Shown here: positions 1 through 64,000 of the stretch, piece after piece
Layout of the letters: the number at the start of each line of letters is the position of its first letter
Position numbering within the stretch: the first letter of the stretch is position 1
Source: Treponema sp.
Lineage (GTDB): Bacteria; Spirochaetota; Spirochaetia; Treponematales; Breznakiellaceae
DNA length: 64,000 nt
Direction of reading: 5' to 3'
Assembly (NCBI GenBank): GCA_009782555.1
Contig: WRIV01000008.1
Coordinates: 1 to 64,000 of the forward strand
Notes under the pieces: model-generated
The model's database searches: none
What the model was told of the DNA's origin: nothing
The model's input: only the letters and a program-made list of their open reading frames with translations
Program-made: the position numbers and the translations under genes

Positions 1-1
1 A

Positions 2-1072
2 GGTGCCGGCATAGGGGTAAAAGCGTTACCTCCGGTACTGGAAGCAATGACCGATAACCCATTAAGAACAAAGACTATTACCTTGTCATGTGGGAAGTTG
101 ACCACCGGCGTATCAATAAAACCATGGACAGGGATATTTATGCTCCGCAACTAAAAAAGTCCTGAAACATATTTTCAGGCTGCTTTCAGGATACAAACCC
201 CCTGGACGATAAAAAATCCTGATGCTCAATCTTCAAATAAAGAAGTTATTCTAAAAAATGAATGTTATATATTTGATTTTGCACCAGACAGGGCTTTACG
301 GCAAATAGCCGATTATGCCTGCCAATTAAACATTGAAGAACAGAATCCCGAAAAGAAAGTCGGTGAATTTATAAAATTCCTTCCCATTCTTTCTTATGAC
401 GGATTCTCAATGAAGCAGATGGATGCCGCCGCCATACTCGAAATGGCAATGACCGGAACCGCCGCAACCCTTCTTGCCAAAAAATGGGAAAGCGCGCTGC
501 TGGTTAATGTTGACAATGATACGCTTGCCCGCCTCATGGCAAATGAAAAAGCCATGCAAGCCCTCATGTCAATTGAAGGATTTAGAAATTTAAATCAGGA
601 CATTGAAACCATCATCAACAAATCAGGTCTGGTAAAAAAGGCGAAACAGGAAGCCAATGAGAAAGAATTTTCAGCTAAAGACAAAAAAGAGCTGACCGAT
701 GCCGAAAAAGAGTACAAAAGCAAACAGAAGGAAATTCAGGAGAAACTCATTAAATTCGCCACCAGAATACCAGTTTTTATGTACCTCACTGATTTCCGGG
801 AAATGACATTGACTGATGTTATCACTAAACTTGAACCTCAATTATTCAAAAAGGTAACCGGACTCAGCGTGAAGGATTTTGATCTTTTAGTCAGCCTCGG
901 CCTATTCAACTCGGCCCACATGAACGGGGCTGTATACAACTTCAAACGATACGAAGACGCAAGCCTTGTTTACACAGGCATTAACAAGCACGAAGGAGAA
1001 AAAATCGGCGGCTGGGATACCGTGTTGCATAAGGAAGAATATAAAAAAATATTTGAAAACAAGACGGTTTAA
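2..1072 (+). pseudogene. 3' remnant of a restriction-type SF2 helicase, interrupted by an in-frame TAA
   Basis: The frame is open from base 2 to a TAA at 152-154 and then, in the same frame, to the TAA at 1070-1072. The first part carries TLSCGKLTTGVSIKPWTG, which looks like the region around motifs V-VI of SF2 helicases in restriction enzymes, and stops after MLRN. The frame then resumes as KSPETYFQAAF, which is how intact relatives continue after MLRN-Leu, so a single TTA (Leu) to TAA change would explain the break. The downstream part has a charged coiled-coil stretch (AKQEANEKEFSAKDKK) and no start with a ribosome site; the first ATG is at 410. The 5' part lies outside the window. A sequencing error or readthrough is possible. 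Family assignment is from memory of the motif. Confidence 0.6.
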
Positions 1073-1085
1073 ATACTGATATTCA

Positions 1086-2282
1086 TTATAGCAAGCCTTT
1101 TTGTTTTAGGTTTAGTAAAAAATGCGCCGGGGGTTCCCACGCACGGCTGCCGTAGCCTCCGGCTTGAATCCATGCCGAAGGAATGGATCGATCCGTCACA
1201 TATCGGTACACATAGTTGTCCCGCTGCAGGCATTGTTCCAGGCTCAGTTTAAGCAGGCTGCTGGAAGGAAGCTCATCGTGTTCGTAGGTGTCGGCGCCGT
1301 CTACCACCAGTACCAGATCTGGTTTTTGCCCGGCTGGAAAAATGGCTGCGCTGAACCGCTCCAGTTCCTTGATGCCTGCCTCAAGCCGGGGAATGTACGC
1401 TGTTTCTTCGCCCTGTCCGATCTCAATGTCTATGTCGGAACATACAAGTGGCGCCCGGCCTTCTTTGGCGGCGGTTAAACTTTCCGAATCAAGAGGCCAG
1501 CCCCTGGCCATGTGCATCGACAAAGTAAGAATACAAGGTTTTCCATTGCTGGCCTGTGTTTCTAAAGATGATTTTTTTGCAGATGCTTTTGGCAGTTTCT
1601 GCAGATTACCGCGCTCACGGGCAAAATGGATGAGTTCAGCAGTACCATCCCCTTTATGGGCATCAATGTCGATAATCCAGATGAGGGGCAGAGCCGATTC
1701 TGAAAGTATTTTTGCTATGGCAATAACGGAATCGTTTATCAGGCAAAAACCGGAACCAGAGTCGTAACGGGCATGATGCATACCGCCGCCCATAAAAAAG
1801 CAGAACCCCGGATCCGCTGCCAGGGCAAGACGGCAGGCCAGGTAGGTTCCGCCCGCCTGGGCCAGAATCGTGCGGAATAAATCATTTAGAGGTTTTTTTG
1901 CCTGTTGTGGTTCATAGCGGTTGGGGTTGCCCTGAGCGTCTATTAATTCGAAGGCGGTAAGCAGTGCCGGCTCAAGTCCTTTTTTTTGTTTATTGTACAA
2001 TGAATCCACAAATTGCTTGTTGTGAACCCGTTCCAAATCTTCTTTAGTTATTACCTCCCAGGAAGCGATCATTTTTTGATCCGGGCTTCTGGTTCCCAGA
2101 AATGCAAGGGCCCCGGCAATATTAAGAACCGGACCGGGATAGGGCATGGGTTCTCCCTTAGCTCCGGAATGGTAACTTTTGATCATGAATTCCAGAATTT
2201 GCCTTCCTCTGTCAGGGGCAATAGGCAGCATGATACCGTAATCATGGAAATTCATGTTTAAAGCAGGATCGTAGAGAATCAA
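1086..2282 (-). CDS. Histone deacetylase family hydrolase (AcuC/acetylpolyamine amidohydrolase-like)
   Basis: Predicted zinc hydrolase of the arginase/deacetylase fold, 398 residues, probably removing acetyl groups from a small acetylated amine or a protein lysine. The family signature is clear: tandem histidines in GGGMHHARYD (about residues 169-170), the metal-binding DIDAHKGDGT (about 205-213), VVDGADTYEHDEL and the late GGYGSRAW tyrosine loop. I start it at TTG 2282, because GGAGG lies at 2288-2292 with 5 nt spacing and the protein then opens MILYDPALNMNFHDYG, as family members do. The open frame extends further upstream but would cover the divergent kinase gene. Substrate is unknown. Confidence 0.85.
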   Translation of the reverse strand: MILYDPALNMNFHDYGIMLPIAPDRGRQILEFMIKSYHSGAKGEPMPYPGPVLNIAGALAFLGTRSPDQKMIASWEVITKEDLERVHNKQFVDSLYNKQKKGLEPALLTAFELIDAQGNPNRYEPQQAKKPLNDLFRTILAQAGGTYLACRLALAADPGFCFFMGGGMHHARYDSGSGFCLINDSVIAIAKILSESALPLIWIIDIDAHKGDGTAELIHFARERGNLQKLPKASAKKSSLETQASNGKPCILTLSMHMARGWPLDSESLTAAKEGRAPLVCSDIDIEIGQGEETAYIPRLEAGIKELERFSAAIFPAGQKPDLVLVVDGADTYEHDELPSSSLLKLSLEQCLQRDNYVYRYVTDRSIPSAWIQAGGYGSRAWEPPAHFLLNLKQKGLL

Positions 2283-2345
2283 CAAAACCTCCGCTATATC
2301 AATAGTATACAAATTTTCACCGGTAGAATAAACTCTTTTTGTGAT

Positions 2346-2918
2346 ATGGCATTGTTTATTTTGATGGGGCCAAAGCATTCCGGCAAAACCAGTGTTGGCC
2401 GGGAACTGGCCAGGCGGATTTCGGTTTCTTTTTTTGACCTGGACCAGTGTATGGAAGATCGAACCGGCAAAGGCATCAGAGAACTGTACTACGCCGGGCC
2501 GGATATTTTCCGCCGGGAAGAAACTACGGCATTGACAGCAGTACTGCAAAATGGTTTTTGTCTGCCAGGGGGGCAGGGATATGAGCCAGGAACTGTGCTT
2601 GCTTTGGGCGGCGGCATTATTGATAATCCCGAAGCCATGACTGTCTTGCAAAAAGAAATGGGAGAATCCAAAGGACATAGTACCTTTTACTTGGAGATCT
2701 CAGCCAAAACTGCCTGGCAGCGCATAGAAAGCCAGGGGGAACTTCCTCTATTCCTTAAGGCAGAAACACCGGAAGCAGCTAAAGAAAAACACCGGCTGCT
2801 CCACGAAAGGCGGGCCAGGGATTATAAAAAAATGGCAGCACACAGTATTTTTGCGGAAGGTAAAACTATCGCTGAAGTGGCAGACGAGTTGGCAGCCCTG
2901 TTGATGAAAAAACCGTGA
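2346..2918 (+). CDS. aroK: Shikimate kinase
   Basis: Phosphorylates shikimate at O3 with ATP in the aromatic amino acid (chorismate) pathway; cytoplasmic. The 190-residue protein begins with the P-loop GPKHSGKT at residues 8-15, then FFDLDQCMEDRTGKGIREL, which carries the shikimate-binding Asp and the usual (T/R)-G-x-x-I-x-E-x-(F/Y) type segment, and LALGGGIID, the Gly-rich substrate loop. The LID region with basic residues (HERRARDYKK) follows near residue 160. It is slightly longer than a typical 170-residue enzyme. It diverges from the deacetylase-like gene and overlaps the next gene by 4 nt, so the two are probably translated together. Confidence 0.85.
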   Translation: MALFILMGPKHSGKTSVGRELARRISVSFFDLDQCMEDRTGKGIRELYYAGPDIFRREETTALTAVLQNGFCLPGGQGYEPGTVLALGGGIIDNPEAMTVLQKEMGESKGHSTFYLEISAKTAWQRIESQGELPLFLKAETPEAAKEKHRLLHERRARDYKKMAAHSIFAEGKTIAEVADELAALLMKKP

Positions 2919-3754
2919 AACCGATTGCAGAAATAACCAGCGCCGAAGCCGCCGGTATCCGCTATGTTCTGATGGATATTGACGATACCCTTACCACCGC
3001 CGGAAAACTTTCTGCCGCGGCCTACGCCGCCCTGTGGCGGCTTCACGAAACGGGATTGAAGCTGATCCCCGTTACAGGCCGATCCGCTGGCTGGTGCGAT
3101 TTGATCGCCCGGGAATGGCCGGTGGATGGTGTTGTCGGCGAAAACGGCGCTTTGGTGTTTTGGGAAACGCCGGGCGATACGAAGGCTGGTGAAAAACCCA
3201 GGACAGGATTTTTGAATCAGGAATTCCATCCCGGCGCTGTGCAAAACAATCATCCTGCACTGCAACGGATCAAGGAACGGGCCCTGGCGGAAGTGCCGGG
3301 ACTCCGCACGGCAAAAGATCAACCTTTCCGGCTCTTTGATATTGCCCTGGACTTTGCAGAAGAAGCGCCGGTTTTGGGCCTGGAAGCGGCGGAACGGGTT
3401 AAGGCCATTGCCTTGGAAGAAGGGGCCCAGGCAAAAATCTCATCAATTCACGTTAATGTCTGGATGGGGAAGTACGATAAGCTGTCCATGGCGGAACGGT
3501 TTTTACAAAAAAATTTCAGCTGGTCTGGAAATGATGATCGATCCGTTTTTTTTACAGGTGATTCCCCCAATGACGAACCGATGTTTGCCCGCTTTCCTTT
3601 GACCTGCGGCGTGGCGAATATCACTCACTGCAAAGAACTGATACAGCATTTGCCCGCCTTTGTTTCACAAAAGGAAAACGGGGAAGGTTTTACAGAAATA
3701 GCTGAGGTGCTGCTGAAACGTATCAATTACTTTTGTAATTATTCGCATAAGTAA
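2915..3754 (+). CDS. HAD superfamily phosphatase (class IIB, Cof/sucrose-phosphatase-like)
   Basis: Cytoplasmic phosphohydrolase, 279 residues. Motif I is DIDDTLT at about residues 21-27 (nucleophile Asp followed by the acid/base Asp), motif II is the Thr in PVTGRS near 53, and motif IV is GDSPNDEPMF near 213. The large cap between motifs II and III places it in the Cof-type IIB class, whose substrates are mostly sugar phosphates. It starts with GTG at 2915, overlapping the stop of the shikimate kinase gene as GTGA, which suggests translational coupling. The 3' end overlaps the convergent CAP-domain gene by about 32 nt. The actual substrate cannot be told from sequence. Confidence 0.8.
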   Translation: MKPIAEITSAEAAGIRYVLMDIDDTLTTAGKLSAAAYAALWRLHETGLKLIPVTGRSAGWCDLIAREWPVDGVVGENGALVFWETPGDTKAGEKPRTGFLNQEFHPGAVQNNHPALQRIKERALAEVPGLRTAKDQPFRLFDIALDFAEEAPVLGLEAAERVKAIALEEGAQAKISSIHVNVWMGKYDKLSMAERFLQKNFSWSGNDDRSVFFTGDSPNDEPMFARFPLTCGVANITHCKELIQHLPAFVSQKENGEGFTEIAEVLLKRINYFCNYSHK

Positions 3755-4529
3755 TCGTGCATATTGTTTTATATTGTGGGTGGATCCCATATGCAACACC
3801 GGTTTGTGAATAAGTCCTATTCATTATATTTGCCCTATGGCCTCTATCCGGAGTACCATCATCAATAAGCAAACTGCAAACTATTTCCCTGGCGGCTATA
3901 TTTCCATAGGCAATATTTTCCCCCAAGATCCATGAACCGCGAAAGGTACCATATCTCCTCATGCGAGCTTCAGGATTACTCTTGTCACTGCCGTTGTGTC
4001 CAACTTGTCCAGTTCCGCCCTGATCCGCCACATGATCTTTTGCTGCAAGGGACAGTCCCTTTTCAGGCCTCAAAACGCCGGCATTGCTTGCCCTGCTCAA
4101 TGCGGCAATGCAATCATTAACAGCTGCCGATCCTTCCTGAGTAACTATGGTAATTCGTCCTGGGACAGAATAATTTTTGCCGCTGAAATATTTCAAAAGC
4201 GGCTGTACATACAATTCCGCATATTTTTTTGGATTTGTTCTGGCTTTATTCATTTCCAGAATAATATCTTTTTCAAGATCTGTTAAATAATTTGCATTTG
4301 CCGCCGTATCAAGAGCTGCAATATCCCAGTTTTCGGCATCGCTGCCGATCCCTCTGTTTGAATTATTTTGTGTTTGCTGACTGGAACTATTTGGCGGTTC
4401 GTTTTGGGAACTGCCGGAAGTTTTTGATTTTGAAGGGGAAAATATAACCCCCAGATTGATCCCCAGAGATACACATGATACAAGAACCAAACAAATAATG
4501 ATCGTTAACCAAATTACATTTGGTTTCAT
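3723..4529 (-). CDS. Secreted CAP-domain (SCP/PR-1 family) protein
   Basis: 268 residues with an N-terminal hydrophobic segment (IWLTIIICLVLVSC) that could be a lipoprotein signal with cleavage before Cys19 or a signal anchor. A Ser/Asn/Gln-rich linker follows (about residues 33-62). The CAP domain starts near residue 82 with EMNKARTNPKKYAELYV and contains the cavity residues of the family: GQVGHNGSD (His), ILGENIAYG (Glu) and RGHRANIMN (His), ending with YANNY. Bacterial CAP proteins sit outside the cytoplasm and are of mostly unknown function. The gene is visibly more AT-rich than its neighbours. It lies downstream of the Na/Pi symporter gene on the same strand with an 86-bp gap. Confidence 0.8.
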   Translation of the reverse strand: MKPNVIWLTIIICLVLVSCVSLGINLGVIFSPSKSKTSGSSQNEPPNSSSQQTQNNSNRGIGSDAENWDIAALDTAANANYLTDLEKDIILEMNKARTNPKKYAELYVQPLLKYFSGKNYSVPGRITIVTQEGSAAVNDCIAALSRASNAGVLRPEKGLSLAAKDHVADQGGTGQVGHNGSDKSNPEARMRRYGTFRGSWILGENIAYGNIAAREIVCSLLIDDGTPDRGHRANIMNRTYSQTGVAYGIHPQYKTICTITYANNYKSN

Positions 4530-4615
4530 ATATTTTCCTCCAAAATGAAAGCCGTTGTATGAATTGATTAAAAATATTACATTTTGGATATTTCCCCAAC
4601 TCCATTGGTAGTTTT

Positions 4616-6286
4616 CTAATCATCTAAATGCGCCAGAGCGTTGGATATGTGATAACAGTAATCGCCAAGATTTTCCAGGCGTCGGATAAAATCAATAAAA
4701 AGCAGCTCAGTTTTAACATTTTCTCCCGCTTCAATCCGTTTCTGTCCGTATTTGCGTAGTTTATTCCGGACCTTGTTGATTCGGTCTTCGATTAGTTTGG
4801 CCTGTTCTGTTTCTTCCGGTGTTAATGCCCTGCCCAGGCGGGTTTGTACAAAGTCCAGGAATTCCCCGACTAAACGTGCATAGGGAGCCAGGGTCTTCAT
4901 CGATGCGCCGGTAAAAAGGCGGTCTTTTAGCACGCTCCGTTCCAGTACAAGACCTACGGTTAAACAGTCGTCGGTCATATTTTCCAGATCCGCAATTATC
5001 CTGAGGAGCCGGGATATGCGGCGTTTTGATTTTTCGTTTAACTGCTGCCGGGTACATTCCATCAGGAAGTGTGTCAGTTCTTCCCTCATCTCGTCAGCGT
5101 ATTGTTCCTTATTCTGCAGTTCCTCAGTTAATTTTGTTACCGCATTGTGTTTTTCCGGGTTATCTTTGAGTGTGGACAATACTTCGCTGATCCTGTCGTA
5201 CATATCAGAAACGATGCCGGCCATGTCCCGGATTTCTTTTTCGGCCCGGAGTATGTTCATTTCCGGTGCATTTTGGAAAGTGCCCGACGAATAAACGAGC
5301 GTATAATGATTTAGTTCTTTCACAGAACCGGAGTCTTTGATTATTTTTCCCAGCAGGAAAGCATATTGATTTACGAAGGGAAAGAATAAAATTGTATTAA
5401 ATGTGTTGAATATCGTGTGAAACATTGCCAGACGGTTGGTAATATCTGTTCCTGGGGTAATAAAATTTACCAGTGATAGTAAAGGGTAGAATAAGATTAG
5501 GGCCCACGTTGTTCCAATCATTTTAAAAAGTACAAAAGCTAACGCTGTCTGTTTGGCTGTAGGCTTTCCCCTAATGGAAGCCAGGACCGCATCAATTGTG
5601 GTGCCGATATTGGCTCCCAGAATCATCGCTGCCGCCATTTCATAGTTGATCATATTTCCATGTGCCAGGGTCAAAACTATCGCAGCTGAAGCAGAAGATG
5701 AATGTATGATCATGGTGATCGCAGTTCCTACGCCTGCTCCAACAAATATCGATACATAGCCTTTGCCGGAAAAAGAACCAATAAAGGCCAGGGTTTCCGC
5801 CGAAAGATTAGGCATGGATTTGGTAAGGAAATCCAATCCCAAAAAAAGCAGGCCAAATCCCAGAACCGCAGTGCCCCAGTGTTTAAGTTTTTCCCATTTC
5901 AGCAGCGAGAAAAGAAAACCTATGCCTATTGCGGGTATAGCCATGGCGCTTATTTTAAGTGAAAACCCAATGATGGACACAATCCAGGCGGTAACGGTGG
6001 TGCCGATGGCAGCGCCCATGCTTACCCCAATTGCCTGTTTAAGAGTAAGGAGGCCGGCATTTACAAAGGACACTACCATGACGGTGGTGGCCGAAGAAGA
6101 CTGGATTATCGCAGTTATGCCAAACCCGGTAAGGATAGCACTTAATCTGCGGCCGGTCATAAAGGCAAGTACCTTTTGCATTCGCTGGCCTGCGGCCTGC
6201 TGGAGGCCGTCGCTCAATACTTTCATCCCATAGAGAAAGAGGCCCAGGCTTCCGGCTAATGCAAAAGTGGTACCAAGGTATGACAT
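4616..6286 (-). CDS. Na+/phosphate cotransporter with C-terminal PhoU-like domain
   Basis: 556-residue inner-membrane protein of the NptA/PNaS family. The membrane part (about residues 1-310) carries the duplicated QSSS-type motif: IIQSSSATTVMVVSF near residue 60 and IIHSSSASAAIVLTLA near 195, which form the substrate and sodium site of the family. A C-terminal helical PhoU-like domain (about 340-550, with charged coiled-coil segments such as RAEKEIRDMAGIV) is the usual regulatory partner. It likely imports or exports phosphate. An RBS-like GGGAGG lies upstream at 11 nt spacing, longer than ideal. It diverges from the phosphoesterase gene. Confidence 0.88.
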   Translation of the reverse strand: MSYLGTTFALAGSLGLFLYGMKVLSDGLQQAAGQRMQKVLAFMTGRRLSAILTGFGITAIIQSSSATTVMVVSFVNAGLLTLKQAIGVSMGAAIGTTVTAWIVSIIGFSLKISAMAIPAIGIGFLFSLLKWEKLKHWGTAVLGFGLLFLGLDFLTKSMPNLSAETLAFIGSFSGKGYVSIFVGAGVGTAITMIIHSSSASAAIVLTLAHGNMINYEMAAAMILGANIGTTIDAVLASIRGKPTAKQTALAFVLFKMIGTTWALILFYPLLSLVNFITPGTDITNRLAMFHTIFNTFNTILFFPFVNQYAFLLGKIIKDSGSVKELNHYTLVYSSGTFQNAPEMNILRAEKEIRDMAGIVSDMYDRISEVLSTLKDNPEKHNAVTKLTEELQNKEQYADEMREELTHFLMECTRQQLNEKSKRRISRLLRIIADLENMTDDCLTVGLVLERSVLKDRLFTGASMKTLAPYARLVGEFLDFVQTRLGRALTPEETEQAKLIEDRINKVRNKLRKYGQKRIEAGENVKTELLFIDFIRRLENLGDYCYHISNALAHLDD

Positions 6287-6316
6287 AAATATGCTGTCCT
6301 CCCGGCGGTTTCTTCC

Positions 6317-6345
6317 ATATTAAACTATTTTTCTTTTTTTATTAA
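6317..6345 (-). promoter_or_regulatory. Candidate promoter for the Na/Pi symporter gene
   Basis: On the minus strand TTAATA (6345-6340) and TAATAT (6322-6317) are separated by 17 nt of A-rich spacer. Each box matches the sigma70 consensus at four of six positions, in the short divergent gap between this gene and the phosphoesterase gene. AT-rich DNA gives such matches by chance fairly often. Confidence 0.3.
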
Positions 6346-6354
6346 GATGGAAGG

Positions 6355-6966
6355 GTGGCATCCGGCAATTCTTTACTTTTGGTCATTTCCGATTCCCATG
6401 GTAATATGGCGGCATTAACGGCGGCCCTTGTCTGGGCCCGGGACCTTACCCTTACCGCCGCAGTTTTTTTGGGAGACGGTGCAGATGACCTGGCCGCCGC
6501 TTCCGCTCAGGCGGGCTTTGCGATCCCCTGGTACAAAGTCAGAGGCAATGGGGACTTTAATTTTTCCATCTCCGATTCTCTGGTACTGGAAATTTCCGGC
6601 CCGGGAGAAGTTGTCTGCGGGCCCGGCAATAGGCTGACTACGGCGGTTGTGAATCCTTCTTCGCGTAAAATATTTCTGGCCCACGGCAATCGTTTTGGAG
6701 TGGGAGCGAGAGGGGGAAACATCGCCGCCGCTGCCGGAGCTGTCGGAGCGGAAGCGGCCTTTTTCGGCCACACCCATATTCCTTTCCAGTCCATGGAGAA
6801 TGGGATATTCCTCCTTAATCCCGGAAGCATAGGCCGGTCCCGCAGCGATGCGGGCCCTACCTTCGCCGTTCTGGAATGCCCCAAAAAGGGTCCTCTTTCC
6901 GCCCGCTTTTTCTGTCTGAAACACAAGGGCAGAAAAATTGAAGTGCAAGAATTGCATACTGCATAA
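6355..6966 (+). CDS. Metallophosphoesterase, YfcE/MJ0936 family
   Basis: 203-residue cytoplasmic phosphodiesterase of the calcineurin-like fold. All metal-binding motifs are present in order: SDSHGN (residues 12-17), GDGADD, RGNGDF, LAHGNRFG and GHTHIP, followed by LLNPGSIG, typical of the YfcE group. Natural substrate unknown. The only in-frame start ahead of the first motif is GTG at 6355, with GGAAGG almost touching it, so the exact start is uncertain; a TTG just before VISDSHG is an alternative. The next gene begins within a few bases of its stop, so the two are likely co-transcribed. Confidence 0.82.
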   Translation: MASGNSLLLVISDSHGNMAALTAALVWARDLTLTAAVFLGDGADDLAAASAQAGFAIPWYKVRGNGDFNFSISDSLVLEISGPGEVVCGPGNRLTTAVVNPSSRKIFLAHGNRFGVGARGGNIAAAAGAVGAEAAFFGHTHIPFQSMENGIFLLNPGSIGRSRSDAGPTFAVLECPKKGPLSARFFCLKHKGRKIEVQELHTA

Positions 6967-6970
6967 AATC

Positions 6971-7492
6971 ATGAAGGCCCCCCGGAGACTTTCCGCCAGA
7001 GATTATCAGAAAGATGCCGTTACCCTGGCCCCCTGGCTGCTGGGAAAACTGCTTTGTAGAAAAGTTGGAAAACAAATCATAAAACTGCGAATTACCGAGA
7101 CGGAAGCCTATTACGGCGAAGAAGATACCGCCTGCCATGCTCACAGGGGAAAAACAGAGCGCACCGCCATCATGTACGAAAATGGCGGTCATGCCTATGT
7201 CTACCTTTGTTACGGCGTACATTGGCTCTTAAATGTGGTCAGCGGCAAGGCGGGGTTTCCCGAAGCGGTATTGATCCGGGGTGCCGAAGAATTCAGCGGC
7301 CCCGGAAAACTTACCAAGCAATTACAAATAGATAAATCTCTTAACAAGGAAAACCTGGTAGAATCAAAGCGGTTGTGGATCGAAGACGACAGAAAGCGGC
7401 CTGATATTTTGGCGGCAAAACGAATCGGGATTGACTATGCCTCGGAACAGGACAAAAACAAGCTCTGGCGGTTTAAGGTAGAAAAAAACTAA
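6971..7492 (+). CDS. DNA-3-methyladenine glycosylase (AAG/MPG family)
   Basis: Base-excision repair enzyme that removes alkylated purines such as 3-methyladenine. The 173-residue product shows the family core: LAPWLLGKLLCRK, RITETEAYYGEEDTACHAHRGKTERT (containing the Glu thought to activate water), MYENGGHAYVYLCYGVHWLLNVV, and EAVLIRGAEEFSGPGKLTKQL. I start it at ATG 6971 (MKAPRRLSARDY) because family members begin just before this point; a TTG at 6938 in the same frame would overlap the previous gene. The C-terminus (RIGIDYASEQD...WRF) is as in homologues. Confidence 0.88.
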   Translation: MKAPRRLSARDYQKDAVTLAPWLLGKLLCRKVGKQIIKLRITETEAYYGEEDTACHAHRGKTERTAIMYENGGHAYVYLCYGVHWLLNVVSGKAGFPEAVLIRGAEEFSGPGKLTKQLQIDKSLNKENLVESKRLWIEDDRKRPDILAAKRIGIDYASEQDKNKLWRFKVEKN

Positions 7493-7531
7493 TTCGTTGA
7501 TCCTTTCATAAAAAGCCGTTAGGGTATGATT

Positions 7532-9022
7532 ATGCCGAAATATATACTTTCTTTGGATCAGGGAACCACAAGTTCCCGGGCCATTTTGTTCGACAAGGAA
7601 CAGAATATAATAGCAGTGGAGCAAAAAGAGTTTACTCAGCTTTATCCAAAAGAAGGCTGGGTTGAACATGACCCCATGGAAATCTACTCCTCTCAGTATA
7701 CCGTGATGATGCAATTAATGGTCCGCAATAATATCCGCCCGGGTGATATCGCCGCCATCGGCGTAACCAACCAGCGGGAAACTACGATCCTCTGGGATAA
7801 AAAAACAGGACAGCCCATTTACAACGCTATCGTATGGCAATGCCGGCGCAGTTCTTCCATTGTTGATTCCCTAAAAAATCAGGGCCTGGAAGAGTACATA
7901 AAAAAAACTACGGGCCTGGTACCGGACGCGTATTTTTCCGGGACCAAGATTAAGTGGATACTGGACCAGGTGGAAGGAGCAAGAGAACGGGCAAAAAAAG
8001 GGGAAATTCTTTTCGGTACCGTGGACACTTGGCTTATCTGGAAACTTTCGGACGGCGCTGCCCATGTTACCGATTACACCAACGCTAGCCGCACCATGAT
8101 CTTCGACATTCATAAACTTGATTGGGATGACCGGCTCCTGGAAGCGCTGGACATTCCCCGTTCGATGCTGCCGGAAGTAATGCCTTCCAGCGCTGTATAT
8201 GCCGCTGCCGCCATCCAGGGTGAAAAAATTCCCGTTGCGGCCAGCGCCGGAGATCAGCAGGCTGCTCTTTTTGGCCAATGCTGTTTTGAAAAAGGCCAGG
8301 CCAAGTGTACCTACGGTACAGGGTGTTTTTTACTGATGAATTCAGGGAACAAGGCTCCGGAAAGCAAAAACGGCCTCCTAACCACTATCGCAGCGGGGCC
8401 TTCGAATAACATACAGTACGCCCTGGAAGGATCAGTCTTTACCGGCGGATCGGTGATCCAGTGGCTGCGGGACGAGATGCGGTTTATCACCGAAAGTGCA
8501 GATTCGGAATATTATGCCGGAAAAGCTGCCGATACCGGCGGAGTCTACCTGGTCCCGGCATTTACCGGCTTGGGCGCTCCCTACTGGGATATGCACGCCC
8601 GGGGCTGCATTGTGGGTATCACCAGGGGCACCAAACGATATCACATAATCAGGGCCGCTCAGGAATCAATAGCGTATCAAGTGACGGATCTTCTGCGGGC
8701 CATGGAAAAAGACTCATGTCTTAGCATGGCCGAACTGCGGGCTGACGGCGGTGCCAGCAGGGACAAATTTCTTATGCAGTTTCAGGCTGATATGTGCGGC
8801 GTCAACATTGTCCGGCCCGTGGTGCGGGAAACCACTGCCCTGGGCGCAGCCTGTCTTGCGGGGCTTGCCGTTGGTTTTTGGAAGGATTTGGGGGAAATAA
8901 AAAAAAGCTGGAAACAGGATGTGCTGTTCAAACCCGGGATGGATCCTTCCCGGCGGGAGAAGCTTATCTCGGGCTGGCACAGGGCTGTAGAAAGAAGCCG
9001 TTATTGGACTCTGGATGAATAA
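7532..9022 (+). CDS. glpK: Glycerol kinase
   Basis: Phosphorylates glycerol to glycerol-3-phosphate; cytoplasmic FGGY-family kinase, 496 residues, the expected length. Landmarks are the N-terminal [28 protein letters not shown], the second-domain [42 protein letters not shown] and the C-terminal [19 protein letters not shown] prefer ATG 7532 over 7526, because AGGG at 7521-7524 then has 7 nt spacing. No glpF or glpD is adjacent, so glycerol uptake genes must lie elsewhere. The product would supply both phospholipid synthesis (see pssA and the Psd fusion) and glycolysis. Confidence 0.95.
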
Positions 9023-9053
9023 TTCTCCCCGTTTAACTTTAGTTTTAATAATC

Positions 9054-9560
9054 CTATGCCGGTGCATACTCAAGGGTCCGCAAAAAATTGGAGGCCACCG
9101 TGGCGGCAATGTGAAAGTCCGGCTCATCATCGTTAAAGGAAGCCCTGACATTTTCGTACCAGTTGACCAGTTTATCCAGTTCTTCGATGGTAAAGGCATT
9201 GATATTCAGGTTGGTGTTGTAGAGCTTTTCCGGGACTTTTTGCCGTATTTCATACAGGATATGCTGAATCAGCCCCTTATTGTAACCCGAACTGTGGGGA
9301 TAGCAAAAATAATCGCAGATATAGTGGGTTAAAACGCCCAGGTGAAAAGAGAAAAACAGAGGCTTTTTTTCCAACGAAATCAGTTTTTTCCGGACATACT
9401 CGCGGGAATGCGGGTACTCATGACGGCGCCAGATATATGATTGGATCAAGTCAGGAAAGAGGTTTCCCAGCAAAAATAATTTTTCGTGGATATGGCAGCC
9501 CAGTTCCTTTAATTCGGCCCAGACTTTTTTGCCAATTCTGTGATGAATCGCCATTCTCAT
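9054..9560 (-). CDS. Zinc-dependent phospholipase C-like protein
   Basis: 168 residues; resembles the Zn_dep_PLPC family seen in firmicutes and spirochaetes. It has many His and Asp residues in the expected pattern: MAIHHRIG at the N-terminus, LFLLGNLFPDLIQ, HPHS-type HEYPHSREY, FHLGVLTHYICDYFCYPH and NINAFTIEELD. No signal peptide remains when it starts at ATG 9560, which has GGAGG at 9566-9570 and 5 nt spacing, so it may be cytoplasmic. Upstream in-frame sequence would add a hydrophobic segment but lacks a ribosome site. The biochemical function of most members is untested. It converges with glpK. Confidence 0.7.
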   Translation of the reverse strand: MRMAIHHRIGKKVWAELKELGCHIHEKLFLLGNLFPDLIQSYIWRRHEYPHSREYVRKKLISLEKKPLFFSFHLGVLTHYICDYFCYPHSSGYNKGLIQHILYEIRQKVPEKLYNTNLNINAFTIEELDKLVNWYENVRASFNDDEPDFHIAATVASNFLRTLEYAPA

Positions 9561-9657
9561 TCTGTCCTCCTCACTAGTATTTACGGTATCTTGTAAACGG
9601 TTTGTGTCAGGGGAACATGAAATCTCCGTTAAAAATACGTTAAAAAAGGCCGATATA

Positions 9658-10572
9658 ATGGGTATGAAAAGGATAATATTTGTCATTGTTAGCGGCTTTG
9701 TTCTGAGCAGCTTGTGTTTTACTCAAGTCCGGACCGGAGAAATCGAACGGGGGATTTTTCTCCAGGAGGGAATAGCTTCCTGGTACGGCGCGGATTTTAA
9801 CGGCAAGCCCACCGCGTCGGGAGAAATATTCAACGATTCCCTGTTTACTGCGGCTCATCCCATACTCCCCTTCGGAACCATGCTGAAGGTGACCAGCCGG
9901 CATAATAACAAAACCGTGACAGTGCGGGTTAATGACCGGGGGCCCTTTGTGGCGGCCCGGATCATCGATCTGTCCCGGGCGGCAGCTCAGCAGTTGGACA
10001 TGATCAGTACCGGTACCGCTCCGGTGATCGTAGAAAGCCTGCACGAGGTAAGTCTTCCAGCACGGCCTTTCCAAAATACCCCGGTTGCTGCGGCCTCTCC
10101 AGTGGCAGCCTATCCTGCTCCAGTCCAGGCAGCGGCCCCGGTGCAGCCAATTTCTGCGCCGGAAACCTATTCCTACACTGGCGTACCGGGCGATGCGGTC
10201 CAAGTAAAACCCGCATCGGTGGAACCATCCCCCAGTGGAGGCATTTCCGGTCAAGCCCAAAATTGGAATCAGGGACAGCCGCAGGTTGTACAGCCCTGGG
10301 AACAGACCCTAGGGGTCCGGTTTCAGCCTTCGATACCTCTACTCCCCACGGGAAAACAATACCGGGTTCAGGTAGGAGCCTATAGGGAGCCCCAGTATGC
10401 GATCGAAACCTTTGAAAAACTAAAAAATGCGGGGCTGAATCCTGCCTATGAAAGATATGGCGAGTACTACCGGGTGGTTCTGGGAGGCCTAAAGCAGGAA
10501 GAGCTTAAATCGGTGTCGGATCGGCTTGGCCTTGCAGGTTTTAAGGAAGTCCTGCTCAGGGAAGAAAAGTAA
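9658..10572 (+). CDS. rlpA: RlpA-family septal-ring/peptidoglycan protein with SPOR domain
   Basis: 304 residues. An N-terminal signal sequence (KRIIFVIVSGFVLSSLCF) is followed by the double-psi beta-barrel domain: EGIASWYGADFNGKPTASGE, AAHPILPFGT and VNDRGPF...RIIDLSRAAA, which includes the His and Asp of the lytic transglycosylase site. A Pro/Ala/Gln-rich linker (about residues 130-235) leads to a C-terminal SPOR domain (YRVQVGAYREPQYAIETFEK to the end) that binds denuded glycan at division sites. Expected in the periplasm. Start chosen at ATG 9658; ATG 9664 is equally possible, and a GTG lies at 9604. A strong terminator follows. Confidence 0.88.
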   Translation: MGMKRIIFVIVSGFVLSSLCFTQVRTGEIERGIFLQEGIASWYGADFNGKPTASGEIFNDSLFTAAHPILPFGTMLKVTSRHNNKTVTVRVNDRGPFVAARIIDLSRAAAQQLDMISTGTAPVIVESLHEVSLPARPFQNTPVAAASPVAAYPAPVQAAAPVQPISAPETYSYTGVPGDAVQVKPASVEPSPSGGISGQAQNWNQGQPQVVQPWEQTLGVRFQPSIPLLPTGKQYRVQVGAYREPQYAIETFEKLKNAGLNPAYERYGEYYRVVLGGLKQEELKSVSDRLGLAGFKEVLLREEK

Positions 10573-10577
10573 ATTCC

Positions 10578-10607
10578 GGTGTCAGTTAAATAACTGACAC
10601 CTTTTTT
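10578..10607 (+). terminator. Rho-independent terminator after rlpA
   Basis: GGTGTCAGTTA (10578-10588) and TAACTGACACC (10591-10601) are perfect reverse complements around AA, followed by six T (10602-10607). In practice the loop would open to four or more bases. Confidence 0.9.
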
Positions 10608-10737
10608 ATCATCCAGGTCTTTTCCGGAAATTCAGTTTTTGGAAAAGACTTATCCTTAATATATGCATTATATATTCATTTTCAGCGATTCAAGAAAAAT
10701 CCCTGCGATTTGTGAAGCAATACAGCCTTCCATAGAG

Positions 10738-10766
10738 TTGAAATAATTGGATTTTGACGTTATTCT
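10738..10766 (+). promoter_or_regulatory. Candidate promoter for hprK
   Basis: TTGAAA (10738-10743), 17-nt spacer, TATTCT (10761-10766). It sits between the rlpA terminator and hprK. Transcription would begin within a few bases of the hprK ATG at 10776, and no ribosome-binding site is seen before that ATG, so the message might be leaderless. Confidence 0.4.
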
Positions 10767-10775
10767 GCATATAGT

Positions 10776-11768
10776 ATGAACAACCAAAAAATATTTACCG
10801 TTCTGGATTTAATCGACATTGACCTAAAGGAACACAATTCCCTGAATCTCCGCTGTATCGGCGGCAGGAAGGGACTGGGCAGGGTTATCACCGTACCTAA
10901 TCTGAACCGGCCCGGACTGGCGATAATGGGTTTTTATGATTCTTTTGCCTATGAAAGGATCCAGATCTTTGGCCGCGGGGAAGCTGCGGCTGTTAAAAAA
11001 CTTGCCGGCGAAAAACAATTTGATTCTATAGTGCAGCTTTTTTCTTATGAGATTCCCTGTTGTATTTTTACCCACAATCTTAGCCCGGAACGGGATTTTT
11101 TTGACGAAGCGGAAAAAGCCGAATGTCCCCTGCTCCAGACCGATCTGGAAACATCAGAATTTGTCGTCCGCCTTACCCGGATCATGGCAAACATCTTTGC
11201 GCCCAAGAAAAGCATTCACGGGGTATTGGTGGAAGTGTATGGTTTAGGTATTCTTATTTTGGGCAGCTCAGGGGTAGGAAAGAGCGAAACCGCCATGGAA
11301 TTAATCGAACGGGGCCACCGGCTGGTAGCGGACGATGTGGTAGAAATTCATTGTGTAAATGGTAATGTTTTAATGGGGGAGGGGGCCAATAAAATAATCG
11401 GCCACCACATGGAAATCCGGGGTCTGGGGATCATCAACATTACCCATCTTTTTGGGGTAAGGGCAATCCGGGATCGTAAGGCAATACAGCTGGTGGTGAT
11501 GCTGGAAGAATGGGATGCCGCAAAAAATTACGACCGGCTGGGCAGCGAAGAAAAGTACATGGAATTCTTGGGTGTTAGTATCCCCAAACTGGAAGTCCCG
11601 GTAAAGCCCGGACGGAACATCCCCAGCATTATTGAAGTTGCGGCAATGAATGAGAGGCTAAAAAAGATGGGGTATAACTCATCTCAGGAATTTAATCAAA
11701 ATATTTTAAAATGGATCGAAAGCAATCAGGCCCGGTCGGTCTATTACGGATCGGAGGATGTGATCTAG
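10776..11768 (+). CDS. hprK: HPr kinase/phosphorylase
   Basis: Bifunctional enzyme that phosphorylates and dephosphorylates HPr on its regulatory serine. 330 residues: an N-terminal MurF-like domain (about 1-135) and a C-terminal kinase domain with P-loop GSSGVGKSETAMEL (about 158-171), RLVADDVVEI, the HPrK signature EIRGLGIINI and the C-terminal EVPVKPGRNIPSIIEVAA, in the order known from Lactobacillus and Bacillus enzymes. The HPr gene follows 2 bp after its stop, so target and kinase are co-expressed. No EI, EII or CcpA gene is in the window. In spirochaetes the pair is thought to signal rather than carry sugar. Confidence 0.95.
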   Translation: MNNQKIFTVLDLIDIDLKEHNSLNLRCIGGRKGLGRVITVPNLNRPGLAIMGFYDSFAYERIQIFGRGEAAAVKKLAGEKQFDSIVQLFSYEIPCCIFTHNLSPERDFFDEAEKAECPLLQTDLETSEFVVRLTRIMANIFAPKKSIHGVLVEVYGLGILILGSSGVGKSETAMELIERGHRLVADDVVEIHCVNGNVLMGEGANKIIGHHMEIRGLGIINITHLFGVRAIRDRKAIQLVVMLEEWDAAKNYDRLGSEEKYMEFLGVSIPKLEVPVKPGRNIPSIIEVAAMNERLKKMGYNSSQEFNQNILKWIESNQARSVYYGSEDVI

Positions 11769-11770
11769 GA

Positions 11771-12037
11771 ATGTACGAAAAAACGGTAATGGTGATAAAC
11801 AGGGCGGGAATCCATGCCCGGCCTGCCGCCCTGCTGGTTCAGACCGCCAAGGATTTTCCCTGCGAAATTTTATTAGAACGGGGCGACGACCGGATTAATG
11901 GAAAATCGATTATGGGTATCATCACCCTGGGGGCGGCCTATGGTTCGGAGATCAACATCATCGCCAATGGCAGGGATGAAGAAAAGGCCGTAGAAGCCCT
12001 GGTCCGGCTTTTTGAAACCAAATTTGAAGAAGAGTAG
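11771..12037 (+). CDS. ptsH: Phosphocarrier protein HPr
   Basis: 88 residues, standard HPr length. The catalytic histidine lies in NRAGIHARPAALL (His15 by usual numbering) and the regulatory serine in INGKSIMGIITLGA (Ser46), so both the EI-dependent and HprK-dependent phosphorylation sites are intact. Starts at ATG 11771, 2 bp after hprK, with TAGGA just in front, so it is probably translated by coupling with hprK. The same frame is open upstream inside hprK, but the family start is clear. A separate promoter for lexA begins 17 bp after its stop. Confidence 0.93.
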   Translation: MYEKTVMVINRAGIHARPAALLVQTAKDFPCEILLERGDDRINGKSIMGIITLGAAYGSEINIIANGRDEEKAVEALVRLFETKFEEE

Positions 12038-12054
12038 AGACTCCAGAATGGGGC

Positions 12055-12083
12055 TTGCACAAACGGCAACTCCATTATATACT
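12055..12083 (+). promoter_or_regulatory. Promoter of the lexA-holA unit
   Basis: TTGCAC (12055-12060), 17-nt spacer, TATACT (12078-12083); lexA starts at 12123 with AAGGA upstream. I looked for a dyad LexA operator around it and found no convincing one. Confidence 0.6.
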
Positions 12084-12122
12084 GTACGAAATACCGGAAT
12101 CTGGCAAGGAAAGGACATACCG

Positions 12123-12731
12123 ATGAAAGAGCCCACCAAGCGTCAAAGGGAAGTGCTGACTTTTATCATCGACTTTATACATTCCCACGCATATCCTCCT
12201 TCAGTACGGGAAGTGGCGGATTATTTTTCCATTTCGGTCAAGGGTGCTTTCGACCATCTAACGGCCCTTAAACGAAAAGGCAAGATTAACTATAAGGACA
12301 GGCAGTCCAGAACCATAGAAGTGATCGGGATCAGTAATGAAAGGAGATACAGCAATTTGGAAAATGTCCCCATCCTGGGAGTGGTGGCAGCGGGCCGCCC
12401 CATTCTGGCAGAAGAAAATTGGGACGGTGTCTTACCGATTCATACTTCGTTCCTTAAGAAGAACCGCCAGTACTTTGCCCTGTCAGTTCGGGGCGACTCC
12501 ATGAAGGATGCCGGGATCTTAGAGAAGGATATGGCGGTGATTCAAAAACAGAATACCGCAAAAAATGGTGATATTGTGGTGGCCGTGGTGGACGACAAAG
12601 TAACCATTAAGCGCTTCTTTAAAGAAACCAACCGCGTCCGGCTTCAGCCGGAAAATCCCAGCCATCATCCCATCTACAGCCAGGATGTGCGGGTACTGGG
12701 AAAACTGGCCTACATTATCCGCACCTGTTAG
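12123..12731 (+). CDS. lexA: LexA repressor, SOS regulator
   Basis: 202 residues. The N-terminal winged helix (KRQREVLTFIIDFIHSHAYPPSVREVADYFSIS) binds DNA; the linker holds the Ala-Gly autocleavage site in VVAAGRPIL; the C-terminal S24 peptidase domain has the catalytic Ser in SVRGDSMKDAGI and Lys in KVTIKRFF. RecA-stimulated self-cleavage would derepress SOS genes; uvrB lies in this window at 34606. The start at ATG 12123 follows AAGGA at good spacing and matches family starts. holA begins at the base directly after its stop codon, so the two form one transcript. Confidence 0.93.
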   Translation: MKEPTKRQREVLTFIIDFIHSHAYPPSVREVADYFSISVKGAFDHLTALKRKGKINYKDRQSRTIEVIGISNERRYSNLENVPILGVVAAGRPILAEENWDGVLPIHTSFLKKNRQYFALSVRGDSMKDAGILEKDMAVIQKQNTAKNGDIVVAVVDDKVTIKRFFKETNRVRLQPENPSHHPIYSQDVRVLGKLAYIIRTC

Positions 12732-13700
12732 ATGAGCGGAAACAGCTTTCTTTTTCTGGGCCCCGAAGTGGGAGAAAAACTCGACTCCCTAAATGCCCTT
12801 CGGGCAAAGATTTGCAGAGAAGCGGGACTTCAGGCAGAAGCCGGCATAGAAGAAACCAGTTTTTACGCTGGAGAAACTCCATTACAGGATATTGTTTCGT
12901 TCCTTAAAAACGGCAGCCTTTTTGCCGAAGCGCGGCTTATCATTATTAAAAACGCCAATCTCATTAAAAAAAAAGATGAAGTAGCACTTCTTGTCTCTTG
13001 CATAAAAAAACTTGAGGGCAACACGACCTTGGTTTTTATTTCCGAAGAAACCCGGCTGGATAAACAGATTGAAGAAGCAGTTCCACGGGCAAACAAAACC
13101 GTTTTTTGGGAATTATTTGAAAACAAAAAAAGTGAATGGCTGACGGCTTTTTTCCGGCGCAGCGAGTGCCGTATCGACGAAAGCGGAATCAGGACGATCC
13201 TGGAAATGGTGGAAAACAACACCGATGCGCTAAGCAGGGAATGTTCCCGGCTTATCCTTTTTTGGGGGAAAGGCAAAACCATTACCGGAGCGGATGTGGA
13301 TCACTGTCTTTCCCATACCCGGGAAGAATCGGCCTTTACCTTATTTGCCGCCATTGCCCGGGGGAATCTTCTTTTAAGCCTGGAGATTCTCCGTTCCCTG
13401 ACTGCTTCCAAACAAAGTTTCCAGGCCATCACCGCAAGTCTTGTTTGGTGTTTCCGCAAGCTCAGGAATTATCTTGCCCTGGACACTGAAAACGACCTGG
13501 AACTAAAAAAAATCGGCATATCAACATCCAGATCTCGTTCCGACTATGCCGAAGCGGCCCGGCGCTGGCCAAGGTCCGATGGTGCCCTGGCCCTGTTGGG
13601 CGAATACGAATATCTTCTCCGTTCTTCCGGCGCCGCCTGGGAAGAGATACTCCTGGACCGGCTGATTTTCCATCTTGCGCGGGGTATGGTTTCGAACTAA
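12732..13700 (+). CDS. holA: DNA polymerase III subunit delta
   Basis: 322-residue clamp-loader subunit that opens the beta clamp. The N-terminal AAA+-like domain (FLFLGPEVGEKLDSL, then VSFLKNGSLFAEARLIIIKNA) lacks a working P-loop, as normal for delta. The middle has ENNTDALSRECSRLILFWG and the collar domain has ESAFTLFAAIARGNLLLSLEILRSL and QAITASLVWCFRKL, typical of HolA. It starts immediately after the lexA stop with no gap, so translation is probably coupled. Having holA under LexA's promoter would tie clamp-loader dosage to DNA damage; that regulatory link is inference. Confidence 0.87.
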   Translation: MSGNSFLFLGPEVGEKLDSLNALRAKICREAGLQAEAGIEETSFYAGETPLQDIVSFLKNGSLFAEARLIIIKNANLIKKKDEVALLVSCIKKLEGNTTLVFISEETRLDKQIEEAVPRANKTVFWELFENKKSEWLTAFFRRSECRIDESGIRTILEMVENNTDALSRECSRLILFWGKGKTITGADVDHCLSHTREESAFTLFAAIARGNLLLSLEILRSLTASKQSFQAITASLVWCFRKLRNYLALDTENDLELKKIGISTSRSRSDYAEAARRWPRSDGALALLGEYEYLLRSSGAAWEEILLDRLIFHLARGMVSN

Positions 13701-13703
13701 AAT

Positions 13704-15041
13704 ATGCATATGCGGCCAATAAAACATTACTCATTTTTGTTATTTGTATTTCTTGTTCTCTTTGCCTCCTGCCAGAAAAAGGTCATTGGCTGGGGAGTCC
13801 TGTTGTGGGCTATTGGCGATCCGGCAATTCCATCGGGGACCGTACTTCCCGTTCAGGTCCGTTCCAATATTGAGCAGGCATGGATTACGGGTATACCGGA
13901 TGCTTACAAAACCGGAGATCGGGACCTTGTCATGGTTCCCCTGCCTCATTTGGAATTTTTCAGTTCCAAGGGAGGGGCGGAAAGGTTTGCATCCGCCTTT
14001 GCCGAATATGCCGTCTCCTATGCGGAAACCATACAGGACGGGCTTCCCATCCGGGACAAGCCGGAAAACAGTGCAAAACGCACCTACCGTCTTAAAGAAG
14101 GGGAGATCATTAAAATCCTCGCCAAGACAGAAGGAGTGGCGGCGGTCAGCACCACAGGAGTTCCCCTGGAAGGAAACTGGTTCAAGGTGCTGACCCATGG
14201 CGGCAGTACGGGCTATTGTTTTTCCTACCGCCTGCGAATCTTTGAACACACCACAGGGCCTCTGGGGGATGCGCCGGTTCAGGCAGATACAAGCGATGAC
14301 CGGGAACTGGAGCTGGTCTTGAGCCGCACATGGTATCCAGAATCCTATGGGAAGATGATCAGTTCAGGCCGGTTGGATTTGGATGCCCTGTCCAGGAACC
14401 ACTACTTTACCGCGGGAATTGCCACCGGCAGGGCAATAATTCATCTGGAAAAAGATGCGGTATTTCTTTACCGGAAGATAAATAAAACCGGGAACCGTTC
14501 CTGGAACTTCGATGGTACAACGCTGAATGTAAGGCTCCAGTCAGAATCGGCGCTGGAAATTGAATGGGAAAATGATAACAAAGCCAAACAGACAGCGGTT
14601 TTTGTTACCTTGCCGGCATCGGTAGAAAATATCGTAAGCCAGGAAAAAGAACGGCGGCAAAATAAAATACAGGCCCTCTACAACCAAGGACCGCGGTATG
14701 TCAGCGCCAACTACGGAACATTTTCCGTCACCGCCGCTGGTAATTTTAACTGGGACGAGATCAATTCCCTTCCCGAAGAAATCCTTTCTGATACTGTACT
14801 GGGGAACGGAAGCATCGACATGGATTATGGCCTTTCCGGCGAAATGGCGGAGCGGTACACAGGAGCCTTGGCCCTGAGGCCCAACACGGTAAGCGGAAGC
14901 CGTACCGCCCTGGTCTTTGCCTATACGCTGGACAATCAGGGGCTGAGGATGGAATATATACCTTCAATTTATGCACCGGATCGTTCCATAAACCGCCGTT
15001 CATCTTCGCCCTTTGTGATCTATTTCAGCCCGGCAAATTAA
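13704..15041 (+). CDS. Lipoprotein with bacterial SH3 domain
   Basis: 445 residues. The N-terminus has a basic start, a hydrophobic run and lipobox LFASC (about residues 18-22 from ATG 13704), so it is probably lipid-anchored. An SH3-type beta domain occupies about residues 110-180 (GLPIRDKPENSAKRTYRLKEG...NWFKVLTHGGSTGYCFSYRL). The remainder is beta-rich with an unidentified fold. Such lipoproteins are common in treponemes and have no known activity. ATG 13710 is an alternative start; neither has a clear ribosome site. It follows holA by 3 bp, so it is likely in the lexA-holA transcript. Confidence 0.75.
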   Translation: MHMRPIKHYSFLLFVFLVLFASCQKKVIGWGVLLWAIGDPAIPSGTVLPVQVRSNIEQAWITGIPDAYKTGDRDLVMVPLPHLEFFSSKGGAERFASAFAEYAVSYAETIQDGLPIRDKPENSAKRTYRLKEGEIIKILAKTEGVAAVSTTGVPLEGNWFKVLTHGGSTGYCFSYRLRIFEHTTGPLGDAPVQADTSDDRELELVLSRTWYPESYGKMISSGRLDLDALSRNHYFTAGIATGRAIIHLEKDAVFLYRKINKTGNRSWNFDGTTLNVRLQSESALEIEWENDNKAKQTAVFVTLPASVENIVSQEKERRQNKIQALYNQGPRYVSANYGTFSVTAAGNFNWDEINSLPEEILSDTVLGNGSIDMDYGLSGEMAERYTGALALRPNTVSGSRTALVFAYTLDNQGLRMEYIPSIYAPDRSINRRSSSPFVIYFSPAN

Positions 15042-15058
15042 CCGGTTAAAGGCCGGAT

Positions 15059-17206
15059 ATGCGGGTACAGTGCAGCAAAATCTCCGCCGCCTTTGGAGAC
15101 AGGGACGTTCTTGACAAGGTAAACATACTCCTTAGCTCCGGCGGGAATTCCGCTTCGGGGATAAAGGTTCCCCCTTCCCGGGCGGCCCTGACGGGGATTA
15201 ATGGTTCGGGTAAATCCACCCTGATGCAGATCATCGCCGGCCTTAAACGGCCCGACTCGGGGGAGGTATCCGCCGATCCAGACTGCAGGGTTTCCTATCT
15301 TCCCCAGTCGGGTTTGGTCTTTGCGGGGCGTACCCTGCGGCAGGAGGCGGAAACTGCCTGGCAGAACATAGCCGCCCTGCTTGCCTCCATGGAAGAACTA
15401 GGGAGGCGGCTGGAGCAAAAATCAAAGGATGATAAAACCACCAGAGCTCTGGTAGAAGAACACCACCGCCTTGCCCAGTTAGTGGAAGATTCGGGCTTCT
15501 ACCGGAGGGAAGAAACGGCGGAACAGGTTCTTTCCGGTCTGGGTTTTTCCCGTTCCGATCTGGACAGGGAATGCAGTGAATTTTCCGGCGGCTGGCAGAT
15601 GCGGATCGCTCTGGCAAAAGTGCTGCTAGAAAATCCTGATATCATGCTGCTCGACGAGCCCACCAACTACCTGGACATCGAAGCCAGGACCTGGCTCTTG
15701 GCTTACCTTAAACGTTTTTCCGGCGGTTATCTTTTGGTGTCCCACGACCGGTATTTTCTGGATACTACTGTCAGCGAGGTATACGAAATTTTTCAGGGCC
15801 GCCTGAAACGGTATGCGGGAAATTACAGCACCTGCGAAAAAATCCGGGAAGCGGAGCTGGAAAACCTTATAAAACGCTATGCGGAACAGCAGGAAGAAAT
15901 AGCCAAATCCGAGGCGCTGATTCATCGCTTCCGTTATAAGGCAAGCAAGGCCGCCATGGTTCAGGATCGGATCAAAAAACTGGAAAAGATGGATCGTATA
16001 GTTGTTCCCGAATCGCTTAAAAAAATCCGCATCACCTTTCCGCCGCCGCCCCGTTCGGGCCGCATCGCCCTTAACCTGAAACAAATCGGAAAGCACTATG
16101 GAGACAGAACGATTCTTTCCGGTCTGGACCTAACCATCGAATCGGGGGAGCGGCTCATCGTGGCGGGAAAAAACGGATCGGGCAAAACTACCCTTTTGCG
16201 GATCATTGCCGGAGCGGATCACAGCTACCAGGGATTGGTCAGTTATGGGAACGGTGTTACGACGGGGTATTTTTCCCAGGATTCCTTCGGGATCGATTCG
16301 GAAAAAGATCTGAACGACGGCGAATCGATCCTTGCCTGCATAGAAAACTCCGCCCCCACCGCCCTTATTCCTAAAGTGCGGGATATGCTGGGGGCCTTTT
16401 TGTTCCGGGGAGATGATGTATACAAATCTCTTCCGGTTCTTTCGGGCGGTGAAAAGAGCCGCCTTACCCTGCTCAGACTTCTTCTAAGGCCCGTCAACCT
16501 TCTTGTTCTGGATGAACCCACCAATCACCTGGATATTCACTCCAAAGATGTGCTGCTCGATGCTCTCCGAGCCTTTACAGGGACAATTATCTTTGTATCT
16601 CACGACCGGGCCTTTATGGATGCCCTTTCCACCAAAACTCTGGAACTCCGGGTGCCGGAATGTGGATCAGCCGGTTCCTATGGCCCTTCGGCGGCGCGGC
16701 TTTTTTACGGAAATTATGCCTACTATTTAGATCGTCTAAATGCGGAAAAGGATGTATCCGCTGCGGGAAGTCCTGCCGCCGCAAATTTTACTGCTCCTGC
16801 ATCCACGACGGCGGTTTTTTCTAATTCTGGCCCGGACTCCATGTCCCCCAATGTCTCTGATCAGGATTTGCCGGAAAAGGCCTCCACCCTGGAACCGATA
16901 ATTTTGATAAAGGCCGGTCAAAGCCGTCCCCTCAGTGCGGGAGAACAGCGGGAGCGGACAAAACAACGGCAGACTCTTCTGCGCCGGCTGGAGCGGGAAG
17001 AAGGGGAAATTCTTGCGGTGCTGGAAAAACTGGAAAAAGAAAAAACCGTCCTGGAAACAGAGCTGGCAAAACCGGAGATATATTCCAACGGGGAAAAATC
17101 AAAAACCGTGAAGCAAAAAATCGATGCCATTACCGGGGAACTAGAAACAAAAGCCGCTGAGTGGGAAGCAAAGGCGGCGGAACTGGAAAAGGTTCGGGGT
17201 CTGTAA
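15059..17206 (+). CDS. ABC-F family ATPase (Uup/YheS-like translation factor)
   Basis: 715 residues, soluble, two ABC cassettes and no membrane segments. Cassette 1: GINGSGKSTL, SGGWQMRIALAKVL, LLDEPTNYLD. Linker with arm-like helix (about 255-330). Cassette 2: AGKNGSGKTTLLRI, LSGGEKSRLTLLRLL, LVLDEPTNHLDIHSKD. A low-complexity stretch rich in Ala/Ser (about 560-610) leads to a C-terminal coiled coil (about 630-712), as in Uup. ABC-F proteins act at the ribosomal E site, resolving stalls or giving antibiotic protection; Uup is also tied to replication intermediates. Which of these applies here cannot be told. ATG 15059 has only a weak ribosome site. Confidence 0.85.
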   Translation: MRVQCSKISAAFGDRDVLDKVNILLSSGGNSASGIKVPPSRAALTGINGSGKSTLMQIIAGLKRPDSGEVSADPDCRVSYLPQSGLVFAGRTLRQEAETAWQNIAALLASMEELGRRLEQKSKDDKTTRALVEEHHRLAQLVEDSGFYRREETAEQVLSGLGFSRSDLDRECSEFSGGWQMRIALAKVLLENPDIMLLDEPTNYLDIEARTWLLAYLKRFSGGYLLVSHDRYFLDTTVSEVYEIFQGRLKRYAGNYSTCEKIREAELENLIKRYAEQQEEIAKSEALIHRFRYKASKAAMVQDRIKKLEKMDRIVVPESLKKIRITFPPPPRSGRIALNLKQIGKHYGDRTILSGLDLTIESGERLIVAGKNGSGKTTLLRIIAGADHSYQGLVSYGNGVTTGYFSQDSFGIDSEKDLNDGESILACIENSAPTALIPKVRDMLGAFLFRGDDVYKSLPVLSGGEKSRLTLLRLLLRPVNLLVLDEPTNHLDIHSKDVLLDALRAFTGTIIFVSHDRAFMDALSTKTLELRVPECGSAGSYGPSAARLFYGNYAYYLDRLNAEKDVSAAGSPAAANFTAPASTTAVFSNSGPDSMSPNVSDQDLPEKASTLEPIILIKAGQSRPLSAGEQRERTKQRQTLLRRLEREEGEILAVLEKLEKEKTVLETELAKPEIYSNGEKSKTVKQKIDAITGELETKAAEWEAKAAELEKVRGL

Positions 17207-17254
17207 AACACTCAAGCTGAAAGTGCGCCGGGGCGTTCGGCGGCGGAAGCCAAA

Positions 17255-18550
17255 TCAATGCAGCATCACCTGGCCGCCGGTAACCGGTACGGCCTGACCG
17301 GTCTCGTATTCCTGTTCGACGATATAGTAGATTGCCCGCATTACATCGGGACCTTCGCAGCCCCGTTTCATGGGAACCTTTGCTTCATAATAGGCTCTTA
17401 CATCCGCTATGGTCCGGGCGCCGGCAACTTTGCCTGTCTTCAGGTACTGTACAAAGAGTCCCTTTTCCGGATCCGACCAAAGGGGGCCATCGAAAAAATT
17501 TCCCGGGCAGATTGAATTAACCTTGATGTTGTATTTTACCAATTCCAGGGCAAAGCTGGCGGTTAACCCCACGCCGCCGAATTTGCTTCCCGCATAGGCG
17601 CCGTTTTTATCGGATCCTTCCAGGCCCGATTTTGAATTGATCTGGATGATATCGGTTTTCCACCGGGGAGCCCCAAGGTATTGGAGGCGCAGCAGGCGGC
17701 TTGCATATTTTGCAATGACAAAATATCCCACATAGTTGACATCGGTGGTGAACTTGAATGATTCTAATTCCTGGTCCATCACGCTTCCTGCCTGGAGTAC
17801 TCCGGCGTTGCTTATACAAAGATCCAGACCTCCCGCTTCTTTTGCAATGGTATCAAAAAGAGTTTTCGCCGATTCTTCATTGGTTACATCCGCCTTTAGG
17901 GCTATGGCGGCGGTTTTTCCCTGGGCGCCGTTGATTTTTTTTGCAAGTTCCTTTGCGCCGACAAGGTTAATGTCTGCGATGAACACCAGGGCTCCCGATG
18001 CGGCAAGCCCCAGGCTGATCTGTTCGCCGAACCCCTGGGCACCTCCGGTAACTACGGCTACCCGGTTTTTTACCACATTGGAACGGGCCGCAGAAGTAAG
18101 GCCCGGTAAGGCTGTATTCAGGGGGGAACACTGATCGTGACTGACTTCGGCGGAGGACTCGGGAGAAACAAATTCTTCGATAAATGAATCGTCTCCTTTT
18201 TCCCTCCGGCGGCGGACAGCGTCAATGTCCTGGTCAATCCAAAACCCCCCCAGAGTATTTTCTCCTCGTTTGAGAACGATGGACGCGGGATGTTTTTTTA
18301 CTGTTTCACTGCGGCCCGATCCGGCGGGAACAGTTTCGAATTCCCAGGCGGCGTATGCTTCGCTTAATGCTTTTGCCGCCGCTTCCTCGTTGAATGTTTC
18401 ACCGCCGGCATCATCTGTTTTGTAGGCTGATTCCAGATCAATGGAAAGAGCGTTTTTTGAGGCAATACCGTTTCCGGCAATGACGATACGGGGGGCGGCG
18501 GCGGCGTTAATGCAAAGGCCTCGGACCAGGGGGGCTAAAACAGAAATCAT
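17255..18550 (-). CDS. SDR-family dehydrogenase with N-terminal extension (sorbitol-6-phosphate dehydrogenase-like)
   Basis: 431 residues. The C-terminal 260 residues form a short-chain dehydrogenase: NAD-binding VTGGAQGFGEQIS, NAG motif in CISNAGVL, active-site Ser in INSKSGL and YxxxK in YAGSKFG, ending ETGQAVPVTGGQVML. The GNFFDGPLWSDPEKGLFVQYLKTGK segment recalls sugar-phosphate dehydrogenases of the sorbitol-6-phosphate or rhamnulose type. The first 165 residues, Ala- and charge-rich, match no domain I recognise. I prefer ATG 18550 (GGAG at 18559-18562, spacing 8) over ATG 18568. It follows the PHP gene by a short gap, and the pair diverges from the rhamnose operon. A role in sugar-alcohol or rhamnose metabolism is inferred. 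Confidence 0.75.
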   Translation of the reverse strand: MISVLAPLVRGLCINAAAAPRIVIAGNGIASKNALSIDLESAYKTDDAGGETFNEEAAAKALSEAYAAWEFETVPAGSGRSETVKKHPASIVLKRGENTLGGFWIDQDIDAVRRRREKGDDSFIEEFVSPESSAEVSHDQCSPLNTALPGLTSAARSNVVKNRVAVVTGGAQGFGEQISLGLAASGALVFIADINLVGAKELAKKINGAQGKTAAIALKADVTNEESAKTLFDTIAKEAGGLDLCISNAGVLQAGSVMDQELESFKFTTDVNYVGYFVIAKYASRLLRLQYLGAPRWKTDIIQINSKSGLEGSDKNGAYAGSKFGGVGLTASFALELVKYNIKVNSICPGNFFDGPLWSDPEKGLFVQYLKTGKVAGARTIADVRAYYEAKVPMKRGCEGPDVMRAIYYIVEQEYETGQAVPVTGGQVMLH

Positions 18551-18577
18551 CTGTGCAACTCCATTCATGTTTTTTGG

Positions 18578-19951
18578 CTATGCAAACCTCTTTAGCCCTT
18601 CCAAAAGACTATGAGCCGATGCTTCAGGGTGATGCAAATCCAGAGTTTTTCCAGCCTTTGCATAAAGTATAATTCTTTTTTGCAGAGAAAGCGAATGTAG
18701 CGGATTACGGGGGGAAAAAAGTCCCCATGTGCTGTTAATCGATGCAAGCCGTTCATGGGCGATAAGAGCCCAGGTGGTGTCCAGAAGATGGCGGCAACGG
18801 GGGTCAAGAACCTCCGGACAGTTAAAGGATTGACGGCTGGAGTTGATGTCTACCCCGGATATTTCCATTAAATTCCCTTCGGCGCAAAACCGTTGAATCC
18901 GCTCAATTTGCGGACGGGTATTCCGGGGAGGCATATATGCCGCCGCCAGAAATCCCAGGCGTTTTATCTCTTCAAAAAGTTCGGGAAGAAAATCATCTTC
19001 GAATTTTTCCGCTTTTTTATCTCCCGTGGGCGATTCCTCCACATCCCCCAGATAAGAATAGGCGGGAACGGCGTTTATGGAAAGAGCAAAGTCTACCGCC
19101 AGAGAGGCATCAATACATTCGTTTTCATTGGGCTGAATAAAACAACGGGGCAGCAGTCCTGTTTTAAGAATTCCCAAAAGATCGTAAAGGTAGTGAGGGT
19201 TGTTTTGATCGGCCAAAAGTTTTTCTAGTTTTGGTCCGGGGTCAATATTGAAGTTTTTTTTCAGACCCCCCGCCAGTTCCGGTCCCCGGCCAAAGCGGCC
19301 CACGATCCTTTCCGCCGCCGCCGCCATAAGGTGCCGTTCGGTAATTTCTCCGCCCCGCCGGTACTGGGATTTTTGGATCACCCCGGTTTCAAAGTCAATG
19401 CTTTCCAGCCCTGCGTCCAAAAGAATTTCATTTGTTTTTTCGATCATCTTCTGGTTTCGATCAAACCGCGCTGCACGGATTGGTTTAAGGAAGGACGCTG
19501 TTTTTTCCAGTGCAGTGGAGGGAATTCCCTGGATGGTAATGTAGGCGGACCCAAAGGAGTCGGGATTATTTAGTTTCCGTTCTGCAAAAAAAGCGCCCTC
19601 CGGCCCGCGGGTAAAATCGACCCGTAATTCAATACCGCTGCATCCTCCCATGCCCAGCACGGCGCAGGCAGCGATCATTTCCTGAGAGGCCGCTTCGGAA
19701 TCGTGATCCACCGAACCTGCCGCTTCCAGCCCCGCTTCCCATGCCATAAGGGCCGCCATGGCCGGCGTGTAGGGACTAAAGCTGTAGATGGTGTGGATGT
19801 GGTTGTTGATCTCTCCGCTGCGGGAAATATTTTTTTTGGGATCGCCGCCATTTTTGCCGCCGCTGTTTTGAACGTACCATTTATTCAAAGCATCAAGACG
19901 TTCCCCGCTTTCAAGGAAGGGATCATTGATCACCTTTGTCAAATCGTTCAC
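18578..19951 (-). CDS. PHP-domain metal-dependent phosphoesterase
   Basis: 457 residues. The PHP signature is at residues about 48-62 (NNHIHTIYSFSPYTP, the HxH pair), followed by SVDHDSEAAS (DHD) and GIELRVDF (Glu), the usual metal ligands; later GVDINSSRQ carries the C-terminal Asp. PHP proteins hydrolyse phosphate esters of sugars or nucleotides. Starts with GTG 19951 close to a candidate promoter and without a visible ribosome site. It heads a two-gene unit with the SDR gene and is divergent from the rhamnose operon, so its substrate may be a sugar phosphate; this is inference from context only. Confidence 0.75.
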   Translation of the reverse strand: MNDLTKVINDPFLESGERLDALNKWYVQNSGGKNGGDPKKNISRSGEINNHIHTIYSFSPYTPAMAALMAWEAGLEAAGSVDHDSEAASQEMIAACAVLGMGGCSGIELRVDFTRGPEGAFFAERKLNNPDSFGSAYITIQGIPSTALEKTASFLKPIRAARFDRNQKMIEKTNEILLDAGLESIDFETGVIQKSQYRRGGEITERHLMAAAAERIVGRFGRGPELAGGLKKNFNIDPGPKLEKLLADQNNPHYLYDLLGILKTGLLPRCFIQPNENECIDASLAVDFALSINAVPAYSYLGDVEESPTGDKKAEKFEDDFLPELFEEIKRLGFLAAAYMPPRNTRPQIERIQRFCAEGNLMEISGVDINSSRQSFNCPEVLDPRCRHLLDTTWALIAHERLASINSTWGLFSPRNPLHSLSLQKRIILYAKAGKTLDLHHPEASAHSLLEGLKRFA

Positions 19952-19959
19952 TGTCTATA

Positions 19960-19988
19960 ACTATATTTTTTCCAGCCACAAGGGGCAA
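19960..19988 (-). promoter_or_regulatory. Candidate promoter for the PHP-SDR unit
   Basis: On the minus strand TTGCCC (19988-19983), 17-nt spacer, TATAGT (19965-19960). Transcription would begin within a few bases of the GTG at 19951, implying a very short leader. Confidence 0.45.
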
Positions 19989-20028
19989 TACCTCTTCTTT
20001 TGATTGAGAAAGTGTCCATTGACGATTT

Positions 20029-20050
20029 TTGATTTTCGGTAGAAAATCAA
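20029..20050. promoter_or_regulatory. 9-bp perfect inverted repeat just before the rhamnose operon
   Basis: TTGATTTTC (20029-20037), GGTA, GAAAATCAA (20042-20050), ending 4 bp before the ATG at 20055. No ribosome-binding site is visible there. It could be an operator for a sugar-responsive repressor or an mRNA hairpin controlling initiation. Confidence 0.5.
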
Positions 20051-20054
20051 TCCT

Positions 20055-21476
20055 ATGCCGCAGCAGAGAGTTGGTTTATTTGGTATAGGGCTGGACACAT
20101 ACTGGGATCAGTTTGAAGGCCTTTTGGGCCGGCTTAAGGGATATCAAAAAACCATTGCCGGACGGCTTGGCACAACGGGGCTTCAGGTGATCGATGCGGG
20201 GATGGTGGACAATCCCGGCAAGGCCCGGGCGGCGGCGGCTTTTTTTGGCGAACAACGGGTAGAGGCTGTCTTTTTGTACATCTCCACATATGCCCTTTCC
20301 CACACCGTTCTTCCAGTAGCGCAAAACCTAAAAGTACCGGTGATTGTTCTGAACCTTCAGCCGGCGGCGGCCATTGATTACGATGCTTTTAACAAAATGG
20401 AAGGCCGGGGAAAGATGACCGGTGAATGGCTTGCCCATTGTCAGGCCTGCTCGGTGCCGGAAATAGCCAATGTTTTTAATAACGCCGGACTACAATACGA
20501 TATTGTAACCGGCTGGATCGATGATAAAGAAGCCTGGAATGAAATTGAAGACTGGTGTACCGCCATCCGGACAAGAGCGGAACTTAGGGATACCCGGATC
20601 GGAATTTTGGGACACTACTACTGCGGTATGCTGGATGTATATACCGATGTTACCCGTCTTGCGGCGGAATTTGGAAGTCACTTTGAACTATTGGAAATTG
20701 ATGAACTAAAAGCACTGCGGGACGGGATAAGCGGGCAGCAAATCACAGAAAAGCGAAATCAGTTTGAACGGGAATTTGAAGTGTCTCCTGGATGTGAAGA
20801 AGAAGAGCTTAGCAGGGCGGCCCATACTTCCTGTGCCCTGGATTCTCTTGTCGAAAAAAAACAGCTAGGGGCTATGGCCTATTATTATGAGGGCTGGGCG
20901 GGAAACGATCATGAAAATATCGTTACCTCGATGATAGCGGGCAACACCCTTCTTACCGCCCATCAGGTGCCTGTGGCCGGGGAATGTGAAATAAAAAATG
21001 TGGTGGCCATGAAGATTTTGGACATCATGGGCGCCGGAGGGTCCTTTTCTGAATTTTATTGCATGGACTTTAACGACGACGTGGTTCTCTGGGGCCATGA
21101 CGGTCCGGCCCATGCGGTTATTGCCGAAGGAAAAGCAGCCCTCGTGCCCCTGCCGGTTTATCATGGCAAGCCGGGCAAGGGGCTTTCGATACAGATGAGC
21201 GTAAAGCATGGACCAGTAACTTTGTTGGCGGTGGTACAGGGTCCCGGGGGCGGAACCTTCTTCCTTTGCGCCGAGGGCCAATCGGTACCGGGACCGGTAC
21301 TGCAGATTGGAAATACCAACAGCCGGTATCGCTTCAGCATTAGGGCAAAGGAATTTGTTAACCGCTGGTCCAAGGCGGGCCCGGCTCATCACTGTGCCAT
21401 CGGTATTGGGTCCCTGGCGGAAAAATTGGAAAAACTGGCAAAACTGTTGAAAATTCCCCTGATCCGGATTTGCTGA
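20055..21476 (+). CDS. L-fucose/L-arabinose isomerase family protein
   Basis: 473 residues, first gene of the rhamnose operon. The fold signature of the FucI/AraA family is visible: an N-terminal Rossmann-like part (RVGLFGIGLDTYWDQFEGL), EAVFLYISTYALSHTVLPVAQ, a middle domain with GILGHYYCGMLDVYTD, and a C-terminal part with PVAGECEIKNVVAMKILD (Glu), EFYCMDFNDDVVLWGHDGPAH (Asp and His), which supply metal and substrate ligands. Substrate may be a second deoxysugar or aldose, since a dedicated rhamnose isomerase lies at the end of the operon. The next gene starts 14 bp downstream. Confidence 0.8.
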   Translation: MPQQRVGLFGIGLDTYWDQFEGLLGRLKGYQKTIAGRLGTTGLQVIDAGMVDNPGKARAAAAFFGEQRVEAVFLYISTYALSHTVLPVAQNLKVPVIVLNLQPAAAIDYDAFNKMEGRGKMTGEWLAHCQACSVPEIANVFNNAGLQYDIVTGWIDDKEAWNEIEDWCTAIRTRAELRDTRIGILGHYYCGMLDVYTDVTRLAAEFGSHFELLEIDELKALRDGISGQQITEKRNQFEREFEVSPGCEEEELSRAAHTSCALDSLVEKKQLGAMAYYYEGWAGNDHENIVTSMIAGNTLLTAHQVPVAGECEIKNVVAMKILDIMGAGGSFSEFYCMDFNDDVVLWGHDGPAHAVIAEGKAALVPLPVYHGKPGKGLSIQMSVKHGPVTLLAVVQGPGGGTFFLCAEGQSVPGPVLQIGNTNSRYRFSIRAKEFVNRWSKAGPAHHCAIGIGSLAEKLEKLAKLLKIPLIRIC

Positions 21477-21490
21477 TAAAGAGGTAAATC

Positions 21491-22978
21491 GTGGAGTGTG
21501 TTCTGGAGCTAAAGCATATTTCAAAGACTTTTCCCGGTGTCATTGCCCTGAACGATGTTCACTTTGAATTAAGGAGAAGTGAAATTCACGCCTTGATGGG
21601 CGAAAATGGCGCAGGCAAATCAACCTTTATAAAGATCATCACCGGGGTACACATTCCCGATGGAGGAGAGATACTGATGGATGGCAGGGCGGCGGGCATA
21701 AAGACTCCCCTGGATGCCCAGGCAATGGGAATTGCCGCCATTTATCAGCATGTTACCTGCTTCCCCGATCTTTCAGTGGCGGAAAATATTTTTATGGGTC
21801 ATGAAAAAACCACCTCATCCTTTAGGCGGATGGATTGGAAAACCATGAACAGGAAGGCCCAGGAATTGCTGGATCAGCTGGGTGTCAATTTTGATGCCCG
21901 ATCAATTATGGATTCCCTGTCGGTGGCCCAGCAGCAAATTGTAGAAATAGCCAAGGCTCTTTCCGTTAATGCCCGGATCATTATCATGGATGAGCCCACG
22001 GCGGCTCTTTCCAGCAGGGAATGCGAGGACCTTTACCGTATTACCCGAAGACTAAAGGCAAATGGGAATTCAGTTATTTTTATTTCCCACCGTTTTGAGG
22101 ATATGTATAACCTGGCGGACAGGGTAACGGTATTCCGGGACGGCAATTATGTGAACACCTGGAATGTTTCCGAAGTGGATGATCATAAAATGGTTGTCGC
22201 CATGGTGGGCCGGGAAATAACTCAGTTTTTCCCCAGGCGGACCACCGTGCCCGGGGAAGAAATTTTCCGGGTAGGAAGCTTTTCCCGGACGGGTTACTTT
22301 CGGGATGTGGGCTTTTCCCTAAGGAAAGGAGAAATCCTGGCCCTGACGGGGCTGGTGGGGGCTGGCCGGACCGAAGTATGCGAGGCGATCTTTGGCATTA
22401 CCTCCTACGATTCGGGAACTATCACACTGGAAGGAGAAACGCTGGATCATCCCACGCCGGCGGCAGCCCTGAAAAAGGGTATCGGTTATCTGCCGGAAGA
22501 CCGCCTTAAGCAGGGCCTGGTTCTCCGCTGGGAGATTGCCAAAAATATTACCCTGCCGGCATTAAACCGCTTTCTTAAGTTTTACTGGGTTGACCGGAAA
22601 AAGGAAAATGAAACCGCCCGGGAACTTTCTCAAAAACTTGACATCAAGGCGCAAAGCGTTCACGACAAGGTTTCTATCCTTTCTGGAGGAAACCAGCAAA
22701 AAGTGATTGTGGCCAAACTCCTTACAGCGGATATGAAGGTAATCATCCTGGATGAACCGACCAAGGGCGTAGACGTGGGAGCTAAGGGGGCGATTTATTC
22801 CATCATGAATGATCTCGTGGCTGCCGGATACGGCATTGTTATGGTATCATCAGAAATGCCCGAAGTGCTGGGGATGAGCGACCGCATTGTGGTAATGCGG
22901 GACGGCAGGGTATCGGCTTCCCTGGAAACCAGGGGGACTACCCAGGAACAGATTCTTCATGCGGCGATGCGGGAGTAG
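21491..22978 (+). CDS. rhaT: Sugar (rhamnose-type) ABC importer, ATP-binding subunit
   Basis: 495 residues with two fused ABC cassettes, the arrangement of RbsA/RhaT ATPases. Cassette 1 has GENGAGKSTFIKII, the signature LSVAQQQIVEIAKAL and IIMDEPTAAL; cassette 2 has a degenerate P-loop (GLVGAGRTEVCEAI), LSGGNQQKVIVAKLL and IILDEPTKGVDVGAK, as usual in this family. Starts at GTG 21491 after AGAGG. The permeases and binding protein follow in order, matching the R. leguminosarum rhaSTPQ set, and the downstream rhamnose enzymes make L-rhamnose the likely cargo. Confidence 0.85.
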   Translation: MECVLELKHISKTFPGVIALNDVHFELRRSEIHALMGENGAGKSTFIKIITGVHIPDGGEILMDGRAAGIKTPLDAQAMGIAAIYQHVTCFPDLSVAENIFMGHEKTTSSFRRMDWKTMNRKAQELLDQLGVNFDARSIMDSLSVAQQQIVEIAKALSVNARIIIMDEPTAALSSRECEDLYRITRRLKANGNSVIFISHRFEDMYNLADRVTVFRDGNYVNTWNVSEVDDHKMVVAMVGREITQFFPRRTTVPGEEIFRVGSFSRTGYFRDVGFSLRKGEILALTGLVGAGRTEVCEAIFGITSYDSGTITLEGETLDHPTPAAALKKGIGYLPEDRLKQGLVLRWEIAKNITLPALNRFLKFYWVDRKKENETARELSQKLDIKAQSVHDKVSILSGGNQQKVIVAKLLTADMKVIILDEPTKGVDVGAKGAIYSIMNDLVAAGYGIVMVSSEMPEVLGMSDRIVVMRDGRVSASLETRGTTQEQILHAAMRE

Positions 22979-22980
22979 GA

Positions 22981-23970
22981 ATGCAGCTAAAGAAAACATC
23001 GTACGGCGAAAAATTCAGGGAACTGGGACTGGTCTTTTTTATCATCCTGATATGCATCATCATACAATTCCGCAACCGGGAATTCCTTACCATCGCCAAC
23101 ATCAACAATATACTTACCAATACGGCGATTCTCAGCATCCTTGCGGCGGGGATGATGATGGTCCTCTTAACCGGCGGCATCGATCTTTCCATCGGGGCTG
23201 TTATCGCCTTTTCCGGCATGGTAACAGCCCTGACGGTGCGGGAAAAAATCCCCCTTCCTGTACCCCTGCTTATTGCTGAAAGCATTACCGTAGGCGCCCT
23301 TTTGGGACTTATCACCGGAACCCTTATTGCCCGGTTTTCTATACTGCCTATCATTGCCAGTCTGGGGATGATGAATGTGATCCGGGGGCTTACCTACATT
23401 GTCAGCAAGGGAGCCTGGGTCAGCGCCTACCAGATGAGTCCGGAATTTAAGGCCCTGGGTACCGGTAAAGTCCTGGTGCTTAACAACCTCATTATTTTTG
23501 CCCTGGTGATCTATGTTGCTTTTTATTATTTTATAAACTTTAGCAGAACCGGACGGCGGATCTATGCGGTGGGTTCCAACCCCGAAGCGGCGGAAGTGAT
23601 CGGCCTTCCCCGGAAACGGATCATCACCCTGGTTTATGTATTTATGGGCGCCCTGTCGGGTTTGGCAGGCGTTCTCTGGGTCAGCAAGTTTGCCTCTGCC
23701 CAGGGAGATACCGCCGTTGGTTACGAATTGAATGTAATCGCCGCCTGCGTTCTGGGCGGCGTAAGTGTTTCGGGGGGCCGGGGCAAAGTGTTGGGCCTTT
23801 TCCTGGGGGTGATCCTCTTCGGCATCCTGGCCAATGCTTTGCCCCTGATAAAGGTATCTCCCTTCTGGCAGCAGGCAATCCAGGGCTTTGTAATTTTAAC
23901 GGCGATAATCACCAATGTTTTGATAAAACGGAATAACGACAGGCTTACTCTGCGGAAGCGGGCCATTTAG
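22981..23970 (+). CDS. rhaP: Sugar ABC importer permease (RhaP-like)
   Basis: 329 residues, BPD_transp_2 family, with about eight to ten hydrophobic helices (for example LVFFIILICIIIQ near the start and LGLFLGVILFGILANAL near the end). The cytoplasmic coupling region reads AVGSNPEAAEVIGLPRKRI, as in RbsC. It begins 2 bp after the ATPase gene and is followed 8 bp on by a second, related permease, so the channel is probably a heterodimer of the two. Inner membrane. Confidence 0.85.
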   Translation: MQLKKTSYGEKFRELGLVFFIILICIIIQFRNREFLTIANINNILTNTAILSILAAGMMMVLLTGGIDLSIGAVIAFSGMVTALTVREKIPLPVPLLIAESITVGALLGLITGTLIARFSILPIIASLGMMNVIRGLTYIVSKGAWVSAYQMSPEFKALGTGKVLVLNNLIIFALVIYVAFYYFINFSRTGRRIYAVGSNPEAAEVIGLPRKRIITLVYVFMGALSGLAGVLWVSKFASAQGDTAVGYELNVIAACVLGGVSVSGGRGKVLGLFLGVILFGILANALPLIKVSPFWQQAIQGFVILTAIITNVLIKRNNDRLTLRKRAI

Positions 23971-23978
23971 GAGCGGAT

Positions 23979-24977
23979 GTGAGCAAGATCATCAGCGCTA
24001 CGGCATCCTGGAATGCCAGAAAATTTTTCTTCCAGTGGGAATGGCTTTTGGCGGTGATCTTTTTGCTGATCCATCTGATCAATAGTTTAATTTCCCCCTG
24101 GTATTTTAATATGAATACCTTTCTTTCCGCTCCCATGAGCTTTTTGGACAAGGCCTTTATCGTCCTTCCCATGATGATGGTGATCATCCTGGGCAATATC
24201 GATATTTCCGTGGCATCCATGGTGGCCCTTACTTCGGTACTGATGGCGGTGATCTTCAATGCCGGCATTCCCATGCCCCTGGCCCTTGTTTCGGCTCTTT
24301 TCATTGGGACGATCCTGGGAGGAATTAACGGGCTATTGCTTGTAAAATTCAGGGAACTTCCCGCCATGATCGTAACGCTGGCCACCATGACAATCTACCG
24401 GGGCGCGGCCTATGTGATCCTGGAAGACCGGGCTGCCGGAGGTTTTCCTCCCTGGTTTTCCTTTTTTTCCTGGGGTCATGTGGGGCCCTTTCCCTTTATC
24501 ATGATTGTTTTTGCGGCGGCGGCGGCGGTTTTTGGGATATTGCTCCACAAAACAGGATTTGGCCGGATCGTTTATGGCATGGGAAGTAACCGCACGGCCT
24601 GTATCTATTCAGGGGTAAAAACCGGGCGAGTCCTTGTTATCGTGGGACTCTTGACGGGGCTTATGTCGGCGGTGTGCGCCATATTTCTTACTTCTCGAAT
24701 GGGTAGTACCCGGCCCAATGTAGCCCTGGGGTATGAACTGGATGTGATTGCCATGGTAGTCCTGGGCGGGGTTAGCACATCCGGCGGTACGGGCCGTATC
24801 GCCGGCCCCATTCTAGCGGTTTTTATCATCGGCTTTCTTAACTATGGCCTGGGTCTTATCAATGTTTCTGCTCAGGTATTGCTTATTATTTTAGGACTTC
24901 TTCTGGTTCTTTCAGTATTGGTTATGAATTTGAGGACAGACAAACGGGGTAAAAAAACCCGCATGGGGCGGGTTTAA
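23979..24977 (+). CDS. rhaQ: Sugar ABC importer permease (RhaQ-like)
   Basis: 332 residues, same family as the preceding permease, including ILGNIDISVASMVALTSVLMAV and the coupling segment GMGSNRTACIYSGVKTGRV. Starts with GTG at 23979 with GGAG upstream. Its last codons lie inside a hairpin (24955-24975). Partner of the upstream permease in the inner membrane; the second permease gene is a feature of the RhaP/RhaQ and AI-2-type importers. Confidence 0.85.
   Translation: MSKIISATASWNARKFFFQWEWLLAVIFLLIHLINSLISPWYFNMNTFLSAPMSFLDKAFIVLPMMMVIILGNIDISVASMVALTSVLMAVIFNAGIPMPLALVSALFIGTILGGINGLLLVKFRELPAMIVTLATMTIYRGAAYVILEDRAAGGFPPWFSFFSWGHVGPFPFIMIVFAAAAAVFGILLHKTGFGRIVYGMGSNRTACIYSGVKTGRVLVIVGLLTGLMSAVCAIFLTSRMGSTRPNVALGYELDVIAMVVLGGVSTSGGTGRIAGPILAVFIIGFLNYGLGLINVSAQVLLIILGLLLVLSVLVMNLRTDKRGKKTRMGRV
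24955..24975 (+). other. Hairpin at the rhaQ-rhaS junction
   Basis: AAACCCGC (24955-24962) pairs with GCGGGTTT (24968-24975) around a 5-nt loop, overlapping the last codons of rhaQ. There is no proper T tract, so it looks more like an mRNA-stabilising or processing hairpin than a terminator, perhaps giving the binding protein its own message level. Confidence 0.5.
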
Positions 24978-25003
24978 TTATAATTGCATTTTAGGAGGAA
25001 AAG

Positions 25004-26017
25004 ATGAAACTGGTAAAGAAAGTGTTACTGCTTTCGCTGGTTCTGGCCGCGGCTATGGTGTCCTGCGGCGGTGGAGGCGGAGGAGCCAATGCCCACGCCA
25101 TAGTGTTCAAAAACACCGGCAATCCCTATGGGGAACGGCAGATGGGAGGCTTTGAAAACGGCATCAAGGAACAGGGCTATACTGCCATACTCCGGGCGCC
25201 GGATCAACCCACCGCAGAAGCCCAGATACAGATGATCGAACAGCTCATTGCCCAAAAAGTTGCTTCGATTTGTATCGTGGGCAACGACTACGATGCCCTT
25301 CAGCCCGTCCTTACCAAAGCCATGGATGCGGGGATCAAAGTATACTCTCTGGATTCGTCGGTTAATCCTGTCAGCCGGGCAACCCATGTGAATCAGGCCG
25401 ATACCATTGCAATCGGGGAAACCCTGGTAGAAGCGGCCTTTGATCAAGCCGGAGGCGGCGGACAAATTGCGATCCTTTCTGCCACTAGTCAGGCATCGAA
25501 CCAAAATGCCTGGATTGCGGTGATGCAGGAAACGCTGAAGCAGCCCAAGTATGCCGACCTTGACCTGGTAAAGATCGCCTATGGCGATGATCTTCGGGAT
25601 AAGTCTACTTCCGAAACCGAGGCACTGCTTTTAAGTTATCCTAACCTTAAGGTAATTATTGCTCCCACCACCGTGGGTATCGCTGCGGCATCCAAAGTAA
25701 TTACCGACAAGGGTTTGATTGGACAGGTAAAAGTAACCGGTTTGGGCCTTCCCTCGGAAATGGCGGAATATATTGATAATGGTGCCTGCCCCTACATGTT
25801 TTTGTGGAATCCCATTGATGTGGGTTACCTGGGTGCCTATACTGCCACCGCCCTTACTTCCGGCAAGATCACCGGCGCCGCTGGCGAAAGCTTCAATGCT
25901 GGACGGCTGGGATTATATACCATTACCGAGGCTCCCGACAACGGAACCGAAGTACTCCTGGGCCCCCCGTTTAAGTTTGAACCTTCCAACATCAACGACT
26001 GGAAAGATGTGTATTAA
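25004..26017 (+). CDS. rhaS: Rhamnose ABC transporter substrate-binding lipoprotein
   Basis: 337 residues. Signal peptide with lipobox AMVSC followed by a Gly run, so membrane-anchored in the periplasm. The Peripla_BP_4 fold shows AIVFKNTGNPYGERQMGGFENGI, AQIQMIEQLIAQKVASICIVGNDYDAL and APTTVGIAAASKVITDKG; the second domain has LWNPIDVGYLGAYTATAL. This is the sugar-binding receptor of the importer. Strong ribosome site AGGAGG 8 nt before ATG 25004. A terminator follows at once, so much of the transcript may end here. Confidence 0.87.
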   Translation: MKLVKKVLLLSLVLAAAMVSCGGGGGGANAHAIVFKNTGNPYGERQMGGFENGIKEQGYTAILRAPDQPTAEAQIQMIEQLIAQKVASICIVGNDYDALQPVLTKAMDAGIKVYSLDSSVNPVSRATHVNQADTIAIGETLVEAAFDQAGGGGQIAILSATSQASNQNAWIAVMQETLKQPKYADLDLVKIAYGDDLRDKSTSETEALLLSYPNLKVIIAPTTVGIAAASKVITDKGLIGQVKVTGLGLPSEMAEYIDNGACPYMFLWNPIDVGYLGAYTATALTSGKITGAAGESFNAGRLGLYTITEAPDNGTEVLLGPPFKFEPSNINDWKDVY

Positions 26018-26043
26018 GCAAAACCTTTATTGAACAATTCTGG

Positions 26044-26085
26044 TGACTCCCGTTGTATGGACGGGAGTCATTTTTTGTTTTTTTT
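26044..26085 (+). terminator. Strong terminator between rhaS and rhaM
   Basis: TGACTCCCGT (26044-26053) and ACGGGAGTCA (26061-26070) form a perfect 10-bp stem with a 7-nt loop, followed by six T, G, eight T. The catabolic genes rhaM-rhaD-rhaI start 16 bp later with no visible promoter of their own, so they would depend on readthrough. Confidence 0.9.
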
Positions 26086-26101
26086 GAAGCAAGGAGCAAT
26101 T

Positions 26102-26416
26102 ATGAAACGGAATGCCTTTGTCATGCATCTCTATCCGGGCTGCGAAGCGGAATACAAAAAACGACACGACGAAATATGGCCCGAGCTAAAGGCAGAACTC
26201 CGTAAAGCCGGTGTTTTGGATTATACCATTTACCTGGAACCCAAAACAAATTATCTTTTTGCCTTTCAGCATTTGGCTGACGATGCTGCGGACGGAGAAC
26301 TGGCGGACAAGGAAATTGTAAAAAAATGGTGGCACATGATGAAGGACATCATGGATACCAATCCGGATGAATCTCCGCTTTGCGATGAACTAAAAGAAGT
26401 TTTTCACATGGATTAA
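26102..26416 (+). CDS. rhaM: L-rhamnose mutarotase
   Basis: 104 residues, the exact family length. Interconverts alpha and beta anomers of L-rhamnose ahead of the isomerase. MKRNAFVMHLYPGCEAEYKKRHDEIWPEL contains the conserved Tyr and His of RhaM, then AGVLDYTIYLEPKTNYLFAF and VKKWWHMMKDIMDTNPD with the conserved Trp-Trp and the Met-Asp-Thr-Asn-Pro-Asp segment. Ribosome site AAGGAG 6 nt before ATG 26102. It opens the enzyme part of the rhamnose operon. Confidence 0.92.
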   Translation: MKRNAFVMHLYPGCEAEYKKRHDEIWPELKAELRKAGVLDYTIYLEPKTNYLFAFQHLADDAADGELADKEIVKKWWHMMKDIMDTNPDESPLCDELKEVFHMD

Positions 26417-26423
26417 CAAAATT

Positions 26424-27536
26424 ATGAATGCAATGACCGGACAAGATAACAGTGTTTCGCTGGAACAGTTGGCGGCTGTTTCACAATTTTTCGGATCCGA
26501 CCCGGACTATGTAATCGCCGGGGGCGGCAATACTTCGTTTAAGGATAAGGAGACACTCTGGATTAAAGGTTCAGGTGTTTCACTAGGAAAGATAGAACCC
26601 GCCGATTTTGTCGCCATGGACCGTGCAAAACTTGCCGTTCTTTGGAATCATTCCGGAACTGCCCATGATACGGCGGAACGGGAGAAAGCCGTCCTGGAAG
26701 GATTGATGGCCGCCCGTCGTCCCGGAGAAGAAGAAAAACGGCCCAGTGTGGAAACCCTACTCCACGATCTTTTGCCCTTTGCCTTTGTTGTCCACACCCA
26801 TCCTGCTTTGATTAACGGACTTACCTGTTCCCGGGAAGCGGATACGGCGGCCCGCTCCCTTTTTGGCGATGATGTGATATGGATCCCCATTTCTGATCCG
26901 GGTTTTTCCCTTGCTGATGCGGTGAAAAAAACCATTGCCGGGCGGAGGCCGCCGTCTTTTTTCTTTTTACAGAACCATGGTGTCTTTGTGGGCGCCGATA
27001 CAACGGAAGAAATAAAATCCATTTACCGGCAGGTCATTTCCTCCATAGCAGGCCAGATTAAACGGCAGCCCGATTTGGGCGGAGAATCTTCTAATGGACC
27101 GGAAGAAGCGGAGGCCCTTTTTAAGGAACTATCCGGCGGAATGGTGTGCTTTTCCAGAAACAACGAGATTGCCGGCCTTGTAAAAAACCGAGCCGCCTTT
27201 ATCCCGGCGGCATCGGCCTTTACGCCGGATCATATTGTGTATGCAGGAAGCGATCCCCTCTTTATTGAAAAGGGAGAAGACATCAAAGAGGCCTGGGTTG
27301 CTCATGAAAAAAAAATCGGCAGACCTCCGAAAATTGCCGCCCTGCAGGGGACAGGAATTTTCGGCCTGGGTCAATCAGAAAAAGCCGCCGCTCTGGCACT
27401 GGAACTGTTTAACGACGCTGTAAAGGTGGCGGTCTATGCGGAAAGTTTTGGAGGTCACCGTTTTATGACGGAAGAAAAAATTACCTTTATCAATAACTGG
27501 GAAGCGGAACAGTACCGGTTAAAAAAACTTGGTTAG
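26424..27536 (+). CDS. Class II aldolase, rhamnulose-1-phosphate aldolase-type (stand-alone aldolase half)
   Basis: 370 residues of the class II aldolase/adducin fold. YVIAGGGNTSFKDKETLWIKGSG, FVVHTHPALINGLTC (zinc-binding His pair) and FFLQNHGVFVGA (further His) are the family landmarks. It matches the aldolase half of the bifunctional rhamnulose-1-phosphate aldolase/lactaldehyde dehydrogenase enzymes, but ends where those continue into an SDR domain. Expected to split rhamnulose-1-phosphate into DHAP and lactaldehyde. An SDR gene stands separately at 17255-18550; whether it is the missing half is unproven. The ribosome site is weak, and ATG 26433 is an alternative. Confidence 0.8.
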   Translation: MNAMTGQDNSVSLEQLAAVSQFFGSDPDYVIAGGGNTSFKDKETLWIKGSGVSLGKIEPADFVAMDRAKLAVLWNHSGTAHDTAEREKAVLEGLMAARRPGEEEKRPSVETLLHDLLPFAFVVHTHPALINGLTCSREADTAARSLFGDDVIWIPISDPGFSLADAVKKTIAGRRPPSFFFLQNHGVFVGADTTEEIKSIYRQVISSIAGQIKRQPDLGGESSNGPEEAEALFKELSGGMVCFSRNNEIAGLVKNRAAFIPAASAFTPDHIVYAGSDPLFIEKGEDIKEAWVAHEKKIGRPPKIAALQGTGIFGLGQSEKAAALALELFNDAVKVAVYAESFGGHRFMTEEKITFINNWEAEQYRLKKLG

Positions 27537-27559
27537 TACATAACCAGAGGGAAGAAACC

Positions 27560-28837
27560 ATGAAAACAACCCTTACCAATGACAAAATTGAAAACATGTA
27601 TGCCGCTGCCAAGGAAGCCTATGCCGCCCTGGGAGTTTCTTCTGACAGGGCGATCAGGGACACTTTGGCCATACCCCTTTCGATCCACTGCTGGCAGGGA
27701 GACGATGTGGTGGGTTTTGAAGGAGCCGGAGCCTTGTCGGGAGGAGGTATCCTTACCACGGGGAATTATCCTGGCCGGGCCCGAAATGGCAATGAACTCC
27801 GGACCGATGCGGAATTTGCTTTTTCCCTGATACCGGGGAAAAAGCGTTTTAGCATTCACTCATTTTATGCCGAAGTAAACGGCAAAAAAACGGGCCGCGA
27901 CAAAATTGAGCCGGAACATTTTGCCGGCTGGATGAACTGGTCCAAAAAGAAAAAAATCCCCCTGGATTTTAACCCCTCTTTTTTTGCCCATCCCATGGCC
28001 GATTCGGGTTACACCCTTGCCAGCGCCGATCCAAAGATACGGAAATTTTGGCTTGATCATATCAAGGCATGCCGCCGTATCGCCAGTGCCTTTGGTGAAA
28101 ACCAGGGGAGTCCTGCCGTAAACAATATCTGGCTTGCCGACGGTTCCAAGGATTACCCTGCCGACAGACTTTCTCCCAGGGAGCGTCTCCGGGATGCCCT
28201 GGACGAGGCTCTTTCGGTAAAACTTTCCCCTGGAACAATCACCGACACGGTGGAGTCCAAGCTATTCGGCATAGGCAGCGAAGCGTATGTGGTGGGCTCC
28301 CATGAATTTTACATGGGTTATGCAGCGCAAAAAAAGATCAATGTCTGTCTTGATACGGGACATTTTCACCCCACCGAAACCATCGCCGACAAGATCAGCG
28401 CCATGTTGCTTTTTATACCGGGGCTTTTAATTCACTTTAGCCGGGGTCTCCGCTGGGATTCGGATCATGTGGCAACTTTCTCCGATGAGATGCGGTCCGC
28501 CTGCCAGGAGATCAAGCGGACCGGTGCAATCAACAGGATTGATTTTGCCCTGGATTATTTTGACGCTTCGATAAACCGTATCGCCGCCTGGACTATCGGC
28601 GCCCGGAGTCTCCGCAAGGGCCTGCTGGAAGCGCATCTGGAGCCGGCCAGGCTTCTGGTGGAAGCAGAAAAGAAAGGGAAAAACCATGAGCGGCTTGCCC
28701 TGCTGGAAGAATGCAAGACACTTCCCTTTTCTGCTGTGTGGGACAAACTGTGCCTGAATGCGGGAGCGCCGGTAAGTACCGCCTGGATGGATGAAGTAAA
28801 TAAGTACGAAGAAAAGGTCTTATGCAAACGCCGATAG
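27560..28837 (+). CDS. rhaI: L-rhamnose isomerase (RhaI type)
   Basis: 425 residues; converts L-rhamnose to L-rhamnulose. It belongs to the Pseudomonas stutzeri-type isomerases with a TIM barrel: IPLSIHCWQGDDVVGFE, RFSIHSFYAE, IPLDFNPSFFAHPMADSGYTLA, NIWLADGSKDYPADR, KLFGIGSEAYVVGSHEFYMGYA and CLDTGHFHPTETIADK, whose Glu, Asp and His residues bind two metals. Good ribosome site (GAGGGAAG). Last gene of the operon; its stop codon directly abuts the stop of the convergent cyclase gene. Confidence 0.9.
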   Translation: MKTTLTNDKIENMYAAAKEAYAALGVSSDRAIRDTLAIPLSIHCWQGDDVVGFEGAGALSGGGILTTGNYPGRARNGNELRTDAEFAFSLIPGKKRFSIHSFYAEVNGKKTGRDKIEPEHFAGWMNWSKKKKIPLDFNPSFFAHPMADSGYTLASADPKIRKFWLDHIKACRRIASAFGENQGSPAVNNIWLADGSKDYPADRLSPRERLRDALDEALSVKLSPGTITDTVESKLFGIGSEAYVVGSHEFYMGYAAQKKINVCLDTGHFHPTETIADKISAMLLFIPGLLIHFSRGLRWDSDHVATFSDEMRSACQEIKRTGAINRIDFALDYFDASINRIAAWTIGARSLRKGLLEAHLEPARLLVEAEKKGKNHERLALLEECKTLPFSAVWDKLCLNAGAPVSTAWMDEVNKYEEKVLCKRR

Positions 28838-31081
28838 TTATTTGAAAGTCAGGTTATCCACTCCACCGTCCCATTCCTTATCGGATGGAGGAGTTTTAAG
28901 GTATTGTTCACAGCGTTCCATGTACAGCCGGGCTGTCAGGTCATTGTTGTTTTTCAGGTAAATTGTCTTAAAGCCCTCCAGGGCTTTAGAAAAATCCCGG
29001 CCTTCGTAAGCGGGGAATACCGATCCCCAGTTTTTGATCATTTCCAGCACTTCCGCGGATGCGCTTTCCCTTAAATCCAAAAGCTCATAAAGCCGTACCG
29101 GGGTGCTAATACCTACTACCCGGACCCGGCTAAGGGGTCTTGATACAAATTCATCATCTCCAATTTTTTCTTTCGTGTATTCACTAAAAAGTATTCCTCC
29201 GGTATCGTATTGTTTGTTTACCCCCTCAAGGCGGGCGGCCAGATTAACCGCATTTCCCATAATGGTATAGTTCATCTTGCTGGGAGTACCCATGTTACCT
29301 ACCACCATTTCTCCGGAGTTAATTCCTATCCGGGTGTAAAGGGGGTGATCCCCCCGAATCGCTTTTTTTTCTATCAACTCGTTCAACACAGGGTAAAAGC
29401 GGCCCTGTTTATCCATAATCCGGCTGGTCATAGCGTCCTCCGCTTTCTTCATTTGTACCGCCGAACGGCATGCCAGAGCTGCGTGGCGTTCCGTGGGGAT
29501 GGGGGCGCCGAAGAAGGCGATAATGGCATCGCCTTCAAATTTGTCTATGGTACCTTGATTAGCCAGAACGATATTGCTCATTTCTGTCAGGTAGAGGTTG
29601 AGTAAATTAACCAGTTCCCTGGGGCCGTCTTTTCCATAGGTTTTTTGCAATCCTTCGGAGATGGAAGAAAAACGCTGTATGTCGGTAAAGATGGCAGACA
29701 TATCCAGACTCTTGCCTCCCAGTTCAAGGTTTGAAGGATCGGCAATAATTTGATCAATAACAGCGGGGCTTAAGTACTGGCTAAAGGCGGATTTGATAAA
29801 CCGTCTTTGGCTGCCTTCGGTGGCATAGTTGTAAATGGTACAGGTAAGGAAAGAAATCAGGAGAGCTGCCAGGGGCATAACCATGGGGAACCACAGACAA
29901 AATTTGTCGTAGGCGGTTAAAGCCCCGGCCACAATGGCCGCGGCAATTAACAAAGTGCCGCCGATGGTAAATTGCAGCTTGCTGCTAAAAAGGGTCAGTG
30001 CCGTGGTTAAGAGGACAATTACAAAAAGGATTGCCAAGTCCGCCCAGATGGACGTTTCCCTGACAAAGTCGCCGCTAAGAATGTTGTCCAGCATGGTGAT
30101 GTGAATTCCCATGCCGGGGTAGACCGATTCCAGGGGATTGCTGCAAATATCAAATAGTCCCGGCGCGTAAAAACCAAAGAATACATATTTGTCTTTGAAA
30201 TCTTCGGGGAATAATAACGGTTCATCCCCTTTTTCCAGAGCTTCAGCGCTTTGTAAAACAGCCGAAGCCTTGTAAGGCATATAGCGGTTAAGGTCTCCTC
30301 TAAAACGGAGTATGCTCTTTCCCTCTCTGTCTAACGGAATGACGTAGTCATCCCATTCAATCTGCCGTTTTTTTTCGTTGTAAAAAATAGTATTGCCGGA
30401 GCCTGAAACAAGGAGGGATGCGGCGGAAAGACCCGGTACAGCCCTGCCGTCGAAGTTAATAAAAAGCCTTGCCCGGCGGTTAATGCCGTCAGAATCTTCT
30501 GCGTTGGTTACATTTCCCAGGGCACCAGCGGCGGTCTTCAGATCCGGTATGGGGAATTGGGCCCCCAGGCGTCCATCGGTTAATGTATAGCTGGAGATGA
30601 TTGCCTCAAAGCCTTCGGGATTAAAGAGGGGTTTTTGTAAATCATAGGGCCAGGTGTCAGTATTTCCCGTTTGGGTGCTGAAAAATACGGTCTGCACCAC
30701 CCGTCCGTAGTTTTTTTCCGCCTGGGCAAAGACATCGTCATCGGCGCTGAGATAAACGGAAGGTTCGGAGAACAACACGTCGAAGGCCGTCGATTTTGCT
30801 TCTGCTAGATTCATATAATCCACAATATCCGCGTAGGCCTTGCGGGGCCATGGCCAGCCCCAGTCCCGCTCCTGGTTGGCCCAGTCTATGCTGTCCTGAT
30901 CCAGCAGGATCACCACGATGTCATCGGAGGGTTTATAATTGCCGGCAAAGAGTTTAACCCGGAAATCATAGGCTTTAAATTCAAGGTAATCGAAGATGTG
31001 AAAGAAATGCAGCGTCCCAAGACCGGCAAACAAAATGACAATCATCAGGGCGGCGGTTTTGTTCTTTTTATTTTTTTTCAT
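28838..31081 (-). CDS. CHASE2-domain adenylate/guanylate cyclase
   Basis: 747 residues. One N-terminal membrane helix (AALMIVILFAGLGTLHFF), an extracytoplasmic CHASE2 sensor (about 35-335, with DIVVILLDQDSIDW and WPRKAYADIV), three further helices (about 345-430) and a class III cyclase domain (about 470-650). Catalytic residues are intact: metal Asp in IFTDIQRFS and FEGDAIIAFFG, and the transition-state Asn/Arg in GNAVNLAARLE. Product is probably cAMP. It is the last gene of the SH3-M48-M48-cyclase run. The junction upstream carries a 19-bp imperfect direct repeat. Confidence 0.88.
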   Translation of the reverse strand: MKKNKKNKTAALMIVILFAGLGTLHFFHIFDYLEFKAYDFRVKLFAGNYKPSDDIVVILLDQDSIDWANQERDWGWPWPRKAYADIVDYMNLAEAKSTAFDVLFSEPSVYLSADDDVFAQAEKNYGRVVQTVFFSTQTGNTDTWPYDLQKPLFNPEGFEAIISSYTLTDGRLGAQFPIPDLKTAAGALGNVTNAEDSDGINRRARLFINFDGRAVPGLSAASLLVSGSGNTIFYNEKKRQIEWDDYVIPLDREGKSILRFRGDLNRYMPYKASAVLQSAEALEKGDEPLLFPEDFKDKYVFFGFYAPGLFDICSNPLESVYPGMGIHITMLDNILSGDFVRETSIWADLAILFVIVLLTTALTLFSSKLQFTIGGTLLIAAAIVAGALTAYDKFCLWFPMVMPLAALLISFLTCTIYNYATEGSQRRFIKSAFSQYLSPAVIDQIIADPSNLELGGKSLDMSAIFTDIQRFSSISEGLQKTYGKDGPRELVNLLNLYLTEMSNIVLANQGTIDKFEGDAIIAFFGAPIPTERHAALACRSAVQMKKAEDAMTSRIMDKQGRFYPVLNELIEKKAIRGDHPLYTRIGINSGEMVVGNMGTPSKMNYTIMGNAVNLAARLEGVNKQYDTGGILFSEYTKEKIGDDEFVSRPLSRVRVVGISTPVRLYELLDLRESASAEVLEMIKNWGSVFPAYEGRDFSKALEGFKTIYLKNNNDLTARLYMERCEQYLKTPPSDKEWDGGVDNLTFK

Positions 31082-31088
31082 GCATACG

Positions 31089-31131
31089 CCGTCCCCTGGC
31101 GGCGAATTATACCCGTCTCCTAGCGGCGAAT
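31089..31131. repeat. Imperfect direct repeat at the M48/cyclase junction
   Basis: A 19-bp unit at 31089-31107 recurs at 31113-31131 with two mismatches (period 24 bp). The second copy contains the M48 stop codon and the first the purine-rich stretch before the cyclase start, as though the gene boundary had been duplicated. Confidence 0.65.
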
Positions 31132-32016
31132 ATCGGTATACCGTTTGGTTCGGAAAGAACGGGTGTCTTCTACTTTGTATTTGCCAAGATTTTTGTTTAC
31201 ATTGGCGATCCGGGCGTCCGGAGTGGGGTGGGTTTTACCGAAACCTTGCCCGCCCTGCTGTTTCTCTTTTAAAACCTGGAGCATTTCCACAAGCCCCGAT
31301 GGCTGGTATCCCGCAGAAGCCAGCAGTGACAGGGCGGCAGTATCGGCCTCCAGTTCCTGGCTTGAAGAAAAGCCATTTACCACCAGCGTGGTGATCACTT
31401 CGTTTACCGAGTCTCCCATAATACCGGCCAGTTCCTTGGTATTTCCGCTGTCACCGATCCCGGCCAAAGCTCCCGATATTGCCGCATTGACATACCGGGC
31501 GTTACGGATGGATGTCAGAGCGTGGCGAAGCTGAATGTGGGCAATTTCATGGGCAATTACCGCTGCCAGAGCGTCTTCGCTGGAAGCGCAGGCGATAAGT
31601 CCCCGGGTAACAAAAATATGTCCTCCGGGGGTGGCAAACGCGTTGATCTCATCGGTATCCAGGATAGCTACATGGTAGCCATTGTATAGATCCGGTTTTG
31701 GCGAATTGATTACAATGGTATAGCAAATTTTGTTCAGGTAGTTTTGAAGGGCCGCATTATTGTATATTTTGTACGTTCCTGCGATATTGGCCGCCACTGC
31801 CCGGCCCAAATAGTATTCGTTTTCCGGAGTCAGGTTATTCGCCGCCCGGGCGGCATCGGCGGCAGATGCCACGGCTATGGCACGATCGACTTTGTCACCG
31901 TCAATGCCAAGGGCGCCCGCTGCAGATCTGGCGGCGTCTCCCAGTCTTCCAAATTGTGAATAAGCGGATGAAAACCCGGTAAACAACAAAATCATAATGA
32001 CTAAAATTCTTTTCAT
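31120..32016 (-). CDS. M48-family metalloprotease, copy 1
   Basis: 298 residues with a secretion signal (ILVIMILLFTGFSSAYSQ). The zinc site is HEIAHIQLRHAL with the third ligand Glu in SSQELEADTAAL, the standard gluzincin pattern of the BepA/LoiP-like group. It lacks the TPR part of BepA. Probably a periplasmic protease in envelope quality control. It is closely related to the next gene upstream, with long identical stretches, so this is a tandem duplication. Ribosome site AAGGAG is clear. About 38 bp separate it from the cyclase gene downstream. Confidence 0.87.
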   Translation of the reverse strand: MKRILVIMILLFTGFSSAYSQFGRLGDAARSAAGALGIDGDKVDRAIAVASAADAARAANNLTPENEYYLGRAVAANIAGTYKIYNNAALQNYLNKICYTIVINSPKPDLYNGYHVAILDTDEINAFATPGGHIFVTRGLIACASSEDALAAVIAHEIAHIQLRHALTSIRNARYVNAAISGALAGIGDSGNTKELAGIMGDSVNEVITTLVVNGFSSSQELEADTAALSLLASAGYQPSGLVEMLQVLKEKQQGGQGFGKTHPTPDARIANVNKNLGKYKVEDTRSFRTKRYTDIRR

Positions 32017-32042
32017 TTTTCTTCTCCTTAATATATCCCCTG

Positions 32043-32921
32043 TTAGCGGAGAATAGCTTTGTATCGTTTATCCCGGTAGGAGCGGGTGTCTGCCACTTTG
32101 TACTTTCCAAGATACCTTCTCACATTGGCGATCCGGACGTCCGGAGTGGGGTGGGTTTTACCGAAACCTTGCCCGCCCTGCTGTTTCTCTTTTAAAACAT
32201 CGAGCATTTCCACAAGCCCCGATGGCTGATATCCCGCAGAAGCCAGCAATTCCAGGGCGGTAATATCGGCCTCCAATTCCTGATTTGAAGAAAAACCGTT
32301 TACCACCATTGTGGTAATCATCTCATTTACCGAATCCTTCATGATGCTGGTTTTCTCTTTGGTAGTCCCTCCGATACTTTCGCCGACCCCTGTCAAAATT
32401 CCAGAAATAGCCGCATTGACATACCGGGCGTTTCGGATAGAAGTCAGAGCATGGCGAAGCTGGATGTGGGCGACTTCGTGGGCAATTACCGACGCCAGAG
32501 CGTCTTCGCTGGAAGCACAGGCGATAAGCCCCCGGGTAACAAAAATATGCCCGCCGGGGGTGGCAAAGGCATTGATCTCATTGGTATTAAGGATCGCCAC
32601 ATGGTAGCCATTGTAGATATTCGGCTTGGGTGAGTTAATCGTGATGGTACTGCAAATTTTGTTTAAGTAATTTTGAAGGGCCGCGTTATTGTAGAGGGGG
32701 TATGTACCTGCGATATTGGCGGCCACGGCCCGGCCCAGATAGTATTCATCTGCTGGAGTCAGAGAATTTGCCGCCTTAATGGCATCGGAGGCGGTTACCC
32801 AGCCTGTTTTAGCTGCTCCTGCGATCCTGGCCGGTCCTTCGGTGATTTTGCCCAGTGATTCACAGGTAAGGAGACTGAATAAAAATACAGGGACTCCCAG
32901 CAAAAGAATGATTTTTTTCAT
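32043..32921 (-). CDS. M48-family metalloprotease, copy 2 (lipoprotein)
   Basis: 292 residues. Signal with lipobox LLTC, so predicted to be lipid-anchored, in contrast with its tandem paralogue, which has a plain signal sequence. Zinc site HEVAHIQLRHAL and SNQELEADITAL. The middle and C-terminal regions (YYLGRAVAANIAGTY, GGHIFVTRGLIACASSEDAL, GKTHPTPDVRIANV) are nearly the same as in copy 1, while the N-termini differ, which suggests that the two copies act at different places in the envelope. Confidence 0.87.
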   Translation of the reverse strand: MKKIILLLGVPVFLFSLLTCESLGKITEGPARIAGAAKTGWVTASDAIKAANSLTPADEYYLGRAVAANIAGTYPLYNNAALQNYLNKICSTITINSPKPNIYNGYHVAILNTNEINAFATPGGHIFVTRGLIACASSEDALASVIAHEVAHIQLRHALTSIRNARYVNAAISGILTGVGESIGGTTKEKTSIMKDSVNEMITTMVVNGFSSNQELEADITALELLASAGYQPSGLVEMLDVLKEKQQGGQGFGKTHPTPDVRIANVRRYLGKYKVADTRSYRDKRYKAILR

Positions 32922-32937
32922 TCTGTTCCTTCTCTGG

Positions 32938-33402
32938 CTATTCCCCTTTTGCCAGACGCCCTTCTTCTATAAAGGCAAGCAGTTCTCTTTGGGCAATGGA
33001 TACCCTTTCCATGGCGTCCACCGCAGCATAATTAATCTTTCCCCCGTCTTTCTTGTACTCCGATTCCACTGAGGGGGAAAACCCTTTTCCTGCCAGGGCA
33101 ATTTCCCTGGCCGAGGCATTGGCGCTTCCCTGAGCAGCCATCCGTTTGCTGGTTAAACTGGCGGATGCAATCCAGCCGGTTTTATTGCCCGCCGTGGTAC
33201 GTACCTGGACCCATTTTCCATTTACCGCTAGGACTTTGACCTCGTCGGTGTACTTTACCGTACCGGTGGTGGAGGCAAAAAACCCGGTGGACGATTTTAG
33301 TTCGGCGGACTGGACGCTTACATAAAGGGTATCCCCCGCCTTTTGAGCAAAAAGCCCCGCCGCACTCAGGCAAAACAGAACAATGAATATCATTTGCTTC
33401 AT
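32938..33402 (-). CDS. Secreted SH3-domain protein
   Basis: 154 residues. Signal peptide (MIFIVLFCLSAAGLFAQ) then an SH3_3 domain (about 25-85: TLYVSVQSAELKSSTGFFAS...VKVLAVNGKWVQVRTTAGNKTGWIASASL). The C-terminal part has ALAGKGFSPSVESEYKK and a helix with DAMERVSIAQRELLAFIEEGRL, like the tail of SH3 proteins that accompany M48 proteases. It heads the four-gene unit, with CGGAGG 9 nt before the ATG, and probably binds cell wall or the protease substrates. Function is not known. Confidence 0.75.
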   Translation of the reverse strand: MKQMIFIVLFCLSAAGLFAQKAGDTLYVSVQSAELKSSTGFFASTTGTVKYTDEVKVLAVNGKWVQVRTTAGNKTGWIASASLTSKRMAAQGSANASAREIALAGKGFSPSVESEYKKDGGKINYAAVDAMERVSIAQRELLAFIEEGRLAKGE

Positions 33403-33711
33403 AGGATATACCTCCGGAAATTGTCTTTCCTAAATGTACCATACATTAAATTATTTCGAAAGTCCTGGAAACGATAAATTTGCTCAAAATCCACCGGCTA
33501 ACGTCACGCTTGTTGAATCGCATCATTTTGATACACTTATAAGGCCAAAATCGTCCATTTTGGGGAATTTTGACTTTCAAGGTTGTTTTTTGCGCAAAAT
33601 TTGATTTTTTTATTTTATACAAAGGCCCGGAGGTCCGTAGGTTTAAGATTTTTTTGTAAATTTTGAGCTATTTTCTGTGTTTTTATGCCCCGGTGAGAAT
33701 ATGGGGAATTA
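33403..33711. other. AT-rich spacer upstream of hsp20
   Basis: About 450 bp lie between the SH3 gene and hsp20. This first part contains no credible gene. It is AT-rich, with a 7-bp inverted repeat CCAAAAT/ATTTTGG at 33545-33563 and AATGTA/TACATT at 33433-33447 (in the region where the minus-strand promoter should lie). I recognised no known small RNA or riboswitch. Confidence 0.5.
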
Positions 33712-33743
33712 TTTTCAGGAAAAACAATCGTTTTTCCTGAAAA
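33712..33743. promoter_or_regulatory. 14-bp perfect inverted repeat, candidate activator site for hsp20
   Basis: TTTTCAGGAAAAAC (33712-33725), AATC, GTTTTTCCTGAAAA (33730-33743). The centre lies about 70 bp upstream of the predicted sigma54 start site. The repeat is followed by no T tract on either strand, so it is more likely a protein-binding site than a terminator. Confidence 0.6.
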
Positions 33744-33773
33744 ATATACAGATCCTTTGTCTTCCCGGTGAAC

Positions 33774-33790
33774 TTGGCATAATTCTTGCT
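33774..33790 (+). promoter_or_regulatory. Sigma54 (RpoN) promoter of hsp20
   Basis: TTGGCATAATTCTTGCT matches the sigma54 consensus TTGGCAYRNNNNTTGCW at every position; the GG at 33776-33777 and GC at 33788-33789 have the required 12-bp spacing. Start of transcription is expected near 33801, giving a leader of about 54 nt with TGGAGG before the ATG. Confidence 0.75.
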
Positions 33791-33854
33791 TGATTATAAG
33801 CAGGAAACTTCGTATGAAGATCCAAAAACAAGTAATAATGTTTGGAGGTTTATT

Positions 33855-34283
33855 ATGAAAACTGTATCCCTTTACCGGCCCATGGATGTGATGGATCACC
33901 TGCTGGAATCGTTCTTTGATTCTTCCCTGGTTCCCTTTCGGGGCAATCCGGTTCTGAGCAAACTCCCCCTGGTGGATGTTCAGGAAACCGCCGATGCCTA
34001 TCTTGTGGAAGCGGAACTGCCAGGTTTTGATGAAAAACAGATCAAAGTACAGATGGAAGGAGGCAAACTTACCATCGAATCCGCCAGGGATGAGGAAAAA
34101 AAGGAAGAAAAGAATTTTCTTATCCGGGAGCGCCGGAATGTTTCCTTTTGCCGGTCCTTTACTCTGCCGGAAAATGCAGACACTGAAACGGTATCAGCGG
34201 TTTTTAAGAACGGGGTCCTTTTGCTGGAAATAAAAAAAAGGACCGAAAACGCACGGCGGCTGATCGAGATTAATGCCCAGTAA
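33855..34283 (+). CDS. Small heat-shock protein, Hsp20/alpha-crystallin family
   Basis: 142 residues. The alpha-crystallin domain runs from about 40 to 130: LPLVDVQETADAYLVEAELPGFDEKQIKVQMEGGKL, RRNVSFCRSFTLPENADTETVSAVFKNGVLLLEI, ending before a C-terminal R-R-L-I-E-I tail, which supplies the I-x-I-type motif. ATP-independent holdase in the cytoplasm. Ribosome site TGGAGG at 33843-33848, ATG 33855. It is a single-gene unit: sigma54 promoter in front and terminator behind. No CIRCE element was found. Confidence 0.92.
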   Translation: MKTVSLYRPMDVMDHLLESFFDSSLVPFRGNPVLSKLPLVDVQETADAYLVEAELPGFDEKQIKVQMEGGKLTIESARDEEKKEEKNFLIRERRNVSFCRSFTLPENADTETVSAVFKNGVLLLEIKKRTENARRLIEINAQ

Positions 34284-34297
34284 GTGATTGGATTTAC

Positions 34298-34330
34298 AAA
34301 AAAGGCTGCCCGAATCCGGCAGCCTTTTTT
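34298..34330 (+). terminator. Terminator after hsp20
   Basis: AAAAAAGGCTGCC (34298-34310) pairs perfectly with GGCAGCCTTTTTT (34318-34330) around a 7-nt loop; it can work in both directions. Confidence 0.92.
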
Positions 34331-34431
34331 GTATTAAATATTCCCGCCCCTTCATTATCAAAAAGCGATTTTCCCGCCATTGCGAAAGGCCTCTTCTTTC
34401 AGCAGCCCCTGCACCGAATCCAAGGTTCAAG

Positions 34432-34463
34432 CCGGAATTGGAATATTCCGGAACTGGAATATT
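34432..34463. repeat. Two tandem 16-bp units between hsp20 and uvrB
   Basis: CCGGAATTGGAATATT (34432-34447) is followed directly by CCGGAACTGGAATATT (34448-34463), one mismatch. The junction makes a GGAATATTCC palindrome. The rest of the 34331-34574 spacer shows no gene that I can support. Confidence 0.65.
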
Positions 34464-34574
34464 AATATTATTATAGAACATTTACACCAGGGTGAATAGG
34501 AAAAGCATGTATTACCGGCAGCAGCAGAAACAGTTTGGTATAAAAATTTCTCATACTTCCCCCTCGTTTCATTA

Positions 34575-34589
34575 TATCATACTATGATA
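34575..34589. promoter_or_regulatory. 15-bp perfect palindrome before uvrB, candidate operator
   Basis: TATCATA C TATGATA lies 16 bp before the uvrB GTG and just ahead of its ribosome site. uvrB is an SOS gene in many bacteria and lexA is in this window, so a LexA-type operator is possible, but no matching palindrome is seen at lexA. Confidence 0.45.
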
Positions 34590-34605
34590 ATGCGGAGGTG
34601 TTTTT

Positions 34606-36615
34606 GTGCATCCTTTTGCAGTGACTGCTCCCTTTAGTCCCGCCGGCGATCAGGAAGAGGCGATTTCCGCTCTGGCCGCGGGGATCAGGGCCGGGGACCG
34701 ATTCCAGACCCTTAGGGGCGTTACCGGTTCGGGGAAGACATTTACCATGGCCAAGATCATCGAGGCGGTGCAGAAACCAACCTTGGTGATAAGTCACAAC
34801 AAAACTCTGGCGGCCCAGCTTTTCAGGGAATTCAGGGGATTTTTTCCCCGCAACGCGGTGGAATATTTTGTTTCTTATTACGATTACTACCAGCCTGAAG
34901 CCTATGTGGCCAGCCGGGATCTTTACATAGAAAAAGACGCTTCCATAAACGACGAGATTGAACGGCTCCGGCTCAGCGCTACCAGGAGTCTTATGGAACG
35001 GGAAGATGTGATCATTGTAGCAACGGTCTCCTGTATTTACGGCCTGGCCACCCCGGAAATATACCGGAAGATGACGGTTCAGTTCGATCTGGGAGATACA
35101 CTGGATCCCGACACCTTGATGCGGCGCTTTGTGGAGCTTCAGTACGAGAGGAACGATGCGGTGCTGGAACGGGGCCGGTTTCGCCGCCGGGGGGATACGC
35201 TGGAAGTTTATCCCGCCTACCTCGAAGAAGCTTACCGCGTGGATCTGGATTGGGACAAAGTAACACGGATCCGCCGTTTTGATCCCCTTTCTGGCATGGT
35301 TTTGGAAGACTTGGACCGGGCAGTTATCTATCCCGCCAAACAATTTGTCCTCCCCGAAGAAATGGTACATTCCGCCCTTTCTTCCATCAGGGAAGAACTG
35401 GCGGATCGTTATAAGGTGCTGAAGAAAACCGGAAAAAATATAGAAGCGGAACGGCTTAAGACCAGGGTGGAGTACGATCTGGAAATGCTCAACGAAATGG
35501 GCTACTGTCCGGGGATCGAAAACTATTCGGCCCCCCTGGCGGGACGGAAGCCGGGGGAACCGCCTGATACCCTAATCGACTACCTTCCAAAAAATTCCGA
35601 TGGTACCCCGGCCCATCTGACCTTTATCGACGAAAGCCATGTAACTTTGCCGCAGGTTGGGGGTATGTACGCCGGGGATCGTTCCCGAAAACAGAATCTG
35701 GTGGATTTTGGTTTCCGCCTGCCTTGTGCCCTGGACAACAGACCGCTGCGTTTTGATGAATTTGAAAAACGGCTTGGAGCGACGATCTATGTTTCCGCCA
35801 CCCCAGGAGAGGAGGAAACAAAAAAATCAAAACGGGTGGTGGAACAGATGATCCGGCCCACGGGTCTTCTGGACCCGGAGATCGAGGTCCGCCCCAGCGA
35901 AGGCCAGATGGAAGACATCTATGGAGAGGTTCAAAAACAGATCAAGGCCGGGGGACGATCCCTGATCCTGACCCTTACAAAAAAAATGGCCGAAGACTTA
36001 ACCGATTACCTTTCCGGCCTGGGTCTGCGGGTGCGGTACATCCACAGCGAAGTGGAAACCATTGAACGGGTGGAGATCCTCACCGCTCTTCGTTCCGGGG
36101 ATTTTGATATTCTGGTGGGGATCAATCTGCTCAGGGAAGGGATAGATCTGCCGGAAGTTTCGTTCATCGCCATCCTCGATGCTGACAAGATTGGTTTTCT
36201 CCGATCCCTTACCAGTCTGGTTCAGATCATAGGCAGAGCCGCCCGGAATGCATCGGGAAAGGTGATCATGTATGCCGACAGAATGAGCAGTGCCATGGAA
36301 GCGGCCATCGCTGAAACCAGGAGGCGCCGGGAAATTCAGCACGATTACAATAAAAAACACGGCATAACCCCGGCCACGGTAAAAAAAGCGGTGGCCGCCA
36401 TCCTGGAACGGCATGCCGAGGAAGCAGCGGTCGCTGCTGCCGCCTCTATCGAGGTGCTAAAAAATTCCTTTAATATGCTTATCCCAGCCCAGCGCAAACA
36501 ACTCCTTAAGGCGCTGGAACACGAAATGTTGGAACACGCAAAAAACCTGGAATTTGAAGAAGCCGCCGCCATCCGGGACGAAATCCAGCGGATCAACGAT
36601 CTGGGAAAAAAATAA
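34606..36615 (+). CDS. uvrB: Excinuclease ABC subunit B
   Basis: 669 residues, full length. Nucleotide excision repair helicase that verifies damage handed over by UvrA and recruits UvrC. P-loop GVTGSGKTF (about 38-46), beta-hairpin region with SYYDYYQPEAYV, Walker B-like FIDESHVTLPQVGGMYAGDRSRK, the helicase motifs GINLLREGIDLPEVSF and QIIGRAARNASGKVIMYAD, and a C-terminal UVR motif (HAKNLEFEEAAAIRDEI) that contacts UvrC. Starts with GTG at 34606, with GCGGAGG 7 nt ahead. Confidence 0.97.
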   Translation: MHPFAVTAPFSPAGDQEEAISALAAGIRAGDRFQTLRGVTGSGKTFTMAKIIEAVQKPTLVISHNKTLAAQLFREFRGFFPRNAVEYFVSYYDYYQPEAYVASRDLYIEKDASINDEIERLRLSATRSLMEREDVIIVATVSCIYGLATPEIYRKMTVQFDLGDTLDPDTLMRRFVELQYERNDAVLERGRFRRRGDTLEVYPAYLEEAYRVDLDWDKVTRIRRFDPLSGMVLEDLDRAVIYPAKQFVLPEEMVHSALSSIREELADRYKVLKKTGKNIEAERLKTRVEYDLEMLNEMGYCPGIENYSAPLAGRKPGEPPDTLIDYLPKNSDGTPAHLTFIDESHVTLPQVGGMYAGDRSRKQNLVDFGFRLPCALDNRPLRFDEFEKRLGATIYVSATPGEEETKKSKRVVEQMIRPTGLLDPEIEVRPSEGQMEDIYGEVQKQIKAGGRSLILTLTKKMAEDLTDYLSGLGLRVRYIHSEVETIERVEILTALRSGDFDILVGINLLREGIDLPEVSFIAILDADKIGFLRSLTSLVQIIGRAARNASGKVIMYADRMSSAMEAAIAETRRRREIQHDYNKKHGITPATVKKAVAAILERHAEEAAVAAAASIEVLKNSFNMLIPAQRKQLLKALEHEMLEHAKNLEFEEAAAIRDEIQRINDLGKK

Positions 36616-36636
36616 TTGCACCGTCCGTCCGCCAGC

Positions 36637-36665
36637 TTTATTCGCAGCGGAAAATATGATAAAAT
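36637..36665 (+). promoter_or_regulatory. Candidate promoter of the first amino acid ABC operon
   Basis: TTTATT (36637-36642), 17-nt spacer, TAAAAT (36660-36665) with an extended TGA in front of the -10 box. It lies between uvrB and the TTG-started binding-protein gene. Confidence 0.45.
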
Positions 36666-36696
36666 CCTTGGGACACCAAAAATACTGGAGGAAAAA

Positions 36697-37509
36697 TTGA
36701 AAAGAATTGTAATTGTGTTAATGTGTGTACTGTTTGCTGCAATCTTTTTTGCATGCGGAGGGCAGGGCGCCTCAGGCGGACCGGATAATTCTCTTGCAAA
36801 AATAATGGAAGGACAAAAACTCGTCATGGGCCTTGACGATTCCTTCCCGCCCATGGGTTTCCGCAGCGAAAGTAACGAGATCGTAGGCTACGATGTGGAT
36901 CTGGCCAAAGAAGTGGCAAAACGAATGGGTGTAGAGCTTGTGTTGCAGCCCATTGAATGGACCGCCAAGGAGCAGGAACTCAATACCAATCAGATTGACT
37001 GCATCTGGAACGGTTTTACAATCACCGATGAGCGGAAACAAAATGTACTCTTTACACCCCCCTATCTTCGAAACGCCCAGGTTATTGTGGTAAAAGAAAA
37101 TTCGCAGGTACGAACCCTGGCGGACTTGACAGGTAAAACCGTTGGAACCCAGGCAAGTTCCGCTTCGATTAAAGCGATTGACAAGGTCCCCCAGTTCAAA
37201 ACAAATTTGAAAGACATTATCCAATATAAAGACTTTCTGATGGCGCTGATGGATTTGGATGCTGACGGGATCGATGCGGTTGTTATCGACTTGGTGGTTG
37301 CCAAGGATAACATCGACCGTTCCGGCAAACCCTTCCGGATGATTACGGAAACGCTTGGCGATGAAGAATTTGGCATCGGCTTCCGTTTGAACGACAAAGC
37401 TCTGGCGGACAAGGTTTGGGATACCCTCTTGGAAATGGCTGCGGACGGTACGGTCGCCGGAATAGCGACTCAATGGCTGGGCGGAGATTTTTCCATAATC
37501 GGAAAGTAA
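36697..37509 (+). CDS. Polar amino acid ABC transporter substrate-binding lipoprotein, set 1
   Basis: 270 residues, SBP_bac_3 family. Lipobox FFAC after a hydrophobic signal. The ligand-binding fold shows LVMGLDDSFPPMGFRSESNEIVGYDVDLAKEVAKRMGVELVLQPIEW, NGFTITDERKQNVLFTPPYL and LTGKTVGTQASSASIKAI; the Asp-Asp at the start of the first strand and the Arg in TDERK are typical ligand contacts for amino acids. TTG 36697 is the likely start, with GGAGG 6 nt before it; the frame is open to 36616 without another ribosome site. Exact amino acid unknown. Confidence 0.87.
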   Translation: MKRIVIVLMCVLFAAIFFACGGQGASGGPDNSLAKIMEGQKLVMGLDDSFPPMGFRSESNEIVGYDVDLAKEVAKRMGVELVLQPIEWTAKEQELNTNQIDCIWNGFTITDERKQNVLFTPPYLRNAQVIVVKENSQVRTLADLTGKTVGTQASSASIKAIDKVPQFKTNLKDIIQYKDFLMALMDLDADGIDAVVIDLVVAKDNIDRSGKPFRMITETLGDEEFGIGFRLNDKALADKVWDTLLEMAADGTVAGIATQWLGGDFSIIGK

Positions 37510-37582
37510 CCAAGGCGCCGCAGACGACGTCCGAAGAGCCGTAGACGCCAATGGAGCCAAGGACCGAAGGTATCTGTAAATA

Positions 37583-38284
37583 ATGCAGCAATTATTGGGC
37601 ATCATGCTCAAAGGGGCAGGGGTTTCTCTTGAAATTTTTTTTCTTACCCTGCTTTTCTCTCTGCCCCTGGCGCTGTTTGTCGCCTTCGGACGGATGTCGC
37701 AAAATTGGATGGTCCGCGGCGTTTTCAAGCTTTATATTTTGATTATGCGCGGGACGCCCCTTATTTTGCAGATTATTTTTATCTATTTTGGGCCCAAGCA
37801 TCTCTACGCATTTTTGCACCGCACTCTTTCGTCAGCGATCATGTCGCCTGGTTTCTGGAATAGTCTGCGGTTTATCCTTTCCTACAATCGGTTTGCTGCG
37901 GTGATCATCGCCTTTGTGCTGAACTATGCCGCCTATTTTGCGGAAATTTACCGGGGCGGCATTGAATCCATCTCCAGGGGACAATACGAAGCGGCGAAAG
38001 TTTTGGGTTTTACCGGCTCCCAAACCTTCAGCAGAATCATCCTGCCTCAAGTGGTTAAACGGATCCTTCCCGCCACAGGGAACGAAGTGATCACCCTGGT
38101 TAAGGATTCTGCTTTGGCGCAGGTAATTGGCGTGGCTGAATTATTTCATGCTGCCCAGACTGCTTCGGCCAGAGAATTTTCCACTACGCCGATATTCATA
38201 GCCGGACTTTTCTACCTTGTTATGAATTGGGTGGTCACAATTGTTTTGAGCCGTTGTGAAAAAAGCCTTTCGTATTATAGATAG
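37583..38284 (+). CDS. Amino acid ABC transporter permease, set 1
   Basis: 233 residues, HisM/GlnP family, about five membrane helices. It contains the family start KGAGVSLEIFFLTLLFSLPLALFVAFGRMS, FRGTP-equivalent MRGTPLILQIIFIYFG and the EAA loop ISRGQYEAAKVLGFTGSQTFSRIILPQ that docks on the ATPase. The 73-bp spacer before it is GC-rich and repeats GCCG(C/T)AGACG twice; no good ribosome site is seen. Confidence 0.87.
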   Translation: MQQLLGIMLKGAGVSLEIFFLTLLFSLPLALFVAFGRMSQNWMVRGVFKLYILIMRGTPLILQIIFIYFGPKHLYAFLHRTLSSAIMSPGFWNSLRFILSYNRFAAVIIAFVLNYAAYFAEIYRGGIESISRGQYEAAKVLGFTGSQTFSRIILPQVVKRILPATGNEVITLVKDSALAQVIGVAELFHAAQTASAREFSTTPIFIAGLFYLVMNWVVTIVLSRCEKSLSYYR

Positions 38285-38299
38285 GGATAAAGCAAAAAG

Positions 38300-39064
38300 A
38301 TGGAAATAATCAGGGTCCAGGACCTTTCAAAATCATTCGGCGCCCTGAAAGTACTAAAAAACATTTCCTTTGCCGTAAACCAGGGCGAGGTGGTGGCGAT
38401 CATCGGCCCCTCCGGATCAGGAAAGTCCACCCTGCTTCGCTGTATTACCCACCTGGAGAATGTGGACGGCGGCAGTATCACCCTAACCGGCAGGGACATG
38501 ATTAAGGACGGAGTGTACGCTCCCGTTGAGGCGCTGCGGGAAATTTGCCTTAAGGTGGGACTGGTCTTTCAAAACTTTAATCTCTTTCCCCATTTTTCGG
38601 CGGAACGAAACATCACCGAAGCTCAGGTCCATGTTCTGCGAAGAACCAGGGCGGATGCCGCAGAGCGGACTGCGGCTTTGTTGGAAAAAATGGGGCTTTC
38701 CGGCAAAGCCCGGTCCTATCCATTTGAGCTTTCCGGCGGACAGCAGCAGCGGGTTTCTATTGCCCGGGCCCTTGCCCTGGATCCTCATGTTCTTTTTTTT
38801 GATGAACCCACCAGCGCCCTGGACCCGGAATTAACCGGAGACATTCTAAAGGTCATACGAGACCTTGCATCAGAAAAAATGACCATGGTAATTGTTACCC
38901 ATGAAATTCCTTTTGCCCGGGAAGTGGCGGACCGGGTCCTATTCATGGACGGCGGCGTGTTTATCGAGGAAGGCTCCGCGGCAGAGCTTATCGACAATCC
39001 CCGGCTGGAACGCACTAAAACGTTTCTGTCCCGCCTTTCGCGGCTTGGTATAGAAGCCCCTTAA
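38300..39064 (+). CDS. Amino acid ABC transporter ATPase, set 1
   Basis: 254 residues, GlnQ/HisP type. P-loop GPSGSGKSTLLRC (about 34-46), [19 protein letters not shown], Walker [17 protein letters not shown] and the switch His in VTHEIPFARE. Completes the first importer (binding protein, permease, ATPase). It begins 15 bp after the permease stop. No terminator separates it from the second set, whose own promoter begins 16 bp after its stop. Confidence 0.92.
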   Translation: MEIIRVQDLSKSFGALKVLKNISFAVNQGEVVAIIGPSGSGKSTLLRCITHLENVDGGSITLTGRDMIKDGVYAPVEALREICLKVGLVFQNFNLFPHFSAERNITEAQVHVLRRTRADAAERTAALLEKMGLSGKARSYPFELSGGQQQRVSIARALALDPHVLFFDEPTSALDPELTGDILKVIRDLASEKMTMVIVTHEIPFAREVADRVLFMDGGVFIEEGSAAELIDNPRLERTKTFLSRLSRLGIEAP

Positions 39065-39080
39065 TACAACCTGCCTTTTC

Positions 39081-39109
39081 TTGACCACCCCCATAAAAAA
39101 AAGTATACT
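39081..39109 (+). promoter_or_regulatory. Promoter of the second amino acid ABC operon
   Basis: TTGACC (39081-39086), 17-nt spacer, TATACT (39104-39109). Strong match to sigma70 boxes; AAGGAG and GAGG precede the ATG at 39145. Confidence 0.65.
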
Positions 39110-39144
39110 TCCGTATATTTTTGCGCTTTTTAAGGAGAAAGAGG

Positions 39145-39945
39145 ATGAAACAAAAAAAAGCCGCCCTGCTGTGTGCGGCATTGGTTCTGGCCTTAATGGC
39201 CTCCTGCAAGCCTGCCGAATCGGGAGAACTCACCATGAAAAAGGGTGTCCTGATGATTGGCATGGAAATCGGATATCCCCCCATGGAATACTTTGACGCA
39301 AGCGGAACCCCCATTGGTTTTGATGTGGAGATGGGCAAGGCTATTGCAGATAAACTGGGACTTGACCCGGAGTTTATTGATACCGCCTGGGAAGGAATTT
39401 TTTCCGGGGTTGATACGAAAAAATACGATTGTATCATGTCTTCGGTAACGATCAACCCGGCCCGGCAGGCTGTTCACAATTTTAGCAAACCCTATGTCTC
39501 TAATACCCTTGCCATGGTGGTGCTTAAAGGCACAACGGTTACGGCCCGGACTCCCATAGAATGTACCGGTCTTGATGTGGCGTTTCAGTCAGATACCACC
39601 TCTGACTTTTACATGGAAAAGCTTGCTGCCGGCGGTCTAAAATACACCCCCCGCAGATATGAAAAGGTAATGTACTGTTTTGACGAACTCAAGCTGAAAA
39701 GAGTAGACGTGATCGTTACCGATCTTTTAGTCGCCATCGACTATATCGCCGATCCGAACGGCCCCTTTGAAATCGTATGGAAAAGCACCGAAGATGAAAG
39801 ATTCGGCATCTGTTTGAAAAAAGGGAACGACGCCCTGACCAATGCGATTAATAATGCCCTGGACGAGCTCTTTGAAGAAGGAACCATGCTAAAGATTTCC
39901 AATGATACTTTCGGCATGGACCTTGTATCGGCAGCACGCCAATAA
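39145..39945 (+). CDS. Polar amino acid ABC transporter substrate-binding lipoprotein, set 2
   Basis: 266 residues, same family as set 1 but clearly divergent. Signal with lipobox LMASC; fold landmarks VLMIGMEIGYPPMEYFDASGTPIGFDVEMGKAIADKLGL, SSVTINPARQAVHNFSKPYV and DVAFQSDTTSDFYMEKLA. The first contact is MEIGYPPM where set 1 has LDDSFPPM, so the two probably bind different amino acids. ATG 39145 is chosen for its ribosome site; the frame is open back to 39121. Confidence 0.87.
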   Translation: MKQKKAALLCAALVLALMASCKPAESGELTMKKGVLMIGMEIGYPPMEYFDASGTPIGFDVEMGKAIADKLGLDPEFIDTAWEGIFSGVDTKKYDCIMSSVTINPARQAVHNFSKPYVSNTLAMVVLKGTTVTARTPIECTGLDVAFQSDTTSDFYMEKLAAGGLKYTPRRYEKVMYCFDELKLKRVDVIVTDLLVAIDYIADPNGPFEIVWKSTEDERFGICLKKGNDALTNAINNALDELFEEGTMLKISNDTFGMDLVSAARQ

Positions 39946-39954
39946 CAGCCGGGA

Positions 39955-40686
39955 ATGAACCCGAAGGGGTTCATAGCAAAGTATAGGCGGCAGCATTTGG
40001 CTGATTTCCAGGCTACCATCCTCAAAATGATCTCATGGATTCCCACCCTCCTGGCTGGTGCACGAATCACCATATCCCTGACGATCCTCGCCGTTTCGGC
40101 GGGATTGATTCTGAGCCTCTTTATTGCCCTGGGGAAGATGTCGAAAAATATTATCATCAACAAGGCTTGCAGCGCATATGTTTTCTTTTTTCGGGGTACA
40201 CCCCTGTTGATGCAGCTTTACTTTATCTACTACGCCCTGCCCATGATCTCCGAAGTTTTTCTTATCCAGACAGGGCAGGCCGAGGTGGATCGTTTTATCT
40301 ATGCCTTTATTGCCTACAGTTTGAATTGCGCCGCTTACTGCGCTGAGATCATCCGGGCGGCGATTCAGAGCATCGACAAGGGCCAGTTCGAAGCTTCCCG
40401 CGCTCTGGGCCTGTCCTACGCTCAGACCATGCGGCTGGTGATCATTCCTCAGTCAATCAGGCGGCTTATCCCCCCGGTTGGCAACGAATTTATTATGATG
40501 CTAAAAGACGCCTCACTGGTGTCAATGATTGCTTTGGTAGATATTACCAAGGCTACCCGGAATATCGAAGGCTCCACCCGTTCGGCGCTGGTGTATATCC
40601 CGGCGATGATCCTCTACCTGATCATCACCGCTGTTTTTTCTTTTTTCTTTCACAAGATGGAAAAAAAATATTCGGTGTACGAGTGA
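39955..40686 (+). CDS. Amino acid ABC transporter permease, set 2
   Basis: 243 residues, HisM/GlnP family. [51 protein letters not shown] and the EAA loop [27 protein letters not shown] are as expected. About five membrane helices. A short N-terminal extension ([19 protein letters not shown]) precedes the first helix. It follows the binding protein by 9 bp. Confidence 0.87.
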
Positions 40687-40693
40687 GATTGAT

Positions 40694-41470
40694 ATGGCCA
40701 TGATAAAAACAGCCGGGGTATGCAAAACTTTTCAGGGCGGCAACGGCAGGGGTCCCCTTGATGTGCTGAAAAATGTATCTCTTACCGTTGAGCAAAAAGA
40801 AGTGTTCTGTATTATCGGACCTTCGGGGGCGGGTAAGTCGACGTATTTGCGTACCCTGAACAGGCTGGAAACCATTGACGAAGGCCAAATCTACATAGAA
40901 GACAAACTGCTTTTTGACTGCCATCACGGTATTAACAACGTAAAGATGCAACATGATGAACGTAACAGAATCCTGCTTGAAGTGGGTATGGTATTCCAGA
41001 ACTTTAACATCTTCCCCCACAAGACGGCCATGGAAAACGTAATGCTCGCCCCGGTCCATGTCCGCAGGCTTTCTGTGGAAGAAGCCCGGGAACGGTCAAA
41101 AAAAATTCTTGAACGGGTGGGCCTGGAAGATAAATTCGATGCCTATCCTGCCCAGCTTTCTGGCGGTCAACAGCAGCGGGTGGCCATTGCCCGAGCCCTT
41201 GCCATGGAGCCCAAGATCATGCTCTTTGACGAGCCCACCAGCGCCTTGGATCCCGAACTGGTGGGGGAAGTTCTCTCGGTAATGAAGGGTTTGGCTCAAG
41301 CGGGGATGACCATGCTGGTGGTAACCCACGAAATGGGGTTTGCCCGGGAAGTGGCGGATAAGGTGGTGGTAATGTTCGGAGGCTCGATCCTGGAAATGGA
41401 CAAACCGGAAAAGATATTTTCCAGCCCCTCTCATGAACGGACGCGCCAGTTTCTTCAAAGTGTGCTGTAG
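40694..41470 (+). CDS. Amino acid ABC transporter ATPase, set 2
   Basis: 258 residues, GlnQ type. P-loop [48 protein letters not shown] and [10 protein letters not shown]. It completes the second importer, which has the same gene order as set 1 but its own promoter. It carries an insertion between the P-loop and Q-loop ([21 protein letters not shown]) longer than in set 1. Confidence 0.92.
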
Positions 41471-41518
41471 CTGGTCCTTATTTGTGTTGATGGGTTGTTG
41501 ATTGTTATTGCAATCTCA

Positions 41519-41547
41519 TTGCCCAATCGTGTTTCTTTCCTTATAAT
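41519..41547 (+). promoter_or_regulatory. Promoter of the DedA-Psd/pssA unit
   Basis: TTGCCC (41519-41524), 17-nt spacer, perfect TATAAT (41542-41547). The start codon lies only 16 bp after the -10 box, so the leader would be about 9 nt. Confidence 0.65.
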
Positions 41548-41562
41548 GACCCAGGTATATCT

Positions 41563-42840
41563 ATGGATATTTTTTCTTGGTTGAGCGACTATGTTCAATT
41601 TTATCCCCTGGCCGCTCTAGCGGGGCTTCTCCTGGCGGGTCTGAACATCCCTATATCGGAAGATCTGGTGATCATAACCGGTGCCCTGCTAAATCAGGAA
41701 AGAGTGCTGGACCATGTCGCAGGAGCCAGGGGGATGCTTATCCCAAGTTTACTTGCGATCTATATGGGAGTTATTGCCAGCGATTTTATATCTTATTATC
41801 TGGGGACCCTGGTACGAAAGGGAACCTTTAGGGCAAAGTTTGCCGATACCCTGCTTACGCCTAAAAACCTGGATCGATTTAACAGACACCTGAATGAACA
41901 TGGCTTTCTTACCTTTATTATCTGCCGCTTCATTCCCTTCGGCGCCCGGAATACCCTCTTTATGACATCGGGTTTTCTGAACCTTCCCCTGCGCCGCTTT
42001 GCCCTCTACGACATTACCGCCGCGCTGATCAGTACTAACACCTTGTTCTTTCTGGTGTACAACTTCGGGGATGAAATACGGAGTCCCATCAAGGTGGCGG
42101 GCATTATCCTTTTTATCCTGTTGGTTTTGACCGTTCTGTTTCTGATAATCCGCTTTCTGATGCGAAATCCCCTGACTCTCTGGGGTCTTCCTCAGGTGGC
42201 GGTTTTCCCTGCCCTCATTGCAGCGGGAATGGCCGCCCTTTTTGTATACTGTCGTCAATACTTTTGGATCGTTCCTGTCGAGACAGCGTTGTTTTTGATT
42301 TTCTTCTGGATGCTGGCTTTTTTCCGGAATCCTCCCAGAAAAATTGTGACTGATGAATTGATTCTCTATGCTCCGGCGGACGGCAAGGTAACAGATATTT
42401 CCGAAGTGGAAGATGAAGAACATGGACCTCTTTTGCGGATTGGTATTTTCCTTAGTATTTTTAACGTCCACCTAAACCGCGCTCCCTGTTCTGCCAGAAT
42501 AGAACGGATCACCTATAAAAAGGGAATGTTTAAGGATGCCCGGGACCCGGACTCCAGCCGGGTAAACGAATCTAATGAATTACTGCTCACCCGCCTTGCC
42601 GAACCAAAGGATCGCCTGCTGGTCCGGCAGATCAGCGGAGCCATCGCCCGGCGTATAGTTTGCAAGGCAAAGGAGAAAGAAGAACTGTCGCAGGGAGCGC
42701 TCTTCGGCATGATCAAATTCGGGTCCCGTACGGAATTGTACCTTCCTGCCCGGAATGACGGGAAATATGAAATAGCGGTGAAATTAGGTGATTCCGTTCA
42801 TGCCGGGATCACCCCCCTTGTAAGGTACACCGGTGACTAA
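41563..42840 (+). CDS. DedA-phosphatidylserine decarboxylase fusion protein
   Basis: 425 residues with two parts. Residues 1 to about 200 are a DedA/VTT membrane domain: acidic pair Glu33-Asp34 in NIPISEDLVI, and the Arg-Phe-x-Pro-x-x-x-Arg type motif in CRFIPFGARN (Arg122, Arg129), with several helices. After linking helices, residues about 250-425 are a phosphatidylserine decarboxylase proenzyme: Asp273 in YAPADGKV, His303 in FNVHLNRAP and the self-cleavage Gly387-Ser388 in MIKFGSRTELYLP, which would give the pyruvoyl group. The enzyme makes phosphatidylethanolamine; DedA proteins are implicated in lipid flipping. pssA follows directly. The fusion is read without a frameshift or internal stop. 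Confidence 0.87.
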   Translation: MDIFSWLSDYVQFYPLAALAGLLLAGLNIPISEDLVIITGALLNQERVLDHVAGARGMLIPSLLAIYMGVIASDFISYYLGTLVRKGTFRAKFADTLLTPKNLDRFNRHLNEHGFLTFIICRFIPFGARNTLFMTSGFLNLPLRRFALYDITAALISTNTLFFLVYNFGDEIRSPIKVAGIILFILLVLTVLFLIIRFLMRNPLTLWGLPQVAVFPALIAAGMAALFVYCRQYFWIVPVETALFLIFFWMLAFFRNPPRKIVTDELILYAPADGKVTDISEVEDEEHGPLLRIGIFLSIFNVHLNRAPCSARIERITYKKGMFKDARDPDSSRVNESNELLLTRLAEPKDRLLVRQISGAIARRIVCKAKEKEELSQGALFGMIKFGSRTELYLPARNDGKYEIAVKLGDSVHAGITPLVRYTGD

Positions 42841-43828
42841 AGGAATGGAAAAACCTTCCCCTTCCCGCCAAAAACGGAAAAAAGAAAGAACTCCGGCGGT
42901 CGCTGCTTTATCGAAACGGAGGCGGCTTAAATATATTGCCGTGCTTCCCACGGGTGTAACCCTCATTAACGCTCTTTGCGGCTTCCTTTCCATTATTTAC
43001 GCCAGCCGGGGGGCGGGGGTCTTCTTGGATGCGTTCCTGCTTCACAAGACAGGAATTTCCTTTTTTGCTATGTCCGGTTATCTGATTGTCGTTGCCATGA
43101 TCGCTGATGTACTTGACGGTCAGGTAGCCCGATGGAGCGGAACTGCTTCCGGTTTTGGAGGCCAGCTGGACAGCCTTTCCGACGTTTTGAGTTTTGGCGC
43201 CGCTCCGGCGTTTCTAATGTTTAAAGTGATGGAAGCCAACCTGGTCCTTGAATCCTTCGTTCAGAATTTTTTTCCCCCGATATCTCATTGGAAAGTTTTT
43301 CCCCAGATAAATCCCCAGATGATTCAAATGGCGGGCCGGTGGATCCTGTTTGTTGCGCTCTTTTATGTACTCTGTACGGTTATCAGGCTTGCCCGGTTTA
43401 ATGTGGAAAACGACACAAACCTTTCCCACCACCAAAGTTTTGCCGGTCTTCCTTCTCCGGCAGCAGCAGGGGTAGTGATAAGCCTTGTAATCTTTCAGGA
43501 AGATTTTATTCCCATCATAGCAGACCGCCTGCCTGAGTTTTCTTCCGCCCTGATGGATATTACCATCCGGCTTCTGCCTTTATCAGCTCTTTTTTGCGGA
43601 ATTTTAATGGTAAGCAGAGTGCAGTATTCCCACCTGGCAAATAAGCTGTTTAGGAGGAAGAAAAATTTTTTTACTGTACTTCTGGTTTTGCTTGCGGGTT
43701 TCCTGGCGGTGTGGAACATCCAGCTTGCCCTGGTCCTGGGTTTCTGGGGTTTTGCCCTTTATGGTTTTGCCCGGGGTATTTTTAACGAAATCCGTACCCG
43801 GATCAAACAAAAAGTGTCCGCAGAATGA
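42833..43828 (+). CDS. pssA: CDP-diacylglycerol-serine O-phosphatidyltransferase
   Basis: 331 residues. Makes phosphatidylserine from CDP-diacylglycerol and serine in the inner membrane, the substrate of the fused decarboxylase upstream. The CDP-alcohol phosphotransferase motif is complete: DVLDGQVARWSGTASGFGGQ plus LDSLSD (D-G-x2-A-R-x8-G-x3-D-x3-D). A basic N-terminus (SPSRQKRKKERTPAV) precedes about eight hydrophobic helices; the protein is longer than the short Bacillus-type PssA. GTG 42833 overlaps the decarboxylase stop by 8 nt; ATG 42845 is the alternative. Confidence 0.88.
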   Translation: MTKGMEKPSPSRQKRKKERTPAVAALSKRRRLKYIAVLPTGVTLINALCGFLSIIYASRGAGVFLDAFLLHKTGISFFAMSGYLIVVAMIADVLDGQVARWSGTASGFGGQLDSLSDVLSFGAAPAFLMFKVMEANLVLESFVQNFFPPISHWKVFPQINPQMIQMAGRWILFVALFYVLCTVIRLARFNVENDTNLSHHQSFAGLPSPAAAGVVISLVIFQEDFIPIIADRLPEFSSALMDITIRLLPLSALFCGILMVSRVQYSHLANKLFRRKKNFFTVLLVLLAGFLAVWNIQLALVLGFWGFALYGFARGIFNEIRTRIKQKVSAE

Positions 43829-43842
43829 ATTGTGCCGGGGCT

Positions 43843-43870
43843 TTGCATTGACGGTAGATTCTGGTATACT
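43843..43870 (+). promoter_or_regulatory. Promoter of the purine nucleoside transporter operon
   Basis: TTGCAT (43843-43848), 16-nt spacer, TATACT (43865-43870) with an extended TGG. An imperfect inverted repeat, TTGACGGTA (43848-43856) against TATACTGTCAA (43865-43875), covers the -10 box and could be an operator. Confidence 0.55.
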
Positions 43871-43956
43871 GTCAATATTAGTCCTTTTCTTTCAAAACTT
43901 AACTAGAAAAAAGGAAATTTTTTGCCATTCAACCTGCAATCATAATGGAGGAAAAC

Positions 43957-45066
43957 ATGAAGAAGTTTTTTTTGTTTTGTTTAATGATACTGGCGGTATT
44001 GCTGGTCTCAGGCTGTAATCGTAACGCCGAGTCTGCCGGGTTTGCGGCAGCATCAGGTGAAGTTACCTGCCGGCTTCTTACCGACGCCAGCGGCATTGAT
44101 GATAAATCCTTTAATGCGGCGGCATGGCGGGGTATGCTCCAGTACTACGGTGATACCTGGGACCATGCTTCGGGAAGAGGCAGACTGTACGATGTGGTTA
44201 CTGCCCAAACCCAGGATCAGTATATTCCCAATATACAGTTGGCTACCGATGAACAGTACGACCTGATTATCACCACGGGATTTACCTTTGCCGATGCTCT
44301 AACCGAGGTAGCATCAAGAAATCCCAGTCAAAAATACATGATCGTCGATGTGGGTTGGCTGGATCATCCCAATGTACTCCAGGCTACTTTTGCAGAACAT
44401 GAAGGTTCCTACCTGGTGGGAGTTGCTTCTGCCCTTAAAGCGATAGAAGACAATATCCCCAATCCCCGGTTTGGTTTTATCGGCGGTATTGCCGATCCTA
44501 CTATCACTAAATTTGAAGTGGGATTTGTTCAAGGTATTCTGTCGGTACTCCCCAATGCTCAAATCATCGATTATTATGTGGGCAGCTGGGATGATCCCGG
44601 TTCTGCCAAGTCCCAGGCAAAAAACTGGTATGATTCGGGGGTGTACATTATTTATTCCGCCGCAGGGGCATCCGGCAATGGTACCATTGCCCAGGCCAAG
44701 GAATACCGGGCCCAAAACAGAAATGTCTGGGCCATCGGGGTTGATTCGGATCAATTTGAGGAAGGGCTTTACAATGACAACGAATCGGCGGTCTATACCT
44801 CTATGCTCAAGCGGGTAGAGTCGGCTACTTTCTACGCGCTCAGGGCGGTAAAGAACGGCAATTTCCGCGGCGAGGTAATTACCTTCGACCTCAAGGCCGA
44901 AGGGGTAGGCTTTTCCGTTACCAACCCCGCCATGTCCGCCGATATTAAAGCAAAAGTAAACGAAACGGCACAGAAAATAGTGAACAGTGAAATCAATGTG
45001 GCTCCCACCAATGCCGCCGCAAGACGGCTTTCCGGATTCCCTCAAAATTTAAGTGCGAAGGATTAA
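43957..45066 (+). CDS. pnrA: Purine nucleoside-binding lipoprotein (PnrA/TmpC, BMP family)
   Basis: 369 residues. Signal with lipobox LVSGC. The family core is easy to see: RLLTDASGIDDKSFNAAAWRGM, then LATDEQYDLIITTGFTFADAL, EHEGSYLVGVASALKA, GFIGGIADPTITKFEVGFVQG, IYSAAGASGNGTIAQAKEYR and NVWAIGVDSDQFEEGLY. In T. pallidum PnrA (TmpC) binds purine nucleosides; the DDKSFN and SDQ segments supply ligand contacts. A riboflavin-binding paralogue (RfuA) is the main alternative. ATG 43957 follows TGGAGG at 7 nt. Transporter subunits follow. Confidence 0.83.
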   Translation: MKKFFLFCLMILAVLLVSGCNRNAESAGFAAASGEVTCRLLTDASGIDDKSFNAAAWRGMLQYYGDTWDHASGRGRLYDVVTAQTQDQYIPNIQLATDEQYDLIITTGFTFADALTEVASRNPSQKYMIVDVGWLDHPNVLQATFAEHEGSYLVGVASALKAIEDNIPNPRFGFIGGIADPTITKFEVGFVQGILSVLPNAQIIDYYVGSWDDPGSAKSQAKNWYDSGVYIIYSAAGASGNGTIAQAKEYRAQNRNVWAIGVDSDQFEEGLYNDNESAVYTSMLKRVESATFYALRAVKNGNFRGEVITFDLKAEGVGFSVTNPAMSADIKAKVNETAQKIVNSEINVAPTNAAARRLSGFPQNLSAKD

Positions 45067-45137
45067 AAAAATGAGAGTGAATGAAGAGTTAGGATTTACT
45101 CCTTTCTCTTCACTTCATTTTGCGTTTTCTTTTGTCT
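45067..45137 (+). terminator. Imperfect hairpin with T-rich tail between pnrA and the ATPase gene
   Basis: An AAAATGA..GTGAA..AGAG arm (from about 45067) pairs, with bulges, with CTCTTCACTTCATTTT (ending about 45121), followed by T-rich DNA. Probably a partial terminator that lets the binding protein be made in excess of the membrane subunits. Confidence 0.5.
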
Positions 45138-45155
45138 TTTGATAAAGGAGTTTCC

Positions 45156-46679
45156 GTGTTAAAGCCGCCCGCAATCCAGATGATTGGGGTTACTAAAGTA
45201 TTCCCCGGGGTTGTGGCCAATGACAAGGTGAACCTTGAAGTATTCGATGGCGAAATCCACGCCCTTCTCGGAGAGAACGGCGCAGGTAAGTCAACACTTG
45301 TGTCAATCCTCTTCGGGTTTTATGAAAAAGACGAGGGTGTCATAAAAATCCGGGATAAAACGGTCCGCATTAAAGGTCCCAATGATGCAACCGCCCTGGG
45401 GATAGGCATGGTGCATCAGCACTTTAAGCTGGTCCCTAATTTTTCTGTTACAGAAAATATTGTCCTAGGCCTGGAACCTCGTATTCCTTTTTGGGGAAAT
45501 CTGGATTTAAAAGCCGCCGAAGACAGGGTGGCAAAACTTTCAGCGGCCTATGGTCTCGCTGTGGATCCCGGGGCGAAAATCGAAACTATTACTGTAGCTA
45601 TGCAGCAACGGGTGGAGATCCTTAAGATACTCTACCGTAATGCGGATATTCTTATTTTTGATGAGCCTACGGCGGTGCTTACCCCCCAGGAAATTGATGA
45701 ACTCTTGGCGATCTTTTACCGTCTTAAGGCGGAAGGGAAAACCATTGTATTTATTACCCACAAACTGCGGGAAATAAAGGCTGCCGCAGATCGTTGTACA
45801 GTGTTGAGGCGAGGAAAGCATGTAGGAACGGTGAATGTCAAGGACACGGACGAACAAAAACTGGCGGAAATGATGGTAGGCCGGAAAGTGATCTTTTCCA
45901 TTGACAAAAAACCGTCTAATTCCAGAGAAGTGATCCTAAAAATAGAAAATCTTTTCGTCGTTGGTTCCAAGGGAACGACAGCGGTGAACAACCTTTCGCT
46001 GGAGGTTCGTTCCGGTGAAATTGTAGGAGTTGCCGGAGTGGACGGCAACGGTCAAATTGAACTGGCGGCGGCCATTTCAGGATTAACGCCGGTCAAGTCG
46101 GGCCGGATACTTCTAAAGGGCCGGGATATTTCCAAAGATACCATCAGGCAGCGAAATGAATCCGGTGTTGGGTTTGTGCCGGAGGACCGGCAAAAATACG
46201 GACTTATCCTTGCCTTCCGCCTGGACGAAAACCTTATCCTGAAAAGCTACCGGAACGATTCCTATTCAAGTTCCCTTGGTTTTCTTCGTTTTCCCGTCAT
46301 CGCCAAATATGCGGACACCCTGATCAGCGAATTTGACATCCGGGCGGGAAATGGGCCGGCTACCTATGTTTCGGGTATGTCCGGGGGCAACCAGCAAAAG
46401 GTGGTAATAGCCCGGGAGATCGATCTTTCCCCGGATTTGCTTATTGTGTCCCAGCCAACCCGGGGACTAGATGTGGGGGCCATCGAATACATTCACCGCC
46501 GTATTGTTGAAGAACGGGACAAGGGGAGGGCAGTGCTTTTGGTTTCCTTTGAGTTGGACGAAATTATGGCCCTCTGCGATCGAATAGCCGCTATTTCAAA
46601 AGGCCAGGTGATTGGCGTGGTTTCCGCAGAAGAAGTGGATGAGCGGCGTATCGGTGCCATGATGGCAGGATTGGCATGA
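45156..46679 (+). CDS. Purine nucleoside ABC transporter, ATP-binding subunit
   Basis: 507 residues with two ABC cassettes. Cassette 1: GENGAGKSTLVSIL, the signature is VAMQQRVEILKIL and IFDEPTAVLTPQE. Cassette 2 has a degenerate P-loop (GVDGNGQIELAAAI), MSGGNQQKVVIAREI and VSQPTRGLDVGAIEYI. This is the nucleoside/BMP-linked type (PnrC/YufO-like). Starts with GTG 45156, with AAGGAG 5 nt ahead; the frame is open back to 45120. The next gene overlaps its stop codon by 4 nt. Confidence 0.87.
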   Translation: MLKPPAIQMIGVTKVFPGVVANDKVNLEVFDGEIHALLGENGAGKSTLVSILFGFYEKDEGVIKIRDKTVRIKGPNDATALGIGMVHQHFKLVPNFSVTENIVLGLEPRIPFWGNLDLKAAEDRVAKLSAAYGLAVDPGAKIETITVAMQQRVEILKILYRNADILIFDEPTAVLTPQEIDELLAIFYRLKAEGKTIVFITHKLREIKAAADRCTVLRRGKHVGTVNVKDTDEQKLAEMMVGRKVIFSIDKKPSNSREVILKIENLFVVGSKGTTAVNNLSLEVRSGEIVGVAGVDGNGQIELAAAISGLTPVKSGRILLKGRDISKDTIRQRNESGVGFVPEDRQKYGLILAFRLDENLILKSYRNDSYSSSLGFLRFPVIAKYADTLISEFDIRAGNGPATYVSGMSGGNQQKVVIAREIDLSPDLLIVSQPTRGLDVGAIEYIHRRIVEERDKGRAVLLVSFELDEIMALCDRIAAISKGQVIGVVSAEEVDERRIGAMMAGLA

Positions 46680-47812
46680 ATCAAAAGCATAATATGAGAC
46701 AGAATGTTAGGAACAGGATCCTGGGAGCCTTTACTCAGTCTAATGGCCTTGTGTCAGCGGCAGTGGTGATCCTGGGATTTCTAGTGGCGACAATTCTGAT
46801 CCTGGCGGTGGGGAGAAACCCTGCAGGTATGTACTCGGCCATTGTCCAGGTGGTCAGCGGTTTTGATCTTCGCCGCTTTACCTGGAATGCCCGCTATATC
46901 GGAGAATGGCTTGTCGTAACCATGCCCCTTATTCTCTGTGGCCTTTCCATGGGTTTTGCTGCAAGGACGGGGCTTTTTAACATAGGTGCGGAAGGGCAGT
47001 ACATTGCAGGTGTTACCGCTGCCCAGGTATTGGCCGTTTTTGGCCCGCAAGTTCCGGTACTACACTGGCTAATTGCAATACTGGGCGCCCTGGCCGCCGG
47101 AGCGGTCTGGGGCGGCGTAGTGGGCTGGTTTAAGGCGCGGTTCAGCGTATCCGAAGTGGTGGCCACCATTATGATGAACTACATAGCCCTTTATGGTTCC
47201 CGGCTTATTATCCTCAACATCCCTGGCGCCAATACCTACCGGACCCCGGTTTTCCCCAAAACCGCCCTGCTCCATAGTTCCCTTTTGGAAAGAATCACCA
47301 ACGGTTCCCGGCTTAACCACGGTCTTTGGCTAACCCTGGCGGCGGTGATCTTTTTTTGGATTGTGATGGGAAAAACCCGGTTCGGTTATTCACTGCGGGC
47401 TACAGGGTTAAACAAGGATGCGGCCAGATATGGGGGGATCAATGTAAACAGGAATATCACTGCGTCCATGGCCATTGCCGGTGCCTTTGCGGGTTTGGCA
47501 GGAGCGGTGGTCGCCCTGGGTTCTTTTAATTATGGGCGAGTTTTGCTGCCCGGTCAGGACGGTTACGGCTTTGAGGGAATTGCTGTAGCCCTGGTGGGGA
47601 ACAGTACCGCCTGGGGTACAGCCCTGGCGGGACTGCTCTTTGGCATGCTCAAATCCGCCCAGCCCCTGATGCAGTCCCGGCAGATTCCAAAAGAAATTAC
47701 CAGTATTATCATAGGACTGGTGGTGGTTTTTATCTCCCTTAGGGCGGGGGTACAGATTATTCTGAACTGGCGGCTAAAAGAAAAGACCAGAAAAGGCGAG
47801 GCAGCAAAATGA
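46676..47812 (+). CDS. Purine nucleoside ABC transporter permease 1
   Basis: 378 residues, BPD_transp_2 family (YufP/PnrD-like), with about ten hydrophobic helices. Landmarks: MPLILCGLSMGFAARTGLFNIGAEGQYIAGV, VSEVVATIMMNYIALY, GYSLRATGLNKDAARYGGI (coupling region) and YGFEGIAVALVGNSTAWGTALAG. Its ATG is inside the ATPase stop (ATGA), so translation is coupled. The stop overlaps the next permease start in the same way. Confidence 0.87.
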   Translation: MNQKHNMRQNVRNRILGAFTQSNGLVSAAVVILGFLVATILILAVGRNPAGMYSAIVQVVSGFDLRRFTWNARYIGEWLVVTMPLILCGLSMGFAARTGLFNIGAEGQYIAGVTAAQVLAVFGPQVPVLHWLIAILGALAAGAVWGGVVGWFKARFSVSEVVATIMMNYIALYGSRLIILNIPGANTYRTPVFPKTALLHSSLLERITNGSRLNHGLWLTLAAVIFFWIVMGKTRFGYSLRATGLNKDAARYGGINVNRNITASMAIAGAFAGLAGAVVALGSFNYGRVLLPGQDGYGFEGIAVALVGNSTAWGTALAGLLFGMLKSAQPLMQSRQIPKEITSIIIGLVVVFISLRAGVQIILNWRLKEKTRKGEAAK

Positions 47813-48714
47813 TAGACTTTTTTGGCATGCTTCCTTCCATTTTAATGATCGTGGCACCAATCCTTATTGCAGCAATAGGAGGAATGATCTGCGAACGGGC
47901 CGGAGTGGTGAATATCGCTCTGGAAGGACTTATGGCCTTTGGAGCCTTTACTGCCGCTGCTAGTCACCGGCTTTTGGAAATACCCCTCGGCGGTTTTTCT
48001 GTTTCTTTTGCCCTGCTTATGGCTGCTCTGATGGGCGGAATTATTTCCCTGATACATGCGTTTGCTTCTATCACTCTCAAGGCAGATCAAATTATTTCCG
48101 GTACCGGTATTAATCTCCTTTCTATGGGGGTAACAGTATTTCTTTGTCAGATCATCTTCCAGCAGGAGCGAACACAGCCCTTTAGGCTGGGGATGATGCC
48201 CATCCGCGCCCTGGGCGGGATTTACCCCACGGTTTGGATAGCTTTGGCGGTACTCCTTGTTTTCAGGTTTGTGTTGTACAAACGGCCCTGGGGACTCAGG
48301 CTCCGTGCTTGTGGTGAACACCCACAGGCAGCGGCTTCTGCAGGGGTTGACGTGATCCGCATACGGTATACTGCTGTCCTTATATCAGGAATTCTCGCCG
48401 GACTTGCCGGGGGCTGCCTGGTTTTGACGCAGACTATTCAGTACACGGTTACTACCATTAATGGAAAGGGCTTTATCGCCCTGGCGGCGGTTTCCTTTGG
48501 ACGCTGGCTGCCCATGGGAGTCTTGGGCTCGTCCCTGTTATTCGGAACTTCTGCGGCCCTGGCGGTGTACATCATCAATATTCAGTCCCTTAAATTCCTG
48601 CCTCCGGAGTTTTTTAACCTGCTGCCCTATGCGATTACTTTAATTACCCTGGTATTCTTTAGCGGCAAAGATTATGCCCCCCGTGCTTCCGGGCAGCCTT
48701 ATGAAAAAGGATGA
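47809..48714 (+). CDS. Purine nucleoside ABC transporter permease 2
   Basis: 301 residues, BPD_transp_2 family (YufQ/PnrE-like): AAIGGMICERAGVVNIALEGLMAFGAF, ADQIISGTGINLLSMGVTVFL, GLRLRACGEHPQAAASAGVDV and GKGFIALAAVSFGRWLPMGVL. With the upstream permease it forms the heterodimeric channel. The gene starts on the ATGA overlap at 47809-47812. The threonine aldolase gene starts 5 bp after its stop codon, so it is likely in the same transcript. Confidence 0.87.
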   Translation: MIDFFGMLPSILMIVAPILIAAIGGMICERAGVVNIALEGLMAFGAFTAAASHRLLEIPLGGFSVSFALLMAALMGGIISLIHAFASITLKADQIISGTGINLLSMGVTVFLCQIIFQQERTQPFRLGMMPIRALGGIYPTVWIALAVLLVFRFVLYKRPWGLRLRACGEHPQAAASAGVDVIRIRYTAVLISGILAGLAGGCLVLTQTIQYTVTTINGKGFIALAAVSFGRWLPMGVLGSSLLFGTSAALAVYIINIQSLKFLPPEFFNLLPYAITLITLVFFSGKDYAPRASGQPYEKG

Positions 48715-48718
48715 CAAA

Positions 48719-49780
48719 ATGATTGATATCCGCAGCGACACTGTTACAGTTCCCACCTCCGCCATGCGAAAGGCCATGGCAGAAGCGGAAATGGGGGACG
48801 ATGTTTACGGTGATGACACCACAATAAATAGACTGGAAAAAACCGGAGCGGAACTTCTTGGCAAAGAGGCGGCCCTGTTTGTACCCTCCGGTACCTTTGG
48901 GAATCAGTTGGCTCTTTTTACCTGGTGTCCCCGGGGCACAGAAGTTCTTTTGGGGGAAGAGTGCCACATTATCCAGCATGAAGCAGGGGCGGCTTCGATC
49001 ATCGCGGGAGTGCAAACCCGGACCATCTCTGCTCCGGACGGAGTCCTGACTCCAGAGGCCCTGCAAAGGCGGCTGCGGCGACGGGATCTCCATGCTCCAG
49101 CCAGTTCTTTGATCTGTATGGAAAATGCCCACTCCCTGGGAAAGGCTGTGCCTCTTCCGGTTATGGAGGAAGCAAAGAAAATAGCCGATGAATGGAAACT
49201 GCCCGTTCATCTGGACGGTGCCCGGATTTTCAATGCCGCCGCAGCTCTGGGTTGCAACGCCGCCGGTATAGCCCGCTGTTGTGATTCGGTAATGTTTTGC
49301 CTTTCCAAGGGGCTTTGCGCCCCCGTCGGCTCCCTCCTGGTAGGTTCCAGGGATTTTATCGAAGAAGCTCGGCATAAACGGAAGATCATGGGCGGCGGTA
49401 TGCGGCAGGCGGGAATCCTCGCTGCGGCGGGACTTGTGGCTTTGGCGGAACATCCTTCCCTGTTGGATGAAGATCACTGGCGGGCCAGGGAACTGGAAAA
49501 AGCCCTGGCGGAAATTCCAGGGATCACCGTGGAACAGGGAGATATCAACATGGTCTTTTTTCATTGCAATCTTCAAGATGCAAAAGACAATCAATCCTGG
49601 ACTCAAACGATAACCGGAACCTTCCGCCGCCGGGGAATCATCATCAATCCCCCTGAAATGATCCGGCAACAAAACGGTACTGCTGTACATTTCCGTTTTG
49701 TTACTCATCACTGGATTGGTGATAAAGAACTGGGAGCAATTGTAGAAGCGGCCCGCTCGATCTTTGGTTCCGCGGAATAG
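48719..49780 (+). CDS. ltaE: Low-specificity L-threonine aldolase
   Basis: 353 residues, PLP enzyme of fold type I that cleaves threonine or allo-threonine to glycine and acetaldehyde. IDIRSDTVTVPTSAMRKAM at the start is the family hallmark, followed by GDDVYGDDTTINRLE, LFVPSGTFGNQLAL, CMENAHSLGKAVPL, VHLDGARIFNAAAALG (PLP Asp) and FCLSKGLCAPVGS (Schiff-base Lys). ATG 48719 has AAGG at 8 nt spacing; ATG 48701 lies within the permease gene. Its place after a nucleoside importer suggests use of salvage carbon, but this is only context. Confidence 0.9.
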   Translation: MIDIRSDTVTVPTSAMRKAMAEAEMGDDVYGDDTTINRLEKTGAELLGKEAALFVPSGTFGNQLALFTWCPRGTEVLLGEECHIIQHEAGAASIIAGVQTRTISAPDGVLTPEALQRRLRRRDLHAPASSLICMENAHSLGKAVPLPVMEEAKKIADEWKLPVHLDGARIFNAAAALGCNAAGIARCCDSVMFCLSKGLCAPVGSLLVGSRDFIEEARHKRKIMGGGMRQAGILAAAGLVALAEHPSLLDEDHWRARELEKALAEIPGITVEQGDINMVFFHCNLQDAKDNQSWTQTITGTFRRRGIIINPPEMIRQQNGTAVHFRFVTHHWIGDKELGAIVEAARSIFGSAE

Positions 49781-49782
49781 TT

Positions 49783-50913
49783 ATGATCCAAAAGCAGAAT
49801 ATTTACAAAAGCCGGCAGGGACAGGTTTATGACTGGATGGCCCGGGAAGGGATCAGCCTCCTCTTGATTGAAGATACGGAAGGCCGTAGAGATTCAAATC
49901 TTCGCTGGCTTTCGGGGATGCCCGCGGATGCCCTGCTCTTTCTTTCGGTGGAACGGAAAACACTCCTTGTTCCCTGGGATATAAACCTGGCAAAACTTTA
50001 CGGTCAAGTGGATCATATCCGCGCCTATGCCGAGTTTGACCGTCTGCCCGTCAAGGCCTGTATCAAAGCGGCGGCGCTGCTAAAAATACCCCATGGTTCA
50101 CGGATAGAAATCCCCGGCGGTACATCTTATCCGCGGTTTCTTCGCTTTATTGAAGCCCTGACAGATTTTGATATCATCTGCCGGGACGAGGGGGGTGCCG
50201 GCACCGTTCTGGAACAACTGCGGGCAGTTAAGGATGTTGAGGAGATCCGAATATACCGCCGGGCCGCAGAGATTACCAACGAGATTATTGATCTTCTGGA
50301 AAAACAGCTTAGGGCAGGAAAGATAAAAACCGAATATGATGCGGCCCAGCTTATTCAAGGTGAATGCAGAAAGCGGGGCTGCGAAGGAACAGGTTTTGAA
50401 ACTCTGGCTGCGGGTCCGGTGCGGAGCATGATGATTCATTCTTTTCCTTCCTACACCGCTTCCCCCTTTGGAACGCCTGGGCTTTCTATCTTGGATTTTG
50501 GCGTTAAATACCGGGGCTATACCACCGATGTTACCCTGACAGCAGTAATGGAGCCGGTCAAAGCCCAGGAACGGCTGATTGCATTGACAGAAAAAGCCTA
50601 CAAGCTTGCCCTTGGGATGGTCCGGCCGTGGACTGCGGCGGCGGACATTGCCGCTGCGGTGGATGCGTTTTTTGCCAAATCAGGCAAGGCCATGCCCCAT
50701 GCTCTGGGCCACGGTGTTGGCCTGGATTCCCACGAAGGGCCGGCTCTTCGTAACCGGGAGGATAACAACTGGATTCTCCAGCCGGGCATGGTGATTACCC
50801 TGGAACCAGGGCTGTACGATCCCCGGCTGGGAGGCTGCCGGCTGGAAAACGATGTGCTGGTAACAGAAGAGGGCGGGGAAACATTAACCGCCTCCAGGAT
50901 CATACGGCTGTAA
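49783..50913 (+). CDS. M24-family aminopeptidase P / Xaa-Pro dipeptidase
   Basis: 376 residues, creatinase N-terminal domain (1 to about 140) plus the pita-bread metallopeptidase domain. Metal ligands: Asp pair in LDFGVKYRGYTTDVTL, His in HALGHGVGLDSHEGP, Glu in VITLEPGLY and Glu in CRLENDVLV. Cleaves peptides next to proline in the cytoplasm; dipeptidase and aminopeptidase roles cannot be separated here. It begins 2 bp after the threonine aldolase stop, so the two are co-transcribed. The glnA promoter follows its stop within 11 bp. Confidence 0.87.
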   Translation: MIQKQNIYKSRQGQVYDWMAREGISLLLIEDTEGRRDSNLRWLSGMPADALLFLSVERKTLLVPWDINLAKLYGQVDHIRAYAEFDRLPVKACIKAAALLKIPHGSRIEIPGGTSYPRFLRFIEALTDFDIICRDEGGAGTVLEQLRAVKDVEEIRIYRRAAEITNEIIDLLEKQLRAGKIKTEYDAAQLIQGECRKRGCEGTGFETLAAGPVRSMMIHSFPSYTASPFGTPGLSILDFGVKYRGYTTDVTLTAVMEPVKAQERLIALTEKAYKLALGMVRPWTAAADIAAAVDAFFAKSGKAMPHALGHGVGLDSHEGPALRNREDNNWILQPGMVITLEPGLYDPRLGGCRLENDVLVTEEGGETLTASRIIRL

Positions 50914-50923
50914 CGGCTGCATA

Positions 50924-50952
50924 TTGATAGTACTATTCATTTCGAATAAAAT
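50924..50952 (+). promoter_or_regulatory. Promoter of glnA
   Basis: TTGATA (50924-50929), 17-nt spacer, TAAAAT (50947-50952). The start codon is at 50998 with AGGGGG before it. Confidence 0.65.
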
Positions 50953-50955
50953 GAA
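50936..50955. promoter_or_regulatory. Inverted repeat overlapping the glnA promoter
   Basis: TTCATTT (50936-50942) and AAATGAA (50949-50955) with a 6-nt centre cover the spacer and most of the -10 box, the place for a repressor operator. No known nitrogen-regulator consensus is matched. Confidence 0.45.
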
Positions 50956-50997
50956 ATATCCCAATCGTCAAATATGATAATCCTAGGGGGCGAAAAA

Positions 50998-52428
50998 ATG
51001 GCTGTATCATTGTCCGGAATAAAAACATTGTGCAAAAAAAATGCGGTAAAAATGGCTGATTTTATGATGATCGATTTGAACGGACGCTGGCGGCATCTTA
51101 CCATGCCTATCGAAAGACTAACAGAAGATACTCTGAAAAACGGCGTTGGTTTCGACGGATCCAATTATGGCTTTGCACCGGTGGAAAAAAGCGATATGGT
51201 TTTTATTCCCGATTTGGCCAGCGCCTATATGGATCCCTTTGCGGAGGTTCCCACCCTTTCCATGATTGGCGATGTGTATGTCATAGAACTGCCGGACAAC
51301 CGGCGTTTTGACCAGGACCCCCGCAATGTGGCGATTCATGCGGAAGAATATCTGCGTTCCACAGGCATTGCAGACGAGATGCGCATAGGCCCGGAGTTTG
51401 AGTTCCATGTATTTGACCATGTAAACTATTCTGTCGAGGGGCATTCTTCCAAGTTCAGGGTTGATACCGCCCAGGCGGAATGGAATTCCGGACTGGAAGG
51501 CGAAAATTTGGCTTACAAGGTACCCCATAAGGGAGGTTACCATGCGGCCCCGCCCTTTGACAGGCTTAGCGGATTCAGAAGCAGAGTAACCATGTTAATG
51601 GAAAGCCGGGGAATCCTGGTAAAGTATCATCACCACGAGGTGGGGGGCCCGGGCCAGGTTGAAATAGAAGTGGAATTCGGCGGGATGCGGGAAATGGCCG
51701 ACAAAACCATGATGACAAAATATATTCTTAAAAACGCCGCCATGGCCGAGGGAAAAACCGTTACGTTTATGCCCAAGCCGATTTTTGGAGAGGCCGGAAA
51801 CGGACTGCATGTACACATGCACCTGTTTAAAAAAGGCAGCCCCTTGTTTTACGATTCAAACGGCTATTCACAGCTCAGCCAGACGGCGCTTTATTTTATG
51901 GGAGGAATCCTTAAACACGTCCGGGCCCTCTGCGGTTTTACCAACCCCAGCACTAACTCTTACAAAAGGCTTGTTCCCGGTTACGAAGCGCCGGTTACCA
52001 TTGGCTTTGCTACTTCAAACCGCAGTTCAGTGATCCGTATTCCGGCCTATGCAAAGGACCCCGATAAAAAACGGTTTGAACTTAGAAGTCCGGACGGAAC
52101 CTGCAATCCATATTATGCCTATTCCGCTATTTTGATGGCGGGCATTGACGGCATCAAAAACAAAATTGATCCTCAAAAAGAAGGGTACGGCCCATACGAC
52201 ATGAACCTCTACACCCTTTCAAAAGAAGAGCAGGGCAGGATCCAATTTTTGCCCCAAAGCCTGGACGAAGCCCTGGACGCGCTGGCTGGGGACCATGGCT
52301 TTTTAACCCAGGGGGGAGTTTTCCCGAAGCGATTGATTGAAATCTGGATCGAAAATAAAAGGAAGGATGGTTCCCGTTACAAACAACTGCCCCATCCTGT
52401 GGAATATGAAATGTACTTTGATCTATAG
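50998..52428 (+). CDS. glnA: Glutamine synthetase, type I
   Basis: 476 residues. Makes glutamine from glutamate, ammonia and ATP. The beta-grasp N-terminus has GVGFDGSNYGFAPVEKSDM; the catalytic domain has GPEFEFHVFDH, KYHHHEVGGPGQVEIEVEFG, GNGLHVHMHLFKKG, NPSTNSYKRLVPGYEAP (the flexible loop) and RSPDGTCNPYYAYSAILMAG. The NLYTLSKEE segment keeps the tyrosine found at the adenylylation site of GSI-beta enzymes, so adenylylation is possible. ATG 50998 has AGGGGG upstream; an in-frame ATG at 50974 is before that site. Single gene with its own promoter. Confidence 0.95.
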   Translation: MAVSLSGIKTLCKKNAVKMADFMMIDLNGRWRHLTMPIERLTEDTLKNGVGFDGSNYGFAPVEKSDMVFIPDLASAYMDPFAEVPTLSMIGDVYVIELPDNRRFDQDPRNVAIHAEEYLRSTGIADEMRIGPEFEFHVFDHVNYSVEGHSSKFRVDTAQAEWNSGLEGENLAYKVPHKGGYHAAPPFDRLSGFRSRVTMLMESRGILVKYHHHEVGGPGQVEIEVEFGGMREMADKTMMTKYILKNAAMAEGKTVTFMPKPIFGEAGNGLHVHMHLFKKGSPLFYDSNGYSQLSQTALYFMGGILKHVRALCGFTNPSTNSYKRLVPGYEAPVTIGFATSNRSSVIRIPAYAKDPDKKRFELRSPDGTCNPYYAYSAILMAGIDGIKNKIDPQKEGYGPYDMNLYTLSKEEQGRIQFLPQSLDEALDALAGDHGFLTQGGVFPKRLIEIWIENKRKDGSRYKQLPHPVEYEMYFDL

Positions 52429-52446
52429 GATACCATCCGCCGGCTT

Positions 52447-52893
52447 TTAACAATCAGAGGGTGTCAGCGCTTCTGCGACAGCGCCGGCGCTGCGGTCGGT
52501 CTCTACCGCCACTTCTGTTTTTGTATTATTGATACAGCAACGGATAACCAGCACCGGGTGTGAGGGAGTTATAAGTTTTTTCCACCAGCGTTTTTCCAGC
52601 ACTAATTCCACGGCACTTATGGATTCCCGGGGGATAAAAAAGGTTTTTTCCCTGGGGGCATCGCCGCCGGCGGTAGCTCTGGACATGGCCATGAGCCATC
52701 CTTCATGGGGAAAATGATGAAACCGGAAGCCCCCCGAAGTAGCGATGGCCAGCCCCCAAAGGGGCTGACTGTATTCGGCCCAGCCCCTTAGATATTGTCC
52801 CAGGGATTTGGCCAGCACCTTTTCGCCCGTAGACGCTTCATAGTCCTGCCAGAATTTTTTGGCATTGACCTCTTCTTTTTTTTTAAGAAACAT
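52447..52893 (-). CDS. Uncharacterised protein downstream of accDA
   Basis: 148 residues, no family recognised. The N-terminus is strongly basic with a KKK run, then AKKFWQDYEASTGEKVLAKSLGQYLRGW, which looks helical, and FRFHHFPHEGWLMAMSRAT, EKTFFIPRESISAVEL, LEKRWWKKLITPSHPVLVIRCC, which look beta-rich. No signal peptide or membrane segment. ATG 52893 follows GGGAGG at 4 nt. It starts 19 bp after the AccDA stop and is probably the third gene of the deacetylase-accDA unit. A treponeme-restricted protein is likely. Confidence 0.65.
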   Translation of the reverse strand: MFLKKKEEVNAKKFWQDYEASTGEKVLAKSLGQYLRGWAEYSQPLWGLAIATSGGFRFHHFPHEGWLMAMSRATAGGDAPREKTFFIPRESISAVELVLEKRWWKKLITPSHPVLVIRCCINNTKTEVAVETDRSAGAVAEALTPSDC

Positions 52894-52912
52894 GGCGCCT
52901 CCCGGAAAATTT

Positions 52913-54451
52913 TTACTGCTGCACCTGTTCGGTAAATTCTCCCATGACACGGAACCGGCTGTACCGTTTGGCGGGCAGTGCGGCGGGATCTTCTGCACAA
53001 AGCCGGGAAAGCGTTTCAGCAAGATAACGCCGCAGGTTTGCCGCAGTGCCTTCCACACCGGCGTCTTCGGCAATGACGGCATCGCATATACCTGCGGCTT
53101 TCAGTTCTTCCGCGCTGATCTTCATCAATTCTGCCGCTTCTTTTTCTCTGCTTGGATCTTTCCAGAGTATGGACGCAAAGCCCCGGGGATTGATCACCGA
53201 ATACAGGGTGTTTTCCAGCATTGCTAAATTGTCGCAAACTCCCAGAGCCAGAGCGCCGCCGGATCCGCCTTCACCCAAAACCACCGATATTACCGGCGTT
53301 TGCAGTTCCATAAAGATCATCAAATTCCGGGCAATGGCTTCACCTTGACCCCGTTCTTCCGCTTCCACCCCGCAAAATGCACCGGGGGTATCAATAAAGC
53401 AGATCACCGGCCGTCGGAATTTTTCCGCTTGCCGGGCAAGGCGCAAGGCTTTGCGGTAGCCTTCGGGATGGGGCATGGAAAAGTTGGTCCGCTTGAGTTC
53501 TTCTATGTCCGCTCCCTTGGGCTGGGCTATGACCGTTACGGGCATTCCCTGGAAAAGGGCAAGGCCCCCAACCACGGCAGGATCATCTCCAAAATACCGA
53601 TCCCCGTGTAGTTCGGTAAATTCATCAAAAAGCAGGGAGATAAAGTTAAAAGCACTGGGACGGTTAAGACCCCGGAGCCGCTCCAGCTTTTGTACGACAT
53701 TGAGTTTTAACGTCCCTGATCCATCGCCGGATGATGCGGATAGGCCGGATCCGGAAAATGCGGGACTTCCAGAAAGACGGTGATGGCGAAGTAGTCTTGC
53801 CAGAATGGATTTAATAGTTTCCCGGGGACAAAGCATATCCGCAAAGCCATGCTCAAGGATGAATTCCGATGTTTGAAAATGATCCGGCAGGGAATGGCCT
53901 ATGCTGTCTTGGATTACCCTTCTGCCGGCAAAACCCACCGTTGCTCCGGGTTCGGCGAGGATAATGTCTCCCAGGGAGGCAAACGAAGCATCGACGCCGC
54001 CGGTAGTTGGATCGCAGATCACGGTGATATAGAGGAGCCCCGCCTTGTTAAGAAGGGCTACCGCTCCGGAAGTTTTCGCCATCTGCATCAGCGAGTAGGT
54101 TCCTTCCTGCATACGGGCCCCGCCGGAGGCGGTAAAGATAACCACCGGGAGCTTTTGCTCCACTCCGTATTCAAGGAGGCGGGTAACTTTTTCTCCCACG
54201 GCGCTGCCCATGCTGGCCATCATAAAACGGCTGTCCATGATACCGATCAGGACCGCTTCTCCGCCGATGGTGCAGCGGCCGGTGATTACCGCTTCTTTCG
54301 TACCGGTTTCTTTTTGAAGGGCGACGATCTTTTCTTCATATCCCGGATAGTTTATGGGATTGCAGGAAGTAAGGGACGCGTCAAATTCGGTAAAACTCCC
54401 TTCGTCGGCGGTAAGGGCAAGGCGTTCCTGCCAGCTAAGTCGCAAATTCAT
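52913..54451 (-). CDS. accDA: Fused acetyl-CoA carboxylase carboxyltransferase (AccD-AccA)
   Basis: 512 residues: a beta-subunit half (about 1-225, with FTASGGARMQEGTYSLMQMAKT, TTGGVDASFASLGDIILAEPGA) joined by a Gly/Ser linker (about 228-248) to an alpha-subunit half (about 250-500, with LHGDRYFGDDPAVVGGLA, FPICF-equivalent VICFIDTPGAFCGVEAEERGQ and VVLGEGGSGGALALG). Transfers the carboxyl group from biotin to acetyl-CoA for fatty acid synthesis. The N-terminal cysteine zinc ribbon typical of AccD is absent; the protein starts at the catalytic fold. The deacetylase stop overlaps its ATG by 4 nt. Biotin carrier and carboxylase genes are not in the window. Confidence 0.9.
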   Translation of the reverse strand: MNLRLSWQERLALTADEGSFTEFDASLTSCNPINYPGYEEKIVALQKETGTKEAVITGRCTIGGEAVLIGIMDSRFMMASMGSAVGEKVTRLLEYGVEQKLPVVIFTASGGARMQEGTYSLMQMAKTSGAVALLNKAGLLYITVICDPTTGGVDASFASLGDIILAEPGATVGFAGRRVIQDSIGHSLPDHFQTSEFILEHGFADMLCPRETIKSILARLLRHHRLSGSPAFSGSGLSASSGDGSGTLKLNVVQKLERLRGLNRPSAFNFISLLFDEFTELHGDRYFGDDPAVVGGLALFQGMPVTVIAQPKGADIEELKRTNFSMPHPEGYRKALRLARQAEKFRRPVICFIDTPGAFCGVEAEERGQGEAIARNLMIFMELQTPVISVVLGEGGSGGALALGVCDNLAMLENTLYSVINPRGFASILWKDPSREKEAAELMKISAEELKAAGICDAVIAEDAGVEGTAANLRRYLAETLSRLCAEDPAALPAKRYSRFRVMGEFTEQVQQ

Positions 54452-55221
54452 AGTAACACTCCTGGTACTTCGGCAGGATCAAAACCATCCATGCGGTAGC
54501 CTTTTTCCTGCAAAATTAAAATTATCTCTTCCACTACGGAAGGGATCCAACTGCGGTAAAATTTTCCTTCGGGATTTCGGGCAAGCTGTTTTTCCATGGT
54601 AGTGTATGCACCTCTGCCGTCATGGAGTAGAATAATGCCGCCGCCTCTTTTCTCAATTTTTCCGATAACCTGAGCCACGGCCTTGTCCCTGTTACTGCCG
54701 GAGAGAACCGCATCATAGATACGGATCGTACAGGGAGCCATGCAGAAACCTTGCTGTTCCCAAAACTGCCGCTGTCCTTTTTTGTAATAGCCGCCGTGGG
54801 GCCGGTAAATCGGAACCCCAAAAGTTGATTGTATCGGGTCATCCAGTGCAGCATCAATCGCTCCCTGCCCCGCAAGAAGATTGGCACTGAACGATTCATC
54901 ATTTAAAAAGAGCGCCCACTTTTCTCCATAGCCGTGGTTGATGATCCGGTGGCCCCCGGCGGCGATACGCCGTACCAGATCAGGGTTCTGATCAGCGTTT
55001 ATTCCCAAAAGGGAAAAACAGCCGCGGATTCCGTACTTTTCCAAGACCTCCAAAAGCCTGAGGGTGGTATCGCCGTATACATTGGGGCCGTCATCAAAGC
55101 TAAAAACCACAATGCCGCCGGGAAAATCGCGGGGGTTTGCATTAATGCTTTTGCAGCCCCCAAAGTTCAGGCAGAAAGGGAAGAAAACAAGTATAAAAAG
55201 GATATGATAAACTCTTTGCAT
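54448..55221 (-). CDS. Polysaccharide deacetylase-family lipoprotein
   Basis: 257 residues, NodB fold. Signal with lipobox NFGGC (Cys about 23), so lipid-anchored outside the cytoplasm. Catalytic Asp pair in FSFDDGP, YRPHGGYY (in place of the usual RPPYG) and ILLHDGRGAYT are present. The metal motif that normally reads H-S/T-x-x-H is here NHGYGEKW, with only one His, so zinc binding and activity are uncertain. First gene of the unit with accDA; its stop overlaps the accDA start. Possible targets are peptidoglycan or surface glycans. Confidence 0.8.
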   Translation of the reverse strand: MQRVYHILFILVFFPFCLNFGGCKSINANPRDFPGGIVVFSFDDGPNVYGDTTLRLLEVLEKYGIRGCFSLLGINADQNPDLVRRIAAGGHRIINHGYGEKWALFLNDESFSANLLAGQGAIDAALDDPIQSTFGVPIYRPHGGYYKKGQRQFWEQQGFCMAPCTIRIYDAVLSGSNRDKAVAQVIGKIEKRGGGIILLHDGRGAYTTMEKQLARNPEGKFYRSWIPSVVEEIILILQEKGYRMDGFDPAEVPGVLL

Positions 55222-55286
55222 TTTAATACCCGGTGATTCAAAGAATAATACAATTTACCTCATTTGGGGAAGCACACTGCGCCTGT

Positions 55287-55315
55287 TTGACAAACCAGTT
55301 CATTGGTGCCATGCT
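55287..55315 (+). promoter_or_regulatory. Candidate promoter of the methyltransferase-KS-PlsC-ACP unit
   Basis: Perfect TTGACA (55287-55292), 17-nt spacer, weak -10 CATGCT (55310-55315) helped by an extended TGC. The start codon lies at 55330. Confidence 0.4.
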
Positions 55316-55329
55316 GAAATGAAAAGATC

Positions 55330-56448
55330 ATGGCTGAGTATAATAACGAAAGTTTTTCGGCAGACAAAATTAGAGCCGTCGATGCAAAATTCGAAGCTCA
55401 AAAAATCGCCTTTTCCCCCCTTGTTTTTCAGGCTGTAAGGGCTATGCTGGAACTGGGCCTTTTAAAAGCAATTTCTGATTCCGGTGAAAAAGGGCTTGGT
55501 CTGGACGATGCCGCGGAAAAGACCGGCATTTCTCCTTATGGCATAAAGGTTCTTCTGGAGGCCGCCCTGGGGGTGAACATTGTTAAGACGATTCCCGAAA
55601 CAAAAGAGGATCGTTTTGTCCTTGGGAAAACAGGCTGGTTCCTTTTGGAAGACGAAATGACCAGGGTGAATTTTAGTTTTGTAAATGATGTGTGTTACAA
55701 GGGGGCCTTTGAACTTGCCCAGTCGGTAAAGTCTGGGAAACCCCTGGGCCTTGAGGTCTTTGGATCCGAAGGGAAAACCCCGGGCGGAACAACTATTTAT
55801 GAGGTTCTGTCGTCCCTGCCGGAACAGGTAAAAAAAAGCTGGTTCGCCTTTGATCATTATTATTCTGATATTGCTTTTGAAGAAGCCCTCCGTATTGTTT
55901 TTTCCGGGAGTCCGAAAAAAATTATTGACCTGGGCGGGAATACCGCCAAGTGGGCTCTTTGCTGCTGTCGCCATGATCCCCATGTGGAGGTGCTTATTGT
56001 AGACCTGCCGGGGCAATGTGCGGCGGCGGAACAAAATATAGCCCATGCCGGTTTTTCCGGCAGAATTAAAACCTTTGCCTGCAATGTATTGAATAGGGAA
56101 ACGGCTATTCCTTCCGGGGCGGATGTTATTTGGATGAGCCAGTTTCTGGATTGTTTTTCCCTTGAGGAAGTTACCCGTATCATGGAAAAAGTGCGGACCG
56201 CAGCGGTACCTTCGGTTGATGTCTTTATTCTTGAACCCTTTTGGGATAAACAGCGTTTCGAAGCTGCCGCTTACTCCCTTCAGGCTACTTCCCTTTATTT
56301 TACCTGCATGGCCAATGGAAACAGCAAAATGTACCGTTATCGAGAGCTTGCCGCTGCTGTAGAAGATGCCGGTTTTGAAATTGCTGATGCCTGGCACAAT
56401 TTGGGCTCTGCCGATTATTCTCTTCTTCGATGCAGGGCAAGGTCATGA
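55330..56448 (+). CDS. SAM-dependent O-methyltransferase-like protein of the polyene-type cluster
   Basis: 372 residues. A dimerisation/winged-helix N-terminus (about 25-100, QKIAFSPLVFQAVRAMLELGLLKAI, AEKTGISPYGIKVLLEAAL) as in plant and polyketide O-methyltransferases is followed by a class I methyltransferase fold with KIIDLGGNTAKWAL (SAM loop), VEVLIVDLPGQCAAAEQNI (ribose-binding acid) and GADVIWMSQFLDCFS. Methyltransferases of this kind sit in aryl-polyene and flexirubin loci and methylate the ring of the aryl head. First gene of a four-gene unit; its stop overlaps the next start (ATGA). Confidence 0.8.
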   Translation: MAEYNNESFSADKIRAVDAKFEAQKIAFSPLVFQAVRAMLELGLLKAISDSGEKGLGLDDAAEKTGISPYGIKVLLEAALGVNIVKTIPETKEDRFVLGKTGWFLLEDEMTRVNFSFVNDVCYKGAFELAQSVKSGKPLGLEVFGSEGKTPGGTTIYEVLSSLPEQVKKSWFAFDHYYSDIAFEEALRIVFSGSPKKIIDLGGNTAKWALCCCRHDPHVEVLIVDLPGQCAAAEQNIAHAGFSGRIKTFACNVLNRETAIPSGADVIWMSQFLDCFSLEEVTRIMEKVRTAAVPSVDVFILEPFWDKQRFEAAAYSLQATSLYFTCMANGNSKMYRYRELAAAVEDAGFEIADAWHNLGSADYSLLRCRARS

Positions 56449-57125
56449 ACGGAGGAGAACTATACGTCACCCGGCTTTCCGCATGGGCTCCCGGAATAGG
56501 AAGTTCCGGCGAATGGGACGAATGGGCCTTGGATATGCGGAACATATCCTCCTGCGCGAAGGGGCCTGATATTTCCTTTACCGATCCCTTGTTCCACCGG
56601 CGGCTGAGTCAAATTTCTAAAATGACCATACAGGTTATTCATGATCTCCTGCCTCTGGAGGAGAATACAAAACTTTTCTTTCTTTCTTTCCGGGGGGAAC
56701 TTTCAAGGCAGTATCAGATTAACAAGATGTTGATAAAAGAAGACACCATAATGCCGGCTGCTTTTTCTCTTTCAGTTTTTAATGCCCCTGTGGCGCTGGC
56801 CTCCATCGCCCTTGGACTTAAGGGGGGATACTCGGCGCTTTATCCGGGAAGTAATTCTTTTGCCGCAGGTCTTGCTGCTGCTGCTGCTGCGGTTCTTTTT
56901 TCCGGTACGGCGGAAGAACTTGCTTTTGTTTATGCCGATGAGCAGCCGCCGCCGGAATACAGGTGCTTTTTTCGGGAGTGTCCTCCCCCTCTGGCCTTTG
57001 GACTTATCCTGTCCCGCGCTCCCCGGTCTTTTTCTGTTCCCCTTTCATTGTTCAAGGAAAGAGGCGATCCGCTTGTTTTTCTTAAGGATCTCCTTCTTTG
57101 CGGAGAAATCCATGTTTCCTCCTGA
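56445..57125 (+). CDS. Truncated ketosynthase-like protein (Ketoacyl-synt_2 type)
   Basis: 226 residues; resembles the N-terminal KS-like proteins of aryl-polyene/flexirubin loci. VTRLSAWAPGIGSSGEWDEW at the start, FHRRLSQISKMTIQVIHDLLP, FLSFRGELSRQYQINKMLI, AFSLSVFNAPVALASIALGLKGGYSALYPGSNSF. At the place of the catalytic Cys of KS proteins the sequence reads PGSNSF, so no elongation activity is expected; a chain-length-factor or docking role is more likely. It starts on ATGA overlapping the methyltransferase and overlaps the acyltransferase by 14 nt. Confidence 0.75.
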   Translation: MNGGELYVTRLSAWAPGIGSSGEWDEWALDMRNISSCAKGPDISFTDPLFHRRLSQISKMTIQVIHDLLPLEENTKLFFLSFRGELSRQYQINKMLIKEDTIMPAAFSLSVFNAPVALASIALGLKGGYSALYPGSNSFAAGLAAAAAAVLFSGTAEELAFVYADEQPPPEYRCFFRECPPPLAFGLILSRAPRSFSVPLSLFKERGDPLVFLKDLLLCGEIHVSS

Positions 57126-57900
57126 TCTGTCTCCCGTATCAAACAAACCGCTCTATGTATACCGGGTTCTGGCAAAATGGTTTTCATTCTTCTTCTTCGG
57201 CCTGAGTACGCTGATTTTGGGAATAATAATTTTTCCGTTTATGAGGCTTGTTTTTCACCCCAAAGAACGGTTCAAAAAATACGGAAGGCGTTTTGTTTCT
57301 TCGTCCATGGGTTTTTTTGTTTCCTTTATGCATTTCCTTAGAGTTGTAGACCTGGAGACTGATAATCGGGAACAGTTCCGGCGCCTTTCGTCAAAAATCA
57401 TAGTTGCCAATCACCCGTCCCTTCTTGATGTGGTGATGCTTCTTTCTCTCATTCCCAACGCCGATTGTATTGTGAATTCAGCGCTGAACCACAATGTTGT
57501 AAGAGGAGTGATACGCCAGCTTTATATACTCAATTCCCTTGACTTTGAAGGCCTCCTCCAGTCCTGCGCCGGGTCTTTAAGGCAGGGGAACTGCCTGATC
57601 ATTTTTCCCGAAGGAACCAGGACTCCAAGATCGGGCTATGCAGCTATCAAAAAAGGAGCTGCACGGATAGCTTTGACTTTGGGTTGTAGTATTGTACCGG
57701 TACGAATAGGAGGCACCGATAAATTCGGCCTGGGTAAGAAAGATCCCTGGACGGGCTTTAATCCCCGGGAACGCTATGTCTATAACATCAGCATGGAACC
57801 TGAAATTGACACGTCAAAATACCGGGTCTTCTCCAATCCCAAAGCGGTGCGGGTTCTGACCAGGAATATTTCAGAATCCCTGTTTCCAGCAGACGCTTGA
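57112..57900 (+). CDS. PlsC-family 1-acylglycerol-3-phosphate-type acyltransferase
   Basis: 262 residues, membrane-bound. Two N-terminal hydrophobic helices (about 20-45 and 65-80), then the acyltransferase motifs: NHPSLLD (H-x4-D) near residue 102, FPEGTRTP (motif III) and VPVRIGGTD (motif IV). Transfers an acyl chain from ACP or CoA to an alcohol acceptor; here it may attach the cluster product to a lipid head group. ATG 57112 has GGAG upstream. The frame remains open further upstream within the KS-like gene, but no ribosome site lies there. It overlaps the ACP region closely. Confidence 0.85.
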   Translation: MFPPDLSPVSNKPLYVYRVLAKWFSFFFFGLSTLILGIIIFPFMRLVFHPKERFKKYGRRFVSSSMGFFVSFMHFLRVVDLETDNREQFRRLSSKIIVANHPSLLDVVMLLSLIPNADCIVNSALNHNVVRGVIRQLYILNSLDFEGLLQSCAGSLRQGNCLIIFPEGTRTPRSGYAAIKKGAARIALTLGCSIVPVRIGGTDKFGLGKKDPWTGFNPRERYVYNISMEPEIDTSKYRVFSNPKAVRVLTRNISESLFPADA

Positions 57901-57965
57901 TAAAACCCGCCAGATTGAGGTATCATGGGAAGCAGTCTATTTTAGCATCGGAAACGGAGTTTTTC

Positions 57966-58208
57966 TTGGATAAGAATGCTGTCTACATAATATTAAAGGA
58001 AATCATGGTCTCGGAATTTGAAATTGAAACCGATTCAATCAGACTTGAGAATCGATTGTATGATGATCTAAAACTGGACTCGCTGGATATGGTTGATCTG
58101 ATACTCAATTTAAAAAATCATACTGATAAAAAGATCGACCCTGCCCTGTTTAAGAATGCCTGTACTGTGCAGGATCTAGTTGACCTAATCCACCCCGTTT
58201 GGGGGTAA
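57966..58208 (+). CDS. Acyl carrier protein
   Basis: 80 residues. The phosphopantetheine serine is in LKLDSLDMVDLILNL, after RLENRLYDDL, the typical ACP helix-II start; SIRLENRLYDD and KIDPALFKNACTVQDLVDLI close the fold. Start TTG 57966 with GGAG 6 nt before gives normal ACP size; the frame also runs back to a TTG at 57897 overlapping the acyltransferase stop. It should be primed by the phosphopantetheinyl transferase encoded at 61460-62182 and act with the KS, KR and dehydratase of the cluster. Confidence 0.85.
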   Translation: MDKNAVYIILKEIMVSEFEIETDSIRLENRLYDDLKLDSLDMVDLILNLKNHTDKKIDPALFKNACTVQDLVDLIHPVWG

Positions 58209-58263
58209 TTGCGTAATTCCCGCTTTGCTTAAGCCTTCGGCAAAAATGAAAGCACTCTCCGGA

Positions 58264-58854
58264 TCACTTCCATTCCACCAATTCATTTAGTTCTTTTCTT
58301 TTTTTTGGAGACGGGTCTTCGTCAGGGTAACCCAGTGCTATTGCTGCGGCAATCTGCCTGTCGGTTTGCAGCCATTCACCTATTTCCCTAACCGTATAAT
58401 AAATATCGCCAATCCATAAACTGCCAATACCATATTCATGAGAAGCCAATAACATATTTTCTACAGCAGCTCCAATTGATAGTATGTTTGCCATTTCTAC
58501 ATATTTTTTTACCAGGGTTTTTCCATAATCCTGTTTATTCTCCGTATTTATAACAAATATGATAACGGGTGCATCTTTCATAATTTTTAAAGTAGTTTCG
58601 GCAGAATAAAGAAAATTTTTTGCATCAAGCAGCAGTCCGAAGCTGGATTTTATATCCTCAATTCCTTTTTCAATGACCTTTATTAATTGCTGTTTGCTTT
58701 CTTTTATAACAAAAAATTTCCAGGGCTGGTTATTTTTTGGAGACGGCGCATTAATTCCAGCTTTTAAAATATTTCGAATGGTATTTTGATCAATATCATT
58801 GCCGGAAAATTTTCTTGTACTTCTTCTGTTTTCAATGGCTGTAATAGTGTTCAT
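58264..58854 (-). CDS. Nitroreductase-family FMN oxidoreductase
   Basis: 196 residues. IENRRSTRKFSGNDI at the N-terminus binds the FMN phosphate; APSPKNNQPWKFFVI, SIGAAVENMLLASHEYGIGSLWIGD and LGYPDEDPSPKKRKELNELVEW are family landmarks. Reduces nitro or quinone-like groups with NAD(P)H; substrate not deducible. It follows the ketosynthase gene by 33 bp on the same strand, with AAAGG ahead of the ATG. Base composition is visibly more AT-rich than the flanking biosynthetic genes, so it may be a later arrival rather than a working part of the cluster. Confidence 0.88.
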   Translation of the reverse strand: MNTITAIENRRSTRKFSGNDIDQNTIRNILKAGINAPSPKNNQPWKFFVIKESKQQLIKVIEKGIEDIKSSFGLLLDAKNFLYSAETTLKIMKDAPVIIFVINTENKQDYGKTLVKKYVEMANILSIGAAVENMLLASHEYGIGSLWIGDIYYTVREIGEWLQTDRQIAAAIALGYPDEDPSPKKRKELNELVEWK

Positions 58855-58887
58855 AGTACCTTTTGCTCCATTGGTGACAAATCAGTT

Positions 58888-60114
58888 TCACTGCATATTC
58901 CTGAAAATAAGCGAAGAATTGATGCCTCCAAAGGCAAAGTTGTTGGACATGATGTATTCGGTATCAATTTCCCGTCCGTTCCCGGTGATATAATCCAGAG
59001 GCCCGCAGCGGGGATCAAGCTCATCAAGGTTAAGGTTGGGGCAGAACCATTTTTCTTTCATCATTTTAATGGATAGCCACGCTTCAATGGTGCCGCAGGC
59101 CCCCAGGGTGTGGCCTAGGTAGCTTTTTAAAGTGCTTGCCGGGACAGGTCTTTGAAAAATATCCGCGGTGGCCCAGCTTTCAGCCACATCCCCTGTTTCG
59201 GTGGCAGTCCCATGGGTATTAACATAACCTATGGAGGCAGGATCCAGCCGCGAATCTTCCAGGGCCAGCTTCATGGCGATACCCATGGTATAACGGTTCG
59301 GCTGGGTAATGTGAGATCCGTCGGCATTGGTTCCAAAACCGGCAATTTCGGCGATTATGTTTGCTCCTCGTTTTTTTGCATATTCATATTCTTCCAAAAT
59401 CAAGGTTCCCGATCCTTCACCGACAACAAGGCCGTCCCGGTTTTTATCGTAGGCGGCGGGAGTTTTTTCAGGCGTATCGTTTTTGCAGCTGGCGGCAAAA
59501 AGGGTATCAAAGACCGCTGCATTGGCGGGGCTCATTTCTTCAGCGCCTCCCGCCAGCATAATATCCTGAGCGCCCCTTGCTATGGTCTCATAGGCAAAGC
59601 CTATGGCCTGCGAACTTGACGTGCATGCCGTGTTTGCCGTAATTATCCTTCCGGTAATGCCGAAAAATACGCCAATATTTGCGGCGCAGGTCTGGGGCAT
59701 GGCTTTTATATAGGTGGTGGCGCTTATTTTTTTTACATCACCCAGAACGAGCATGCTGTAGAAGTCAAGGAGAGGCTCTATACTTCCCATAGAAGAACCG
59801 TAGGCAACGCCTGCGCGGCCATTTTTTAGCTGAGGATCGTCCGGGTTTATGCCTGCATCTGCCAATGCTTTTTCTGCAGAAACCAGGGCAAGCTGGGCAA
59901 CTTTGCCAAGGCTGCGGATTTTTTTCCGGGGGTAGCCGGGCGGGGTAAAATCTATGGGTGCGGCAAGCATTGTATTCATGCCGGTATATTTTTCCCAGTC
60001 TTTCATATAGCGGACACAATTTTTCCCTGCCCTCAGAGACTTAAGTATATCCAGCCATTCATTACCCAGGGCGCTGACTACCGCTCCACCTGTGATGACC
60101 ACACGTTTCCTCAC
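58888..60114 (-). CDS. 3-oxoacyl-ACP synthase (ketosynthase) of the polyene-type cluster
   Basis: 408 residues, FabF-like fold. The catalytic triad is complete: Cys in ANTACTSSSQAI, His in VNTHGTATETGD and His in YLGHTLGACGTIEAW; KRVVITGGAVVSALGNEW is the KS start. GTG 60114 has AGAGG at 8 nt; the open frame extends to 60141. Condenses malonyl-ACP with the growing chain. It follows the ketoreductase and dehydratase genes on the same strand, as in fatty acid-type polyene pathways. Confidence 0.9.
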   Translation of the reverse strand: MRKRVVITGGAVVSALGNEWLDILKSLRAGKNCVRYMKDWEKYTGMNTMLAAPIDFTPPGYPRKKIRSLGKVAQLALVSAEKALADAGINPDDPQLKNGRAGVAYGSSMGSIEPLLDFYSMLVLGDVKKISATTYIKAMPQTCAANIGVFFGITGRIITANTACTSSSQAIGFAYETIARGAQDIMLAGGAEEMSPANAAVFDTLFAASCKNDTPEKTPAAYDKNRDGLVVGEGSGTLILEEYEYAKKRGANIIAEIAGFGTNADGSHITQPNRYTMGIAMKLALEDSRLDPASIGYVNTHGTATETGDVAESWATADIFQRPVPASTLKSYLGHTLGACGTIEAWLSIKMMKEKWFCPNLNLDELDPRCGPLDYITGNGREIDTEYIMSNNFAFGGINSSLIFRNMQ

Positions 60115-60181
60115 TATAATAACCTCTGTTCCGCGCTGCACCCTATGTGCCGGGCATTACAACCGGATACAAAATACAGTT

Positions 60182-60931
60182 TCATATCATGCCTCCGTTT
60201 ACCGAGATTACCTGACGCGTGATATACGATGCCTGTTCGGAAAGAAGGAATACCGCCAGAGCGGCCACTTCTTCGGGTTTACCTATTCGGCCCATGGGTA
60301 TGGATGGAAGTATTTTATCTATCGGCACGTCCCGTATCATTTTTGTATCTATGATCCCCGGGGCGATGCAGTTTACGGTTATGGAACGGCTGGCAAGTTC
60401 CGCTGCGAGGGCTTTGGTGGCTCCGATAATGCCTGCCTTGGCAGCACTGTAATTTACCTGGCCGCGGTTTCCTGCTATTCCCGATACCGATGAAAGGGTA
60501 ATGATCCGGCCTCGTTTTTTGCGGCAGATAGGCATCATAAGGGGGTGAAGGACATTGTAAAAACTGTCAAGATCGGTGCGAAGAACAGTATCCCAATCTT
60601 CTTCGCTCATGCCAGGGAAAGAGTCATCGGCGGAGATTCCAGCATTGCAGATAATTCCCCAGAAGGCGCTTTCGCAGGAGGCGCTGCAATTTTCTTCCGT
60701 CCATTTTTCAAGTTTTTTCCGGCATTCTTCCCGGTTACTCACATCAAACTGAAGGAGCTCTATTTTTCCGCCCCTTTGAGTGATTTCCTTTTCCAGGGAT
60801 TCGGCCTCTTCTTTTCCCTTATTATAGTGGGCCGTTACTTCGTACCCCGCTTCGGATACAGCCAGTGCAATAGAGCGGCCTATGCCCCTGCCTGCCCCGG
60901 TAATGAGCACTTTTTTTTCACTCAACAGCAT
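60182..60931 (-). CDS. 3-oxoacyl-ACP reductase (ketoreductase), FabG family
   Basis: 249 residues. NADPH-binding VLITGAGRGIGRSIAL, NAG in ICNAGISADDS, and the catalytic Ser, Tyr, Lys in TLSSVSGIAGNRGQVNYSAAKAG; the C-terminal GRIGKPEEVAALAVFLLS is typical. Reduces the beta-keto group after each condensation. It overlaps the dehydratase gene by 14 nt, and the ketosynthase follows after 67 bp, so all three reactions needed for a conjugated chain (condense, reduce, dehydrate) are encoded in one run. Confidence 0.9.
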   Translation of the reverse strand: MLLSEKKVLITGAGRGIGRSIALAVSEAGYEVTAHYNKGKEEAESLEKEITQRGGKIELLQFDVSNREECRKKLEKWTEENCSASCESAFWGIICNAGISADDSFPGMSEEDWDTVLRTDLDSFYNVLHPLMMPICRKKRGRIITLSSVSGIAGNRGQVNYSAAKAGIIGATKALAAELASRSITVNCIAPGIIDTKMIRDVPIDKILPSIPMGRIGKPEEVAALAVFLLSEQASYITRQVISVNGGMI

Positions 60932-61394
60932 GGTAATCCTTTTTCATGGCCTGGGCTTGTTCATGCTCTATTTCCATAACCGTTAGTTTTCCTTCAAGAA
61001 TTTTTCTACCTTCAAGTAAAATTTCACCTTCAAAAGTGCAGGCCAAATCCATGCGTCCAATTTCCTTTGTTTTTATCTCTACGGTACTTCCGGTCTTAAA
61101 GAAGGGAAGGCCTATCCGCATTGACGAAACACTCAGAATGAATCCCATTTTTGGGGGGATGCCGTTTTCACGATCCCTGATGCCAGAAAAAGCGGAGATC
61201 GCCTGGGCTATAAATTCAAAGCCTGCCCAGGCGGGGACACCCGCCGCTGCGGGATCGTAAAAGAGGCAGTCTTCGGTAATATGATATTCCGCCTCGATAG
61301 TTCGTTCTTCGAGATTATACTCTTTGATTCTGCTGAGGAGCAACATTTTGTTCCTGTGGGGTACAATGGAAAGAAGGTTTTCTTTTTCAGTCAA
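60918..61394 (-). CDS. Hot-dog fold 3-hydroxyacyl-ACP dehydratase (ApeP-like)
   Basis: 158 residues. IVPHRNKMLLLSRIKEY, CLFYDPAAAGVPAWAGFEFIAQAISAFSGIRDRE and GFILSVSSMRIG resemble the thioester dehydratases of aryl-polyene clusters: the GFEFIAQA segment would hold the catalytic acid and the PHR(N) segment the histidine. I start at TTG 61394 (MTEKENLLSIV), because GGGAGG is 9 nt ahead, which avoids overlap with the divergent transferase gene; the frame is open to 61553. Makes the trans double bond from the hydroxyacyl-ACP. Confidence 0.8.
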   Translation of the reverse strand: MTEKENLLSIVPHRNKMLLLSRIKEYNLEERTIEAEYHITEDCLFYDPAAAGVPAWAGFEFIAQAISAFSGIRDRENGIPPKMGFILSVSSMRIGLPFFKTGSTVEIKTKEIGRMDLACTFEGEILLEGRKILEGKLTVMEIEHEQAQAMKKDYHAVE

Positions 61395-61459
61395 GCAGTA
61401 TTTCCTCCCATTGTAGAAGCAGGGTAAACCGGCTATGATACATTCAGGCTCCGGAATAG

Positions 61460-62182
61460 ATGTCATATTACATAGGTTTATCAATTCTGTCAAACAACTC
61501 TGAAGGCCAGTGTAAAAGAGCGGAACGCCAAAAATTTTTAAGCGCCGAAGCAAAGTGTATAGTATCCCGGCTTGCAGACAAAGCTTTTTCCGAAGATGAT
61601 ATAGCCAGAGAGAGACAGGGACGGCCCTTTTTTTTAGGGCCTGATCTGGATTTTAGCATTTCCCATTCCGGAACGCTGGCCGCTGTTTCTTTTGTTCGGG
61701 GCGCAAACCTGCGCACCGGCTGTGATGTTGAGCTTGTAAGACCCCGGGTAAGAGCAAAAGAAATAGCGGAAGAAAATTTTTCTGCCCCTGAAAGGGATTA
61801 CATTTTTTCCTCCGGCTGTTTTGACGAAACAAAATTTTATTCGATATGGACCTTGAAGGAATGCTATCTTAAACTCCGGGGGCTGCAGGTATTTGATATG
61901 CCCGGCGTACCGTCCTTTATTGACGGCGAAGATCCATGCAGGGGGAATTTTGTTTTTTGTACTGCTGTTCCTTCTTTGCTATTGTTTAGACTTTACGAAC
62001 TATCGGTTGTAACCGGTGAACGTTATATGCTGGCAACAGTCATTGAAGGGATGGAACTGGATCCTGAAATTCGCTGGTTTTCTCAGGCATCAACCGAGGC
62101 TTTTTCGCCGATAAGAGCTTCAACTTTGTCAGCCAAAATTTTTGGACAAACAAAGCAGGAATCCCCGGCTTTAATATCATAG
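61460..62182 (+). CDS. 4'-phosphopantetheinyl transferase (Sfp/AcpT-like)
   Basis: 240 residues. Motifs of the family: DFSISHSGTLAAVSF, GCDVELVRPR (Mg-binding Asp and Glu) and FYSIWTLKECYLKLRGL (W-x-x-K-E-x-x-x-K). It transfers phosphopantetheine from CoA to the serine of carrier proteins, most likely the ACP encoded at 57966-58208. The last 33 codons run antisense through the 3' end of the thioesterase gene (100-nt overlap), so the real domain ends near residue 207. No strong ribosome site is visible. Confidence 0.85.
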   Translation: MSYYIGLSILSNNSEGQCKRAERQKFLSAEAKCIVSRLADKAFSEDDIARERQGRPFFLGPDLDFSISHSGTLAAVSFVRGANLRTGCDVELVRPRVRAKEIAEENFSAPERDYIFSSGCFDETKFYSIWTLKECYLKLRGLQVFDMPGVPSFIDGEDPCRGNFVFCTAVPSLLLFRLYELSVVTGERYMLATVIEGMELDPEIRWFSQASTEAFSPIRASTLSAKIFGQTKQESPALIS

Positions 62183-62544
62183 GCCATTTGGGTGCTTACT
62201 CCTTTGGTGGCAAGAAGTCCGGTTTGGGCATGGCGAATTTCGTATTTTATCCTAAGGCGGTTTTCGTACTCCATTAGAATGGCTTTTATCCGCGCCCGGT
62301 CTCTGTACCGGAGGGACCCCAGATATTTTGCGGAAATTTCAATTACCGGAAAAGCATAGCCGGATTGTTCCATTTCGGAATAATTGTAGCCGATTTTTTC
62401 CAGAAGCGCCCGCCGGCCGATTTCAAAATAGTTTATATAATTTCCGTGCCATACAACTTGCATAGGATCGAGATCAAAAAATTCAACGGTAATTTCCGCT
62501 TCCGCAAAAAGACCGTAGGGTCCGTTATTCTCCCGGGATTCCAT
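62083..62544 (-). CDS. Hot-dog thioesterase (YbgC/4HBT type)
   Basis: 153 residues. EITVEFFDLDPMQVVWHGNYINYFEIGRRALLEKIG carries the D-x(n)-W-H-G-N-Y motif of the 4-hydroxybenzoyl-CoA thioesterase class, with the catalytic Asp, followed by EISAKYLGSLRYRDRARI. It would release or proofread acyl chains. ATG 62544 has AGGGG at 7 nt; ATG 62550 overlaps the acyltransferase stop as ATGA and is possible. Its 3' end overlaps the convergent transferase gene. It is the last gene of the run glycosyltransferase, acyltransferase, thioesterase. Confidence 0.85.
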   Translation of the reverse strand: MESRENNGPYGLFAEAEITVEFFDLDPMQVVWHGNYINYFEIGRRALLEKIGYNYSEMEQSGYAFPVIEISAKYLGSLRYRDRARIKAILMEYENRLRIKYEIRHAQTGLLATKGVSTQMAYDIKAGDSCFVCPKILADKVEALIGEKASVDA

Positions 62545-62546
62545 GG

Positions 62547-63530
62547 TCATGCCCCTTTTTGCCAAAAATTAAAAAAATTATACCATTGAAAAGGATATTT
62601 TTTGCAATAACCTTCCAGAAACGCTGCAAAAGAATGGGCCATCTCGGAACTCCGCAAGGCCCGTTCCTTTCTGGTACAATCAAAGGAAAGCGGACTTTTA
62701 TGTACATGCATGCCGTACTCCGGTTTTAGCGACAAATCACCCCGGCGCAGGGCAAAAACAAAATAAACCGGCGCCTTTAACAAAGAGGCTAAGTAAAAAG
62801 CTCCCGGTGAAAAAGGCGCATCTTCTCCAAGGAAAGGAATCAGGAAGTTTTTTTCTGCGGATCCAGCGGATGTCCTGTCGCCGGCAATTACCACCAATTC
62901 CCCGGCGGTAATTTTTTCTTCAAGAAGAAGGGCGGTACCAGGGCCAATTTCATTGGCGTCAATAATATCCAGTCCGGACTGCGGGTTTAGTTCTTTAAGC
63001 ATCCGGGTAAAATTCGCAGTAACATGCCTATCAACGATGGTAGTAACCGGTACCCGCCTGGATACTCCTGTCTGGTTAAAATTCGCAAGACCCCTGAGCA
63101 GTTCGGTGTTTCCCAGATGGGAACAAATAAGAAAAGCGCCCTTACCTTTTTCCAGATTCCGGATAAGCTCTTCTATGTCATCATCCTGAAAATGAATATC
63201 CTTAAAGGGAAATTTTCCGCCCCAGGATTGGAGTTTTTCCACCAGCGCGAGGGAAAAAGAAATAATATGCCGCATGGGCCCCAGCCAGGAACGGCATTTC
63301 TTCGCTGTCCCGGGTTTTTCGGCAAATGGGGCGGCTTTTTGCAGAAATCGTCTTGATTCAATCCGGCCATTTTTTGAAAGAAGGAAATAGAAAAACCCTA
63401 CGGGAAATGCAAAAACGCGCAGGATAATCATCGGAAAAAATCTGAATAAAATAAGCATTAGTTTTACATGCCAATACCCTCCGGCCTGTTCTCTGTGCAG
63501 CGACCAGTGGAGGGGCTCTGATTTTTTCAT
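62547..63530 (-). CDS. LpxL/HtrB-like acyltransferase of the polyene-type cluster
   Basis: 327 residues, membrane-associated. Helix LMLILFRFFPMIILRVFAFPVG at the N-terminus, then ICSHLGNTELLRGL with the H-x4-E catalytic motif and a later VIAGDRTSAG, AFYLASLLKAPVYFVFAL. In lipid A late acyltransferases and in the fused glycosyltransferase-acyltransferase of aryl-polyene clusters this domain transfers acyl chains to a glycolipid. It starts on ATGA overlapping the glycosyltransferase stop, so the two act together. Treponemes are generally thought to lack classical lipid A, so a substrate other than lipid A is likely. Confidence 0.82.
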   Translation of the reverse strand: MKKSEPLHWSLHREQAGGYWHVKLMLILFRFFPMIILRVFAFPVGFFYFLLSKNGRIESRRFLQKAAPFAEKPGTAKKCRSWLGPMRHIISFSLALVEKLQSWGGKFPFKDIHFQDDDIEELIRNLEKGKGAFLICSHLGNTELLRGLANFNQTGVSRRVPVTTIVDRHVTANFTRMLKELNPQSGLDIIDANEIGPGTALLLEEKITAGELVVIAGDRTSAGSAEKNFLIPFLGEDAPFSPGAFYLASLLKAPVYFVFALRRGDLSLKPEYGMHVHKSPLSFDCTRKERALRSSEMAHSFAAFLEGYCKKYPFQWYNFFNFWQKGA

Positions 63531-64000
63531 CGTTTTTCTTTTCCGTGTTTTATTTTTTGGGTGATGAGCAGAGGCAGGCGAAACAGCATGCCAAAAAAAA
63601 GCCGGCAAAAAGTCCAGCTAATGCGGATATTATCTCTGACCATGCGGAAGTTGGAGATACCGTCTTCCGGATAACTTATTTTTACCGGGAAAAACACAGG
63701 GAACACTTTTTTCCAGTAGAGACGGACAAGTATTTCCGCATCAAAGCCCATGCGCCGGTCTACAAAAGAAAATTTTGTTATCCGCAGCGACGGTTCCACA
63801 GGGTATACTCTAAAACCGCAAAGCACATCCTTTAATTCCAGCGAAAGGGTAACGATAGCAGCCCAGAAGGTGGAAATTTTTCGTCCCGTTACCCTGCTTT
63901 TGGGAGCGGTCTCATCAAATTCCGGGTATCCGCAGATAATCATATCAGGATGTTTGGCGGACTTTTCCAGAAAAAAAACGGCCTTTCCGGCATCATGCTG
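63527..64000 (-). CDS. Family 2 glycosyltransferase, C-terminal part (5' end beyond the window)
   Basis: At least 157 residues are present and the frame stays open to base 64000. The visible part opens QHDAGKAVFFLEKSAKHPDM, which fits just after a D-A-D-G-Q nucleotide-sugar motif that would lie outside the window; MIICGYPEFDETAP, CGFRVYP and MGFDAEILVRLYWK, then YPEDGISNFRMVRDNIRIS near the end, are typical of GT2 enzymes in aryl-polyene loci. Probably adds a sugar to a lipid carrier or to the product. The stop overlaps the acyltransferase start by 4 nt. Confidence 0.82.
   Translation of the reverse strand, partial: QHDAGKAVFFLEKSAKHPDMIICGYPEFDETAPKSRVTGRKISTFWAAIVTLSLELKDVLCGFRVYPVEPSLRITKFSFVDRRMGFDAEILVRLYWKKVFPVFFPVKISYPEDGISNFRMVRDNIRISWTFCRLFFGMLFRLPLLITQKIKHGKEKR

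Follow-up and report, generated by a model that had tools for sequence, protein, structure and literature searches.

The fused gene and its neighbourhood

Within the window, the whole stretch of 64,000 nucleotides analysed here, a single open reading frame of 425 aa (41563-42840, + strand) runs without interruption through a DedA/VTT membrane domain and a complete phosphatidylserine decarboxylase (Psd), confirming the original prediction of one unbroken two-domain gene. The Pfam scan assigned VTT_dom (PF09335) to residues 53-166 (E 3.6e-13, 50.5 bits against a curated cut-off of 33.9) and PS_Dcarbxylase (PF02666) to residues 249-416 (E 3e-33, 115.6 bits against a cut-off of 22), and detected no aminoacyl-phosphatidylglycerol synthase domain of the MprF type in the fusion. 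The coordinates first proposed, 41563-43828, marked the right region but cover two genes, with the fusion itself stopping at 42840; the second gene is the pssA that had been placed directly after it (42833-43828, CDP-OH_P_transf/pssA-like). The features of the locus are as follows:

41519..41547, + strand: promoter-like site TTGCCC-17-TATAAT, ending 15 bases 5' of the start codon
41563..42177, + strand: DedA/VTT membrane domain, fusion residues 1-205 (Pfam, E. coli DedA alignment, model)
42178..42325, + strand: junction and Psd's own N-terminal membrane helix pair, approximately residues 206-254 (model, unfused Psd alignment)
42326..42840, + strand: Psd catalytic domain with D273, H303 and the predicted G387/S388 self-cleavage site (Pfam, NCBIfam)
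42838-42840, + strand: stop codon of the fusion (psd)
42833..43828, + strand: pssA, CDP-diacylglycerol--serine O-phosphatidyltransferase, which makes the Psd substrate (profile matches)

The pssA-like match of the downstream gene scores 97 bits, under the curated pssA cut-off of 107, and the CDP-alcohol motif DG-x2-AR-x8-G-x3-D-x3-D can be read in the sequence of its product. The start of pssA overlaps the psd stop by 8 bases (ATGGCTAA or GTGACTAA), and the same overlap in four other fusions (G002, G003, G004 and G023) points to translational coupling. The promoter-like site has 10 of 12 matches, in a region whose count of such sites is not above that of shuffled sequences; its hexamer, 15 bases from the start codon, would imply a nearly leaderless mRNA. 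A TATAAT-like hexamer shortly 5' of the fusion start (window 41519-41562) also occurs in G003, G004, G023 and G138.

The Psd half belongs to the shorter PRK05305/archaetidylserine-decarboxylase-like class (NCBIfam PRK05305 series), albeit below the curated equivalog cut-offs, and shares with it the core, the D and H, the GS site and the N-terminal helix pair; unlike PRK05305 Psd, it has a whole DedA domain in front. It carries an FGS cleavage motif and is predicted to cleave itself between G387 and S388. The class reads FNVHxNR where the E. coli enzyme has DYHRxH, and only one of the two E. coli Psd histidines (H144) has a counterpart here, in a poorly scoring part of the alignment. The residues singled out beforehand (E33, D34, R122, R129, D273, H303 and G387-S388) are at the positions given for them and are invariant in 10/10 fusions. 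Every pair compared gives a dN/dS of ~0.06-0.19 for the VTT half and the Psd core alike, the junction being looser; both halves are under strong purifying selection.

Conservation and origin of the fusion

The search for the two-domain architecture across genomes that had been proposed with the prediction recovered the fusion in 10 genomes (10 assemblies) of 5 genera, with pssA next in every one; this conservation, together with the low dN/dS, led us to reject assembly error or chance. Each of the five genomes that represent the window's genus has the fusion at full length, as does G023, at 73-81% identity over the alignment, the further fusion genomes being G128, G135, G138 and G148. Separate translation of the two domains, raised at the outset as an objection to the fusion, is unlikely, and an independent start of Psd was rejected, since the junction holds no conserved start codon. 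In the window, the sole ATG close to where the Psd half begins is at position 200; four of the fusion's five nearest relatives have K, S, S or V there, and M200 is M in 2/6 fusions of alignment A1. Within the junction itself, ATG, GTG and TTG are all missing from two fusions, G128 and G148; the nearest start in the former is an ATG that precedes the Psd start motif by 29 codons, and in the latter a GTG located in the first helix of Psd (this count of junction start codons left out G138, which has the motif GFPQ, not GLPQ). The junction and N-terminal part of Psd align with the N-terminus of the unfused Psd (GLPQ...) of G035 and G015.

A profile of the fusion, applied to 394 genomes of the order, gave full-length matches in the window's family alone and matched only one half elsewhere; a match in G536 strays beyond the VTT half, yet across three stop codons. 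In a Psd scan of 393 genomes of the phylum, the fusion was seen in the window's own genome only, among the long Psd frames inspected; further VTT-Psd fusions were rejected there, the inspected frames being sodium:alanine symporter fusions or lacking a visible VTT domain. No relatives of the fusion were found in viral contigs, and the 15 plasmid records listed matched the Psd half only, at 35-38% identity, and no plasmid record covered 80% of the query; on these grounds spread by plasmid or virus was rejected.

On the Psd tree the ten fusions group together (support 97/97), which supports the fusion having probably arisen once; the VTT tree is compatible with a single origin. In G035, G059 and G060, dedA, psd and pssA are separate adjoining genes in the same order, so that the same three functions are linked before or without fusion, and relatives further outside carry either DedA by itself or a psd-pssA pair by itself. 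Most simply, the history would lead from separate genes through a shared operon to the fusion. The records with the fusion include MAG names such as Nt197P3bin20, and the code Nt197 occurs in a genome study of higher-termite guts (PMC7024585); judged by these names, the fusion lineage would consist mainly of termite-gut treponemes.

The DedA half and readings of its role

Against E. coli DedA proteins, the Treponema VTT profile scored 47.8 bits with DedA, 40.6 with YabI, 31.5 with YqjA and 30.7 with YghB, and 5.1 and 1.5 bits with YdjX and YqaA, so that by profile score the VTT half appears nearest to COG0586 and not to COG0398 or COG1238. A survey by Todor and colleagues proposed COG0586 proteins as undecaprenyl-phosphate carriers or flippases and listed acidic E39/D51 and basic R130/R136 as their essential residues (PMC10127716). 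With members of this group (UptA, YqjA, YghB and DedA) the fusion has in common the VTT fold, the arginine pair and the acidic D51 site: R122 and R129 align with R130 and R136 at the second re-entrant helix, and E33/D34 together align with the single D51 of E. coli YqjA/YghB. It differs from them in its C-terminal Psd, in an arginine spacing of 7 instead of the 6 of YqjA/YghB, with one extra residue in between, and in E39, for which the aligned Treponema orthologues have no acidic counterpart; the last of these led us to place the VTT half near COG0586 and not to file it as a standard member. Loss of the transport residues in close homologues had been named in advance as a finding that would speak against a transport role, and the arginines and acidic residues are instead kept in all fusions and in the 23 aligned orthologues. 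No residue separating fused from unfused VTT domains was found.

In the model of the VTT domain (mean pLDDT 79), helices are broken at 27-32 and 123-127, corresponding to the two expected re-entrant helices. Its standout structural matches were two viral VTT ('SNARE associated Golgi') proteins (prob 0.99 and 0.96, E 0.08 and 0.2); a PDB fold search with the VTT model gave nothing significant, and a PDB sequence search gave no match. The Psd half is modelled with membrane helices of its own at 208-229 and 236-253, within a full-length model of pLDDT 63 overall in which this half is poor. The first 13 residues contain no K or R, and FRNPPRK follows the last helix of the Psd anchor, a charge distribution that fits an N-terminus on the outside and a catalytic domain in the cytoplasm; an outside N-terminus has been suggested for UptA, and the VTT half would have the same orientation.

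Unfused orthologues have neighbours of several kinds. In several Treponema, the orthologue adjoins CDP-alcohol transferase genes. At two loci (L046, 4908-6630; L101, 1043-2879), it overlaps by 8 bases the end of ddl, the gene for D-Ala-D-Ala ligase, a peptidoglycan gene. In Treponema berlinense (L057, 5145-7538), DedA has a divergent pssA-like gene on one side and, on the other, the gene for a DUF368 undecaprenyl-phosphate translocase, and is therefore not the sole candidate for the undecaprenyl-phosphate job in that genome.

Undecaprenyl phosphate is the main rival to phosphatidylethanolamine as cargo of the fusion. The VTT half might be the cell's undecaprenyl-phosphate flippase, and the fusion might merely join housekeeping envelope genes of one operon, or anchor Psd. 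Such a role would agree with the COG0586-like profile, with the retention of both phosphate-binding arginines, with the description of COG0586 proteins as flippases of this kind (PMC10127716) and with the ddl-dedA gene pair in G206 and G215; moreover, neither a second VTT protein nor a DUF368 was found in the ten genomes with the fusion. However, 109 of the 200 family genomes have neither VTT nor DUF368 matches, including the single-contig G032 and G172, rated 100% complete, so the family evidently can do without both and another solution must exist. Complementarity between VTT and DUF368 is weak (Fisher p 0.16-0.18), and the repeated linkage to phospholipid head-group genes and the missing E39 counterpart likewise weigh against an undecaprenyl-phosphate flippase, which we regard as a distinctly less probable, if serious, explanation.

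A broader specificity is also conceivable: the VTT half could scramble lipids without specificity, phosphatidylethanolamine and phosphatidylserine among them, as VMP1/TMEM41B of eukaryotes or MprF do, with the fusion relieving the crowding of new lipid in the inner leaflet. Eukaryotic relatives of DedA are scramblases, and the flippase domain of MprF carries PG, PC and PE alike (PMC11980842). We nevertheless consider this improbable, since the presumed proton-coupling acidic residues are at least partly kept (E33/D34), unlike in the scramblase-type COG0398. A transport-dead VTT half, serving as a mere membrane anchor or oligomerisation platform for Psd, would suit an enzyme that works at the membrane, and fusions can serve anchoring. 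This explanation is very improbable: dN/dS in the VTT half is as low as in the enzyme half, its presumed substrate residues are invariant, and the Psd half has a membrane helix pair of its own.

Phosphatidylethanolamine as the proposed cargo and relation to known systems

To our knowledge, few DedA proteins have an assigned cargo, and being lastingly fused to an enzyme of lipid synthesis offers a natural hint to what is carried. The fusion suggests that one protein both makes phosphatidylethanolamine and moves the same lipid across the membrane. PssA, encoded by the next gene, would make phosphatidylserine in the cytoplasmic leaflet; the C-terminal half of the fusion, self-cleaved at G387/S388, would decarboxylate it to phosphatidylethanolamine; and the N-terminal DedA/VTT half would let the new phosphatidylethanolamine cross to the outer leaflet. 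Synthesis and transbilayer distribution would then be joined, as aminoacylation and flipping are in MprF. From knowledge of the two families, we infer that decarboxylation takes place on the cytoplasmic side and that the VTT half transports lipid.

We give an even chance to a single bifunctional inner-membrane protein, a synthase-flippase with phosphatidylethanolamine as its cargo. The more specific proposal that the transporter's cargo can be read from the enzyme half, with the product passed directly to the outer leaflet by a DedA-based equivalent of MprF with a single origin in gut treponemes, is put forward somewhat more tentatively. The idea in the original prediction that the fusion couples phosphatidylethanolamine synthesis to membrane transfer was borne out as regards the fusion and its conserved residues; what the DedA half carries is deduced, and its identity as phosphatidylethanolamine is the least certain part of the proposal. 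The protein is also a ready-made construct, on which synthesis and transport could both be assayed after a single purification, and a case in which to test whether the residue pattern of COG0586 truly predicts undecaprenyl phosphate as cargo.

Phosphatidylethanolamine as cargo is favoured by the fusion itself, by the older gene order dedA-psd-pssA and by the CDP-alcohol transferase neighbours in other Treponema. It is also favoured by co-occurrence within the family, with psd present in 14/16 genomes that have this DedA type vs 36/184 of those that do not (Fisher 6e-8, kinship ignored). Orthologues also occur in genomes in which no Psd was found (G037, G040, G045 and G034), so the ancestral cargo need not be phosphatidylethanolamine made by Psd.

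The B. subtilis DedA-family protein PetA (formerly YbfM) is reported to transport phosphatidylethanolamine (PMC12561984, PMC12893004, PMC11474028), which gives the idea a precedent; judging from these reports, a DedA protein carrying this lipid is not new. We liken the two by description, not by sequence, and PetA is a separate protein whereas the DedA domain studied here is fused to Psd. The petA gene of B. subtilis sits between pssA and psd, and the domain studied here is likewise linked to phosphatidylethanolamine synthesis genes, with psd fused and pssA next.

In MprF, a lysyl/alanyl-phosphatidylglycerol synthase-flippase, one chain modifies the head group of an inner-leaflet lipid and translocates the product (PMC11980842). 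The flippase is N-terminal, as here, but the MprF enzyme domain is unrelated (an aminoacyl transferase) and its flippase domain is different, so that the proposed resemblance would be one of logic only. Closer in composition are the fusions of DedA to the soluble synthase domain of MprF reported by Roney and Rudner 2023, as cited in PMC11980842, which by that account also combine DedA with a lipid head-group enzyme, although the enzyme differs. The DedA survey names rhodanese and PAP2, not Psd, as fusion partners of COG0586 (PMC10127716). No description of a DedA-Psd fusion was found in the literature searched; PetA's own paper, outside that search, may mention related fusions. The principle of coupling lipid enzyme and flippase is already known, as MprF illustrates, and no priority is claimed for DedA-Psd.

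A second, independent transporter-Psd fusion is found in other spirochaete families, in which a sodium:alanine symporter (AGCS, PF01235) domain precedes Psd in fused frames of ~730-820 aa. It is present at loci L121, L129 and L143 (G292, G226 and G369), and similar long frames occur in G250, G260, G347, G412, G423 and others; in some members (L142), the symporter part of the frame is too diverged for Pfam.
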